Assembly: GCA_001557505.1 (NCBI GenBank)
Contig: LSAX01000001.1
Coordinates: 3,286,001 to 3,350,000, forward strand
From: Reticulascus tulasneorum
Lineage: Eukaryota > Ascomycota > Sordariomycetes > Glomerellales > Reticulascaceae
DNA length: 64,000 nucleotides
Reading direction: 5' to 3'
The notes under the pieces were generated by a model that searched no databases, was not told where the DNA came from, and saw only the letters and a program-made list of their open reading frames with translations. Below, piece after piece: positions 1-64,000 of the stretch (within the stretch, counting starts at the first letter, position 1; each line of letters opens with the position of its first letter). The translations under genes and the position numbers were made by a program.

Positions 1-658
1 TCTCTCTCTGTCTGTCTTGACCTCCCTCCTAGGCTCATTTGACATGCTGGTTGCTCCCCCGCACCTCCCACCACTTGTAACTGGTCAGACAATCAAAAGA
101 GGTTTCGTTTCACGCGTTCCATGCATCCCCCCCACCAGTCGGAACGACGCGACGTCAATCTAATCCTCCCTGCAACCCCATGCGTTGCCCACCCACCCAA
201 CCGTGCCCCATCCTAGAGACACCGTTGACTGAGTGGCCGTAAGATGAGGGACAGCAGCCCCTGATCTCCCGATACTCACTATCGTCTCAAGGCATTTCTG
301 CCGCCATCTCGCCGTTGCTGTCCACTCATTTCTGCCCGCTTCTCGTTGGCAATACACGCTCCTTAACGGCCACTGAATACCATCACGATCATTCTGCCAG
401 TCTCTGGGACCTGCTGCGCAGTCCAAACACCCCCAGCCTAGGATTGCCTCTTACTTCCACGCCACCACGTCCTACCGAGATAGTTAATTAACGGCTGTGC
501 TGAAAGACATATGGATTGATTCCAGCAACACCAACAACACTGAGACATCAACAAACTAGTGGAAACCCCATTAGGACCACAGACTTAAACTTCTGTGACT
601 TATTAGCTGCCGATACATATATCAACCCAAGCTCGACTGCTTGCCCTTCGTCGCCAAC
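1..658. other. Upstream region of the first gene; no gene seen
   Basis: The stretch is C- and T-rich with frequent short pyrimidine runs, as in fungal promoters and leaders. Open frames here are short and none encodes a protein I recognise. It probably holds the promoter and 5' leader of the gene starting at 659. Confidence 0.4.
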
Positions 659-2248
659 ATGGCAACGACCAACGAACAACCGCCCACCTTCCGTCACGAA
701 TCTCCATCACCCGAATCATCACCTACACCAGCTCTCGGAGCCTGTCCCGAACTCTCCCGCTGCTTGTCAACTTCATCTTCCGTATCCCACGGTTCCAGCA
801 CGGACATGGCCTCGCGAGACTCGCTCGGAAGCAGTTTGGGAAGTGACACATACTCTAGGCAATCGTCTGGTAGCTACGGACGCCCTTCAGACGTCAGCGT
901 TGCATCTTCACGACAGTCAACCTGCAGCGTTAGTAGTCGCCGCCGTGGATATGTACGACCCCAGGGTACAGACTTCGCTGCGAGTGCAAAGTCCAGAGAG
1001 AGCGTGTTGAGCCTAGGAAGCATCGCCCATTTACAATATTACTTTGCCCGGACCGGCCTCCTGGATGGGAAGGGAGGACAAGTGGCGAGGAAGAGGCAGC
1101 AGAGGGGCACGCTGGACTTGTCGGCTTTGGATACTTCTTGTCTGCGTCCAAAAATTGTCGGGTCGGATGCAGATTCATCATATGCTTCAATGGGGAGCAG
1201 CCCGGAACTCGCAGCCCACAACTTCGGTGTCGGACCGATTGTAGAATCACCAATCGAAGACCCCGATGAGTACTATTCTGACGGATTCGACGAGCCGGAC
1301 CCGAGCATGCTACCCCCAACTGCAAGCACCTACATCCACCGGGAGAAGCCGGTTCCGAGACCGCCGACAATTATAGAGCTCAAATCAGATCTTACCAGCT
1401 CCCTCGAAGCAGCAGCCGAGGCAATGGAGGAAGTGCGTAGCCACAAAAAGGGAGATCCAGGGTTGGCCACAGATGTTTCGGACCAACCGCAAGAGACTTC
1501 TCAGGGCTGGTTTGAAATACAGGGGATGCACATCCTCGATGTTATGACCCTAGCCATCCGGGCTGCGAAGGTCTATTACACAGCACACGAGCAGCCAGAA
1601 AGGCTTGATGCCATAAAACCCGAGAGGGAGTTGCGGACGGAATTGTTTTCTGTCATGGAGAGCCTGAAGCAAATGGCCACACGAAGATTCGCGGGAGGCA
1701 TGCGGGATGAGGAAATCCGCACTATGGATGCCTGGGTCCAAGGTCTGTTCAAAATGCTGAAACAGGAGGAAGATATGGATGCCGCACAGCAAGCTGAAAG
1801 AGCTAGTTGGGCCTGGCTGGGCGGTGACTGGACCGGTAGAGAGGTTGAAAGGGAACTGGCTTTTCTAGCCTCGCTAGATAGCGATGCGGAGCCTCTTCCC
1901 GAATTCACGAAAGCTGAAGGGGCAGCCAGCCTCCCTACGCCGTTCTTGGCCAGCATGCAGAATGGACTTCGACTCATCAAGCTCCACAACGCAGCAGTCA
2001 AGAGATCAAGACGACGATTCGGCGCCATCCCCACTTTTCACACAGACACCCAGAAGCCATATCGATGTGCTGACAATCTTCGGTACTGGGTCAAAGCAGC
2101 AGAGCTTCGATGGGAAGTGATGCTCAAGGTTGATGCCCTTGGCGTCGTATACAACAGTGGTCCTCAAGTCTGGGTTGACTTCGAAGTCGCCATTCTTGCA
2201 TGGTGCCGTAAAGTCCGGGAAGAGATTGCTGGCGAGTTCGAAGGATAA
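659..2248 (+). CDS. Uncharacterised Ser-rich fungal protein
   Basis: Single-exon gene of 529 codons. I chose the ATG at 659 because its context (CCAACATGGC) fits a strong start; an in-frame ATG six codons upstream at 641 has a weaker context. The first ~120 residues are a low-complexity Ser/Thr/Pro-rich tail with many SS and SxxS pairs, typical of phosphorylated disordered regions. From about residue 280 to the C-terminus the protein looks folded and mainly helical, rich in Trp and charged residues (for example WAWLGGDW and YWVKAAELRWEVMLK). No transmembrane segment or signal peptide is visible. I do not recognise the family. Use of the same frame throughout, without stops or introns, supports a real gene. 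RPT4 lies downstream on the same strand. Confidence 0.75.
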   Translation: MATTNEQPPTFRHESPSPESSPTPALGACPELSRCLSTSSSVSHGSSTDMASRDSLGSSLGSDTYSRQSSGSYGRPSDVSVASSRQSTCSVSSRRRGYVRPQGTDFAASAKSRESVLSLGSIAHLQYYFARTGLLDGKGGQVARKRQQRGTLDLSALDTSCLRPKIVGSDADSSYASMGSSPELAAHNFGVGPIVESPIEDPDEYYSDGFDEPDPSMLPPTASTYIHREKPVPRPPTIIELKSDLTSSLEAAAEAMEEVRSHKKGDPGLATDVSDQPQETSQGWFEIQGMHILDVMTLAIRAAKVYYTAHEQPERLDAIKPERELRTELFSVMESLKQMATRRFAGGMRDEEIRTMDAWVQGLFKMLKQEEDMDAAQQAERASWAWLGGDWTGREVERELAFLASLDSDAEPLPEFTKAEGAASLPTPFLASMQNGLRLIKLHNAAVKRSRRRFGAIPTFHTDTQKPYRCADNLRYWVKAAELRWEVMLKVDALGVVYNSGPQVWVDFEVAILAWCRKVREEIAGEFEG

Positions 2249-3008
2249 GCAGCAAAGCTCGGAGGATTCCTCGTAACGACTTATGCCCAATACCCATTTT
2301 AATGGAGTTTCATCGGAGTTGTTGCTTTGCATTGGGGAGCTTTTCTGGCACATTGTTTGCATTTACACATTTCCCGTAACGATATTCTCAGATCAGGCGG
2401 GGGAAGGAGAGAGTACGGGGCTTTGCGAATAATCCCGATCTATAATCATATACCCATAGCATAGGACTTGGGATTCCCTTCTCCTTGCTTCAGATTTCAC
2501 TAGTAAATAGTTTTGAATGAAATTCTTTGTGCAGGCACTGTTCCCCCAGAGGGAAGTCAAATTTGCATTCAAGGCTTCCTGAGCTCTAAGATTCTTAGTG
2601 ATGATCACTTGTGATGAGATTATCTTCATGCCATCATACCATGCTCCCGATCAGTCATCGGCGTACTGGCCGGTCAACCCCGGCCACTCGAAGTCTATTT
2701 TCTGTCTCGGTTAAAAAACCAATCGGAGTTTTTACGGTAAATCATCGGGTAAATAATCTTGGCCTTGGGATGAGCTACGCTCATTAATCATATGAGGTGT
2801 GAGTGTAGTGACACGGAAGGAGGCTCCAGCTTGAGGTACGTTTGCCAGAACAACAGCCACTGACTTCTGCACTCCGACAACCCAGCCCTTACTAACACAA
2901 CTCCATTGCTCGCAACGATTCCATACTGCCTGCCTCTGAACCGCCTTTATTGTTGCTTTAGAGCTCACTCCACTCCCTTACCTTCCTGACTACAAATACA
3001 ACGAAGCC
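2249..3008. other. Intergenic: 3' end of the first gene and RPT4 promoter
   Basis: No coding segment is recognised. The last ~60 bases before 3009 are pyrimidine-rich and end in a short leader with ACGAAGCCATGG around the RPT4 start. Confidence 0.4.
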
Positions 3009-4354
3009 ATGGATGCCGACGCAGAACGCCACCAGGCCCTTGATTCCTATCGCGCTCGGCTGATCGAGTCGAGGGAATGGGAAGCGAAGCTTAAGGCACT
3101 CCGACTCGAGATCAAGGATCTGCAGAAGGAGTACGACCGAACGGAGGAAAACATCAAGGCTCTGCAGAGTGTGGGTCAGATTATCGGCGAGGTGTTGAAG
3201 CAGCTTGATGATGAGCGATGTAAGACTCCAGTTATGCCCTATCAAGCTTCCTAAGCAGTACTGACTCTCGATTCGATAGTTATTGTGAAGGCTTCCTCCG
3301 GTCCTCGATATGTTGTCGGATGCAGATCAAAGGTCGACAAGGCCAAGCTGAAGCAAGGAACCCGCGTCGCCCTGGATATGACTACCCTTACCATCATGCG
3401 AATGCTTCCCCGAGAGGTCGACCCGCTGGTCTACAATATGTCCCTGGAGGATCCTGGTCAAGTCAGCTTTGCTGGTATTGGCGGTCTGAACGACCAGATC
3501 CGCGAGCTGAGGGAGGTCATCGAGCTCCCGCTGAAGAATCCAGAGCTCTTCTTGAGAGTGGGCATCAAGCCGCCGAAGGGAGTTCTCCTCTATGGACCTC
3601 CCGGTACCGGGAAGACCCTTCTAGCTCGAGCCGTAGCTAGCAGTCTGGAAACGAACTTCTTGAAAGGCAAGTCTCGTCACGATGTACTCGCTTACGTCTG
3701 TACTAACCGTTTAATAGTTGTCTCGTCAGCGATCGTGGACAAGTATATCGGCGAGTCCGCACGTCTTATCAGAGAAATGTTTGGATATGCAAAAGAGCAC
3801 GAGCCCTGCATCATCTTCATGGACGAGATCGATGCCATTGGAGGACGACGATTCTCCGAAGGAACCAGTGCCGATCGAGAGATTCAAAGAACCTTGATGG
3901 AACTGCTCAACCAGCTGGATGGTTTCGACTACCTCGGAAAGACCAAGATCATCATGGCAACCAACAGACCTGATACCCTCGACCCTGCCCTGCTTCGAGC
4001 TGGACGTCTCGATCGCAAGCTCGAGATTCCCCTCCCGAATGAGGTAGGCCGGTTGGAGATTCTCAAGATCCATGCTCTCGGTGTTGTGACGGACGGCGAG
4101 ATAGACTTTGAGAGCGTTGTCAAGATGAGCGATGGCCTCAATGGAGCAGATTTGAGAAACGTCGTCACTGAGGCGTAAGTACTTTAGCAAATCAGACCCT
4201 TGACACATCGGCTTGCTAACATTCATGTTTCAGGGGCCTTTTCGCGATCAAGGACTATCGAGATGCAATCAACCAAGACGACTTCAACAAGGCGGTTCGA
4301 AAGGTAGCCGAGAGTAAAAAATTAGAGGGTAAACTGGAGTACAAGGTTCTTTAG
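3009..4354 (+). CDS. RPT4: 26S proteasome regulatory ATPase subunit Rpt4
   Basis: Four exons (3009-3219, 3280-3666, 3718-4174, 4234-4354) give 391 aa, the usual length for Rpt4/PSMC6. Rpt4 is one of six AAA+ ATPases in the base of the 19S particle that unfold and thread substrates into the 20S core. An N-terminal coiled coil (residues ~15-65) is followed by the OB-type domain and the AAA+ module: Walker A GPPGTGKT (176-183), pore loop KYIG (~208-211), Walker B with MDEIDAIGG (~234-242) and the arginine-finger segment [18 protein letters not shown]. Intron 2 (3667-3717) must be a GC-AG intron: only donor AG|GCAAGT joins FLK to VVSS in frame, and a perfect TACTAAC branch site lies 11 nt before its acceptor. 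This 51-nt intron has no in-frame stop. PRE4, another proteasome gene, lies 7 kb away. Confidence 0.95.
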
Positions 4355-7300
4355 TTGCTCAACAAGTGAAGACGTCAAGACGCCTACATAATGTATTATA
4401 GCCAGTAAATTATTGATACAATATGGATAGCAGCCTTCTGCTATTCGACACCAAGAAGACGTCAATGAATGATAGGTCCAAAGTCTTCTCATTATATGCT
4501 ACCCGTCCAATTTTAGCCCATGTACTCGTTCTCTCTATGCAAATTCTAGCACGATTCTAGCATAGCTCCCGATTAGAGTACACCGAATTATGAGGCAGAC
4601 GTACCAGAGGTTCAAGAACGGGCAGGGCCAATGGACATGGTCATTAAGCTTGCTTGCGATAAGGCTAGCTTTGGGACAAGTGTACCATACCTAGCGAGGC
4701 TCTGGGTTATTTGTATTAGGAGTTCTTGGAGACTGAGCGGGCCTGAGATTGGGGTAAAGCCGCGTAAGGGACGAAATAATCATGTCGATCACAGGATATC
4801 AGACTGCTTGAGTCTTGTCATGCCAGAAGGATTGCGGCTTGATGGTAGTGCGAGAGATTCTGTCTCTCAAGTGGTATGACCTATAGGGATGGTGATGAGA
4901 GAGCTGTCCCATATCTCCACAGACCAGTCGTCACCTTTACCTCTTTGTTGTCTGCTTCACAGCTTGTTCGGCTTTTGAGCATGCCCAGCAGGGTTTGAGG
5001 CAGCTAGGCAGATTTACGCTCACCCGGAGACATTGATCCAGCCCGGACTTTCGAACCTCTTGATAGGAAGCTACTGCGACTAGAGTGCCTCGGCTGGGTG
5101 CAACGGCCGCCACGTGCAAAAAACATTGGTTTCTGTCACGCAGCCTCGTTTCGAAGTCGTTGCCGTCCTGGGCAAAGCGTAGGAATAGGGCGTAGGGCTG
5201 ACTCTAGTGGGTGTAGTCAAGCTGCCCAATGGTGTGTTTACCAAGTACAAGTGGATTATACGAGCAGTGCCGATTTGCCTCTCGCGCTATTCCAAAGTGA
5301 TTTCACCCGGGATCTCTAAGTAGCCTAACTTCATGTTGGACAACCACAAACTTTGAAGTTTCAATGCTGGAGTGCGCTAGCGTGATTACCAATATGTTGA
5401 GGTGAGGTGGTTAACTGATTCTTCTGACTCTTGGCTGGGTTGCTAGGTAAGATCTAGACGCAGTGAATTGTTCCTTAATGGGTATATCAAGATACGGAAA
5501 CCCCAATTCCCAAATAACCCCTGGGCTCTTTCTTCTGGGATCTCTGCTAGGCAACCAAGCCCTACTCCATGATGGTGGCTATAAGGTATTTAAGCTCTTG
5601 TAGACCGGTATTTCTGACTGTGCAATGTGTCGCCATGCCGAGCGTGGCTCTCATCGATTCGAACTAGGCGGTTGCTTTCTAGCAGGGGTGCGGTCGTGGT
5701 GCAAGAGCCAGGGAACCATTATAGTAAAAGTTCCAGTCATGTAGTTATGTATGAGAATTCGCACAGGTAACCTCTCATCTTATCTTTCAGACACTTCCCG
5801 ACTTATACAACTCCCTCCAACTACAAAAAACTACCCTTTACAGGCAACCTTTCGAGAAACTGCGTCTCTCGCGGTAGTGCCGTAGACAGGCAGCTGGTGA
5901 CAACGGAGGGCAACTGTCTTTCTACTGAGCAGCCCAGATAGATTACACCTGGATGTCCAAGCAGCAATTCACAGAAATATTAAAGTACATAGCATCAAAT
6001 ACTACGGCAAATACACAATCAATTAAACATTACGATTTTTGTGGATATGAATTTACATTGTCCTTCTAAAACTCACCTGTAACCATCGAAGGGATTGCCA
6101 TTTCTGTTGTCATGAGTGAAGCGGCACTGTTTTAAACGATCCCCCTTGGTACCTTATTTCGGCGGCAGCTGAGATGTGTGGCTGCACAGTGTAGCATTGC
6201 ATGCCCCGGGGACGAGCAGCTGGAACTCAATCGGGGAGTTTTACACCATCTAGACGGCCATGAGCTCTTCCCCAGTCAAAGTCTGTGGAAGTGGTGTGAA
6301 GTTGATTTGGCTGCCAGCCACAGATCCAATGTCGCAATTGGCAAGGCACACATATCCGAGGACTTGCAAGAAGGAGAAGACTGGGCACGACATGATTCGC
6401 GTCCCCGTCTGAAATCAGAACTTTGTTTCGAGGAACACGGACGGAGGACTGGATGACTCGGTGGCCATACACGTCTCCCATGATCCCACAGCAGGAAACC
6501 TTAATGCCAGACGGAAAACAACAAGAGCCCGGATCGGGATCGGCTGCCCAGTTGGGACGAAGAAAGAGGGCTCCCTCCGCGGTGATGCAACGAGGCTTGA
6601 GGAAAATCTACAGATCTCCAGAGAATGACTAGGTTGGCACGGGGTCGGGGTCGGGATTCGCATCAATTGGAGGTGCTATTCTTGGGAATCGCCCCCTTAT
6701 TTTCTTTTTCGTTTCGCGATTGAGGCTGTACATCTTTCGTACCTGACGTTCGACCACCACACATTCGCTGGCTGCAGGTGGAGGCCCGTTCTGGCGTCGA
6801 TCCCCACAGGCTTAGCGCTGGCAAACAAGGTCCGGTATGGGCGAACACGACCAGGGAATACGAAGTATGATGTATGCGATGAAACCCTGGTAGGCAAGGC
6901 CTGGTAAGTAAATGCAGGAGACCAGGTACAGATTAGGGTGCGGCTAATAACCCGCAACGAAAGTTGGACCTTTTCCAAATACCGTGGTAATAATACGAAC
7001 GGCACTCGGGGTACGATGAATGATTTGGCATGTATCTGCACGTGTCGCAATGGATGTGCAAATGCTGAATACCATAGCTGGCAGAGACAACTCATCAATT
7101 GGTGATACCTAACCTATCTCGTCTAGGCACTTCTAGAGAGGTAGGGTAGATGCTTGGTGGTTCACAAAGAGTTTTAGCTACCTACTGGATGCGATTGTAA
7201 GACATAACTAAGCTACTAGCCATGTAGGGGCCCTTCCTGGAGGTTCCGGAATGGGATGGATGGCCTCAAGGGCAGCCAGAAACACACACACACTTACTGT

Positions 7301-8128
7301 ATGCAATCTTTAGCTAGGTACCTAGTTAGCAGCATTTGCCCAATGTGTGTGTACATATGTGTGAGTGCGTGTGTGTGGTGTTGGTTGACCTTCTGCTGCT
7401 ATTTGTCTCCCTGTAGCGTACGAATAACTGCAAACTCGGCCGGCCTATGGACGCCACAGGGCGGTCAAACCATTCCTTGCCGTCTGAGGTGCCTTACATG
7501 ATACTTTTGCCCCTCAGCTCATGATGGTTGCCCCAGCGCCTGCAAGCCCCCTTCCCCCCTAAAAAAAAAAAAACGAAGATGGGATGGGCCGCGGATGTGG
7601 AAGAGAAGCAGTCTGTATACGGGTTTTTGTTGGGTTTGGATTAGAGATCGTATGAAAGGTCATGAGAACGAATGGGTCAGCTCATCAACCCTGTTCCTAC
7701 CTAGCCGTACCTTACATCGGCAGCTAGGTAATAAAGCAATAAATCCGGGAAAGCCATAAGCCTCTCGTTTCCTGCCTGTCTCTCTAGCTGTATCTATGTG
7801 TGTGCTTTTCAGCATGTAAAAAGGGAAAAAACATCACATCACCGACCACCACACCATCACATCCACCCCCCCCCCCCCCCCCCCCCCCCACTACGCACTA
7901 CCTACCTACGTAACGGTACGTACCCCGTACCTGAGACCTCGCCCACATAAAGCTGTGCCAGCTCCCCCGTCTCTCTGAATCGTCGTCTACTTATATTTCC
8001 TCCCTTTTCTCCTGATTCAACTATTCCATCTCTCGCTTTTCTTGATACCCCAATACCAAACTTTCGTCTCTCACTCTCTCCGTTCTTTCCAATCCTCTCA
8101 AGTCTTCGGTGCTCTGCGTTGAAACATC
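4355..8128. other. 3.8-kb gene-free interval between RPT4 and GFA1
   Basis: I find no conserved protein block in any frame and no tRNA-like A/B box pair. Frames are short and interrupted. From about 7.1 kb onward there are many TAGGTA/TACCTA words, short CA/TG runs (7280-7380), a 13-nt A run (7561-7573) and a 24-nt C run (7866-7889). The last few hundred bases should be the GFA1 promoter and leader. The left part may hold a non-coding transcript or nothing. Confidence 0.4.
7866..7889. repeat. Poly-C tract (24 nt) upstream of GFA1
   Basis: An uninterrupted run of 24 C lies 240-263 bases before the GFA1 start codon, with a poly-G run on the other strand. Such a tract can form an i-motif or G-quadruplex and is prone to length change. 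Its exact length may also be a sequencing estimate. Confidence 0.85.
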
Positions 8129-10578
<2,450 letters not shown>

Positions 10579-11249
10579 GCAGCATGTATTAATATGATAG
10601 TGTGGGGTGTTTGCAAAATCTACGTCTCTCAAGCACGCGCATTGGAGTTGGTTGCAAAAACGGGAAGGATAGGTTGTTCGTACAATGAACCCTGTGATTC
10701 ACGCACATGGAAATTGGGGGGCGAACAGATGTGCACGATTTACTACGGAATAGGATGGATGGCGGTACATTCGGCCTGTTTAGATAGGGGACTGGAAGGG
10801 TTCACGTGGCCTATTGGTTGTGTGTAGAAACTAAGTGAAGGAAATCCATATTATTGAGTAGCCATGTTTTGACCGTGCATTTTAAAGATGATATCCCCGA
10901 AAAGACGCAACCTTAAGGAGCTTGTTAAGTGCGGATATCACCACTCGTCATTGGGCTTCCGGCCCGACCTCTTCCACCGTCGCTTAACGTGCGCCAGGAG
11001 TGAATAAGAAAATGGCTACGCGTAAACTCAAAGGAATATCTAGAAGGCGAATGCTTGGTAATACGCTAGAAGGAGACAGCGGGGAGGATGATAAATGGTA
11101 GGGACAGCTCGCGGAGAGCTTGCTTGTGTAATGGCGGATTGGAAATAGCAAGGCAAAGTCGAAGCGAGGCTCTATGAGTTTTATTTTGTACTATTACAAT
11201 CCTCGAACCAGATGCCCCAGGGCGTCCGCTCCTCTGGTACCGTACACCT
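10579..11249. other. Convergent intergenic region, GFA1 and PRE4 3' ends
   Basis: Contains the 3' flanks of two converging genes. No coding block or RNA gene is recognised. Confidence 0.4.
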
Positions 11250-12154
11250 CTAGACAATCTGCGTGCCATATCCACGAATTCGCTCTGCAAACGCCCAGCT
11301 CTGCTTCTCCAGCTTCTCGTTCTCTTTCAGATCGACACCATCCTTCGTAATCACTGCAATGGAATACGAATCCAAACTGCGTGCATCACGGTAGAACAGC
11401 ACCTTCATGCACTCCTTGATAATCTCCACCGCCTTCTCCTTATCCAGCTTCGCCGCGCTCTCCTCGTCGGGGACGTACTTCCGCATAACGGGCTGCGCAA
11501 GGGCCGAGCCGAACCCGGTGGCCAGCGATGGCGCGGTGAAGGTCGTGCCGAGCAGATCCGCTGCGGCGAGGAAGGGCTTGTCATGCTCGTCGAGGCCGGC
11601 GACCAGGACGTGGTTCCAGAGAGGGTTGAAGTCGTTGCGGCGCGAGTAGAAGAGCTTGGCGAGGTAGGTGTGCAGATTGGAGGCGTTCAGGCGCGGCTTC
11701 TCGCCGACGGCTGAGGTGGAGTACGACTCGCCGATGGAGAGATCGTTCAGATGGCGGTCGAGGTACTGCATGTCTGACACGTCGCCGCCGAAGCCGATAA
11801 CGGTGGAGTTGGCAAAGGTACGGAGACGCTTGACGTCTGTGAAGCGAGCGAGGGAGCCGTATGATGCTGCGGGTCGGTTAGCTCAGATGCTGCTGAGGAA
11901 CGGGAGGGAAGGATGCGGACCTAGGTTATCGGCAGCGATGACTACGCCTTCGTTGAACTTGATGGCAATTACCGACGTTCCCGTCACGATAGGGGATTGC
12001 GTGTGTTGGTTCGGGACGTTGGTGTTCATGTAAGAGGCATCGTATGCTCCGTAGACATCGTCTCTGGGCTGTGGAGAGTTAGAAAGCTATTAAGGTCGGG
12101 TTTTGGGGATGGATGGGAGCTTACACGGCCCCAAGCTTGTGGTCGGTGATCCAT
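11250..12154 (-). CDS. PRE4: 20S proteasome subunit beta-7
   Basis: Three exons on the minus strand (12125-12154, 11921-12068, 11250-11866) encode 264 aa, matching Pre4/PSMB4 (about 266 aa). It is a non-catalytic beta subunit of the 20S core whose long C-terminal arm clasps the partner beta ring. The short propeptide region ([17 protein letters not shown]) leads to [16 protein letters not shown], then [18 protein letters not shown] and [10 protein letters not shown], characteristic of this subunit, with [13 protein letters not shown] and the C-terminal YGTQIV. The catalytic Thr-Thr-Thr context of active subunits is absent, as expected. Both introns (12069-12124, 11867-11920) have normal GT-AG ends. 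The first exon codes for just ten residues. Confidence 0.94.
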
Positions 12155-12813
12155 TGCTGCTGATTTATCGAGCTCTAGGAGATCGTGTAATGCGAAACGA
12201 CAGCACTGGAATAAAGCAGACCGGTGTGTTGTGTGGTGAAATGCTTCGTAGCTGTTTTTGCGGTAGTCGGATGCAAGAGAGTGAGTGACGAGGCTGAACG
12301 GTGCCTTCTGAGGTTCGATGTTTGCCCGTACCTTTGCCGGTCACGTAACCTTGGAAGCCTGTCCCAAATACGGCCTGTAGCACAACTTGGAGCACGAGCC
12401 AGGGGTCCGCTTTTAGCGTGCTTCCGGAGCTGCAGCTTGCTCATTTGGTGCCTGAGGCTCAAGAACGCTCCAGCATGATTTCCACAGAGGTTAGCTCCGT
12501 CCAAGCTTGGTTGACCCTACTGCTGAGCCACTCCATGCATGATGTAGTGTATACTTAAGAGCCGGCTATATTGCGGCACATAGATATGTATCCGGTACAT
12601 AATAGCTTCCGTTGCCTTAAAGTAAAACACCGGGGGGCTGGGGGGGACTGTGGTCGCATGTCGAATCTCGTCATTTCGTAAACACCACAGTAAATCGTGG
12701 GTCAAACTCCCAATCCGTGTCGGTCGAACTCAGGAACTCTCCAAATTCAATTGCAAAACATCCCGCTCTGCTCCATCGGCACACCAACGTCCCGAGTCCC
12801 CAGCTCCGTCGCC
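12155..12813. promoter_or_regulatory. Divergent promoter, PRE4 / HMG-box gene
   Basis: About 660 bases separate two genes transcribed away from each other, so both promoters must lie here. No specific factor site can be named. Confidence 0.45.
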
Positions 12814-13851
12814 ATGTTGACCGCTATCGGCCGAGCTTCAATCCAGCGGCTGATCGCCCGCGGTCTTCCTCCGGCCGCCAAGGTCACGCCATTGGCCGCA
12901 GCTCGCACCGTCTCAGCTCGCAGCAGCTGGCCTTCTGCATCGCGGAGCTTCGGTACCACTCGATGGACGCGTGAGCCGGTGAAGAAGACTGCTGGCAGGA
13001 CCACTAAGAAGAAGACCGCAGCGACCAAGAAGGCACCAGCGAAGAAGTCCCCGGTGAAGGCAAAGGCAAAGGCAAAAGCAAAGCCAAAGGCGAAGCCGAA
13101 AGCTAAGCCTAAGCCGGTTGTGAAGAAGAGGGTCAAGAAGGTGTTGACGCCCGAACAGAAGGAGAAGCTGGAGGTCAGCACGCTGAAGAAGCTGGCATTG
13201 CGCCCTGCCCCGAAACAAGGCGCCGAAACCGCCTGGACTGTTTACATCGCAGAGAAAACAAAGGGAACCAGTGGCAGACCAGTGGAGCTGATGAAGGAAC
13301 TCGCCGTGACTTTCAAAACGATATCCGCCCTGGAGCTCGAGGTATGTTCCCCACTTGCTGGTCCGTACTATGCCCAGGAGCCCATTGCTAACTATTTCAA
13401 GCGTCTGCAAAGCACAGCAAACTCGAACAAGATCGCCAACAGCGCCCTCTACAAGGCCTGGGTTGAAACCTATACTCCAGAACAGATTGACGCGGCCAAC
13501 AAAGCCCGTACCCGGCTCGCGAAGAAGTTGAGCGTGAAGAAGTCTCTAATCAAGGACGAGCGCCAGCCTAAGCGTGCCGCGAGTGAATTTACTCTCTTCA
13601 CCACGTCGAGATGGGGCTCCGGAGAATTCAGTGGCAGACCGCTAAACGACGTTGCCGCTGCACTCGGCCAGGAGTGGAAGGGCCTCAGTTCGAGCGAGAA
13701 GCGTGTATGTATTACTCGCAAGTCGATGGCGCGCCAACATGCTAACAACCCCATTTAGACATATGAGGATCTGGCCAAGGCCGATCGTGATCGATACGAA
13801 AAGGAGGTTCGAAACGTTCTCCACCGAGAAGTCCGGAAGACTACTCCGTAA
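12814..13851 (+). CDS. Mitochondrial HMG-box DNA-packaging protein (Abf2-like)
   Basis: Three exons (12814-13341, 13402-13704, 13759-13851) give 307 aa. The start at 12814 is chosen because it opens an amphipathic, Arg/Ser/Ala-rich leader with no acidic residue for the first ~50 residues (MLTAIGRASIQRLIARGLPP), a strong mitochondrial targeting signal. Next is a Lys/Ala/Pro-rich tail with AKAKAKAKPKAKPKAKPKP-type repeats (~65-110), which should bind DNA. Two HMG-box-like helical regions follow (~120-210 and ~225-300), the second with YEDLAKADRDRYEKE. This layout fits Abf2/mtHMG proteins that compact mitochondrial DNA. Intron 1 (60 nt) is a multiple of three and has no stop, so unspliced mRNA would insert 20 residues in box 1. 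Family assignment is good; exact orthology is inferred. Confidence 0.85.
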
Positions 13852-14744
13852 TCTCGTTGTTTGGCTGTCATTCCTCCAGCTGTAGAACAGGTCTGGGGTT
13901 CCAACTTTGGCTTTTTTCACAGCTTCGTTTCGGCGAATTCCACGGTTACCCGGGGGCGGATTTGGTATCTTTCTGTATGGAAGGGGGGCATGGGATGGGC
14001 GGTGCCGTGTCCTCTCGAGCTATTTGTACAACGTCGAGATTCCCTTTGTCAGTTCAGTTCCGTCGCCGGGTTGACGATTGTTTACTGTCACTGTACGATA
14101 TACCAATAATAGGGGTTTCGCGACCAGATATCATTCGGCCCAGGCTCTCTCTGCCTCGGACTGTAGACGTGCATTTGCATACTGTGCGCAAGTCGTGACT
14201 ATCTCACCTGACGAGGTGCTAAACCTAGAGAGTTGCTATAATCGGACGTTCCCGAGCTATGTTTCAAGCTCCGTACCCAGCACTAGAGAAAGCTCCAAGC
14301 AGTCAAATATCAAAAAGAAAACTGGAGGTGTGCGTCTCAGTAATACAATGGTCCCGATGGTTTCTGTGTCAGGCTGATGCCGGGGAGAGCGAAGTTACAG
14401 AGGTAGAAGGCAGCAAGGAGCAAGGATAGGGACTAAGATGACAGAAAGAAGTGATAAACGGCTTTCTAATGTCTGAAAAAGCGCCGCTTACACTCAAGAG
14501 ACACAAACATTGTAGCCGCAGGATCTTTTCTTTGTTACTAAGACCGCACGCAAGCAATGTTCCTGATCATAACTAGCTCAGAAGACCAAACGCCAAACTC
14601 AGCCAGAACACCGCTTTCCGCAAGAACCACAAACACCTTGTCCGAACCCGTGCCTTTTATACGGCCTGAGGCCTGAGGCCCATCCCATTGCAACCAAAAG
14701 GGTATCCAGAAAAGAGCCTGCCAAAATGCCCCAAAAACGCCTTT
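13852..14744. other. Convergent intergenic region
   Basis: Lies between the 3' ends of the HMG-box gene (+) and the unknown gene ending at 14745 (-). No further gene is seen. Confidence 0.4.
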
Positions 14745-16421
14745 TCACGCCCTTGTAGCGCCGATGGTTTTGAGAAGAACATTACCAGCGCCATCCATCC
14801 AAGAAGCTCCAGTGTACTTCAGTTTCCGCCGGCTCGCAAGGTAAAGCACCAAGTACATATGCCCCACAACGTGTCCCCAGCAGTACACGCGGATGGATAA
14901 CCAAGACTCATCTCTCTTGCACCAGACACCCCATCCAGCCAGGCCAAACCCTATCCAATTGGCAATAAATCCCCAAGTCGTCTTCACCAAGTCCTTGTCC
15001 CAATCCGCGCAATCCACAAACCAGTGACCGCGTTCGAAGGGCTGCAGCTCCCGCAACTGCCCGACAGGCTTAAATCGTTTGGTGATTTCGAGGTCGGTTG
15101 CTAGCTGCTGCATTCTCATTGTGATCAAATCTGCAGGCGTGATATTCTTCATTGACACCGGTGGGTCACCGGGGTGGATTTCCAATTTCTCGAGATACAG
15201 ATCATGACATCGTGCGCGTAATTCATCCGCACTAATCTCAGTCTTATTGCTGATGCTGGCTTGTTGCAAAGGTAGAGGGCCGAGATCGCTCAAGCTCCTT
15301 GCCAAAGATTGCTGTGCTGTCTCGGGTACACCACGATCTATCCGCTTTCTCGGAGGGGGCTCGGAATCTGCTCGGACTGGTGAGGTGTCGAGTTGTTCAA
15401 GTGCGCTTCTCCTCAATCTTTTGGAGCCAACGTTTATCGAGGTCTGAGACTCCCGGCCAGATGATTGACTGGGCCCGTGGCTTGCTTGTCCAGTGCTCGA
15501 CTGTGAGCATATAACCACTCCGCCATCAAGCGAATCATCAACATCTGTCTGCTGGATAGAGCCGGGTCGAGCATCACTACTTGATGTAGTGGCAACGACT
15601 GGGTGGTCGCCAAGCGGCTCATCAAAAGACGCACGAGTGGCCGGGTGAGGAAGCTCTGGTGAGCGAGGGATGATAGAGCCACCAGACAGCAAAAGGTATT
15701 GCTCTAAAGTTCTACTCGGAGAGTTGAACTGATTCATGCTGATATCATTATGCGGATTCGAATCTTCGACAACACTCGAGGTTCGCTCCCACGAGCCCTG
15801 AGGCAAGTCGCCTGAATCTAAGGCACCAGGTCTTTCTGCCGCCTGAATGACAATTCTCGGGGAGTTGAGATTATCCCACACGCTCCCAAATGATACATCT
15901 GGCGAATTGAATGAGCCAACTACAGGCGACGATTCGGTATTGGATAGTCTTGGTCGTTGCGCACATGGTGGCACCCAAGCATCCTCACCGGGTGAAGCTA
16001 AGAAGCAAGATATCAGAAAAAAATGGCCCAAGAAATGTTGATAACTGAGCCTACTCACAAGTAGGTATCAAATTGAGTTTGCGTGGCGAGCCGGGAGTAC
16101 GAGATACTTCTAGTCTCGCACTCTGAGAAGAAGATAGTATAGACGAACTCAGAGATATTGAATCTACGGAATGAAATGTTAACCACGACCGAGAGCTTAA
16201 CGAATGGTAGACTGGTATTCAAGTCGTATCCAACCTTCTTGTTCTGGTTGACGCGAGGCTCCCGCAGCGCTATCATCCTTTAGTGAGAGGAGCGCAGTTG
16301 TTTGTGAGCTCGGCTCAAAGTCAAGGTAGGCTTGGGCAAGGGCCCGGTAGCGAACGTCGTCCCCAGCTCTACATCTTGCCGTGATATGGACGAGGATTTC
16401 GACTTCCTCATCTCTCTCCAT
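14745..16421 (-). CDS. Unknown fungal protein with hydrophobic C-terminus
   Basis: Three minus-strand exons (16202-16421, 16059-16163, 14745-15997) joined at GT-AG sites give 525 aa. The start MERDEEVEILVHITARC opens a short helical N-terminal domain with the segment YRALAQAYLDFEP. Exon 2 and the start of exon 3 are a Ser/Pro-rich linker (SSSILSSSQSARLEVSRTPGSP) that continues as disorder to about residue 390. The last ~150 residues are a folded domain rich in Trp, with a hydrophobic stretch around WGFIANWIGFGLAGWGVW and another around RVYCWGHVVGHMYLVLYLA; these could be membrane-associated helices. I do not recognise the family. The frame agreement across both junctions supports the model, but the exon 2 borders rest on splice consensus only. 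Confidence 0.7.
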
Positions 16422-17082
16422 CGCGACTGCCAGTGTCCCGACTTGTTGACAAGTTCAAGTCATGGTTCGGGATACGCTGCATGTGAATGGTGCGAAGCAG
16501 CAAGAGCAAAACAACTGGTGAAGGTGAATTGAAGGAGAAGCAAAGCAAAAGGAGCCAGAGGGGTGAGCTAATTAAGAAATATGTAAGGCGAAGGCCAACT
16601 AACAGCCTGTAGCTTGCGGTAAAGTGAGCTTTGTGAACTTGGTGAACCTGGTGGGTCGGCGGTTCCAGGCAGTCAGTGTGGTGTGAGTGAGTGACATCGA
16701 CTCAGCTAACCAACTCGGGCCCATCGTACTCGTGATGAATAACTTAAATAAAAGTGAAAGTTGAAGGTGTCCGTGCACGGAAGTGCGGGCCCACCATCCC
16801 GCAGGCCCAAGGGTCCAGCATGCAGGCTAAATTGACCTTGGCGTCGAAAATGAATCGGTACATTGGCGACTGCGCAAATCCTCATACAACAGACGGGTAT
16901 AGATGTTCGACATGGGAAAAGATTGGGGATTGGAGGATTCGGCTTCTTCCGACCATAGACAGCGGCCCCATCAACAAAGGGTGCTGCCACCCCCAGAATA
17001 TTTCCATCTTCGACGAACAAGCCCACGACCTGCCTTCCGACAGCCTCTCCCACTTCCCTACGACCCCGAATTCACCGCAAAA
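16422..17082. promoter_or_regulatory. Divergent promoter, unknown gene / ERG26
   Basis: About 660 bases between two gene starts on opposite strands. The 3' part is C-rich, consistent with the ERG26 leader. No known sterol-regulator site is claimed. Confidence 0.4.
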
Positions 17083-18253
17083 ATGGCTGAGAAGAACACT
17101 GATTTGGGAAAGGTCCTCGTCATCGGCGGCAATGGCTTCCTCGGCCACCACGTCGTCGCCCAGCTCGTCACGAGCTGGACCGCCAAAGTCTCGGTCATCG
17201 ACCTCAGATGCTCGCACAACCGGCGCCCCGACTCGGACGGCGTAAAGTACTTCGAGGCCGACATCACCGACGAGGAGAGGATGCTGTCCATCTTCGAAGA
17301 AATCAAGCCGGACGTGGTCATCCACACCGCATCGCCCGCCCCCCAGGCCGAGGCCAAGATCGCGAACGACTTATTCCAGAGGGTCAACGTCGAAGGGACC
17401 AAGAGCATCATTGCTGCGAGCCAGAAGACGGGCGTGAAGGCGCTGGTATACACAAGCTCCGCTAGCATCATTAGCGACAACTCGAGTGATTTGATCAACG
17501 CGGACGAGAGATGGCCTGTGATCAGGGGCGAGGACCAAACGGAGTACTACTCCGAGACCAAGGCAAGTCACCCGCACTCCACTTTGATACTTACCGTAGC
17601 CTAACAATGTCCAGGCTGAGGCAGAAGAACTCGTCCTCAAGGCAAACCGCGCCAAACCTTACAGCCTGCTCACCTGCGCCATACGCCCCGCCGGCATTTT
17701 TGGCGAAGGCGACACCATGGTGACCAAGAAGATGATCGACATTTACCGCGAAGGCAAAACCGCAGTCCAGGTCGGCTCCAACGACAACATCTTCGACTTC
17801 AGCTACGTCGGCAACATCGCCCACGCCCACCTGCTCGCCGCCCGCCTGCTCTCTGCCACGGCCAAGTCCTCCACCGCCCCGCTCGATCACGAAAAGGTCG
17901 ACGGCGAGGCCTTCCTCATCACCAACGACGCCCCCATCTACTTCTGGGACTTTTGCCGCGCCATCTGGCGTGCCGCTGGCTCGACGCAGGGCACCGAGCA
18001 CGTGTGGCAGCTCCCGAGGGAGATTGGCATCGTCCTCGGCTATTGCAGCGAGGTGTTCTTCAGCATGATCAACAAGCCGCCCACCTTCAACCGCCAGAGG
18101 ATCATTTACAGCAGTATGACGAGGTACTACAACATCTCCAAGGCGAAGCGGGTGCTAGGATACAAGCCAATCGTTAGTTTGGAGGATGGAATCAATAGGG
18201 GAGTGCAGTGGTTCCTGGATCAGGAGAAGAAGGCTGCAACGGCGGCGGCGTAG
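17083..18253 (+). CDS. ERG26: Sterol-4-alpha-carboxylate 3-dehydrogenase
   Basis: Two exons (17083-17562, 17615-18253) give 372 aa, matching Erg26. The enzyme works with Erg25 and Erg27 in the C-4 demethylase complex of ergosterol synthesis at the ER, oxidising and decarboxylating the 4-carboxysterol with NAD. It has the Rossmann motif GGNGFLG (15-21), FEADITDEE, VIHTASPAP, and the catalytic YxxxK as Y156-S-E-T-K160, followed by RPAGIFGEGD and DFSYVGNIAHAH, all typical of the 3-beta-HSD family. The intron (17563-17614) falls directly after the Lys160 codon and must use a GC donor (AG|GCAAGT): the nearby GT at 17567 would shift the frame into a stop. Other 3-beta-HSD family members are possible, but length and motifs favour Erg26. 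Confidence 0.9.
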
Positions 18254-19192
18254 TGACGTGTACTTTTGCTGCCTAGGTTTGAGTATTTTGGGAGAATCAA
18301 CAGAAGAAAGGAGGGAGGAGCTTCTCATATATAATTGATAGTCATATACCCACGATATGTGGACTTAATATCACGACAAGTATAAAACACTCTCAAAGTG
18401 CAAAGTGCAAGCAAACATTCACAAACAGCCGTCTGACCCAATGGGCTCATCGCAATCACGCACGGGATAGTGCTTCAGTTATGACGAGAATGGAACAATC
18501 GACTATGACCTGCCTGCTGTTAGTTGGAGAACTACAAGCTTCCTTTTTGGCACGGTTCAATATGCCCATCTCACCAGTCTTACCGTTTGTCAGACGAGTA
18601 GTGGGAAAGAAAAGGATATCATGAAAGGAAAAGTCATTGGGGCAGTACCCACGCCGCTCGCCTCCTCTCTCTATCCTTCAAACCATCCAACTCAACTGCA
18701 CGCACTACCTTAATAAACCCTCCTCAGGGTAGGAAGACAGAAGATATGGGAAACTGCACAGAAAGACCACGGGCATACATACATCAATCAGCATGTTTGT
18801 TTTGCCTATACTGGGTAGGGCCTATGGAGAATCATAATCCAACCTACTCCAAACCACTCTTTTCGTCGAAAGGTGTAAGGAAAAAAATATGCCCGCATCC
18901 CTTTTTTGGTTGCTTTAATTTCTGAAAGCCAAGAAAACTGAAGTGACCGAAAAAGGGGATGAAGAGGGAAACTTGACATCATGCCCGCCGTCATAAGAGT
19001 AAACTAACAGAGAGAAGAAGAAAAAGGGTAGTTCTCTTCCTTTTTGATTGTGAAAGTTGGAAACGCCGCCAACGATGCATTGATATGAACTCTGGAACCA
19101 AATCATGCCCCTATAAGATGATGAGAAGTGATCAAGGTTGACAACACCTCCCCCGCAATGCCGTTCGCCTTGCAAACATGTACGCCGAGGCT
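18254..19192. other. Convergent intergenic region, ERG26 and LRG1 3' ends
   Basis: AT-richer DNA holding both 3' flanks. No coding block is recognised. Confidence 0.4.
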
Positions 19193-22100
19193 TTATATAT
19201 TCCCACCCACCCCGACTCCGCCATTTTGCCTCCAGCCAGAGTTTCGCCACTCTCTTCTTTGATTGCCATCTGGAGTCTCAAGGTTTGTGTCTGAGTGATC
19301 AAACTGCTGTCCATAGGGCGAAGGGTGGCCGCTGTCGTCGGGGTTCCTCCATTTGGGTGGTGGCGTTCCCGGATTGGCATTGTTATACGGCACCGAAGGT
19401 TCATTGACCGTCCGGACGCTGCTCTCCTGCTGCCAGAGAGAAGGATCCGTCTCGACTCTTCTTGCCGGCGGGCGAGTTGAGTTATCTGCCCGATTATATG
19501 CCTCATTGAAGTCGCCATAGCCTGGCCGTTGACCGGCCTGGCCAGCCCGATCCTGATACCGCTTTAAGATTTCCTTGGTGGTGGGGTCGGAGTTGTTGCC
19601 AAATATGAAGGGATCATTGAGGAGGTCCATCACTTCATCGGGAACCTAGAAGAGCTAATGTTAGTATTCGGATAATGAATCGAGAATCTAGAATTGACTT
19701 ACCAAGCACATCTCCTCAATATAGTTGATCAAGCCCTCGACAGCAACAATCGCATACATAGGATCGCTATCCAAGGCAACAGCCTTGGAAGTTGTATAGA
19801 GAACATTTGGTGCGATGACTGTAGAGAGATTCCTGATGTCCATCCTGGAACCCGACTCTTCGTCAACTTGATGGAATGATCCCGCCCATTTCAAGAAACA
19901 GAAAAGAATCTCAAGAGAATCGCGATGGCATTTGGGTAGTAGGCAGCACGTCAAGTGGAGACATTGCCTCCTCTTTTCGTCGTCTGGAATCTTGGCTACT
20001 GCCAACCAGAGTCGGTGCAGCTTGTTGGTCATGAGAGGGTCTGGAAGTTCGCGCAGATAGCGCTTCAGTAGAGCAGCGACCTGGACAACTGGTTGTTCCA
20101 TGAAATTGACATTGTCGGCGCCTTCGCGATCGATTCTTTCACAGAGCTCGGCCAACTTCTTGATGTTGCCATTCTTTCGGAACACGCCTTCTACCGAGAG
20201 ATCCATCTTCCTCATGGAGGCAATGATATCATCAACGATGGCAGGGATTCGAAGGGTACCCGGGCCAACACCGTCGGTGGACTCGGCGCCGTCCCTTTCG
20301 ATGATCACTTCCAGGGGTACTCCGAAGATGCCCTTCTTCTTGACTCCCTTGGACTTGTCGTTCTTGAAGGCCTTGCCAAGGTTCTTCCAGAACGTAGGCG
20401 ACTTTCTGGTCTCAATGAAACTTAGAAGTTCTTCCAGCGTGAACTCGTGCTCAAGCATCGGGTGCATCGTTAGGACGGCGAGATGCCTGACAATGAAATA
20501 TTCCAAGGCAGGAAGCTCAGAGAAGAACCGTCTCCCCATGCGTTGTGGCATCTGATCGCCTCCCATACGTAAGTCAGTGTCTCTCCCGGTGGAGTGAGAT
20601 CTTTGGTGGCCGAGATTGGGTTCTGTCGCCGGAGACCTAAATAATTCCTGCCGTCCCGGGTTGTACTGCTCTCGTACTTGTTCCGCCGCAACGATTCGAG
20701 GAATGTCATCCAGCGTCAACGCGTTCTCATGTCCAAACATCATGTCAGTCGTCCCCTCTTCGGTGAGACCTCGATCCTCCACGATTTGAAGCCCTGGACC
20801 ACTGCGCCCAGTGTCATCACCGCTGGCTGAGCCCGGGCGGACAGTTCGACCCTCCGGACCATCCATAACTCGCGATGTTCTGGCTTTCCTAAAACTAGAC
20901 GACAAGTGCTTATCCAGTCGCGTGCTTCTTAGTCTGCGTACGTCGTTGAGGGTGTTCTCGTATGAGGATTCGCGTTGGTGATCTCTCGGGTCGCCTGCGT
21001 AGGATTTGGAGCGGGCATCCATCTTTAAATGTGGTGCGTCCCTATCTCCGGCAACTCGAAACCCATCACCAGGTTCGTACCCGTTCATTGGTGTGTCGCC
21101 AGAAGCGCTTGGTAGGGCCCCCGTACTCCGAAGAATGTCCAAGAGCCGTGCCAATGCCACCTTCAACAAAAACACATACTGTTGAAGCTTTGAGACATGC
21201 TCAAATGCCGGCATGTCCTCGCTATTGATAGCAACACAGTTGTTGCAATATATTTTCTTGTCGAAAGCATTCCACCGTGCATCCTCGAGCCTTCGCCCAA
21301 GCTCTTTGCCACATCTTGTGCACTTCACACAGCCAATGTGCCACCGCTTGTCTCCGTTCTTTGCACACTCATCCTCAACCGACTTGTTGCAAAGAGCACA
21401 ATGATCAGAGTCCTTAGCTGAGAGTCTTGATGTACCGCTGGTGATCTGGAGTGAGTTGTCGTCCATCTTGATTTGCTCCACATCACTCAGATCCTCAAGG
21501 AACTGATAAATGCCTTCAGAGCTCTTGGACTCTTTCTCAAGCCTCAATGCTCCTTGCAGGCAAATTCGGATGAGAAGCTTCAGATAATGGGCGAGCCCGG
21601 TCACGAGGGACAGTAGTTCTTGCGTTACCCCCAGCTTGCGAGCTCCAGTGTCCTGAGACTTGGAAAGAAGGGAGAAGAAGGACACGATCTTTTTACAGAG
21701 AAGTTTGGCCTCCCGTCCGTACGACAGTCCTGGGCGTGAATGTTAGCTCTTGATGCGCATCACGATAGTCTGGGGAAGTCATACCTTTCAGGTTAAGCTT
21801 AATCATAGTGGAATCTAGCCTGTCGGCTGCTTGGAAGAGAACCTCGACATGCCAGATAAACTTCTTCGCGACAAGCACACCGTCGACGTAGGCACCATTA
21901 CTGACGTGGAGCAGCATGTCGGATATACATGCTGCGGAAGACTCTTCGAAGGTTGATAGCACACTCCAGATCCGGTAGACCTTCTCTTCCATCCGTTCTT
22001 CTTCTTCTTTGATCGCATTTTTGGTTGTTTCGTCATATTCTTTCGATACCTTTGGACTGTCCGTAGGTTGAGTCAATCGCACATTCCAAAATTTGTGTAT

Positions 22101-22893
22101 CATGTAACATTCTGGATGCCAGTGCTGGTTCTGCCCGTTCCGAAAGATCTCGACGAACTGTTTGAGGATCGCAGTCTGGCATCCGTTACAACGCTGTGCG
22201 AACTGTGTCGAGTAGTGATAATGGCAGTAGACATTGCCATCATGTTCGTAATAGCTATCTTGCGCCCCGAAGACCGTTGGGCACAGAGAACACGTGAAAT
22301 GGTCCACGTGGTACTTTCGATCCAGAGCAGTAATGTATGAACCACGCAAGGCCCCACCACATTGATGGCATAACAGTCCCAGTCGTCGGAAGTAGTCAGT
22401 TTCACAGAGGGGATATTGGCCTTCGCCATTCTCGTCGTCGGCTGGGAAGAACTTGGACGCCACTATCTCACCACAGTCCTAAAGAAATGCGAATGTCAGC
22501 AACAGCACTTCGAGGTTGCGGGGTTGGGCCACCTACGCGACATTTGAAGCAGTCCAAGTGGAAAGTCCCATCCAGGGCTCGCACAAATTGACCCGTCAAT
22601 GGCAGCTCGCATTTCTTGCATATTCTTTGCTGGCCGCTCGCCGACCGCCCACTCCTTGGCTTGGATCTGTTCCTCTCACCGCTCCGTCTCATGTCATCAT
22701 CCCATTCACGGTCGGCAAGGCCAGGCGTCCTCGGACCGGGAGAACCTGCCTGTCGGTTATGATAGCCGCTGTCTGGTGTTCTGCGTCCCCCATTCTGCCA
22801 GCTCCTATCCCCTGGGTGGCCAGAATCAATCGCGGGGTGGTGACCGGCGTGAAGTCGATCGTCTGGCGACCCCTTATCGTAGTCGGAGGCCAT
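19193..22893 (-). CDS. LRG1: LIM-domain Rho GTPase-activating protein, Lrg1 type
   Basis: Four minus-strand exons (22537-22893, 21785-22478, 19703-21729, 19193-19645) encode 1176 aa. A disordered N-terminus leads to two adjacent LIM zinc-binding domains (from CKKCELPLTG at ~94, then CHQCGGALRG), a helical region, a third LIM (HCALCNKSVEDEC, ~430) and a RhoGAP domain in the C-terminal half, with GVFRKNG carrying the arginine finger, LKRYLRELPDPL and NLSTVIAPNVL. Three LIM domains plus a C-terminal RhoGAP is the Lrg1 layout; Lrg1 switches off Rho1 and so restrains beta-glucan synthesis and cell-wall integrity signalling, and its Neurospora counterpart is needed for tip growth. The last exon encodes a Pro/Asn/Gly-rich tail. 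Introns are 55-58 nt with GT-AG ends. Confidence 0.93.
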
Positions 22894-24115
22894 TCCGACT
22901 TATTCTAATGTGTTGTATCCGATCGCTCCCCTCAGATCGATAGGCAGTTTCTCAATGAATCTTGTCAGTCTTGGGAGTCGAATGAGGAAATGAGCAGGGT
23001 ATTATCGGTCTGCATCAGCTGCACCGGTTCCTTGATGGCGAGACGGCTATTGACAGGGTACAAGTTTTGGTATCGATTCCGCACGATCGTATTATTTTTC
23101 GCGAGGAGCAGCACTAAGTAGTGTCCAGCATTCGCTCGCAGATGTTCGCGTGACTAGTGAAGCACAACAAGCCACCGGGTTGGCGCTGGGCGGAGCAGTA
23201 GATTCGAAGTCCCTGGCTTACGGCGGCAGTGGCAGTGAGAGCAATGCAACCGACAGCTGGAATCAGCAAGCATAGATGGCGCTGAGACTGCAAGTGGCGA
23301 GGAGAGAGGCAAGTCGATCGAGACAATCGTTCGGTCGGGAGAGAGCTTGTTCGAAGTGAGCCAGCGTTGCGAAGGCGGCGCCGTGCTTTGTCGTTGCGGG
23401 TTAGGGAGATTTAGTGGGCTGAACGGGCGGCACCCAAAACTTGGGCAATTTCCAGGTGGTGCTCGTCCCGGACACTAAACAGACGATCGCCGTCTAGGCT
23501 TTTCCAAAGACACCTATGCACCCGAAAAAGCACCGGGAGAATTGCAGCTCGAGCCCGTCTCTCGACAGAACAAAGAAGCTAAACGGCGTGGAGGAATGTA
23601 AGGAATCAAACGAGGGGCATTCAATTATCAATGCTGGGGGCCGTCGGGTCCTAGCACTTGGACAGTGGAGGCATGATGCTATTTCCAGGGTCATTGGAAT
23701 TGCGGTGGTGGTCCTGGCTGATTTCTTGACGCCTCAGGCGCTGACAAGAGGAGACGTACCTGACCGCACGGCACTTCTGTCGATTTTCGCCTAAAGGGGG
23801 ATGATCACGTGCACGGCGTTAGAATCTGCCCGATTAGATGCATAATGCCATAGATGTAGTTATCCGAGCGTTCAGGGTGGTGAAGTGGGTAGATTTCTTT
23901 GTCAGCGGAACAAGACTTACATAAAACCTGACCCCTCCCTTGTCCCAAAGAGATAACGGTGTGGCTGCGGGCTCTAAATGCTAGTAACCCATACCTCACA
24001 GTGAGATATTATATGGTGTGGTGGATGGTTCTTTGACTTGTAGTACCAGTGGGTGAATGTTTAAACCAGCCTTAGCCTAACAGAACTTTGGCATATCTCT
24101 TGTAACTCACACACA
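22894..24115. promoter_or_regulatory. Divergent promoter region, LRG1 / FCY1
   Basis: About 1.2 kb between two divergent starts. No coding block is recognised; it must include both promoters and probably a long LRG1 leader. Confidence 0.4.
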
Positions 24116-24793
24116 ATGGACGATGCTGCGGGCCTAGCCATTGCAATTGAGGAAGCAAAGCTGTCTGCATCTCAAGGTGGCATCCCTGTGAGTCAAGTTC
24201 TACCTTTGATGCTGTATCAAGCCGCCGTATCTCTTGGTGGTTCTGACTGTCTTCAAGGTTGGGGCAGCTCTGGTTTCAAGTGAAGGGAAGCTTCTTGGCC
24301 GAGGTCACAACCAAAGGGTCCAACTCGGATCCCCAATCCTCCACGTTAGTTCGACATTCTAGTATAAATCACATCATCGGTAAGGCATTAACCTGACTTC
24401 CTTTCAGGGTGAAACATCAGCCCTGGCAAATTCTGGCCGCTTGCCTGCCAGCGCTTATAGAGGCAGCACGATGTACACAACTCTCTCCCCTTGTGATATG
24501 TGTAAGAAGTGCCTCTCCTCCGCCCCGTTGCGCCGGCTCGGTAGTCCGTCCAGGGTTCAGACAGGATGCTAAAAACTCGTTCAGGTACCGGCGCCTGCAT
24601 ACTGTACGGCATCAAGAGAGTCGTCATCGGAGAAAACAAGACATTCCTGGGCGGGGAGGTATATCTCCTACAGCGCGGGGTCGAAGTGGTGGTATTGAAT
24701 AATTCAGAGTGCAAAGGGCTGATGGACAAGTTCATCACTGAGAAGCCTGAAATCTGGTCAGACTCCCCAGTGAGGCACTCAAACGTGTCGTAG
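24116..24793 (+). CDS. FCY1: Cytosine deaminase
   Basis: Four exons (24116-24187, 24258-24344, 24408-24501, 24585-24793) give 153 aa, close to the 158 aa of yeast Fcy1. The enzyme deaminates cytosine to uracil in pyrimidine salvage and also converts 5-fluorocytosine to 5-fluorouracil. The zinc site is complete: His53 and Glu55 (LH|GE, split between exons 2 and 3) and Cys82/Cys85 in SPCDMC. Also present are GRGHNQRVQLGSPILH, MYTTLSPCDMCTGACILYGI and the C-terminal FITEKPEIW that closes the active site. Introns are 63-83 nt, all GT-AG. It diverges from LRG1 and converges on SNT2. An intact gene predicts sensitivity to 5-fluorocytosine if uptake and UPRT are present (inference). Confidence 0.94.
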
Positions 24794-25234
24794 TGCACCG
24801 AGTTAACATAGCTTGTACCATAGGTGTGAGGACATCGGAGAGCCACACTCAAAGTAGTTCTTGATTTATGATGGCGGTAATCTGTTCCGCATATCTTTCT
24901 CAAATCTATTGAACATTGTTGAGACAGTTGGGATGGAGCCGGAACACTGTCCACTCCTTCTCACATCCATCCCCCAAGTCTCTGTCACAAAACCCCCCAC
25001 CCAGGTCTTCCCATCGTTTGGCGGTCTCGCACAAATACAAAGCGAGTGGTTATTCTACATGATAAAGCCAGCCCTTTCTCCCACAAATTTCTATCCCTCC
25101 TGAATAATGGCATTTATGAAGCCGCGACGACTTTTCATGCCCAAACTCGCATGCCAACCTGGCCGATACTGTACCAAGTACCAGGCCTAAAACGCCGTGA
25201 CTGTAGAAATCAAAACATGAAATCGTGAAGGATA
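24794..25234. other. Convergent intergenic region, FCY1 and SNT2 3' ends
   Basis: No coding block or RNA gene is recognised. Confidence 0.4.
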
Positions 25235-28200
25235 TTACGACAACAGGTTGCGCAAAGACGGGCTCGTACTGGCTCCCGCAGGCCGTGGAGCTGGTGCGCT
25301 TAATGGGCCTGGGGGGTCGCGACTCATGTGTCCATCTCGTGAGACCGGCGGACTTCCATGTGGCGTCGAGAACGGTGTTCTCTGCGGCATTAGGCCTTGC
25401 GAAAATCCATCCGGCCCGCGAGGGGGCATACCACCGTTATTGTGGGGGTGAGGTGGAGGGTGGTGGCTGTGATGGTATGGGTGCATATACGGTGATGTAT
25501 TTGGCATCGCTGGATGGCCATCCATGCGGCGAGGTGATGGAGGCAGGCCATTGTGCATGGGTTGTCCAAAATGACCATTGTGTGCCACAGTGTTCATTGG
25601 AGGAGGCGGGGGGATAGACATCGGCGGAGGTCGAAGCGCAGATAGGTTCGCCATAGAGTTTGTTTGCATCTGCGGAGGACCACCATTTATTTGGCGCGGC
25701 GGCGAGCCATGATGTGTTGGGGGGCGGCTAGGCCAGTCGTTGTACCTGGCGTTTGGTGGAGGATATGAAAGGGGAGGCCCAGCGGGTGAATGATGAGCTG
25801 CGGGTTGAGGAATCGGCGGCGGCGGGACGGGAGCAACCGGAATCTGGGGAGGAGGTGCCGCCACAACGACGGGAGCCGGAGCTGGAGGCTGAGGGGGTTG
25901 CTGTGCTACTGGTGGAGCTGGAGCTACCCAAGCATACGACGAGAGACTGCGTGGCCTTGGTTCCGCAACAGTTGCCGGAGGACTCCTTAACGGAGTCGCC
26001 ACGAGCGGGGGAACAATGACTGAAACCGGAACAGGAACAGGAGCTGGCGTGGGCCGAACAGCCTCTGCCACCGGCGACGGGTCTTTCGGTGGGTGAGGAT
26101 TTGGCTTGCGCTTGGCTTTCCGACATTTGTGACACTGGAATTTCCGCTGCTCTACAAACTTCTGTGCCTCTGCACCAAGGGTCCCGTAATGTCCGTTCGT
26201 CAGTTCCCGTTCGTCGGAGTTGTCAATGGGCCACCACTTAGGGCTGACATCGATGCCGCAGGTGATGCAGACCTTCTCGCCGCTATGGTGAACAGCTGTA
26301 GGCTCATGTTGTTCACCTTGTCGCTGTGCAGACACTCCGTTCACCGGGAAGGTCGTCGTGGAGGCTCTTCGGAGTCCAGGATTGACAGGAGTCCCCGACA
26401 TCTTCGCAGCAGTTGTCATCAGATTGGCCTTCCGGACCGTACCGGTTAGGGTCAGGTCTGCCTGCTTGCAGCTCTGCACATACAGCTGCAGAGCGTTCAG
26501 ACCGGAATCATTGACTACGTCATGCATGCGATGGACGATGGTCTTTGTCGGCACGTGTTCTTTGCACCAGATTGTGGCAGACATTGCGCCGCTTTCGCCG
26601 TTGATCGTGACAATGTTGAACTGATCCCGTCGTGAGCCTTTCACTGGAGTAATGTCAAATCCAAGCAGGTAGCCTTGCTGGCGGGCACATTCAACATGCA
26701 CTATGCTCTTATTAGCACCACTCAAAGCAACGTCAGTACGGAGTAGGAAAGTCTTACCAGGAGCACGGCAATGGTGGCAGGCAACGCAAGCACCGCCTTT
26801 ATGGCCACAGGCCTTGCAGACTTCGTCGTATCTCCCACGAGAGATTGATGGAATCCCCTCTGATGGCGCGAGAGCCTTGGCTTTGCCAAACTTCACCTCG
26901 GGGGTCCAAACTGCGCAAGTGACATGCACCCAATTGTTGTCCGCTGTCCGTTTCAGAGGCTCATGAGGGCTGACTGGGCGGTTCATCTCCTCCTGTTTCT
27001 TTCTGTAGAAGTCCGCGGCTTTCTGAGCCTGTTCGCGTTCCACGCGCTCCTTCTCCTTCTCCTTCTCAGACTTTTTCTTAGAAGTAGAGATTTTGGGTGG
27101 CTCCACAAAGTCATGCTCCGTATGCTCCACAGGGCACAAGACGCACTTGTATTGCTAGAAAAAGAATAGTTAGTCTCCAGGCTGTTAAGAGGGGGGCCAT
27201 TCCAACACATACTATTGAAACTTGCGGGCTCTTGTCGTTGGAGCACATGTCACAGGTCCACTTGCCAGCATTCCTGTTATCGGTGACTCCGTAGCAGTTC
27301 CGATGGACAGTCAGGCGACACTCTCGACATGAGAGGTGCTGATCTCCCAACGGTTCCAGCTGGTCGCAAACCGCACAGGGCATAGTTTTTGGTTTCGGAA
27401 TTTCAGGCACAGGAGGCGCTGCAGGTTTCTCAGCCTTCTCCTTTTTCTTGGACTGCACGACACCGGAATCAGATACGGCAGGCTCTGAATCCCTATCCGG
27501 GATCCCCTTGAGCTTCTTCCGCGGTGGCTCCCCGGATTGCTGGCCATTGCCAACGGACGCAGACGCATTCGGAGGGTTGGTAGGTTCGGGAGTGCTGTAA
27601 ATGGTGATCATGTCGTTGGCCGAGATGAGCTCCTTCAAGAGTTCCTCGTCTTGTCTTCGCTTCCAAGCCCTTCCTCCGGCCTGGGCGACTTTCTTGGCCA
27701 CCTCCTCAAGGTCCTCCCATTGGATAGCATATCGACGCCATAGTTCTGCACATCGACGGCAGAGTGCCACCACGTACTGGCCGCCTTTGTCTTTGGTTGC
27801 ATTCTTCCCGCCACTTTCGTTAACCAAGGCGCTGGAAGCGTTGGGAGCCCTCCTCCATTGTCTAGACGTTTTCGTGGAGCAGAATTTGCAGATGAACCCC
27901 TTTTTCTTATCGTTGGCCTTCTCGGCATCGAACGCTGAGTCGTCGGCGTCGTCGGCGACATCGTCCTGCAGCTTGCTTGCTGCAGCTTCCGCCTTTTTCG
28001 CTTCTTTCTTCCCTTTCCTGTTGTGATAATTGCCCCATATCTGTTGGCCTTGTTTTGTCTTTTTCCAAACGTAGTAATATCGCACGATTGTTCCAGGCGG
28101 GACTGTTTTGACATGCTTCATGACGCTATGAAGCTCAGACCCGTATTTGGAAACTCCCTCTTCGAACCTCTTTTGCTCCGCAGGCGTCAACTCCGGCTCT

Positions 28201-30486
28201 TTAAAAGCTGCTTTGTCCGTTTCGGAGAAGAGCTTCAGGGCTCTATCCTCGGAGTATCCACTATGGAAGTAGGTTTCAATGGCGACATCCTGCATGTTGG
28301 TGGATTCTGGAGAGAGCCCAAACTTGGCGGCCATTTTGCCTGCCTTGCCCATGTAATTCATTGTCTTTGCATCCCAATCCGGGTTGTCTTCTGTTGATTG
28401 GGGGGGTTTCCAGAGTACCATTGCCGTGCAAGAAGGATCATCACTGTCGCAGTCTTCCCCGCGGGCGACATATCCAGGAGGTTCGTCTTGAACCCATTTC
28501 GGTCGCTTCTCCCTCCGGGCCTTCTCTGCTTCAAGAGCGGCGTGTGCCTCTTTCGAGAGCTTCGACTCCTTTTTCCCTGCCTTCTTGACTTCTAGTGGTT
28601 TCACGTACTCCACGGGCTGCCCTGGCCACGGCAGTACCATTGCTTGATGCCGGGGCCCGATGCGAGTACTGGCTCGAGGATATATCCGGTCGTCATAGTC
28701 CAGAGCATCTTCCACCTTGCAGTGCAGGCCTAAATACCGCCAGGGCCAGAGACTAGCCTGGTGAATCTGCTCGGCCGTTCCGGTACGGTGAGAATCGTCC
28801 GCATCGTCAGCTGGACTCGTCCGGCCGGTATCAAGGCCGAGCGGGTCCTCTTCCTCATCATCAAGGAACTCGTCTTCGTCGTCGCCATGAGGATCCAGCA
28901 TGTTCGGGGTGTGTCGTGCCTCCAACTTCCTTTCTTGGGCACGACTACATGCGGCGCAGGACCATGCGAAACCCCGCGATGGCTTTTTGAGCAAGGGCGG
29001 CCTAACGCAATTCATATGGTAGGTGTTTTTGCACACTGCGCAATCCACGGAATCATTGCTGGATGAAATTAGTCAACTCGGGGGGTATTCTCGATGCATT
29101 CGATGTGTGGTGTTACGTACCTCGCACAGTACCCGCTGCATCGCTTACATAGCTTTACAGCGCTAGTGAACTCCTTGCCGCGGCCCTGCTCCACAATGAT
29201 GAATTTCCAGCGCTCGTCCAACACTTTCTTGACCTTTTCCGGAACATTGACAATTTGTGATGTCGGTATCAGGTCGTAATTTTTCTGGATATATCGGTCA
29301 TACAATTTTTCGTACCAGAAGCAATCAGGTGTTTTCCGATACTCGTCCATGCTTGGGATTTCAGCCTTGTGGCTAATTCGACACTTGCCTCGCAAGGCCG
29401 TCAACGGACTAATGTCGGAATGCATCGTGGCAAATACCAGCCGAGTGTCGTTAACCTTTTTGCCAATGTCCTTTGGCCGGTAAAACCAGTTGATTCGAAG
29501 TGCATCAATTGGCTTGGTGCTATCATTCTTCGTGTGCAAAAATTCCATGATGCGACCCAAATAATAAGGCTCCCCGGGCGGTTCGCACACAAGATAGACG
29601 TTGTCTGGGTGGCATTTTCGTTAGCATGTCAATTTTAGTTCCTGGCAGGGTGGCCAGGGGTGGGCGGATCTGCAGGCTTACCGTTTGGTCTGAGCACAGT
29701 GCCATCGTCGGCCACTAAGGACCCGTTCTTGGGGCGTGCGTTGCAATTCTCAAAACTGAGCATATTCGTGTCTGAATAAAGGCTGGGGTTCTGAGAATTC
29801 TGCGTCGCCTTCCGCGATGATCCTCCATTTGTAGACGATTGAGATATTGGAGTCTGTGCTTGTGTATTCCCCGAAGTCGACTGGGAAGCTGCCTTACGCT
29901 TCTTGGAAGGTTGAGCACCGTTCGAAGACTGCGTAGGCTGGGTGGTGGGAACAGGACCGGCGGGTTGCGCTTCCTTCGGAGCAGTCTGGGCAGGTGAAGG
30001 CTTGCTCTCGTCGGTCGTCGTTGAAGGTTTTCGGGAAGATCCGTTCAATCGTGATCCGTCTGGTGTAGGAGCTGCAGCTACATTGCTCAGGCTCTGGCGC
30101 GTTGGCTTCTTCGAGTCGGGTTCTTTTTTGTCGGGGGCATAATCGTACATCTCCGTGTCTAGGTCCTTGTCCTCTGCGTAATTGGGACGCGAGGTACCGG
30201 CGCGATTACGAGATCGCGTGCCATATGGCGACGCCGTCTCCGCTGCCGCATCTTTTGGCGTAGGATCTGAACCCGATGATGCTGATTTGGTCATGGGCTG
30301 GGACGTGGAGCGCAACGCTGCGTCGAGTTCGGTGAAATTTGGCTGCTGCTGGGTGGAGGAGCCCGAATTCGAGGTGGTCGTGGCGGCATTCTGGGGATGC
30401 GTAGAATCCGAGGTGTCTTGGGCGGCAGGGGTAGCAGCGGCAGACTGATCCTCAGCATTGCTCGCATTCTGCGTCTTCTGGGCCAT
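25235..30486 (-). CDS. SNT2: BAH/PHD/SANT chromatin protein Snt2
   Basis: Five minus-strand exons (29682-30486, 29121-29604, 27213-29058, 26758-27154, 25235-26700) encode 1665 aa. Domain order: disordered N-terminus; BAH domain (~270-400, NVYLVCEPPGEPYYLGRI); PHD finger (from ~434, DCAVCKNTYHMNC); ELM2-like segment; SANT (~725-775, RFEEGVSKYGSELHSVMKHV); GATA-like zinc knuckle (CKFCSTKTSRQW ... CRRC); second PHD (from ~998, CAVCDQLEPLGDQHLSC) running into an extended PHD; another CxxC pair; and a Pro-rich tail of ~300 residues. This is the Snt2 layout. Yeast Snt2 is an E3-associated histone reader that works with Ecm5 and Rpd3 in stress-gene control; Fusarium SNT2 affects conidiation and respiration. 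Intron 4 (26701-26757, 57 nt) keeps the frame and is needed to restore HCRAPVHVECA in the extended PHD. Confidence 0.92.
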
Positions 30487-33400
30487 GGCGCCGACAAACA
30501 GGCAGCGCGATGGTGGAATGTGGTGGGAGATATACGTCGAGGCGCTTCCCGCAGAGGGTGAGATGCGAGAAGGCCGACGGGAGGGGACTGGTCACTTTGA
30601 AATTGGCAGAGACGCCTGATCCATAAGATATCTTGCAGAAATTTGCTGCCGGATATCTCAGTGGATAGGTTTGCTAAATAGCAAGTCCCATGGGAAGGTT
30701 ACGTGCTCGGCACACTGCGCTGGACCAAAGGGAGGGATATATATGGGATTGGGGAGGTGGTAGGTATGGCCTCAAGGCTCGCCCGTTAATAGGATACCTA
30801 GCGTGAGTCCCCCGGGGCGACTTGGCGTGCAAGAAAAGCGTGTAAGAAGTAAGGAATGTGGGAGAGGAAACATGCCCCGAATGAGGGCAATGTAAGTGAG
30901 TTCGTGCCTGGAGACGTGACTGGTCAAGACCTGAAGGTTTCGAGAAGGGGACAAGGGCCAGAAAAGATGGGATGTGGAAGAAGAGAGGAAGAGAGAATGG
31001 GTCCAGGGCCAAATGGAAGGCAGGTAGTAAGAAACGTCCAAGAGAGGTCCCTCAATGCCTCCACGTCCCGTCTGGGCCCTGGAGCGAGCAAGGCGGCGGC
31101 GGCAGGCCTTCGTTTTTTTCTTGCCAATGGGGCTGCGCCAGGTACTGATCTGGTGCAGGTTTGGTAGCTCTACATGTTTGCCTGGCCCGCCCCTGGTACT
31201 GGGTGCCGCACTGCCCTCCGGAGATGCGAGTACTGTCTACTTGCTTAAGCTCTGCAGGGTACGAAGGACCCACTTCCCATGTACCTCTGTACCCGCCCAT
31301 CATCACCCACTCCCGTCATCACTCTCACCACACGCCCCCCAGGCCATCCCAGCCCAAGAGGCACCTCTCAGCACCAAGCACGCAGACCTCACCCCAAAAA
31401 TGTCCACACTCCAGTTTGCCAAACGCCGCACGCATCCCCCTTCCCTTTTTTTTTTTTCTTCCCTTTCCCTTTCTATCAGATCGCCGCGCCCCGGTTCAGG
31501 TCGGGTCGTCCTTCGTAAGGTAACCCTCCCCAGGTCACCAGGGCATGACACATCGGCATCGGCCAGGCATAACCCGTGGCGCCCGTAACGTAAATTCCAC
31601 GGCCTACCGGAGGAGTCAAAAGTGAGATGTCGTTGGAAGACAAGAAGACCCTGGCCTCGTCAGAGAAGGTCCATCTCCTCCTCCATGTACTCTTCCAGGT
31701 ATGGGACCGGCGTACGTGTCTGGTACCCTCCACTCATCCAATCTGCCCTCCTCTCCCCTCGCTCTCATCCACATCCCATCTCTCAGGTCGCCCAATTTTC
31801 GGTGTGCTTGTTTGTTATACGTAGGTACCTTTCTTGTGTGAAGTATGCCATTTTCCCATGCCGACATCATCCCCCTTCCACCACCACCACACCCCCCTTC
31901 TTGTCTTCCCCCCTACCAATCCTCATGCCCCAGACTGTTGGGACAATGATACTTTAAGAGGTGCGGCCAACTCACCTACGCTCTTCTTCCTTGGTTTGCC
32001 CACCCCGGCTTGGCTCAACCCAGGTGGGAACGAAAAGCTAGGGATATGCCATGACATGTAGTTCTCCTCACCCCCCAGCCCCATGTGTCTGATAAGTGCC
32101 ACCATCCAGTGGGACTGTGCATCGCCAATATCAATAGCCACCTATGCATGTTGCATGGCTCCGTTTTTTTACTAGCATCTTGGATCAATCTTCAGAGAAC
32201 CCTGCCCAAGTCTCCATTCCCTTTGTATATCGTTCCTCCTCTTGCCGCTGGACACACCTTGTGGCTGCATGTTATGAATGTGCTTCGGATAATACGCGTC
32301 CAAATGATCCGCTGGCCCCTACCTGGGGACAGACGCCGGTGTGCTGTGCCTTACTTACACCAAGGTTGTATATGCACGACATGGGCTGTCTCCGGAGGTT
32401 ATCACTATGTCACCAACTTTCCCCTCTCAATTTGAACATCACCTCTTGGCGGTGCTTGTTCACTCGCCCCAGGATTACTAGCAGCACATACCAAGCGAAG
32501 TTTTTTGCACGCATCCCAAGGCGAGGTGAAATTGTCAGCGTTTTGATATCCGAAAGCCCCCAGCACCGCCCCATGGCAATCCCCGTCCACATCGCGTGAT
32601 GGCTAACCGATCTGCTAGCCGTAAGGGTTGATTGTGCCAGCATATTCAGATCCCCAGCAATCTATGCATGTTTTCGCAGCATGGCTCCAATAATTTCTGG
32701 GGGCGCCATCCCCCCCAACGTCCGTTCACATCGTAACTCATTATGTAGGTATTAGTGAGATGCCGATTACTACCTAGTACACGGCACACTAGTACAAGGG
32801 ACACTACCCATCCAACTTCCTCCCTTTTTAAGCCAAGGCACACACAACATGTGCTGGTATGGAAATCGCACTCACGCTGGAAAGCATATCCCAGGGTATC
32901 TTTTCTGAGCGAACCGGATGTTCCTTGACGTGTCTGGCAATTCCCCGAGTCAAGGCACATGATGGAAACAATACTACATGGTGTTTCAAAGTTCAAACCA
33001 GCTGCATGTGGAGCTTCTGGGCCTAGACGCCAGATCGACAGAAGGTGTCTCTAGTGATAAACATCGGGGTAGGGAAGCCTGCAGAAACTCTGGTCGGTCG
33101 CAGTGATGCTGTGGGAATATTGCTGTGAGTTTCCTGTTCGTCATCACTGAGGCAGCGCCTTTGAAGACGCCACGACGTTTGGCGGATGGATCGCTTTGGT
33201 TGGGGGGTGGGCGGGCTTGGCGGGATCACTTAACAATAAAAATCGAAGAGGGACGGCGGATAGATTTGGGACCCTCTTGTGCGACGTCTCGCGCTCTTAC
33301 GAATATTGTTGGTCATCCATGCCCTACCTAACTACATTATGTATAGGACCTCCGTCCATCGCCGCCATTCCACCCGCTGCCGGCTATCTCTCCTATCCAA

Positions 33401-35030
33401 TGATCCAAAATGACAATCAGCTTTAGCCCGTTGGACTGGCCACCCGTGACTCCCGCAGCGGTTTAATCTCCCGACTTTGTCTGGGTAGCAGGCAGTCGAT
33501 TCGCCACTAGCCAGGCAGGTTGGGTTCGCTTTGAATGGCCTGGGAGGGACATGGGAATTTATTGTCTTGCAGACCCGTTGAGGGGTGGTTCTTCATTTTT
33601 ACTCTGTCGTATGGAATTGTCGCTGTCAGTTTTGGCAGCCCTCACAGCGCCAAGCAGGTGGCGTCTGAGTGATGCTGGCGATTTCGAGTTCAGAAATTGA
33701 CGGAAGTTGGACCGCATTCGTCGGTTGATTCGGCACACGCGAAAATCCCCCGTGGTGCAAGGGGGGCAGACAATTTGAATTGGGGGGGTTCTCATGAACT
33801 ACCTCCTCAGCGCAGACATCGCACACCGGGCCATCCATCCATCGACCGGAAAATCATGCATCGGGATTCAGCTTGTTTCATCTGAAGGAGAAGCTCAGGA
33901 GCATATTGAGCGGCTCGTGCCAGATATTCTTTGTGACTAGTTAGGTATATTATTTATTTATCTTCGTGCTCGAGGATTTTCTGGCATATCCGAAGATGCT
34001 ATAATTTTCTTTCTTGCCTGCCTTCTCTCGAACGGGCGAAAGAAGTATTCCTCGGCTGAGGTAGAATGGATTGCATCTTTGGACAAGGTCAATCGCATCT
34101 CATTCTCCCAAGTGGAATGCGTTGTCGGGCGTGGAAATGCCCACCCTTATGTCTGTCGATGTGTCGTTGCGCCGCCTATTTTATCGCTAGACGTTGGATG
34201 GCCTGATGAGGCGACTGGTGGGGTGTGATTAAGGCGCGAAAACCCGTCTCGGGAAAAAGCACAAGAGGCAGCAGTGGAAGAACGCCGTACGGCATGTGTA
34301 CCGAGTAGAAAGGGAGCGTCGGCGCCAAAAGCGTAATCGCATCGCAATTATTGCCGCACTTCTAGGCATCTCTACTTCTCTTGCGCAGACAAACATGTTC
34401 TCGCCGCTTGAAGCGTGTCGTTGGAGGTGCATAGGTGACAGGCGAGTAGTCCGTAGACGTGCGTGAATGGAGTACCAACTGAAGATCCCTGGTCCGGGGG
34501 ACAGGGTCTTGCCCGCTGGATCATTCCGTTACCAGCGTGTGGTTCGGGTTCCTGATGACTGGCTCATTAACTTTAAGGCGCTGCACCAGCGAGATCCCTG
34601 CACACCAGAAAAAAAGGACCCTTTGGAGCGCCGACGCTCATTTATGCCCCCTCCCCCCCTCCATCCCTCATATCGTTCAAGCCCCAAAAATGCCAATGCT
34701 CTTTGTGTGCCACACCACCCACAAAAAAAACAGCCCCGCCAGGCTGTGGCTGACGCACTCCCGCATCTTCATGTGGTTATCATCTTTTTAGTGGGTCTCA
34801 CACATGATTTCGCGTGGGACCCCGCCGAGGGGTGGGACAATGCATTTGGAAACTAATTCCTGCCTTGATATCTCCAGACGCGGTTTATCCTGCCAGAATC
34901 GTGATTTCTTGACAACTAGACTGCAATTCGCCATGATACAACTTTGCTGGACTTTTCTTTATATTCGCAATAATTACCACCCTGGTAGTTATCTGCGCAC
35001 AGCTCTACGCTGAATCTGGCTAGCAATACC
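30487..35030. other. 4.5-kb gene-free interval between SNT2 and the helicase
   Basis: The flanking genes diverge, so both promoters lie here, but the interval is far longer than other divergent regions in this window (0.6-1.2 kb). It is rich in C/T runs (31.3-32.0 kb and 34.6-34.75 kb) and short homopolymers. The longest frames are low-complexity Pro/Ser/His translations with no conserved block. No tRNA, snRNA or transposon ends are recognised. It may hold a long SNT2 leader or a non-coding transcript. Confidence 0.4.
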
Positions 35031-38000
35031 ATGGCGAGCAACGATGGAGCCTGGCATAAAACCAGTCTCCAGGCAGCCAGAGAACGGAGCCAGACATATT
35101 CCACAACTTCCGTTGCGGGACAGAAGAGGACGAGATCTGAATTCAGCCATTTGACATCGTCTCGGCCCTTGGTAAGAGGTCATTCCTTATACTTTCAAAG
35201 GTCGTCCAGTGCCCCGGCTGGTCCTCCTAGGTTGACTGCAAGCTCCATCGTTTCCTTAGTTTCAAGCTCTGCGCAGGGTCCAACCGAGTATTCCCAACGA
35301 AAGGGCATCTCGGCAACCCCTTCCGCGACTGTTGATCCTCTTCTTTCTCTATCCCACACTGTCTATGATCTTCCGCCGCCGCTCGTCCAAAACTTTCACA
35401 ATCTTGGGATCAAAAGCATCTATCCCTGGCAGAAGTCATGCCTTTTGGGACCAGGGCTTCTTGCGGGTGAGAAGAACTTAGTATACAGCGCGCCAACTGG
35501 GGGCGGGAAGTCGTTGGTAGCAGACGGTGAGCGCTGGCACACCTTTGGTCAACCGTGAAGCTCGGCTAATGGAAGTTCAGTGCTGATGCTCAAGAGAGTC
35601 TTACACGACCAGGATGCCAAAGCACTCCTAGTTCTGCCCTATGTTGCGCTTGTCCAAGAAAAGGTTCGTTGGCTACGTAACATTGCCCAAGGCTTGACCA
35701 AGGCCAGCAACCGCGCTGCTCGTGACGAGAACGACGGACTTTGGATGAAACGAGCCGACGAAGGGACTGTTAGAGTTGTAGGTTTCTTTGGCGGTAGCAA
35801 GGTCAAAGCGACATGGCTCGACTTCGATATTGGAGTTTGCACTATGGAGAAGGCATGTCTATATGGTAATCTTCCCCGAACTGAGACTAATACATAGGGT
35901 TTGTAGGCCAATCAACTGGTAAATACAGCAATCGACGATTGCTCCATCACAAAATTAAAAGTTGTGGTCTTGGACGAACTGCACATGATTGACGATGACG
36001 GTCGCGGATACCTCATGGAGCTTATGGCCACCAAATTGCTCACTCTCGGACAGTCCATACAGATTATTGGCATGAGCGCAACATTATCCGTGAGCTGGCC
36101 CGGCGAAATTGGAGACTATTATTGTTACACTGCAGACTAAACGTTATTCAGAACATCAAGCTTCTCGCAACGTGGCTCGACGCTCACGCATACGAGACTC
36201 GTTATAAGCCCGTGCCAATCGAAGAGCACTTGGTGTACGAGGGAAGCATCTATCTTGCTGCAGCAGCGACCAAAACCGACTTACTCACGACAGCCAGCCA
36301 GTCGACCAGGGGTGCTATTTCCGCACAGGGCAGTGCTAAAGCTGTGAGATTTATTCACTCCTCCAGTCACAAGGAATTCCAGGACCCGGTCCTCAACGCG
36401 GTTGTTGCACTTGCAAATGAGACCGCCAGAGCAGGATATGGAGTTTTGGTATTTGCCAGCAGCCGACTAGGTTGTGAATCCGATGCTCGGCTCATCAGTA
36501 GAGTCATGCCTCGGTTGCACGAACTTGATCCTGGCTTGATAGAAGAAAGAGGCGACTTGCTTGCTGGATTGCGAAGTTTAGGCACTGGCCTTGACCCTGT
36601 TTTGGAGGAGACCGTCCCGTTCGGTGTCGCATTTCATCGTGGGCAATCTTCCTATACTGATTTGGTAATACAGCTAACCTCTCATAGATGTTGGTCTCTC
36701 ATCGTCACTCTTAACTATTTAATAACTGTCTCTAGGCTGGATTGACAACCGAAGAACGAGACTTGATTGCTAATGCTTATGACTCTGGAGTCATCAGGGT
36801 TTGCATAGCTACCTGTAGCCTTGCAGCAGGCATCAATCTGTAAGTCCTCACTGGCCATACATACTGGAACACGGCTGAGGGCCTCAGCCCGGCTCGTAGA
36901 GTCATCCTTCATGGGGCGAAAATGGGCCGAGACTTGGTCGGGCCTTCAATGTTGAGACAAATGCGGGGCCGCGCGGGACGTAAAGGCAAGGATGAAGTCG
37001 GCGAAACGTATCTCTGTTGTCGCAAAGAGGATCTGGAGGAAGTTGTTGAACTGATGCATGCGCAATTGCCACATATCTCAAGCTGCCTCAACTCCGACAG
37101 ACAGCGAATACAAAGGCAAGAAGCGAAACATATCAAAGAATTTTACTCTTTGCTGACTTCACATTCAGAGCCCTGTTGGAAGTCATTGCTATACGGTTGG
37201 CCACCAGCCGAGCTGCAATCGAGGACTACGTCACGAAGAGCCTTCTCTTTCACAGTGGCACCCCCGAGTCACTGCAGGACTGCGTAGAGTCGAGCCTCAA
37301 CAACCTTCAAAAGATGGGGTTTGTACAGATGGATGAAATCTCAAACTATCGTCCAACTCAGCTAGGTAAAGCTATCGTTGCGTCTGCCTTGGATCCCGAT
37401 GATGGGGTGTTTATTCACAAGGAGCTGGCGCGAGCATTGCAAGCATTCGTCATGGACGGCGAGCTACATGTCCTTTATACATTCACGCCTGTTCAGGATT
37501 CGAAAAAAGATTCCAGCCCAAATGTCAACTGGCAAGTATTTCGGAACGAGATGGAAGCTCTTGACGAGAGTGGACTACGGGTACTTGGTTTTCTAGGGCT
37601 CAAGCCCGCGACTATCGTTAAGCTGTGAGTGCCGTAAGTGCGCCTCTTTGTGATGTAATTGACAGTATACAGGGCGCAGGGTAGTACACTCAAAGAATCC
37701 ACGCCGGAGGAGAGGGATATTGCTCGAGTCTACCGTCGGTTTTACCTTGCACTTCAATTGCGAGATCTGTGCAACGAGGTGCCAATCCTTACCGTTGCAC
37801 GTAAATACGACGTTCCTCGTGGCGCTGTCCAAACCCTTTCACATAATTGTCATGGATTCGCTGCTGGCATGATTAAATTCTGCCAGCATATGGGATGGGG
37901 GTGAGAAGCTCCCGATACAGGTTATGTTTGCAACTTCACTAAACCAGCCTACAGCGCCATGTCTGCTGCTCTTGACCACTTCACAGATCGATTGAAGGCA

Positions 38001-38437
38001 GGAGCGAGGTCAGACTTACTAGCTTTGGCCCAAATAACGTTCGTAAAGAGCAGAACTGCGTAAGCGTCGCCTGGTCCACCTCCAGCTCGTGTCTGACAAG
38101 CCGTGCAGGAGAATATTTTGGGATACCGGGTTTCGAAGTGTCGCGGCCGTGGCCAATGCAGACCCTAAAGAGTTACTCCCAATCCTAATGCAGGCAAGAA
38201 GAGCTGAGATAAGCCGGGCAGATTCTCGCTGACGAAGGACAGGCCCAACCGAGTAAAGTGCGCGTAAAAGGGATGGAGAGTGACGATAAGTACGAGGAAA
38301 AACTGCTGGCAAAAGCGACTATTATCTGCAATTCAGCCAATCGACTGTGGCGTGAGTTGAGCTACTTGTTGATGGATTACACAACAGCTAACGGCGCGAC
38401 AGAAGTGCAAATGCAACAGGACCTTGACGAAGAGTAG
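35031..38437 (+). CDS. POLQ/HELQ-type superfamily 2 DNA helicase
   Basis: Thirteen exons: 35031-35526, 35581-35852, 35907-36089, 36152-36638, 36688-36689, 36736-36839, 36888-37115, 37169-37624, 37673-37900, 37955-38059, 38109-38193, 38243-38351, 38403-38437; 929 aa, in frame throughout. It has Walker A (SAPTGGGKS, ~residue 155), DELH box (VVLDELHMI, ~275), GMSATLS, motif IV-V AFHHAGLTTEER, TCSLAAGINLPARRVI and motif VI QMRGRAGRKG (~540), then a winged-helix region and a C-terminal helix-hairpin-helix part (LLPILMQAQPSKV). This is the helicase half of POLQ/HELQ (Hel308), 3'-5' enzymes that unwind forked DNA in repair of breaks and crosslinks. No polymerase domain follows. Introns 2, 7 and 11 need GC donors and the fifth exon is 2 nt long. 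If that exon is not used, a donor at 36665 gives nine different residues there. Confidence 0.88.
36688..36689 (+). other. Predicted 2-nt microexon in the helicase gene
   Basis: Exon 4 ends with ...TTT CAT C at 36638 and exon 6 begins GCT GGA at 36736. The invariant motif FHHAGL needs two extra bases, A then T or C. The bases AT at 36688-36689 supply them, preceded by a branch site (GCTAACC) and acceptor (CATAG) and followed at once by GT of an intron ending CTCTAG. The two introns are 49 and 46 nt. Both donors (GTGGGC, GTTGGT) are weak. The exon could be formed by sequential removal of the two introns. Confidence 0.6.
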
Positions 38438-39665
38438 CGTTTACAGAGAAGTCGCGCTGATTTTGGACCCGCTGGCTCGTCAAATCCGGTCATAAGACGA
38501 TGCATCCCGCCGGTGTGCGCATGTTGTTGGCGGTCTGGCTGCTGTTCTGGATGGGTTCCGTTCCCACCACTTCGCCTCGCTCCGCATGCATGCCGCCGTG
38601 CATCCGTCATTTATTGGTGTGCGAGACGCTCAACCTGCATTGGTCGAACGCATTCCACCGCCCTCACAACGTGAATTTACCGCGGCCACCATGTCAGGGT
38701 TGCCTCGATGCGATGCAAAGAGATTCTCCACCGCTCTTCGTGCGCAAAGAAAAGGCTGAGGGTTGAGGAGGGGGGGGAAGCGGTAGGTTGACTACTATAT
38801 AGCCTAACTCTGATGGAGCATAGCTTGACTCACAGAAATGCCCTTAGGCCCCTGCTGCGAGAATTAACTTTGGCAGAAATGAGACAAGGCGGCTCATGGA
38901 GCAAGCTGAAAGATTTGTTTGCGTTGGGGATGCGTGCGTTCCTGTGGGAGATGCGATGTCAGACGGAGGCAGCAGGGCATGTAGGGTAGAAAGACACAAG
39001 GTGGGATGGAGCTAATGAGTGGCAGGTGGTTCCTCGATGTTTTCCATCGCTCGATTTGATGCCACATTACATGCATACGACGACGATTCATACACCCGTC
39101 CGCCGTCATGCGAGAACTGTTGGCGCATGCATCCGTTGCACAGCATGAAAAGTGGAAAAAAATCTCCTCCATGGCTCTGCCTCAAATTGCCTGCCCTGCC
39201 TTGTGTGTGCAGGCTTGAATTGAGCGACCCTCGCTCGGCCACAAATGCGCCTCGCCATTTGTTGGTGGTCGCGAGGCCTCTTAGGCCAGCCGGCCCAGGG
39301 CCTGGCCTTAGAGCCACGCTTGTTTTGTTGGCCGCACCCTCCCTTTGCGCTTCACTGCATTCTGACCAATGAGACCCCATAGCCGTTCCCATCATTCCCA
39401 TGATGTCGGATGGTGTGGCTGCCTGTTCAATGTTGGAAGGGAAAAGTCTATATCAGCTTGTCCGCCGGCGATTTCTTCGTTGGGGGTTCTGGCGTTTTGA
39501 GTTCCTGTAGGGTCTCATTCTGATTTTATTTCCTTTTGCACCCCACTTTCTCACCCCCCGTCCAACGCACCGCCGGTCGAAGAAATCAGCTTAGCGCCTC
39601 TTTGACGGCTTAACACTTTCAGCTTTGACTCTGCAGTTATTGATTCCTCCATCTTCCCATCAAAC
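38438..39665. other. Intergenic: helicase 3' flank and BTB gene promoter
   Basis: 1.2 kb with no recognised gene. The last ~250 bases are pyrimidine-rich (CCCACTTTCTCACCCCCC) and look like promoter and leader of the BTB gene. Confidence 0.4.
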
Positions 39666-41045
39666 ATGGCAAACAACCGCCGCGCTGGAAACGGCGAGGG
39701 GAGCAGCTCGGGTGCCGGGAGTGCCTCGCGAACCTTGGTCGATGTGATGAGAGAACCGTCTACCAGCACGCCCGACATCGTCGTGCTGGATCGGACCTAT
39801 GATGACAGGAAACGAAGAGAAGTCTTGGACCCACGGGAGGATTTGTGGCTGTCTTCTGCGGACGGGCGGTACAACTCGCCTATCGTGCCCCTTCGAGTCG
39901 GACAAGCCCCGAACCTGGAGATTTTTCATGTCCACAAGGACGTCTTGACCAGCGCCGAGTACTTCAGGAAAGCCCTCTGCGGGGATTTCAGCGAGGCCGG
40001 AGCACAATCAATGGACCTGCCAGAGGAAGATCCTGCGATTTTTCATTTCCTCGTGGCTTTTTTGTACCAGCAGGCCTTCGTTCCCATCCAGCCCATAGCT
40101 TCGGTTTTGACCTCTGAGGCGGAAAGGGGCAAGGGGAGGGACCTCGGGATGCAGGGGGCGGATTCGGACTCGGAGGCTTCGTCTTCGGATTCTAGCATAG
40201 GAAGCGACAATAGCGCGAGGAGCCGGAGGCGGGCGCAGCGAAGGCAGCGGCGGCAAGAACGACACTGGGAGCGGCTGGATCAGAAACATCCCGGCTCGCA
40301 CAGACCTGGCTGCCGGTGTCCCCGCTGCATTAGCAATCTGGGGCCCCCGTGCTGGAACTGCGGCGTCTCTCGATCGCGGCCGCTCCCCCCTCCAGCCATG
40401 CCCCCAGGTTTCCCCACCGTCGTTGTTCAAGGGCCCCGGCGCACGCGACGACCGCGCAATCGACATCATGGGATGTTGACACCGCCGGGGGGGACTGGGC
40501 CGGCTGTGAACGCCGCGAACGGGCCCAATGGGAATGTTTCTGGAGACAATAGTGCCATGTCGAACGACCGCATTCAAGGGGAAGATATGCGTACGTGGCT
40601 GCTGACGTACGAGCTCAGCCTCGATGTGTACATCTGTGCCAACAAGTTCCTTATGGATGATTTTAAGTCTGTCATTATGAGGCACTGCGTGGATATGCTC
40701 GAAACGGCGGGATCCGATGCTGCCCAAAACGAGGTCCTGCGTCTGTGCTACAAGCTCTATGCCGGCGTCCCCGAATCTGACCAGCTACTCAAGATGATCT
40801 TTGCTCGAGTTGGTTTCCTACAACCGCTGTTGTGGCAACGTGCACCGCAGGAAACATCAGAGTTCTTGATCAGCAACCCGGAGGTCGCGGCACTCATTCT
40901 TCGGGAGACGGCAACGCGTCGAGAAGAGGACTATGGCGGCAAGAACCTGCCGTCGATGGACCGCCCGAGTCCTCACGCATTTCCACCTTTCCCCCCTAAT
41001 CCTCCTCTTCATCCCCATATGCCGCGGGCGCCAAATTGGCCTTAA
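39666..41045 (+). CDS. BTB/POZ-domain protein with a Cys-rich insert
   Basis: Single exon, 459 aa; the ATG at 39666 sits in a good context (CAAACATGGC). A BTB-like core begins near residue 70 (LEIFHVHKDVLTSAEYFRKALCGDFSEA) and continues through DLPEEDPAIFHFLVAFLYQQAF. It is then interrupted by a ~170-residue low-complexity insert: an acidic Ser run, a basic SRRRAQRRQRRQERHWER stretch, and a Cys-rich piece CRCPRCISNLGPPCWNCG that could bind zinc. The BTB-associated helices resume near residue 305 (ELSLDVYICANKFLMDDFKSVI). The C-terminus is Pro-rich. Fungal proteins of this type are mostly uncharacterised; BTB domains dimerise or recruit Cul3 ligases, but neither is shown here. Confidence 0.82.
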   Translation: MANNRRAGNGEGSSSGAGSASRTLVDVMREPSTSTPDIVVLDRTYDDRKRREVLDPREDLWLSSADGRYNSPIVPLRVGQAPNLEIFHVHKDVLTSAEYFRKALCGDFSEAGAQSMDLPEEDPAIFHFLVAFLYQQAFVPIQPIASVLTSEAERGKGRDLGMQGADSDSEASSSDSSIGSDNSARSRRRAQRRQRRQERHWERLDQKHPGSHRPGCRCPRCISNLGPPCWNCGVSRSRPLPPPAMPPGFPTVVVQGPRRTRRPRNRHHGMLTPPGGTGPAVNAANGPNGNVSGDNSAMSNDRIQGEDMRTWLLTYELSLDVYICANKFLMDDFKSVIMRHCVDMLETAGSDAAQNEVLRLCYKLYAGVPESDQLLKMIFARVGFLQPLLWQRAPQETSEFLISNPEVAALILRETATRREEDYGGKNLPSMDRPSPHAFPPFPPNPPLHPHMPRAPNWP

Positions 41046-42315
41046 GAGCCAGTCGCTGAGAAATGCGACTGGCCTGACGAATGACACTCTGTGTATAAAC
41101 CAGGGGAGCTGGTGTAAAGGTTTCCGTCACTTGGTGGAACAGCACATATTTCCTTTTTTTATTTTCCCCCGTTTCATTTCGATTCCCGTGTATGTGGTGG
41201 CTGTGGCGTAGGTTACACGATATCATCCCACGAGAATGGTTTCAGAATCGGGATAACTGGCCTAGCTGGGCTTGGAGCTTGGAGGCTGTATTGGTTTGCC
41301 TTTTTTCAGGCGCATGTAGGCCTGAATTTGACCTTTCCTTTGGCCTCATGCCCGGGATGTTGTTGGGGCTTTGAGAGCGAAGCCAACAAAGTTTGCTGGC
41401 CTTTCTAGGTCGTCCAGTGTTACTCCTCAAATCATCAATGCCAGAGCTTTAAGGAGAGGAGGGCTGGGCAAGGATTTGGATATTTTGAATCTTGCGAAAT
41501 CTCAGCATATTGATTTTGGTTAAATATCTTGAGAGGTGGTGCTGCTTATAAATCCTTGTTTTGCTGATAAGTGTATGAAATCCGGAAAGTGAATCGTCTC
41601 AGAGATGGAGAAATCAAAGCGGATAAACCATCCGATATAGCACCGTTGATAATCAACGAGCCATAATATTTCTTGGGGCAATTTTCATCCTCAGGCGCTC
41701 ATAGTGACATTGGCTTCGTCATTCTTGAGCTGCTGCCTCCCATCTGTGCAGTGCTCCCCTCGACGATGGAGTGAGAAACCCCCCCGACCCACCGCGTGTG
41801 TATATTACCCTACAGCATATACGACATTTGCAGGGCTCAATGAAGGGCGGACGAACAGCCAAGAGATCAGACTGGCATCGCCGACTGTCCAGACGGTACA
41901 CGATATATATATATGTAGAGACTTATAATTCCACATTTGGCTGAAAAGGGAACCAGTACGCGGTTAACAGACTCGTCGTGGTAGATCGATCTTGAAAGCC
42001 CAGAGTCTGACAAAGTGGACGCCCATGCAGTTGTCTAATGTATTCCAGGAACAGACGAAACAAAGCACGGACTTGGGAATTCTAAAGCATGTCCATCATA
42101 TAGAGATGGTTATTCATTACGTTCTCTCGGCATTACTTGCAAAAAAAAGCTTCAGGATAGCATTCCTACCGCAATGGAGATTTCAGATGGACACTGTAAA
42201 CATATCACGCTCATCATGCTCAGACTGCTGCACGATTCTGCGGATCTCGTTTTCCCGTTTTTCGACACCGGGCACGCGCAAAGCTTCAAGAGAGGTAAAG
42301 CTGTGAATTTTCGTA
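41046..42315. other. Convergent intergenic region
   Basis: 1.3 kb between the 3' ends of the BTB gene and the hydrolase. It contains a short (TA)n run at ~41900-41912 and no recognised gene. Confidence 0.4.
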
Positions 42316-43781
42316 CTAGTCAATGGGATCATCTCTCAACTTGAAGAGCTCCCTCAAGACATCATCCGTCCTATGTCGGAGGGCGCTATGGTACATTGAG
42401 TTTGTCTCGTATACCTTGATCCCCTTGACCGTGGCGGCAGTTTGTTTCGCGAGTTCGAAGTCAACGTACATGTCGTCGATGTAGCTGGCAGCATAAACAG
42501 GCACCGTGTTCTTTCCCAGTTGGTCCTCGTTGTACAGATCCGGCCATCCGTCGTACGTGGCAAGTATCTCAGAGACTTCCTCGAGTTCAATAAGTTCTGG
42601 GTAGGTCTGGAAGTGCAGAGGAAAGATCATTTCCCCAGAAAAGAAGAGTGGCTCTTCGCTTGCCGCGCCGGATAAATCAAGTTCTTTCGATAACCATGTG
42701 AACTGTTGAATGTCTTTTCCAGCACGTAGTGCTGCCCAGTTGGAGGCAACTCCGGGTTTGTAGCAATAGATGGCTTCGTGCAGTATCGCGTAAATAATAT
42801 TGCAGTCGAATGAGAAGAATTGCTCAAGAGTAACGAGTGGTGTGCGTGTAAAGAATCCGAACTGATCGAGATCCACCTTCAGTTTGAGTAAAACACCATG
42901 TAGTGCGTCCAGACCGCCATGCGTGCCAAAAATGCATCCCAGGGTCAATAGCCTCGGGAGAGTAAGGAAACCACCGCTTGGGAGGGGAATCTTGCCTCCT
43001 TTGCTCTGAATGAACTGCGCGATTTGGTGCACTGTTTTCTTATCTTCCGGATACTTCTCGTAGTATGCTTCATTCCGCTCAACAACCTTTTTGAATGTGG
43101 CTTCGTAGACGGCAAGCGGGGGTTTCCCAACAGGGGCTAAGCCTCCAGTCATGAATGTTTCCCTCAGCCCCTGGGGAAAGAAGGATAGATAGGTAAGAGA
43201 GACAAATCCGCCAAAAGACTGGCCAAATATTGACCAAGTCTTCTTCTCGGCGGGATAGTCTTTCGTCAGACATTCTCGGACTGCTTCAAAGTCTCGCACG
43301 ATGTTGTCTTGCCTAAACAACTTTAGGTAATCTGCTTGCTTCTGAGCATCTCCTTGTAAGGCCAGGGTGCTTGCGGTGACAGGCGTACTGAGGCCAGTGC
43401 CTCGATAGTCGAGGAACAGAACTTGATATCCCCGGCTTAAGGCTGCCCGGGTCACTGACATTTCCTGAGGCTCTCGGCAGCCAAACCCAGGACCACCTTC
43501 AAGGTAGACAAACCAAGGCTTCTGGCCTGCTTGCTTGGCATCAGATTCACTAAGTGGAACGATTGGCCTCTCATTTTTGACGACACTTCTTGCGAAGAGT
43601 TGGATGGAACCAGAAGATGACGACCCATAGTCCTTCGGCACTTCGAAGAAGAGCTCGGAAACGAGAAGCTGCCCTGGAGGTAGTTTAGCGTGAGAAACTA
43701 GAGTAGATACACCTACACACCAGGAATAACGTGGCTCTTAGTACTTAAAAGCCGCGCGGCTGCTATCACTTTGGAAGCCAT
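42316..43781 (-). CDS. Prolyl iminopeptidase-like alpha/beta hydrolase
   Basis: Two minus-strand exons (43721-43781, 42316-43673) with a 47-nt intron encode 472 aa. Motifs of the S33 peptidase family are clear: the oxyanion-hole segment YLEGGPGFG, FLDYRGTGLS, and the nucleophile elbow FGQSFGG. The acid and base are likely in PVYAASYIDDMYVD and MYHSALRH near the C-terminus. The family removes N-terminal proline from peptides; length and GGPG block match fungal members. The first exon gives MASKVIAAARLLSTK, a basic amphipathic start that could be a weak mitochondrial signal (inference). A 580-bp promoter is shared with the divergent unknown gene at 44.36 kb. Confidence 0.88.
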
Positions 43782-44361
43782 GAGCTACGGAGCGACCGCT
43801 ATTGCGTATGCACGTTTGTAGAAGCTTGCTAGCCAAGAATCACAGAGATCTGCCCGCTTCGAATTGGAAGCACCCAGTAGTATTGCAGACACTTAGCTAC
43901 AGCAACGCCTCGCATATGGTGTTGTAAGTTGGACAAATTCCTAGTTGCTATCAACTGTGTGCGGGAAGAGGCTCTCGAACAATGAGGACGGCGTGAGACA
44001 CCGTAAGCACCTTATAACCCGAGTACGGAAACAGGTAATAACTGAAGGCGCATCAATATCAGGCTTGCGTTTCGTATTTCGGTAGAGTCCACGATCAGAT
44101 CACCGCTGGATTCAAGCATCACGATGCCGGCTAGGTGCTGTCGTGGGTCAAGGTGTGGCACTATCATGAGCAGCTGGCCAATGCCATCATGCCATTCAAC
44201 GCCGCTTAAAGCCGAAATCATCTCGGATCGGCAAAACGTCTTCTCGGCAGCATATCCTTGTATTACCCAAAAAATCCCAGAAACTCCTTCACCTCACACC
44301 ACTTTTCTCCCAACCTGCATCCATCCCACCATCCGCCCCAACCCATCACATCATTAGGGGA
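43782..44361. promoter_or_regulatory. Divergent promoter, hydrolase / CP-motif gene
   Basis: 580 bases between two divergent starts. The right end is C/A-rich like a fungal leader. No specific site is identified. Confidence 0.4.
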
Positions 44362-46031
44362 ATGAATTACATACAGCTGACCCAGACGTTGGTTGAGTCA
44401 TTCAACACCCTCGCCGATGAGGTTCAGAACTTGACGGACAGGAAAACAATCCTGGAACACAAACTTCGGTTTGCCCATGAACAGGTGCGTTTGTCAGCCG
44501 TGTTTGCGTACCCCTCAACACCGACAACGACATCTCTCGTATGATGAGTATTCATTAGCTCTAGATCAAGAGCTGCCTAACTAGCAGCGAAGACCGACCA
44601 CTACTAACTCTCTGACTTTTACTTTTGACCATGCCATTCTGCCCGCTGCACCGTCAGTCAGAGACCCATACTAACTGAGTCTGCCCATCTACACAGTTCC
44701 AGTACCTGGCCGACAAATATGCCCCGGCCGCTCCCGAAATATCGGAAACGCTGTCAAAGCTGCAACTGCCGCCAGAACTACATCATCCGCTGATAGAAGA
44801 CGCGTCGCCTGTACCTCTGCCACCCCGCACGAAGCTCAACGCACAACACCAGATAGCACTGATTATTCGCGACGGTAGACGTGTCGCACGGCAGCTCAGA
44901 TCCGTAGGCGAACCGAGCAAGACGAGCGAATCTAGCAGAGAGACGTTTTCTCGGGAGTCGCGGACCGAAACTTCCATGTCTACTGCATTGGAACAAGATT
45001 TCACCATCGAGGGGAAGAAAGGCAGTCTGGAATGCCCGTTTTCAGCAGGGAAGGCCGACGGAGCGGACGAGGCACAGGCTATTGAGGGTGGTTCCCAAGA
45101 CCCCACACCTCACCACTCCTCAGACCCGATATGTGCTGCCATGTATGAGGAGACCATGTCACAGCCTGCCCCTGCGAACGGATCGGGCGCGAAATGCCCG
45201 ATTAGGTACTTGAATCAGCACTCTCCAGAAGAAATTGCACACTACGTCGAGACGCACAAGCATGAGCTTCCTCGCAGCCATGGAGTGTGCGTGCAAAGAT
45301 ACCAGAAGAACGAGGACCAAATCCGGAAGCTTGATGCAAAATACGGAAATCTGGTGAGCATGATTCAGGGGCTCAGCGCGCTCCATCAACCCATGCTACC
45401 TGCTGGTCAGCTGCACAACGATATCGACAAGGCATCAAACGAAAGGGTAGAGAGCTGGGCGCAAGGTGTAAGTGTTGGTGACGAGACGGATGTACCGGAT
45501 GACGAGCAAGTTGGCGTGCAGGAAGATCTAGACGATGATCGCCAGAGCCACTTTGACCGTCCTTTAAAGGAGGTCCGGGTTGGCGAATCTCCAAGTCGTC
45601 CTTGGGGAATATCAGTTCCCGTCTACGAACCTTCGGGCCACGAAGACGATACGCGACCCCTGTCCCCTCCTCCAGCACCAGTCTTTATGCCCAGCTCTTT
45701 GCAAAGCAGCCCAACTCCTGCTAAGCCCGCTGGGAAATGCCCATTTGATCACATGAAACTGGCTGGCATGAATGGCCTCGGTTCGTCGCCACCTAAAGTC
45801 GACCAGAAAACCCCCATGCGTGCGGGGCCGAACCATGCTGGGAGCCCTTTCACGCCGGCCAAACAACGTGCGCCGTCTCCTAGCCCTCCCAAGCAGCCAG
45901 CGTTTATCAATCCCGAGTTACCCAAGCAAGGTACAACTACGGGGCCACAGATGGTGTTCACTGGACCTGTGTTCATAGGCTATCCGATGGAACAAGCCAT
46001 CCAGTTCATGCAGCAATACCAGAGAAGCTAG
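44362..46031 (+). CDS. Unknown fungal protein with three Cys-Pro motifs
   Basis: Two exons (44362-44484, 44697-46031) separated by a 212-nt intron, long for this region, give 485 aa. The N-terminus (MNYIQLTQTLVESFNTLADEVQNL ... KLRFAHEQFQYLADKY) predicts a coiled coil. There are three Cys-Pro sites in similar surroundings: Cys154 (ECPFSAG), Cys208 (KCPIRYLNQHSPEE) and Cys389 (KCPFDHMKLAG). The block from Cys208 to about residue 265 (HSPEEIAHYVETHKHELPRSHGVC, NLVSMIQGL) looks like the most folded part. The C-terminal half is Pro/Ser-rich and disordered, ending in GYPMEQAIQFMQQYQRS. I do not recognise a family. Cys-Pro dipeptides are the core of heme regulatory motifs, but a heme role here is only a suggestion. 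Confidence 0.78.
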
Positions 46032-46411
46032 CACAATGATTTTGTCTTTGTATATCCATATCGTCGAATTTCAGCGTTGGCGTCACGGATAAGGATCACA
46101 GAGGACCCGGAGTTACTTTGCCCTTTACAGGGAGGGGTTCAGAATGGATTGGACCACAGCATGGCTAGGAAAGCCGGCTTGTTTGTTTATGATACCACAC
46201 TTTGCTTAGGTTCGAATTTGAGACGAAAGATTGTAGCTCTCATGATTCCTCTTTAATGTGTTTTCTGCGTTTGCCCGTATCCTGTATCTAACAGCATGTC
46301 GCTGATATTAAAACATTGAGGCATGGTCCCCTGACCCATTTTTAAAGGACAAACGCCAGTCTATGTCTTTGAGTTCTACAAAAAACAGTACCCTAAAAGC
46401 AAGCTCAACTC
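46032..46411. other. Convergent intergenic region
   Basis: 380 bases holding the 3' flanks of the CP-motif gene and TVP38. Nothing else is seen. Confidence 0.4.
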
Positions 46412-47632
46412 CTATTTGTAACCCGCCTGGTTGCTATTTCCATTCGTGCCTGGAGAAATGTCGCCTTGCTTGGCGCCATTCTTATCTAGGACCCCCATCT
46501 CCTCATCTGTATAGCCGGCGCTAATGGCGTCGTTCTCCCAGAGCGAGATATCGTCGTCGTCCATAAGGGCCGCCGCATCTTCGGGATCGAGCAGGCCGGC
46601 TTCCACATCCGCATAGTCGACTGTGCCTTCGCCGGTAGCGATACCAATCTGTTCCGCGTCTTCCATGGCCAGTTCTGCAGCTCGGGCCATGGTGCGGTTG
46701 TAGATGAGCAGCCCAACGACCAAGCCCACGATACCGCCGACGATCATGCTTATGTAGTTGACGGCTTTGCTGCCGGCGGACATTTTCTCGCCTTCTTCGG
46801 CGAGCAGGGCAAGACGGCTGCCGATGAAGACGTGGACGAGCAGTTTGGGACTAGAACTGTTAGCTAGAATTCATGTGCATGGCATTGTGCATGAGCCTTA
46901 CCTCGCAAAAGCCGTGGAAACTGCGAAAGCCCACGGTTGAATAGACGGAATCGTAGCCAGGAACCCATTCGACAAACTGAACGGCAGTGGACAAAACCGA
47001 ATCATTGTCAACATACCCAACCCGTCTCTTCTCAAAACCTGCCCCAGCGCCACGAACCGATGGTCCTTACCCACAAGGCCGTGAACATAGCCACTAAATA
47101 CCGTCCGGCTCGTTGCGAACGCTACCACGCTTCCCGCCACACTGGCCGTCGCCACAATTGGCCACCCCAGTGGGAAGCCATATACAAAACCGGCGACCGA
47201 TGCGCACGAGCTGTACCCGATCATAGGCGGGAAAGCAGTTGCGAAGGTCAAGACCCAGAGAATCAGCCAGCCGCCGGGCAGGGCGCGCCAGCTCTCGGCG
47301 TAGGGATTGAGCCAGGAGAAGATGCGTTCGGAGTAGACGAGGAAAAGGATGCCAAGGACATTAAGTATGAGTAGGGCGATGGCAACAGCGACTCTCTGGA
47401 TCAAAGTCAGGCCCAGGTACATGCTCCATAGCTTGCGCGAGACCTTGTCGGCCGCCCGTAGCGTGCGGGTTATGAGCGGCTGGTTCGAAGCGCGGTTGAA
47501 GGGCGTGCTGAGTCTTCTAGTCGAAGTAGTCCGGGGCCGCACCCATGGCGGCGCCGGGGCTGTTTCTTGCGAAGGCGATGGGCTCGGCGAGATGGAGAGC
47601 GCCTGCGCCGTCGAGAGGTAGTCTGCGGGCAT
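46412..47632 (-). CDS. TVP38: Golgi membrane protein Tvp38 (VTT/DedA family)
   Basis: Two minus-strand exons (46902-47632, 46412-46850) with a 51-nt intron give 389 aa. After a Ser/Pro-rich cytosolic N-terminus comes a hydrophobic helix (VAVAIALLILNVLGILFLVY), then the SNARE-associated/VTT domain: GWLILWVLTFATAFPP, CASVAGFVYGFPLG, VAGSVVAFATSR, and the diagnostic RFCPLPFSLSNGFLATIP with FIGSRLALLAEE. A last helix (ISMIVGGIVGLVVGLLIYNR) precedes an acidic tail. The family includes Tvp38, TMEM41 and VMP1; related members act as lipid scramblases. In yeast Tvp38 is a Golgi/vesicle protein. Confidence 0.9.
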
Positions 47633-48454
47633 GATGGGCGGGCGGGCTTCGGATCCCTCGGAGGGGTGGAGGAAAGGGGGGGAATAAGTTTCGCGATGGG
47701 GGACTCGGTTCGATATCGTATCACCTATCCATGCTCATGCTCATCGTAGGACCTAGGAGTGGAGCGGAACGGTGTTGTCGAGTGTGGGTAAGACGAGGTG
47801 AGGTTGTAGGAGGCTGATTTAAGCTCAGCCGCGTGGATCTTTCGGGGTGTTGGGAGTTGGGGCCCCGAAGTTAATCTGCAGTGGGCAAGTGGAACTCTGA
47901 TGACGTGTGTCGTACTGTGCAACGCGGCGCAGGTCGAGGCACAGAGATGGCAGGAGTATGAAGGATTCGGGCACCGCACAATCGCTGAGTGAAGCTTCGA
48001 TGTTCGAATGGTTTATGTAGGAGACCTTTTGTAAGACTGAATTGTTTCACAGGGAACGTGTTGGCCTTCATTGTGTCTCACATTGGCGGGACGGGCTGAC
48101 GTCGTCCTTTTTCAGCCCACTAACCAGGGCTGCCTTGGCGAGCGAGCACTGCATGGATCCACAGTGCCGTCCATCTGCTAAAGCCCCGCCTGCAGGTGGA
48201 GTTCCAGTGCGCTACAGGCTATCGAGTTGCAGATTACGGTACCTACATAGGCACTCAGGGCATCTCCCAGCTAATACGACGTATCGCCCAACTTAAACCA
48301 TTCTTATTCCAGCAAGTCGCCACCGTCGATGACAAGCACCCATCCATGCCTATCAGCTCTCAAGATGGTACCCAGCATATACCTCACACTCGAGCTCTGC
48401 GCCGCAAGTGTATTTCTTGTTATGTTACTTTACTTTATTGTCTATCTACGAAGG
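47633..48454. other. Intergenic: TVP38 promoter and Smr gene 3' flank
   Basis: 820 bases between two minus-strand genes. No coding block is recognised. Confidence 0.4.
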
Positions 48455-50755
48455 TCATCGTCTACCACTCGGCCCTTTCGGCGGGTCTCTCACCAACAGC
48501 CTTACCTTGCCATCCCCAATCTCGACCCCCTGGCTAAGAATATCGATTTCCTCCTTCGTGTCTTCAACACTCGTAGCGTCGTCTCGAGAGAGAGTCTTGT
48601 CGTAGGTCCTGGCATCAATGCCCAAGATTCCTCCCATGTTGTTCCGATCTCCAGGAACGGAGAACTCTCGATACGCGTACCGCCACTCATTCAAGAAGTT
48701 CCGAATCGCCTTCCCAACCTTGTCTTTGCCATTCTTGCTGTGGTGGCCAGTCCCCGTGATGGCATATATGGGTCTGCTTTCCTTGCTGTTCTCCATCAGC
48801 ACCCGCTCGAGATACTCAACCGCCTCCTCAGGATGGAGTCCGTGTAAATCGACGTAGATCTCGGCACCATTTGCATTGGCCCTGTTACGCTCCTCATACA
48901 GCTCACGAGCTGCTTCTCGGTGGGCTTTTCGCATGAGGTCATTCTCACTTTGGCCGCGCAGGCTCAGAGCCTTGGCGGCACGCGCATCGTTTCGATTCCA
49001 AGCTTGTGCAGCACTGAGTGTGGAGGTTAGCGATTGCAACAAGGAAACGTATAACACGGTCCAGGTGTATACCTCTGTAAAAACTTGTTCCTAAGGCCGC
49101 CGTGCTTGATTGCTTCTTGGCGAGCCTTAAGATATGCTTTGTTTGCCCTCTCCCCCGTTTCTAGCCATGGTATATGCTTTGGATTGGAAATAGCTTGTGC
49201 CGCTGCACTGTTCTCCCCGTTTCTAATGCTAGTCGAGCTTCCATTACGGCCGAGCTTCTTGGCCTCCTGCCGCATGGCAGCGGGCGCCGGAGATGGCGAC
49301 ATCTTCACAATCTCTGCAAGGGAGCTAGGCATGAAATTTTCCTTGTGCCCATGACCATGACCTCCTCGCTTGCCATGGTGCTTCTTCCCCTGCTTCGCCG
49401 AGGCAGAGCCTAGCGTCGGGAAAGCATCAGTATCGTCTAGAGACGGGGCTGACACAATTTGCTCCCTTGATTGATGTCGGCTACCAGGACGAGATCTGGG
49501 GCGAGAGCCATCGGCAGGGTAAAATGGCCGCAGACCAGGCGGTGGCGTGATGCCAAAGCTCGGACTTGAAGAATATCCGCTCAAATGCTCCGGGGTACCT
49601 GGCTGAAGCGTTGGAAACGAGTTGAAGTCCCCAAGTTGGATATTTGCTTGTTTTGGCGGGGAAGTGCTGTTACTGTCACGAGCGAGCTTGTTCATAAGGT
49701 GGCTCGGGTCGTGGGAGAATATACATGTTTCCCCAGCAAGGCAGTTACCCATAACCCAATACCTGTACGATCGAAGCTTGTCAATTTTCATGGTCTTCAC
49801 GAATGATTTTGACCACCTACTTGCAAAGATGATTACTCAGATCATGGCTGAATCTGCAGTCGGCCCGGAGACATTGTCCCGTAGACATGTAGAACTTACA
49901 GATGACTCCAGATCTCTGCTGCCCCGCTGGTGTTGTGGGCCGAGCATCAGGGGTCATCGGCTTGCCTATCACGATGTTCTTGGTTTCTTCTACCTGCATC
50001 ACAGTGAAGGGATTGTCTTGCGCTTGGCTCTCCATGATGGCCACAATAGTGGCGCTCAGATCATATCCATGCATGGCGAGAGAAGCTTCAATCTCCTCAT
50101 CCGTCCTTGACTGTCCCAATATGGAGCGTAGCATGTCGTATGGCGTCATATCCGTCTGCTGTGACGACAGGGACGAGAATTCAGGTGCAGCGGCATTTAG
50201 GCCACTTGATGTCCCGGCAGAGGACGCGATGCTCACGGCATCGTCATTTACGAGCCATTCCACATTCTCGGTCTGGTAGTCACCGAAGATCTCTTGCGCG
50301 GGGGTATGATCGCTGGAAAACTCGTAGGCATTCAAGCTTGGACTGTTGGGGATGGCCGGCGTGGCAAAGGCGAGTCGGGGGGAAGGTCTTGGGGACGAGA
50401 AGGGTGAGGCGGCCGAAGATATGGTTCTACTGAACGTGGATGGCACGAACCCTGGCGGGGCAAGCGGGCTGACACCTAGGCGCGGGGAGCCAGACATAGG
50501 TGTGCCAGCGCCGCGCCATGAGGCTGGTGAAGGTCTTCGCAGAATGGTCTGGCGAATGGGTGGTGGAGAGGTCGAGCTCCCTCCTCCTTCGCGGTATCGC
50601 CATAGCACATCGAGGATAGCGTTATCGAGGCCGGGGCCCGCCAGTGTGGTCTCCTTTTTCAAGAGCTCCTCCAGCCTATCCGTCTTGTCTTCATCCTCGA
50701 GAGAGGCGTCTTGGAGGATCGGGAGGCAGATCTCGTAGTGCTCGTCGGAAACCAT
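48455..50755 (-). CDS. CUE-like/CCCH/Smr-domain protein (Cue2/N4BP2-like)
   Basis: Three minus-strand exons (49821-50755, 49073-49762, 48455-49013) encode 727 aa. The order is: short helical N-terminus; Ser/Pro linker; a CUE/UBA-like helical bundle (~220-260, YDMLRSILGQSRTDEEIEASL); two CCCH zinc fingers (~290-330, CKFYMSTGQCLRADCRFSH and CKYWVMGNCLAGETCIFSH, the second completed across intron 1); a disordered His/Gly/Lys region; and a C-terminal Smr domain with VDLHG (D597-G600) and GTGHHS. Smr domains with CUE partners include yeast Cue2 and human N4BP2, endonucleases that cut mRNA at collided ribosomes in no-go decay. The LDLH-like core (VDLHG) is kept, so nuclease activity is plausible. 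The CUE assignment is weaker than CCCH and Smr. Confidence 0.88.
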
Positions 50756-51999
50756 GATTGCGCGGTTGAGACGCGAGCGCTCCTAGGAGGGAAGAAGCTT
50801 GGAACGGACACAGCGCTAAGTATAGGTAGGCAGAAATAGGGATTCGTAACAGCGGGGTGAGGTCCCCAGTTGTATGGTTCGAGGGTGGAGTCGTGATCCC
50901 AGACGAGGCGGGAGGCAGGGCTAGATTGGTAAGGATGTCAGCCTTCGAGGGTCGCGGCTCTAAATCGGATCAAGAGCCTTAATAACTCGGGTGAGAAGAT
51001 CAGACGGCAGGTGCAATGCTGGCCGGGGGCGTGCGCGCATAGACGGAAGAAAGGAGCTGACGAAGGCAACGGACACCGGACAAACGTCTCATCACATGGC
51101 GTCTAACAGCATGATGTTTCGAGGTTTTGCAGTATAGTAGTTTCAGGCAGCGCAGCTTGCGAACTAGGAGCCCACAGCAGGGCTGTTGGTCATTCAATAA
51201 ATAACCCAGGTGGAGGCCAACAGATAGACAGCAAGCAGCATGCGTTCAGGAGGGCAGGAGGCTTCAGCTGCTGACTGGAACGGAGGTGTGGGAGGATGGA
51301 TCCAATGATGCAGCTCCCAGACTAGAGCCGAGCCGGGGTGGGTTTTGAAGGGCAGAAATTGGGGGGCATCAGCAAGACCGAAACCTACCTACATATATAC
51401 ATACATGCCTACCTTACCCTACCGTGGGGTTACTCGCTAATACTGCACGATACCTAAATAAGATAGCGAATGTATTATTACGGGCTATCAGGGGGCGCCC
51501 AGCCAAGCCGAGAGCCTCAGTGTAGCATGCGCGCAGCTTTTCCATACCTGAGGTGGTTGATTGGCTTAGGCGAGGTCAAAGAAGCAGCATTCCCTACGCC
51601 TCTTTGGGCTGCCCAGCCGCTCACCGAATGTGAATGGTTTGACTAATATAAGCTGGTGAGAGGCGAACTTAATCATCCCCATCGGCGCCGCCTTACGTGT
51701 GATGCCATGTGTCCGCATTTAGTGGGCTCTCAACGCCACAGATGAGCACAATCATGAATCTGAAAGACATGCAGGCTGACGCATTTGGAAAAAGCTCGCA
51801 GCTCCACAGACTTCCCGCCTTTGTGAGCACTGAACACTGCCTTTTGTTCGGGTGCGCATACATTGTTATGCGACATCACGAATGAAAGATACTAGGCTGA
51901 GAGAACACAGATAGTGTTGGGAAGAGCAGGGCGGGGCAGGTGACATTTTATGGTGGCATGCGAACTTGTGAAGTCTCTACGTTCCCAAGACTCGAGCCC
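50756..51999. other. Intergenic: Smr gene promoter and JmjC gene 3' flank
   Basis: 1.2 kb without a recognised gene. Around 51380-51480 there is a cluster of TACCTA/TACATA words and a short AT-rich run, similar in character to the 7-8 kb region. Confidence 0.4.
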
Positions 52000-53838
52000 T
52001 CAAGGCACTTCATCATCGTCGTCACCGCCAAATCCGAAGCTGAAACCGCCTGCTGTGGACTCTTCGTCTCCTCCACCGACGGCCTCTTCCCATTTCCTCT
52101 TCTTCAACCCATCCTTCCTTTCCAGGACTCGGAGAACTTCCTCGAGCAACTCGGGATACTTCTCTTGAAGTCGTTCGATGAACAGGCCAAATGGATCAGT
52201 AACATCGCGTCTGAAACCGGTGACTTGGTCCGGCTTGTCCTTCAAAAAGGATAAAACTTCCGATATGTGATATAGGCTTGGAGATTTAGGGACGAAGTTT
52301 TGTGTTAGGGCGATTCCGCTCTCCAGATTGACAACTAGATGCCACCACCCGCTGGGTACATGCAGGATTTCTCCGGCGCCGCAGATGCCCTCGACACAAT
52401 CCGGAAGCTTTCGGGCATGCGCATGGAACTCTAGTAACCACTCGGCTATGCTCAGCGGGCTGGTGACTTCGCTACTGTCTTTAGAGACGTAGACTCCTGG
52501 TACTGAGATGGTCGGCGGAAACATGATCCAATACTTGGCACCCTGAATCACGGCATTCCAAGCACTCGTCCCGTTGGGATCCTTGTGAAAAGTAGAACCA
52601 CTTCGTTCTGGCCCGATAATAAGCCAGCGATGCGCTGGTCTCTCCCGGCCGAGAAGCTCAAACAGATCTGGGCCGAAGCAGTCCGGTTTCCAATACGCCG
52701 CGCTCTCGTCGTGGCCGATCTTGATTCCCATCTTCTCTGCAAACTTTTTGTCAAACAGATATAAGGGACTCTCGTCCTTATTGTTTTGCATGTAGTCGTT
52801 GTAGGTTGCAAAAGGCCAGTCGACGGCCTCAGCCCGAAAATCAACGTCTCTGTACTGTTCTAGTAGACTGCCGGTAGTCCAGTCCCGATATACGGGCCAC
52901 GCTTGTATGCATTTTGTCAGGATGAAAGGCTGCTCCGTCCATTTCTCAGCGAATTCCTCGTAATGGAGCGTCTCAAACCGCTTAATCTCATTTTTCCTTG
53001 GAATTTTGGAGGTGAACTGCGACAAATTCACCTGGCTGCAAACAAAAGGTCTATGCAGGACATCAGAGAAGACGTTGTTGCAACTGATCCGGGAAATCTG
53101 TTGCGGTGACAGTTCAAGCTGGGTTGATCTCCATGATCCCCGCCAGCGCCCTTCAAATCTGCCGGTAGCATGAGATCTGTGACGCTGTTAGCATCTACTC
53201 ATTTTCCCACTTGGCGTATGATATGATCTGCTGCTCTTCCAACCTAACCCTGAATTTGATATATTGCAAGTGATGTGCCTAAGATATTAGTTGAAGGAGT
53301 CACACACATGACTCTGAGAGCATAGGGGCATGGATTCTGCCTCGGGACATTCACTGGCTTTTTTTTATGACATATGAACAATTTGCAATGGCTGGTAGCT
53401 TTGAGAGATGTTGCTTGTGGTGTCTAGGAATGAGCAAATCACTTACTCTAGGAACAGGGCCTTCCATAAGTCATCAGAGTGACAGCACGCATACAGAAAA
53501 CTGCAGCTATATCCCAAATATCTCAGTGACTCCTGGTCAAGATATTCTAGTAAAAGCATAAGTGTCTCGTCAGGCAGTCCCAAGAAAGCTCCCACATAGG
53601 TTCGAGCGTTAGGAACATCAGAGAGGTACTGGTTGCCCAGGGGCTTGATGCCTAGGGGATGCGGTGGAATTGACTCAGACAATACGGTTAATAAATCCTC
53701 TTCAACAGTCGTTGAGTCATAGCCATTCCCATGGTCATGGCCATTGTGTTTTCCATTGGCTAGAATACCGTTGGCAGGGCTGTGCGTGCCATTCTGGCGC
53801 AGGGATGAAGACATGTCTCTCGGAGGCGTGCGAATCAT
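52000..53838 (-). CDS. F-box and JmjC-domain protein (JMJD6-like)
   Basis: Two minus-strand exons (53447-53838, 52000-53176) with a 270-nt intron give 522 aa. A Gly/His/Asn-rich N-terminus is followed by an F-box-like helix set (~85-130, LPDETLMLLLEYLDQESLRYLGYSCSF) and a JmjC cupin. Iron ligands are present: H328-x-D330 in STFHKDPNG and a distal His (~410) in LHVPSGWWHLV. The surrounding sequence (LIIGPERSGSTFHKDPNGTSAWN, GAKYWIMFPP) matches the JMJD6/phosphatidylserine-receptor group of 2-oxoglutarate oxygenases, which hydroxylate lysines or act on histone arginines. The C-terminus is an acidic Gly/Asp tail. The exon join (SHATGRFEGRWRGSW after FLE) is in frame and has a GCTAAC branch site. 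Confidence 0.88.
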
Positions 53839-54534
53839 CCAGGCACGTGAGAAACCAGGTTGGAGTAAAGTGCAATGTGAAGGACTGACACAACTGAATG
53901 GCCCTTCAAAAGCGAAGGAGCCGCAGTATCGTATTGGTGCGCCAGTGACAGCAGCGTGGCCCCTTCACAAGCTTCGATGGAGTTCCAAAGTGACTCCCAT
54001 CAACTAGCGCGAGGCAATCAAGAAAAAATGTGACTTTTTTTGCCATCCAGTTCGGGGTTTAGAAGGCGAGAAAGAAGGTGGGAAAAAACCCTGGGGCAGG
54101 TGTGCCCCTGTAATCGGGGCCTCACCAGAACCTGATGGCACACTCACGGTGGGCGTGCCCTAATCAGGCCTTAATTTTCGGCGGCCTCGCTTATTAAATA
54201 ATTCGAGGGGTTCGCCGCCAAATTTTCTCTTAGGTCCCAGGTTCCTGATCAGAAAATCTTCCACCTCACCCATCGAACAACCAACGAGAACATCACTCAC
54301 GAACAAACGCACTTTTTCCTAGATTCTGATCTTGCTCTTGTTAATCGAGAGCACCAGTTCTAGTTGAACTTTTAATACATTCATCTTCCATTCGGCAATC
54401 TTCGTAGACCTCTCCTCGTTGAGATCAGCTGCGAATTTTTTTCTTCGACAGCCCCACCTACGCTTTCGAACGATATTTTCTAGATCACAAGCTGCGCTTG
54501 CGATCTAGAATTCTTCACAAACCGAACCGCAATC
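53839..54534. promoter_or_regulatory. Divergent promoter, JmjC gene / eIF4A
   Basis: About 700 bases between divergent starts. It includes a perfect 6-bp inverted repeat GGGGCA/TGCCCC with a 4-base spacer at 54093-54108. A long pyrimidine- and T-rich leader precedes the eIF4A start. The inverted repeat is a candidate site only. Confidence 0.4.
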
Positions 54535-56007
54535 ATGGCTACCGATAAAGGACTCGAGGATGTCCCTGAGGGTGAGTCGAAATCTCGGTCGCGGTGACGG
54601 CCGCTGGTCGCTCTTGCGCTTCGCAGCAAACACCATGATAGAGCGCGATAGGGCTAACAATCCTGTTCATTTAGCACAAATCGAGTCGAACTATGACGAG
54701 ACCGTCGACTCCTTCGATGACATGAGCCTCAAGGCTGAGCTCCTCCGAGGTATATTCCCACGACCCCAAAACTTTGCGTAAGCGCAGATCCTAACTGTTC
54801 TGCCCCCAGGTGTCTATGCCTACGGTTTCGAGCGCCCGTCTGCTATCCAGATGCGCGCCATCATGCCGGTTATCAAGGGTACGTATTCTATATGGAATCT
54901 CAAATCTCAACTTTTTTACTCACTTTCCAATCAGGTCACGACGTCATTGCTCAGGCCCAGTCTGGTACTGGCAAGACCGCTACTTTCTCCATTTCCGTTC
55001 TCCAGAAGATCGACCCCGCTGTGAAGTCCTGCCAGGCTCTGATTCTCGCCCCAACTCGTGAGTTGGCTCAACAGATTCAGAAGGTCGTGGTTGCCATCGG
55101 CGATTTCATGAACATTGAGTGCCACGCATGTATTGGCGGCACCAGCGTTCGCGATGACATGAAGGCTCTTCAGGAAGGCCCTCAGGTCGTTGTCGGAACA
55201 CCTGGCCGTGTTCAGGACATGATTCAGCGACGATTCTTGAAGACGGATGGCATGAAGATGTTCGTTCTCGATGAGGCTGACGAGATGCTTTCTGTATGTG
55301 ACAAATTTCACACCATGCAACTCTACAACGAACTAACAATTTCTCCCTTCTAGCGTGGTTTCACCGAGCAAATCTACGACATTTTCCAGCTGCTTCCGCA
55401 GTCTACCCAGGTCGTACTTCTCTCCGCCACCATGCCCCAGGATGTCTTGGAAGTCACCACCAAGTTCATGCGCGACCCCGTCCGCATTCTCGTCAAGAAG
55501 GACGAGTTGACTCTTGAGGGTATCAAGCAATTCTATATTGCTGTTGAGAAGGAAGAATGGAAGTTGGACACCCTGTCCGATCTCTACGAGACCGTCACCA
55601 TCACCCAGGCTGTCATCTTCTGCAACACCCGCCGAAAGGTCGACTGGCTCACCGACAAGCTCACTGCCCGTGACTTCACTGTCTCGGCCATGCACGGTGA
55701 CATGGACCAGGCTCAGCGAGATCTGATTATGAAGGAGTTCCGATCCGGATCTTCCCGTGTTCTGATCGCCACCGATCTCTTGGCCCGTGGTATCGACGTT
55801 CAGCAGGTGTCCCTGGTCATCAACTACGATCTTCCTGCCAACCGCGAGAACTATATCCATCGCATTGGTCGTGGTGGTCGATTCGGCCGAAAGGGTGTTG
55901 CCATCAACTTCGTCACTGCCGAAGATGTTCGCATGATGAGAGAAATCGAGCAGTTCTACAGCACTCAGATCGAGGAGATGCCCATGAACGTCGCTGATCT
56001 CATTTAA
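54535..56007 (+). CDS. TIF1: Translation initiation factor eIF4A
   Basis: Five exons (54535-54571, 54675-54749, 54810-54878, 54935-55293, 55354-56007) give 397 aa, the standard eIF4A length. This DEAD-box RNA helicase of the eIF4F complex unwinds 5' leaders for ribosome scanning. All motifs are present: Q motif region ([13 protein letters not shown]), Walker [62 protein letters not shown] and [13 protein letters not shown]. Four introns crowd the first 820 bp and the last 654 bp is uninterrupted, a common pattern in highly expressed fungal genes. Codon use is strongly C-ending, consistent with high expression. Confidence 0.97.
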
Positions 56008-56877
56008 GGGTTCATTCGAGGAAAGACGCGTGATATTGGTTGCAGACGCATCGGATCACTTTGAGATCGAGATCTTGCATTTGTTGGAGTGTTAATTCGA
56101 GGATTCATCCGGAATTTGTTTGTTGATAGATCGCGCAGAAACCTCCTATAGAGTCACCTGGCGTGGCCGGCTTCCAACCAAGCTGGGCATGTTTTTGACT
56201 TCAGGGGTGGTAGACGAAAGCTGGCTTTGCATGCGGAGGGTTCACGAGTCTTCTAGCACCTAATACCTTTCTTTGAAGGTGTTGGGCGACTGGTCACCTA
56301 AAAGAATAATCGGCATGGTTCTCGTTTTTTTGACTTTTTACTTTCCTAGTCTCTCTGTACCTAGGGGATCGTCATTTTCAATGAATCTGTTCCTTAAAAG
56401 TCCCACCCTCATGCTAGTAGCCTTGTGATTTTTCATGACCATAAATACTCGTAATAATAACATCCGGGCAGCTTTAACTAATGAAGAAGTATGCAACTAA
56501 TAAGTAGTCTGTCAGAGCACAGCAAGACAATCATCAGTTGCAGCACCTTAAGCACCTGCTCGGATATGACCGCAAGACAGTCTTGATATAGCATCTTGAA
56601 GCAACGGCCTGTCCTGTACAGCTTCCATGATCACAGCCATACAAGGGGTCACTTAAACGAATACATATACAACGAGACTCCATCATCAAGTTCAAAAGGT
56701 TGGGGAGGACAACGGACAGTGGGGATACGGATTTGGATAGGATTTCCTTTCGACTCCCACCTGTGCCAATCTTTAGCCAAATTTCACTCCACCGAACCGC
56801 GAGTGACAGAGACAAAAAGACATTGCCGAGAACTTCCAGGTTGTCTATATTACGGCTAGATGACGAAAGAAAATGCC
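56008..56877. other. Intergenic: eIF4A 3' flank and U6 downstream region
   Basis: No coding block is recognised. A GGTTCGGTGG sequence on the minus strand (56789-56798), about 80 bases beyond the U6 terminator, weakly resembles a Pol III B box; yeast U6 has its B box downstream, but this match is partial. Confidence 0.35.
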
Positions 56878-56883
56878 AAAAAA

Positions 56884-56980
56884 TACGGAGCATCTCTTTT
56901 TCTCAGCGTGTCATCCTTAGTGCAGGGGCCATGCTAATCTTCTCTGTATTGTTGATGATTTGACCAGGTGCCCGCAGGCG
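56884..56980 (-). ncRNA. U6: U6 spliceosomal snRNA
   Basis: The minus strand contains the U6 core: GGTCAAAT, then ATACAGAGAAGATTAGCATG, then GGCCCCTGCA and AAGGATGACACGCT. This includes the ACAGAGA box that binds the 5' splice site and the catalytic AGC triad. A short 5' hairpin (GCC-TGCG-GGC, plus-strand 56970-56979) precedes it, and a run of six T (plus-strand A at 56878-56883) follows as a Pol III terminator. A TATAAGG box lies about 25-28 bases upstream. The transcript is predicted at about 97 nt with no internal intron, although U6 genes of some fungi carry one. The exact 5' end is uncertain by a few bases. It lies downstream of eIF4A on the opposite strand. Confidence 0.95.
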
Positions 56981-57002
56981 AAATACGGTTGTTTTAATGT
57001 TC

Positions 57003-57009
57003 CTTATAT
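57003..57009 (-). promoter_or_regulatory. TATA box of the U6 gene
   Basis: TATAAGG on the minus strand, 23-29 bases upstream of the predicted U6 start, the spacing expected for a Pol III type 3-like promoter. Confidence 0.7.
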
Positions 57010-58448
57010 GGGCTTCAAGCATTACGGGCAACGGTGCTGCTGCCTAGGAACATCTCATCACAAGTTGGGCACGTTGTTGGGTCGGCTTTGGTTGGCATGG
57101 TGCGGACCTCGCTGGTGCCTGGACTTGAAACTCACTTGGATGGCGTATCGGCGATAAGTGTCGTATGGTTGATTTTAGTCTATAGAAACTTGCTGGTTAG
57201 CAAGCAGATGACTTGCCCTGAACGTCTCAGTATATTTCTTCGGATCGCGCGCTGGTTTCCAGAGCTTGGTCTTTCATTGACTGGTATTCGGCTGAACCTT
57301 AGTGCAAATGTTGTGTAGATGGGCTAGTTTCACGAATTAGGGGCTTGCGGTTTGGCTGGAGGATCGTAGTGGGGGAAATGCTGGCCCAACCCCCCAACTC
57401 ACGACCCCCACTTCAGCCTTGTTGTTGGTAAAGTCCTATAGAGCTTGAACTTAGCCATGCAATTACGCTACTCTCTTGTATTCACAAATCATTGATGATA
57501 GTAGAACCTCGGAAATTCAGTATTATCAACCCAGTAATCAAGGATCCCCCTTCTAGGTCGTGATATCTAATAACGTTTCAATTTCTCACACCAACTGCCA
57601 ACTCGGCCCGCTTCATCGACTTGTAGAAAGGACCTATTTAAACAGCAAGTTCGTGGAGCCTCAGACTGCGTGGCAACGGGCTTCTCTTCATCATCTTTGT
57701 GCTCCCCATGCATCTTGCTAGCCTACCTGAACAGGAAACTGTCACTGACTAACGGGATTTGATATTGCCGTACAGGTGAGCGAGGTCCCAGAGGTATTGG
57801 GATAAGGACATAAGATGACCATCCAGACCAACGCATTGGCGATCTGACTCTGACTTTACGAACAATGCCCCTCATCTGCTAGTCTTGACACCTCAAGTCC
57901 TAGGCAGCAAATTTCTGTCTGGCGACTTTTGCCTACAGGAGCAGTCGTCCATAGTGTTTACTTGATCGATCCTGTCTGACTGTCTAGGATTGGTGCTCTT
58001 AGCTTCCCCCAACCAAGTATCGGGCCGAAGACAATCAGGCAAGGCAATACCGCGTTTCCGCCATATGTGTATGGACCGGCTATGCTCATACGATGCCAGT
58101 CCAATCTTGTATAGCATCACGTACTTAAGAACATCGGAGCTGAAGAGCCTGTATCATTCACCAGGTGCAACAAGAAAACGTTGCTGATCACTCTCCACAA
58201 GCCGATCTCTCCTCTCGACAACCTCATCCTCATGCTCGACTGACCGAGTAAGTAGTAACCGATATTTCCCAAGAAGTTTGTAAGGTCTAAGAGTTTCATT
58301 GCAATAATCAGATACACGAGTAGATGGAATCCAATAATTCCTGCATTACTCGCTCGTTGTATGTGCTCCCCCTCTCTAGATTTCTGCATGGCTTCCACAG
58401 GAGACCATATAAACTAGCGCGACCACCACTTAAGGCGGAACTTAGACC
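57010..58448. other. Gene-free interval between U6 and cytidine deaminase
   Basis: 1.4 kb with U6 upstream DNA at the left and the 3' flank of cytidine deaminase at the right. I see no further RNA or protein gene. Confidence 0.4.
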
Positions 58449-59139
58449 TCAAGACCGGGCTTTGGCTTGTATAGCCTCCAAGACGTCTGGAGACGGAAGA
58501 ACGTCCGGTCCAAATGAGAGCGGAAGGAGCTGTGATTGGATTAACCTCAATAAACGCCACAAGCAGGCATGCAGATCTTGGCGGCAGCCGTACCTCTTGG
58601 ATCCTCAACACTACGTAACTGCCATCCATGGTGAACATGATAACAGGTGTCTCGAGTTCACAGAATTCGCGAATGCTAGCCATGCGTATTCTATGTCAAC
58701 TTGTGCTCGCCAGGTAGTGAGCCCATCCTCTCGGGATAGTTTCTCTGGATCCCTGGGATGCGAAGGATGGAGGGTCGCACACTCACAATTGCCGACACAT
58801 TCCGCAGGGACTACATGGAGTGTCGATATCCGTGGCCACAGCTACTGCCTTAAACCCGCGGATACCTTCGGTGATAGCTTTGCCAAATGCAACTCTTTCG
58901 GCGCAGGTGCCAACAGGATAAGAGGCATTCTCGACGTTGGCGCCGTTGATGTACGTTCCGTCGTTTGCTAACAGAGTTGCGCCGACCCGGAATTTGCTAT
59001 AAGGGCAATATGCCGTTGCCTTTGCTGCTGCTGCCCGCTTCCAAAGCTCGGACAGCTGTTCAGTGCTGAGACCGTAGCTTTGAGCGGTCTCCGCGACATG
59101 AGTCTCGTTGGAAATGGAGAGAGTCTTATAAGACGTCAT
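58449..59139 (-). CDS. CDD1: Cytidine deaminase
   Basis: Three minus-strand exons (58787-59139, 58594-58675, 58449-58529) give 171 aa. The enzyme converts cytidine and deoxycytidine to uridine forms in pyrimidine salvage. The zinc site is intact: Cys-Ala-Glu in YPVGTCAERVAF and PCSPCGMC, followed across intron 1 by QFIREFCELETPVIM. Intron 2 (58530-58593) is needed to recover the family C-terminus LLPLSFGPDVL; reading through it gives an unrelated tail. The ATG at 59139 opens MTSYKTLSISNETHV; an in-frame ATG 165 bases upstream is possible but its extension is not family-like. FCY1 at 24 kb does the same chemistry on the free base. Confidence 0.92.
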
Positions 59140-59654
59140 AATGATTGTAAAAGGTAAGAAGGTGGAAGGTTTGATGTCTGGGGCCGTGGCTTTTGAATAG
59201 TACCAGCTGATGGGACTTCTCCATAGGTAGAGCGTCCCGAGCGGCGCTCTACCTCTGGAACGGGGATCTTTACAGGGGCTATTGCCCGGACAGCGCCGGC
59301 TCATGGAGAGGTGGGGCAGATAGCAGAGCTAATGTCATCGGATTCCCCCGACACTTTAAACTTCTTACTGTGTGCTTGATGCAGTGGTCGGCGAAGGACA
59401 CATCATGAAATGGTGATACAACTATTCACAAATTTGCTCCAAAGTATGCTTTATGAAGTGTTGCATAGTTGCAGTCGGCCTAGAACATTGTGCTTCAGAA
59501 CCGCTATGAACTAATTACTCCTTCGCCTGTTTTAAAGGCTTCCATATGCTCACTACTCCTTCCCATCGACCCTTCAGATAGGGATAGTCAACGGGTTCAT
59601 GGCCCTTCAGAGCAGTCAGACTCTAATGATATGAGCATTGATTTGGGGATGAAC
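59140..59654. other. Intergenic: cytidine deaminase promoter
   Basis: 515 bases between two minus-strand genes, with no recognised gene. Confidence 0.4.
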
Positions 59655-60826
59655 TTACGATGCACCGCCGTCAACTATCAGATTCGCTCCTGTCACGTAT
59701 GATGAGAAGCCGGAGGCCAGGAACCCAGCGACACGTGCAACCTCCTGTGGGTTTCCTGGTCTCTCGAGTCCGATAGTATTCTGCGAAGCCTTCACAAGTA
59801 TCAAAATGCCGAATCATCAAAGTGAGATAGGATATACATGCCTCCTTTGTCTGAAGACTAGCAGGCGGGAACTGCGCCGTCATGCCCTTCATATCCAACT
59901 AAGAAACGTTAATATATCACAAGCTCCAACAACGAACCCAGACTTACCCCTTGCAGGTCAAGGCCGACCTCAATCTGCCCAGGAGAAATGCAATTGATTC
60001 TCACGCCCGTCCCCTTCAACACCGCCACTCCAGCCTTCACTGCCCCAAGCGCAGCATGCGAGGCCATGGTGTAGCACGGCCCCCAGCAGCCACCATACGT
60101 GGACGCTACGCTGCTGATAACGATGATGCTACCGTACTTCTGGCTCTTCGGCGCTGCGTTCGGGTACGACTGCTTCTCGGTCAACTTGGCCATGGCTGGG
60201 GGCGCGTACTTGAGCGCAAAGAATGGCGCCATGGAGTGTGCCTCGAAGCACTTTTGCAAATCAGACGGTGTGGTGGCATCAATTGATGGGGGCCCTAGGA
60301 GACCGGATGAGCAGACCCAGACGTCAAGCCTTCCGAAGGCGTTGAGGATTTCATCAATGAGTGAGAGGGTTTCATCCTCCTTGGCGACGTTGAAGGGGAA
60401 AGGGATGATCTTGGTATTCGGGTTTGCCTTCTTGACTTTGTCGACCAATTCCTTATATGTTTCTGTACTGGCAGCTTTATCGCAAGCTGGATCGTTCATA
60501 TCAAATCAGCATATGCCGTGCTCTCAAGCCGGACAAGAAACATGTATGAGGGTCTCTCCAGGGCATTTCATACCATATATGGATGCAGCACCATGCGCTT
60601 AGATTACGTTAGATATGTATTTGAGAAGAGGCTGGGTTGAAAGGGTACCAGCGAGTTCTTCGATTATGGCCTGGCCGACAGGCTGAGAAGCCCCTGTGAC
60701 GACACATACGAAGCCGTACTGAGTACCAAAGCATTAGAGATCAGTAAATAAGCCTAATGAAAATAGGGATGCACGTACAAGTTTTCCATCCTGACGATAC
60801 GGGCTGAAGTCAACGGTGGTGTCCAT
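59655..60826 (-). CDS. Short-chain dehydrogenase/reductase with unusual active site
   Basis: Six minus-strand exons (60779-60826, 60649-60718, 60574-60597, 59948-60486, 59842-59898, 59655-59789) give 290 aa. The Rossmann start is VVTGASQPVGQAI, followed by the NNAG-like segment VCSSGLLGPP, the Ser of IIVISSVAS, Tyr186 in CYTMASHA, the GVRINCISPGQI block and the C-terminal VTGANLIVDGGAS. In the YxxxK catalytic pair the Lys position is Ser190, so classical SDR chemistry is doubtful or uses another residue. The third exon is only 24 nt. The fifth intron (59790-59841) needs a GC donor (AG|GCATGT) to join TKE to ASQNTIGLERP. The stop TAA overlaps a GTAAGT sequence. Substrate unknown. Confidence 0.83.
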
Positions 60827-61764
60827 GATAACACAGCAGCTGACAGCTGTTAATGACCTCAAATCGTATTTTGGGGGGAGTTCTTGGTGTGAAAACAGGT
60901 CGAACTATGGTCACTTCAAACTAAACAGAGAGGCTTAATCGCGGAAAGTTTCACAGTCACCAAACAAGCATTCATAGAAGAGGAAATTCACTCATACTTG
61001 GATTCAAGATATCTAGTGGCTGAGAATTCTCTTCCGTTGATCGTTGGCGTCAGGGCCGTCACCAATTGATTAGACCAAGTAGCGCTTTTCCGCCGCCCGT
61101 GGAAGAGCTGTGTTCGGCCATGCAGGCTTGCATAATTGCCATTGATAAGAGATAAGTGTCGATCGATCTGCTATCCCCTCGCCCGTGATTGGGCTTTGCT
61201 CTGCTGAGGCGATGATATGATGCTAATGAGCTGGGAAGACCCCCCTGAAGAAAGCCACTCAAGACTAGAATGTCTTGGATTCCTTAAACTTTGGATCCCG
61301 TGGATAGAAAGAAGTGTTGGGTGAAGCCTAGCCGACTTGAACGACAAAACTGCTCAGCAGGGGAGCTTCGGCGTTAAGGATCCAGTTTTGTATTGGACCC
61401 AGCCTCTGCCGGCGAAAAGGCAGGCAGACGACTAGCCGTTTTCTGATATGTGAACACAGCCCTCATATCATGATGTAATTCTATAGATGAAATTCATTTC
61501 TCCTTAGTGCTGTTCAAATTCGTGGTCAGAGCCTCTAGTGGCCGACTGGAAGACGTGGGTGTTAATCTCCCAGTATTGTAGCAAAAAAGAATCGTGAAGC
61601 GCAAAGGCTGCTACATGACTGTCGGTTTCAGACAACCTAAAATACCAAAGGCTTGCCTGTGATTGATATATCGCAATGATATATCAACGTAGGCGCCAAC
61701 GCCGAGAGCCGTTACCCTACGAGCTACTTAGTTCAGACGCAACGCCCCCAATCCTGAAAAACAC
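60827..61764. other. Intergenic: SDR promoter and bZIP gene 3' flank
   Basis: 940 bases without a recognised gene. Confidence 0.4.
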
Positions 61765-63339
61765 TCAATCGAAATCAAACTTGTCGTTGTGGTTGATTTT
61801 TTCATCTCTCATAACATGCCACCACCGCGCACTCTTCCACATCTCATCCTCCCACCCGCCCACAAGGAACCAGTACTTCTTCAGGAACCAAACTTTTGGC
61901 TCCCAGCTGCGTGAGTCCCAGGGCACACCAGCCTCCATTCCCTGGTCGTTGCTCTGGCTACCCCAGCATATTAGTCCATCCGCCGTGAAGTCCTTGCACA
62001 TCATTTCCTCGTCAAACATCGGCGGGTTGCAAGCGAGTGCAGCCATGGCTCGTTCACGGAAGAGTGTGAAGGGAATGACGTCCTAGCCACAGTGTCAGTA
62101 AACCCAAGCACACATCTCCTTGGTCAATCATAGGCAGCTGGGCCGGCGTACCAGGTATGGATGATGCGATTGCGTTAGCTGGCCAGCCACGGGTGACAGG
62201 TCCTTCGGGACGTTGGCAAATCTTGGTTGGACAAGTTCTATCTGAGCTGGGTTAATGCCCGTTGTCGGACTCAGCCAAAAGGGGCTCAGGCCATCTTCTT
62301 GCAGTAACACTTCCTTGTCGTGGCATCCGATCGCGTAAGAGTTGGCAAAGATAGCACCGTAGAAGCTTCCCTGCATGAGATGCACCGTGTTGACCTTGAC
62401 ATCAGGTAGCTTGTTTGCTAGGTTCTTTCGTAACCATTTTTCGTAGCGTCGCATTTCCTTCCGGATCCTTGGTGAGGCTATCTTGGTCGCTGGCGTAGTC
62501 GTCGCTTCGACCTCTTGGCTGTCACCGTCATCGGGACTGGTCTCAATCTTGAGAATTCCCAGGACCTGTCGTTTCTGACTGAGTGACAAGGCCCGCAGAC
62601 TTTCCAATGCTCGCACCATCGGATCTTGTGGCCCGTTTGAGACTTCCTCCAACTCTTCCACGATCGGCGCAACCGTCCCTGGCGGTACGCCGGTCTGCAT
62701 TATCGGGCTGTAGTCGCCGGCGAAGAGGAACCCTTCCGGACCCACATTCGTCGTACGCATCGCTTCCATACTAAAGCCAGGGGCCGAAGTTTGATTATCT
62801 GCGAGCGAAGGGCCGAGAATGCCCGATGGATTGGTTCCGAAGGAGCCCAAACCGAAGGGAGCTCCGGTCCCGGGAGAATATACATTACCGGCCGGGCTGG
62901 CCAAGCCGTTCCATTCCCAACCGAACAAGGCTTGAGGTACCGCATTCTCGGCAGATGCAAGAGGCACATCCGGCAATGGGTGTCCGAGACTCGGTAAGAT
63001 CCTTACCTCAGGACCAGGGAGAACATCTATTCTTGGCACAGAATCTGCGGGCCGTGTGGACGCACCGATACCAGGCGTAGGGTTGTCTTCAGGGTTCACA
63101 AGTAATTGGTCCAGCAAAGCTAGCTTCTGCTTTCTCTTATGGCCTAGAACATTGATGGCGTCAGCAAACCAATGCTGGGGGCGCTGGGGTTTCTCCTAGC
63201 TCCAAAACTCACGATATTGGCGGGATGCAATCCGGTTTTGCTCCTTTCGAGCCTCACTGGCTCGTTTCACCTTTTTCGCCGACACTCTCGCCGACTCCTG
63301 AGGACTTGGGATTGAGGACATATTATCCAATGTTACCAT
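61765..63339 (-). CDS. bZIP transcription factor with DUF3425-like domain
   Basis: Three minus-strand exons (63213-63339, 62152-63143, 61765-62082) give 478 aa. The bZIP basic region is split by intron 1: KKVKRASEARKEQNRIASRQY, then RHKRKQKLALLDQLL, with the fungal signature NxxxSRQYR contacting DNA. The leucine zipper is short, since Pro/Asn follow LLDQLLVN directly. The middle is Pro/Gly-rich and probably disordered. The C-terminal half has the fungal DUF3425-like region (NTVHLMQGSFYGAIFANSYAIGC, SPFWLSPTTG, DVIPFTLFRERAMAA). Such factors are common in filamentous ascomycetes and tied to stress or development, but targets cannot be inferred. The start could also be the in-frame ATG at 63321. 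Confidence 0.85.
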
Positions 63340-64000
63340 TTCATGGCGTCAGCATCCCAAAGAAAATCGGTGATCGGATTGCAGCTGGTGGGAGGGGGAT
63401 GCTTCATAAATCGACCCCTCCGCGCCGGGCCCGGGATTGCTGACGCCAGCCAACTCCTAGTCTGGGTATGCATATGTTCAGATGCAGATATCCGGGATCC
63501 GCTGCCGCACTTGACCTCTGGTCCCTTGGAAAACGCAATTTGACGGCGGCGGGCTGTTTGATCCAACAGGCCAGGCATGCGTTGCGGCCCCGAGATTGAC
63601 AACTCCGAATGTTCACCTTGCAAGGAACGAGGATAGAGGGAAAGCCAAATAGACAGTCGAAGTCGCATGCAATCCACCTCACCCGACAACTTAAACACCC
63701 TTAACTCCGAATTCGCCGTTAGACAAGCTGCATAAGTCACGACATGAAAATCAACGAAAATGAAGCAAGTAGCCTTATTTATCCTATCTACGAGATCAAT
63801 GCAAATCGAACAACATTGTGCGCAAGCACCATAACAGCTCAGGAACTTACGACGAATGTTGCCTATATCTACCATAACTAGGAGGTTTGAATGGCCTCAT
63901 TCATTAAACAAACGCTGACTGCTTACGAGAATTTGGATATCCAGTGTAAAGCCAAGTTGAAAATCTATTCGGCATTTGTAGGCTATAGCATTAACAGGTT
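63340..64000. other. Upstream region of the bZIP gene
   Basis: Presumed promoter and 5' leader. One long minus-strand frame (63333-63875) crosses it but shows no conserved block. Confidence 0.35.

Follow-up and report, generated by a model that had tools for sequence, protein, structure and literature searches.

It has been reported that CYP621A of Fusarium contains an exon of a single nucleotide, according to its authors the first in a fungal gene, and exons of 2-5 bp are cited there for Arabidopsis, Drosophila and humans (Nelson and Syed 2026, PMC12940212). In plants, 1-nt exons have been described in APC11 and VPS55 (PMC8831610), and a 20-nt microexon is known from Xlr2 of Trichoderma (PMC11121469). 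Here, a putative 2-nt exon in a HELQ/POLQ-type helicase gene of Reticulascus tulasneorum is compared with these cases, as they are presented in the available portions of the reports. Like the helicase exon, that of CYP621A is smaller than a codon, lies between short fungal introns, completes a conserved motif and was missed by annotation, and both were deduced from a phase mismatch together with relatives (PMC12940212). However, the CYP621A exon has one base, is restricted to Fusarium and is backed by RNA reads (PMC12940212), whereas the helicase exon has two bases, appears in several orders, has a visible single-intron precursor and is predicted from sequence. The exons of APC11 and VPS55 are likewise ultra-small, widely conserved and often unannotated, and loss of flanking introns has led to intronless copies, but they belong to plants, consist of one base and lie in other genes, and that of VPS55 is alternatively retained in some plants (PMC8831610). 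The Xlr2 microexon is also found in a filamentous fungus and absent from the gene model, although its 20 nt are switched by glucose (PMC11121469), while the 2-nt exon gives no sign of regulation. In the open-licence literature of PubMed Central, mostly titles and abstract openings, no report of a 2-nt exon in a HELQ/POLQ-type helicase gene was found. The helicase exon would be the second ultra-small exon in fungal genes, and apparently one far more widely conserved than the Fusarium case.

The window is the whole stretch of DNA that was analysed, 64,000 nt of contig LSAX01000001.1 from an assembly of 42.8 Mb in 35 contigs. Its positions 36639-36735 very probably hold two ordinary short U2-type introns and a 2-nt coding exon, AT, which belongs to a His codon of the motif FHHAGL, in an old arrangement that selection would have kept. 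This reading draws on the unique parse of the junction, on C/GT and AG/AY/GT in the open reading frames (ORFs) of relatives (slashes mark exon-intron boundaries) and on single-intron ORFs elsewhere; splicing of the pair in R. tulasneorum itself is predicted from the same material. The features are as follows:

35031-38232, + strand: HELQ/POLQ-type helicase gene; with the 2-nt exon, the model has 894 aa, no stop and ten introns
36152-36638, + strand: exon 4, ending TTT CAT C, where the C is the first base of codon 480 (from aligned orthologues)
36639-36687, + strand: intron 1 of the pair, 49 nt, GTGGGC...CATAG, phase 1
36673-36678, + strand: branch-like site GCTAAC of intron 1, by resemblance only
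36688-36689, + strand: AT, the 2-nt exon, supplying the last two bases of the second His codon in FHHAGL
36690-36735, + strand: intron 2 of the pair, 46 nt, GTTGGT...CTCTAG, phase 0
36710-36715, + strand: branch-like site CTTAAC of intron 2, by resemblance only
36721-36726, + strand: AATAAC, second branch-like candidate of intron 2, by resemblance only
36736-36839, + strand: next exon, starting GCT GGA TTG ACA (A G L T; from aligned orthologues)

The gene product contains the Pfam families DEAD (PF00270), Helicase_C (PF00271), HTH_61, POLQ_helical (PF21099) and DUF7898, and the scores of PF00270, PF00271 and PF21099 lie above the cut-off, which identifies it by domain content as a HELQ/POLQ-type helicase; no polymerase family was found in the Pfam search of the product. 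When a 154-aa segment was compared with solved chains, those of human DNA polymerase theta were the nearest, with six POLQ sequences at the top (best 2.1e-34), and ASCC3 and Brr2 ranked below POLQ among the solved Ski2-like helicases. The best protein matches came from Colletotrichum, with 72% identity (best 120 of 908 matches), and in a tree built on exon 4 the helicase falls into a group of 18 rows (support 97) together with Colletotrichum, Sodiomyces and Verticillium, which points to Glomerellales as the probable order of the source. The pair, with 49 and 46 nt, resembles the eight remaining introns of the model, which have 48-62 nt. Two of the ten introns have GC-AG ends (35853-35906 and 37116-37168, donors GCATGT and GCAAGA), and joining across both restores conserved protein sequence. 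An adjoining single-exon ORF of 459 aa at 39666-41045 has a weak BTB/POZ match (PF00651, 3.6e-05).

When GT-AG introns of at least 40 nt are allowed, one or two at a time, the junction can be parsed in 107 ways. Seven of these parses enter the next exon in frame without a stop, and a single one, composed of a 49-nt intron, AT and a 46-nt intron, gives FHHAGL. An earlier note on this DNA had proposed precisely this division and had stated that no single intron gives the motif; the enumeration bears out both claims, and the coordinates, the acceptors CATAG and CTCTAG and the presence of a branch-like site in each intron are also as it described them. The layout is CATC/GTGGGC (36639)...CATAG (36687)/AT/GTTGGT (36690)...CTCTAG (36735)/GCTGGATTGACA. 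As is expected of an ultra-small microexon, AT is preceded by an acceptor and followed by a donor, and it is needed for both the frame and the motif. When the 97-nt gap was shuffled 20,000 times with its dinucleotides preserved, AG/AY/GT with two introns of at least 40 nt appeared in 0.16%, and in 0.03% when a branch-like site was demanded for each intron. The motif is contiguous in human POLQ (GVAFHHAGLTFEERD) and uninterrupted in the three paralogue loci of the source genome that were examined (HHAGM, HHAGM and HHSGL). Among the rejected candidates, single introns from donors 36614, 36626 or 36665 keep the frame and do not build FHHAGL, nor do two parses with a 6-nt exon between two introns, and a 2-nt exon obtained from donor 36624 gives FDAGL.

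Consecutive removal, under intron definition, of two short introns that lie next to each other is also what the accessible text of several reports describes for the stwintrons of Pezizomycotina (PMC9024468, PMC8469720, PMC6616335). Stwintrons are common in related fungi, and a HelQ gene of Hypoxylaceae is reported to carry a [D1,2] stwintron (PMC8469720, PMC9024468), so the junction could be conceived as an external intron whose splice signal is split by an internal one, with no exon between. In a stwintron, however, the splice signal of one intron is interrupted by the other and nothing is left between them, whereas the helicase pair leaves two bases, and donor, branch-like site and acceptor are uninterrupted in both of its introns. 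Moreover, nested removal leaves one genomic junction, and FHHAGL was not obtained from any single junction when nested introns were tried, which makes a stwintron at this site vanishingly unlikely. Further stwintron literature, in the portions available, had no match for microexon and helicase terms. Should the HelQ stwintron of Hypoxylaceae occupy this codon too, each arrangement may be convertible into the other.

Both introns are complete, with a normally spaced set of donor, branch-like site and acceptor, so that each could be recognised across its own length, and such pairing across the intron has been argued for Pezizomycotina (PMC6616335, available portion). Since an exon of 2 nt is too small for two spliceosomes at once, the introns would have to be removed stepwise, in either order, and stepwise splicing under intron definition is plausible. 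The spliced product would read TTTCATCATGCTGGA. Joining the outer sites directly shifts the frame to CAT CGC TGG ATT..., with a TAA 13 codons on, and such a product would probably be degraded; the site might therefore, as a prediction, act as a splicing-efficiency control on a repair helicase. The locus would show how an exon too small for exon definition arises and persists under intron-defined splicing.

The DNA of relatives was approached through unspliced ORFs that read through the junction and were back-translated, so that codons are inferred; the contigs appear unspliced. With exon 4 extended into the intron as the query, 118 of the best 120 of 139 matches have the anchor, and of the two without it, judged by eye, P0204 reads FHRK and P0209 has the contiguous motif in another frame. 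C/GT, seen as R after CAT, stands at the same codon in 114 of the 118 anchored ORFs among these best 120 of 139 matches, while three of the remaining ones go on with HA (contiguous) and one with HV. In the same set of matches, R is followed by K or E in 74 of the 114, which is compatible with GTAAR or GTGAR, and by G in four, which corresponds to GTGG at the first donor too.

The second junction was examined by determining which pair of bases stands between AG and GT about 39-90 nt downstream in the back-translated tails. Among the matches listed, AT reached a summed probability of 8.29, compared with 1.64 for the synonymous AC, and no other pair exceeded 1.06. The tails of 58 of the 114 FHR rows are shorter than 44 nt and uninformative on this junction; among the 56 of at least 44 nt in the matches listed, AT fits 31 (mean 3.3 and maximum 10 in 300 shuffles), and the 25 that do not fit are all shorter than 75 nt and may stop too early. 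AG/AT/GT fits all 19 of the tails of at least 75 nt among the matches listed (mean 2.5 and maximum 8 in 2000 shuffles), and in these translated ORFs the ultra-small exon is thereby conserved. When rows of at least 105 nt were pooled from the read-through and spliced-segment searches (n = 32), seven of those listed (P0149, P0165, P0170, P0183, P0215, P0231 and P0355) could accommodate the whole two-intron structure, with 47-73 nt for the first intron and 48-54 nt for the second; in 200 shuffles of all 32 rows, the mean was 0.25 such rows and the maximum 2. The other 25 rows listed comprise 21 with a single intron and four (P0137, P0151, P0200 and P0237) in which a second acceptor is not visible. 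P0355 fits AC only, which suggests that the wobble base can vary while the histidine stays. A tail ending in RC is ambiguous between TGT (donor) and TGC (exon); P0227, one of the 31 AT-fitting tails and shorter than 75 nt, fits both patterns and better as a single intron, and P0238 fits a single intron only. The alignment of intron positions in related species, which the earlier note had named as a check, speaks for its proposal, as read-through ORFs that group with named Sordariomycetes hold AT, and in one row AC, between two introns. In the tree built on exon 4, the AG/AT/GT rows fall with Glomerellales, Hypocreales, Coniochaeta, Chaetomiaceae and a Truncatella group.

The donors were compared in a survey of 264 kb of the source genome, which is crude and noisy (overall GT enrichment 1.07) and has GTAAGC and GTAAGT near its top. 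The first donor, GTGGGC, was not enriched (2 seen versus 6.3 expected), the second, GTTGGT, was slightly enriched (6 versus 4.0), and the donor of the competing single intron, GTAATA, was not (2 versus 4.3). The survey tells against the first donor being strong; as a weak donor, GTGGGC leaves room for inefficient splicing in R. tulasneorum. It could even be supposed that the gene is damaged in this species, with an unspliceable site and a locus becoming a pseudogene, since GTGGGC is under-represented at donor-like positions, whereas K or E, compatible with GTAAR or GTGAR, follows R in 74 of the 114 relatives among the matches listed. Against such damage, which we regard as extremely unlikely, no stop interrupts the other 893 codons, none of the expected Pfam domains is missing, and the four R-G relatives among those listed have GTGG at this donor as well.

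With the spliced segment as the query, more distant fungi were reached, and 119 of the best 120 of 194 matches were new with respect to the earlier searches. Among these, the motif (HHAG or HHSG) is contiguous in 58 of the 119 rows, and 21 of the 22 FHR rows run to D/AGL or D/AGM, that is, C/GT...AG/AY-GCN with one intron, in which AY is already joined to the next exon; the remaining FHR row is P0355. P0307 and P0350 read AGM instead of AGL and were counted as single-intron rows via ...D/AGM, and four distant FHR rows (P0297, P0306, P0317 and P0320) also permit AG/AY/GT elsewhere. As P0343 and P0345 are identical in the region used for the trees, the 21 single-intron rows represent at most 20 independent ones. 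According to the earlier note, the 2-nt exon would be contradicted by relatives that have one intron and encode the motif without interruption. Single-intron ORFs do occur (21 among the matches listed), but AY adjoins GCN in them, which supports AT as coding, and contiguous motifs are found too, as would be expected where introns were lost or among fungi at a greater distance.

In a quick tree with human POLQ as the root, the query groups with the 19 named Sordariomycetes that were included (26 rows, support 91), and none of the single-intron rows falls within this group. A more careful tree was built with fewer rows, eight being omitted by name (P0265 only as a second copy) together with half of the intron-less distant rows, and its backbone is a polytomy at the relevant depth. 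Since the placement of the single-intron rows outside Sordariomycetes comes from the quick tree only, it is support and not proof. On this sequence evidence, intron 1 is old, a phase-1 intron at C/AY being common to more distant fungi, and the gain of intron 2, 2 nt downstream, most likely preceded the split of the sampled orders of Sordariomycetes, by which gain AY would have become an exon; we infer a single gain as well as its date. It is likely that the 2-nt exon has a single origin, in which a second intron was gained 2 nt downstream of one already present, and that it persisted while much of the fungal class radiated, since the histidine that it completes is almost invariant. Selection on this histidine would retain the AY exon, and some lineages would have removed it by losing one or both introns. 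In the simplest history, intron 1 alone was lost in the F. oxysporum-like P0178, and both introns in the Xylaria/Nemania relatives P0173 and P0212 and in P0198; by eye, the Apiospora hydei protein P0106 (FHHVSMEPCCLHRSLTGIQAGL) looks like a case in which intron 2 was retained and intron 1 is gone. The comparisons support an extension of the interpretation from one locus to a feature that would be common to several orders and have a visible precursor. With an extant single-intron precursor, the two-intron state and two modes of loss, it would be possible to follow within one gene how an exon close to the minimum size is born, maintained and lost. Since orthologues with one, two and no introns exist today, one could test in which order splicing proceeds and what a 2-nt exon costs.

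The annotation of this junction was followed in an orthologue search, in which 7998 candidates sharing most words were scored. Among the best 120 of 908 matches, [FY]HHAG[LMI] is intact in 79 and absent in 41; without the 14 rows of the source "lgn", it is intact in 65 of 106 and absent in 41 of 106 of those listed, and among the 26 listed rows named Colletotrichum, Sodiomyces or Verticillium it is intact in seven and absent in 19. The breaks sit at the junction, where either part of the motif is missing or residues are present that differ between species, and look like gene finders failing at one place. Gene models of this repair helicase are therefore wrong in many fungi, 41 of the 106 orthologues listed being without an intact motif. 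Comparable inserts of unrelated residues in some annotated orthologues (e.g., P0008, P0015, P0016 and P0099) could be taken in favour of a single 71-nt intron from donor 36665 to acceptor 36735, which stays in frame, dispenses with a second intron and, as the earlier note had said, inserts residues in the motif (FHRGQSSYTDLAGL), giving 902 aa instead of 894. However, the inserts of the orthologues differ between species exactly where the unspliced ORFs show C/GT, and the 71-nt intron would break a motif that is contiguous in POLQ and the paralogues, would use a donor that is not enriched and would be longer than every other intron of the gene, so that we consider it very unlikely.

In the material analysed, no transcript of R. 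tulasneorum was found. Two pairs of rows are suggestive, and only that, of AT in mature mRNA. P0122, an ORF on a 1379-nt contig that ends FHRKSNQETFTSLAANTIIFRC, shows no difference over 193 residues from P0002, which is full-length, contains FHHAGL and is encoded on a contig of 5749 nt, and P0184, whose unspliced tail ends in QM (CAG/AT/GT), is identical over 159 residues to P0115 of Ophiocordyceps sinensis, annotated with FHHAGL. In P0122, exon 3 is joined to exon 4 and yet the ORF reads into intron 1. It is the one row of 83 with this exon joined, a count made with a loose anchor that misplaced at least P0181; P0122 may be a partly spliced RNA, or its species may be without intron 3. The intron of the pair may be removed late. 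In addition, P0054, P0078, P0103 and other Diaporthales-like rows of the source "lgn" are ORFs that span the full length of the orthologue, on contigs of at least 4.7-8 kb, which suggests that this order may have no introns at all in the gene, unless the contigs are transcripts.
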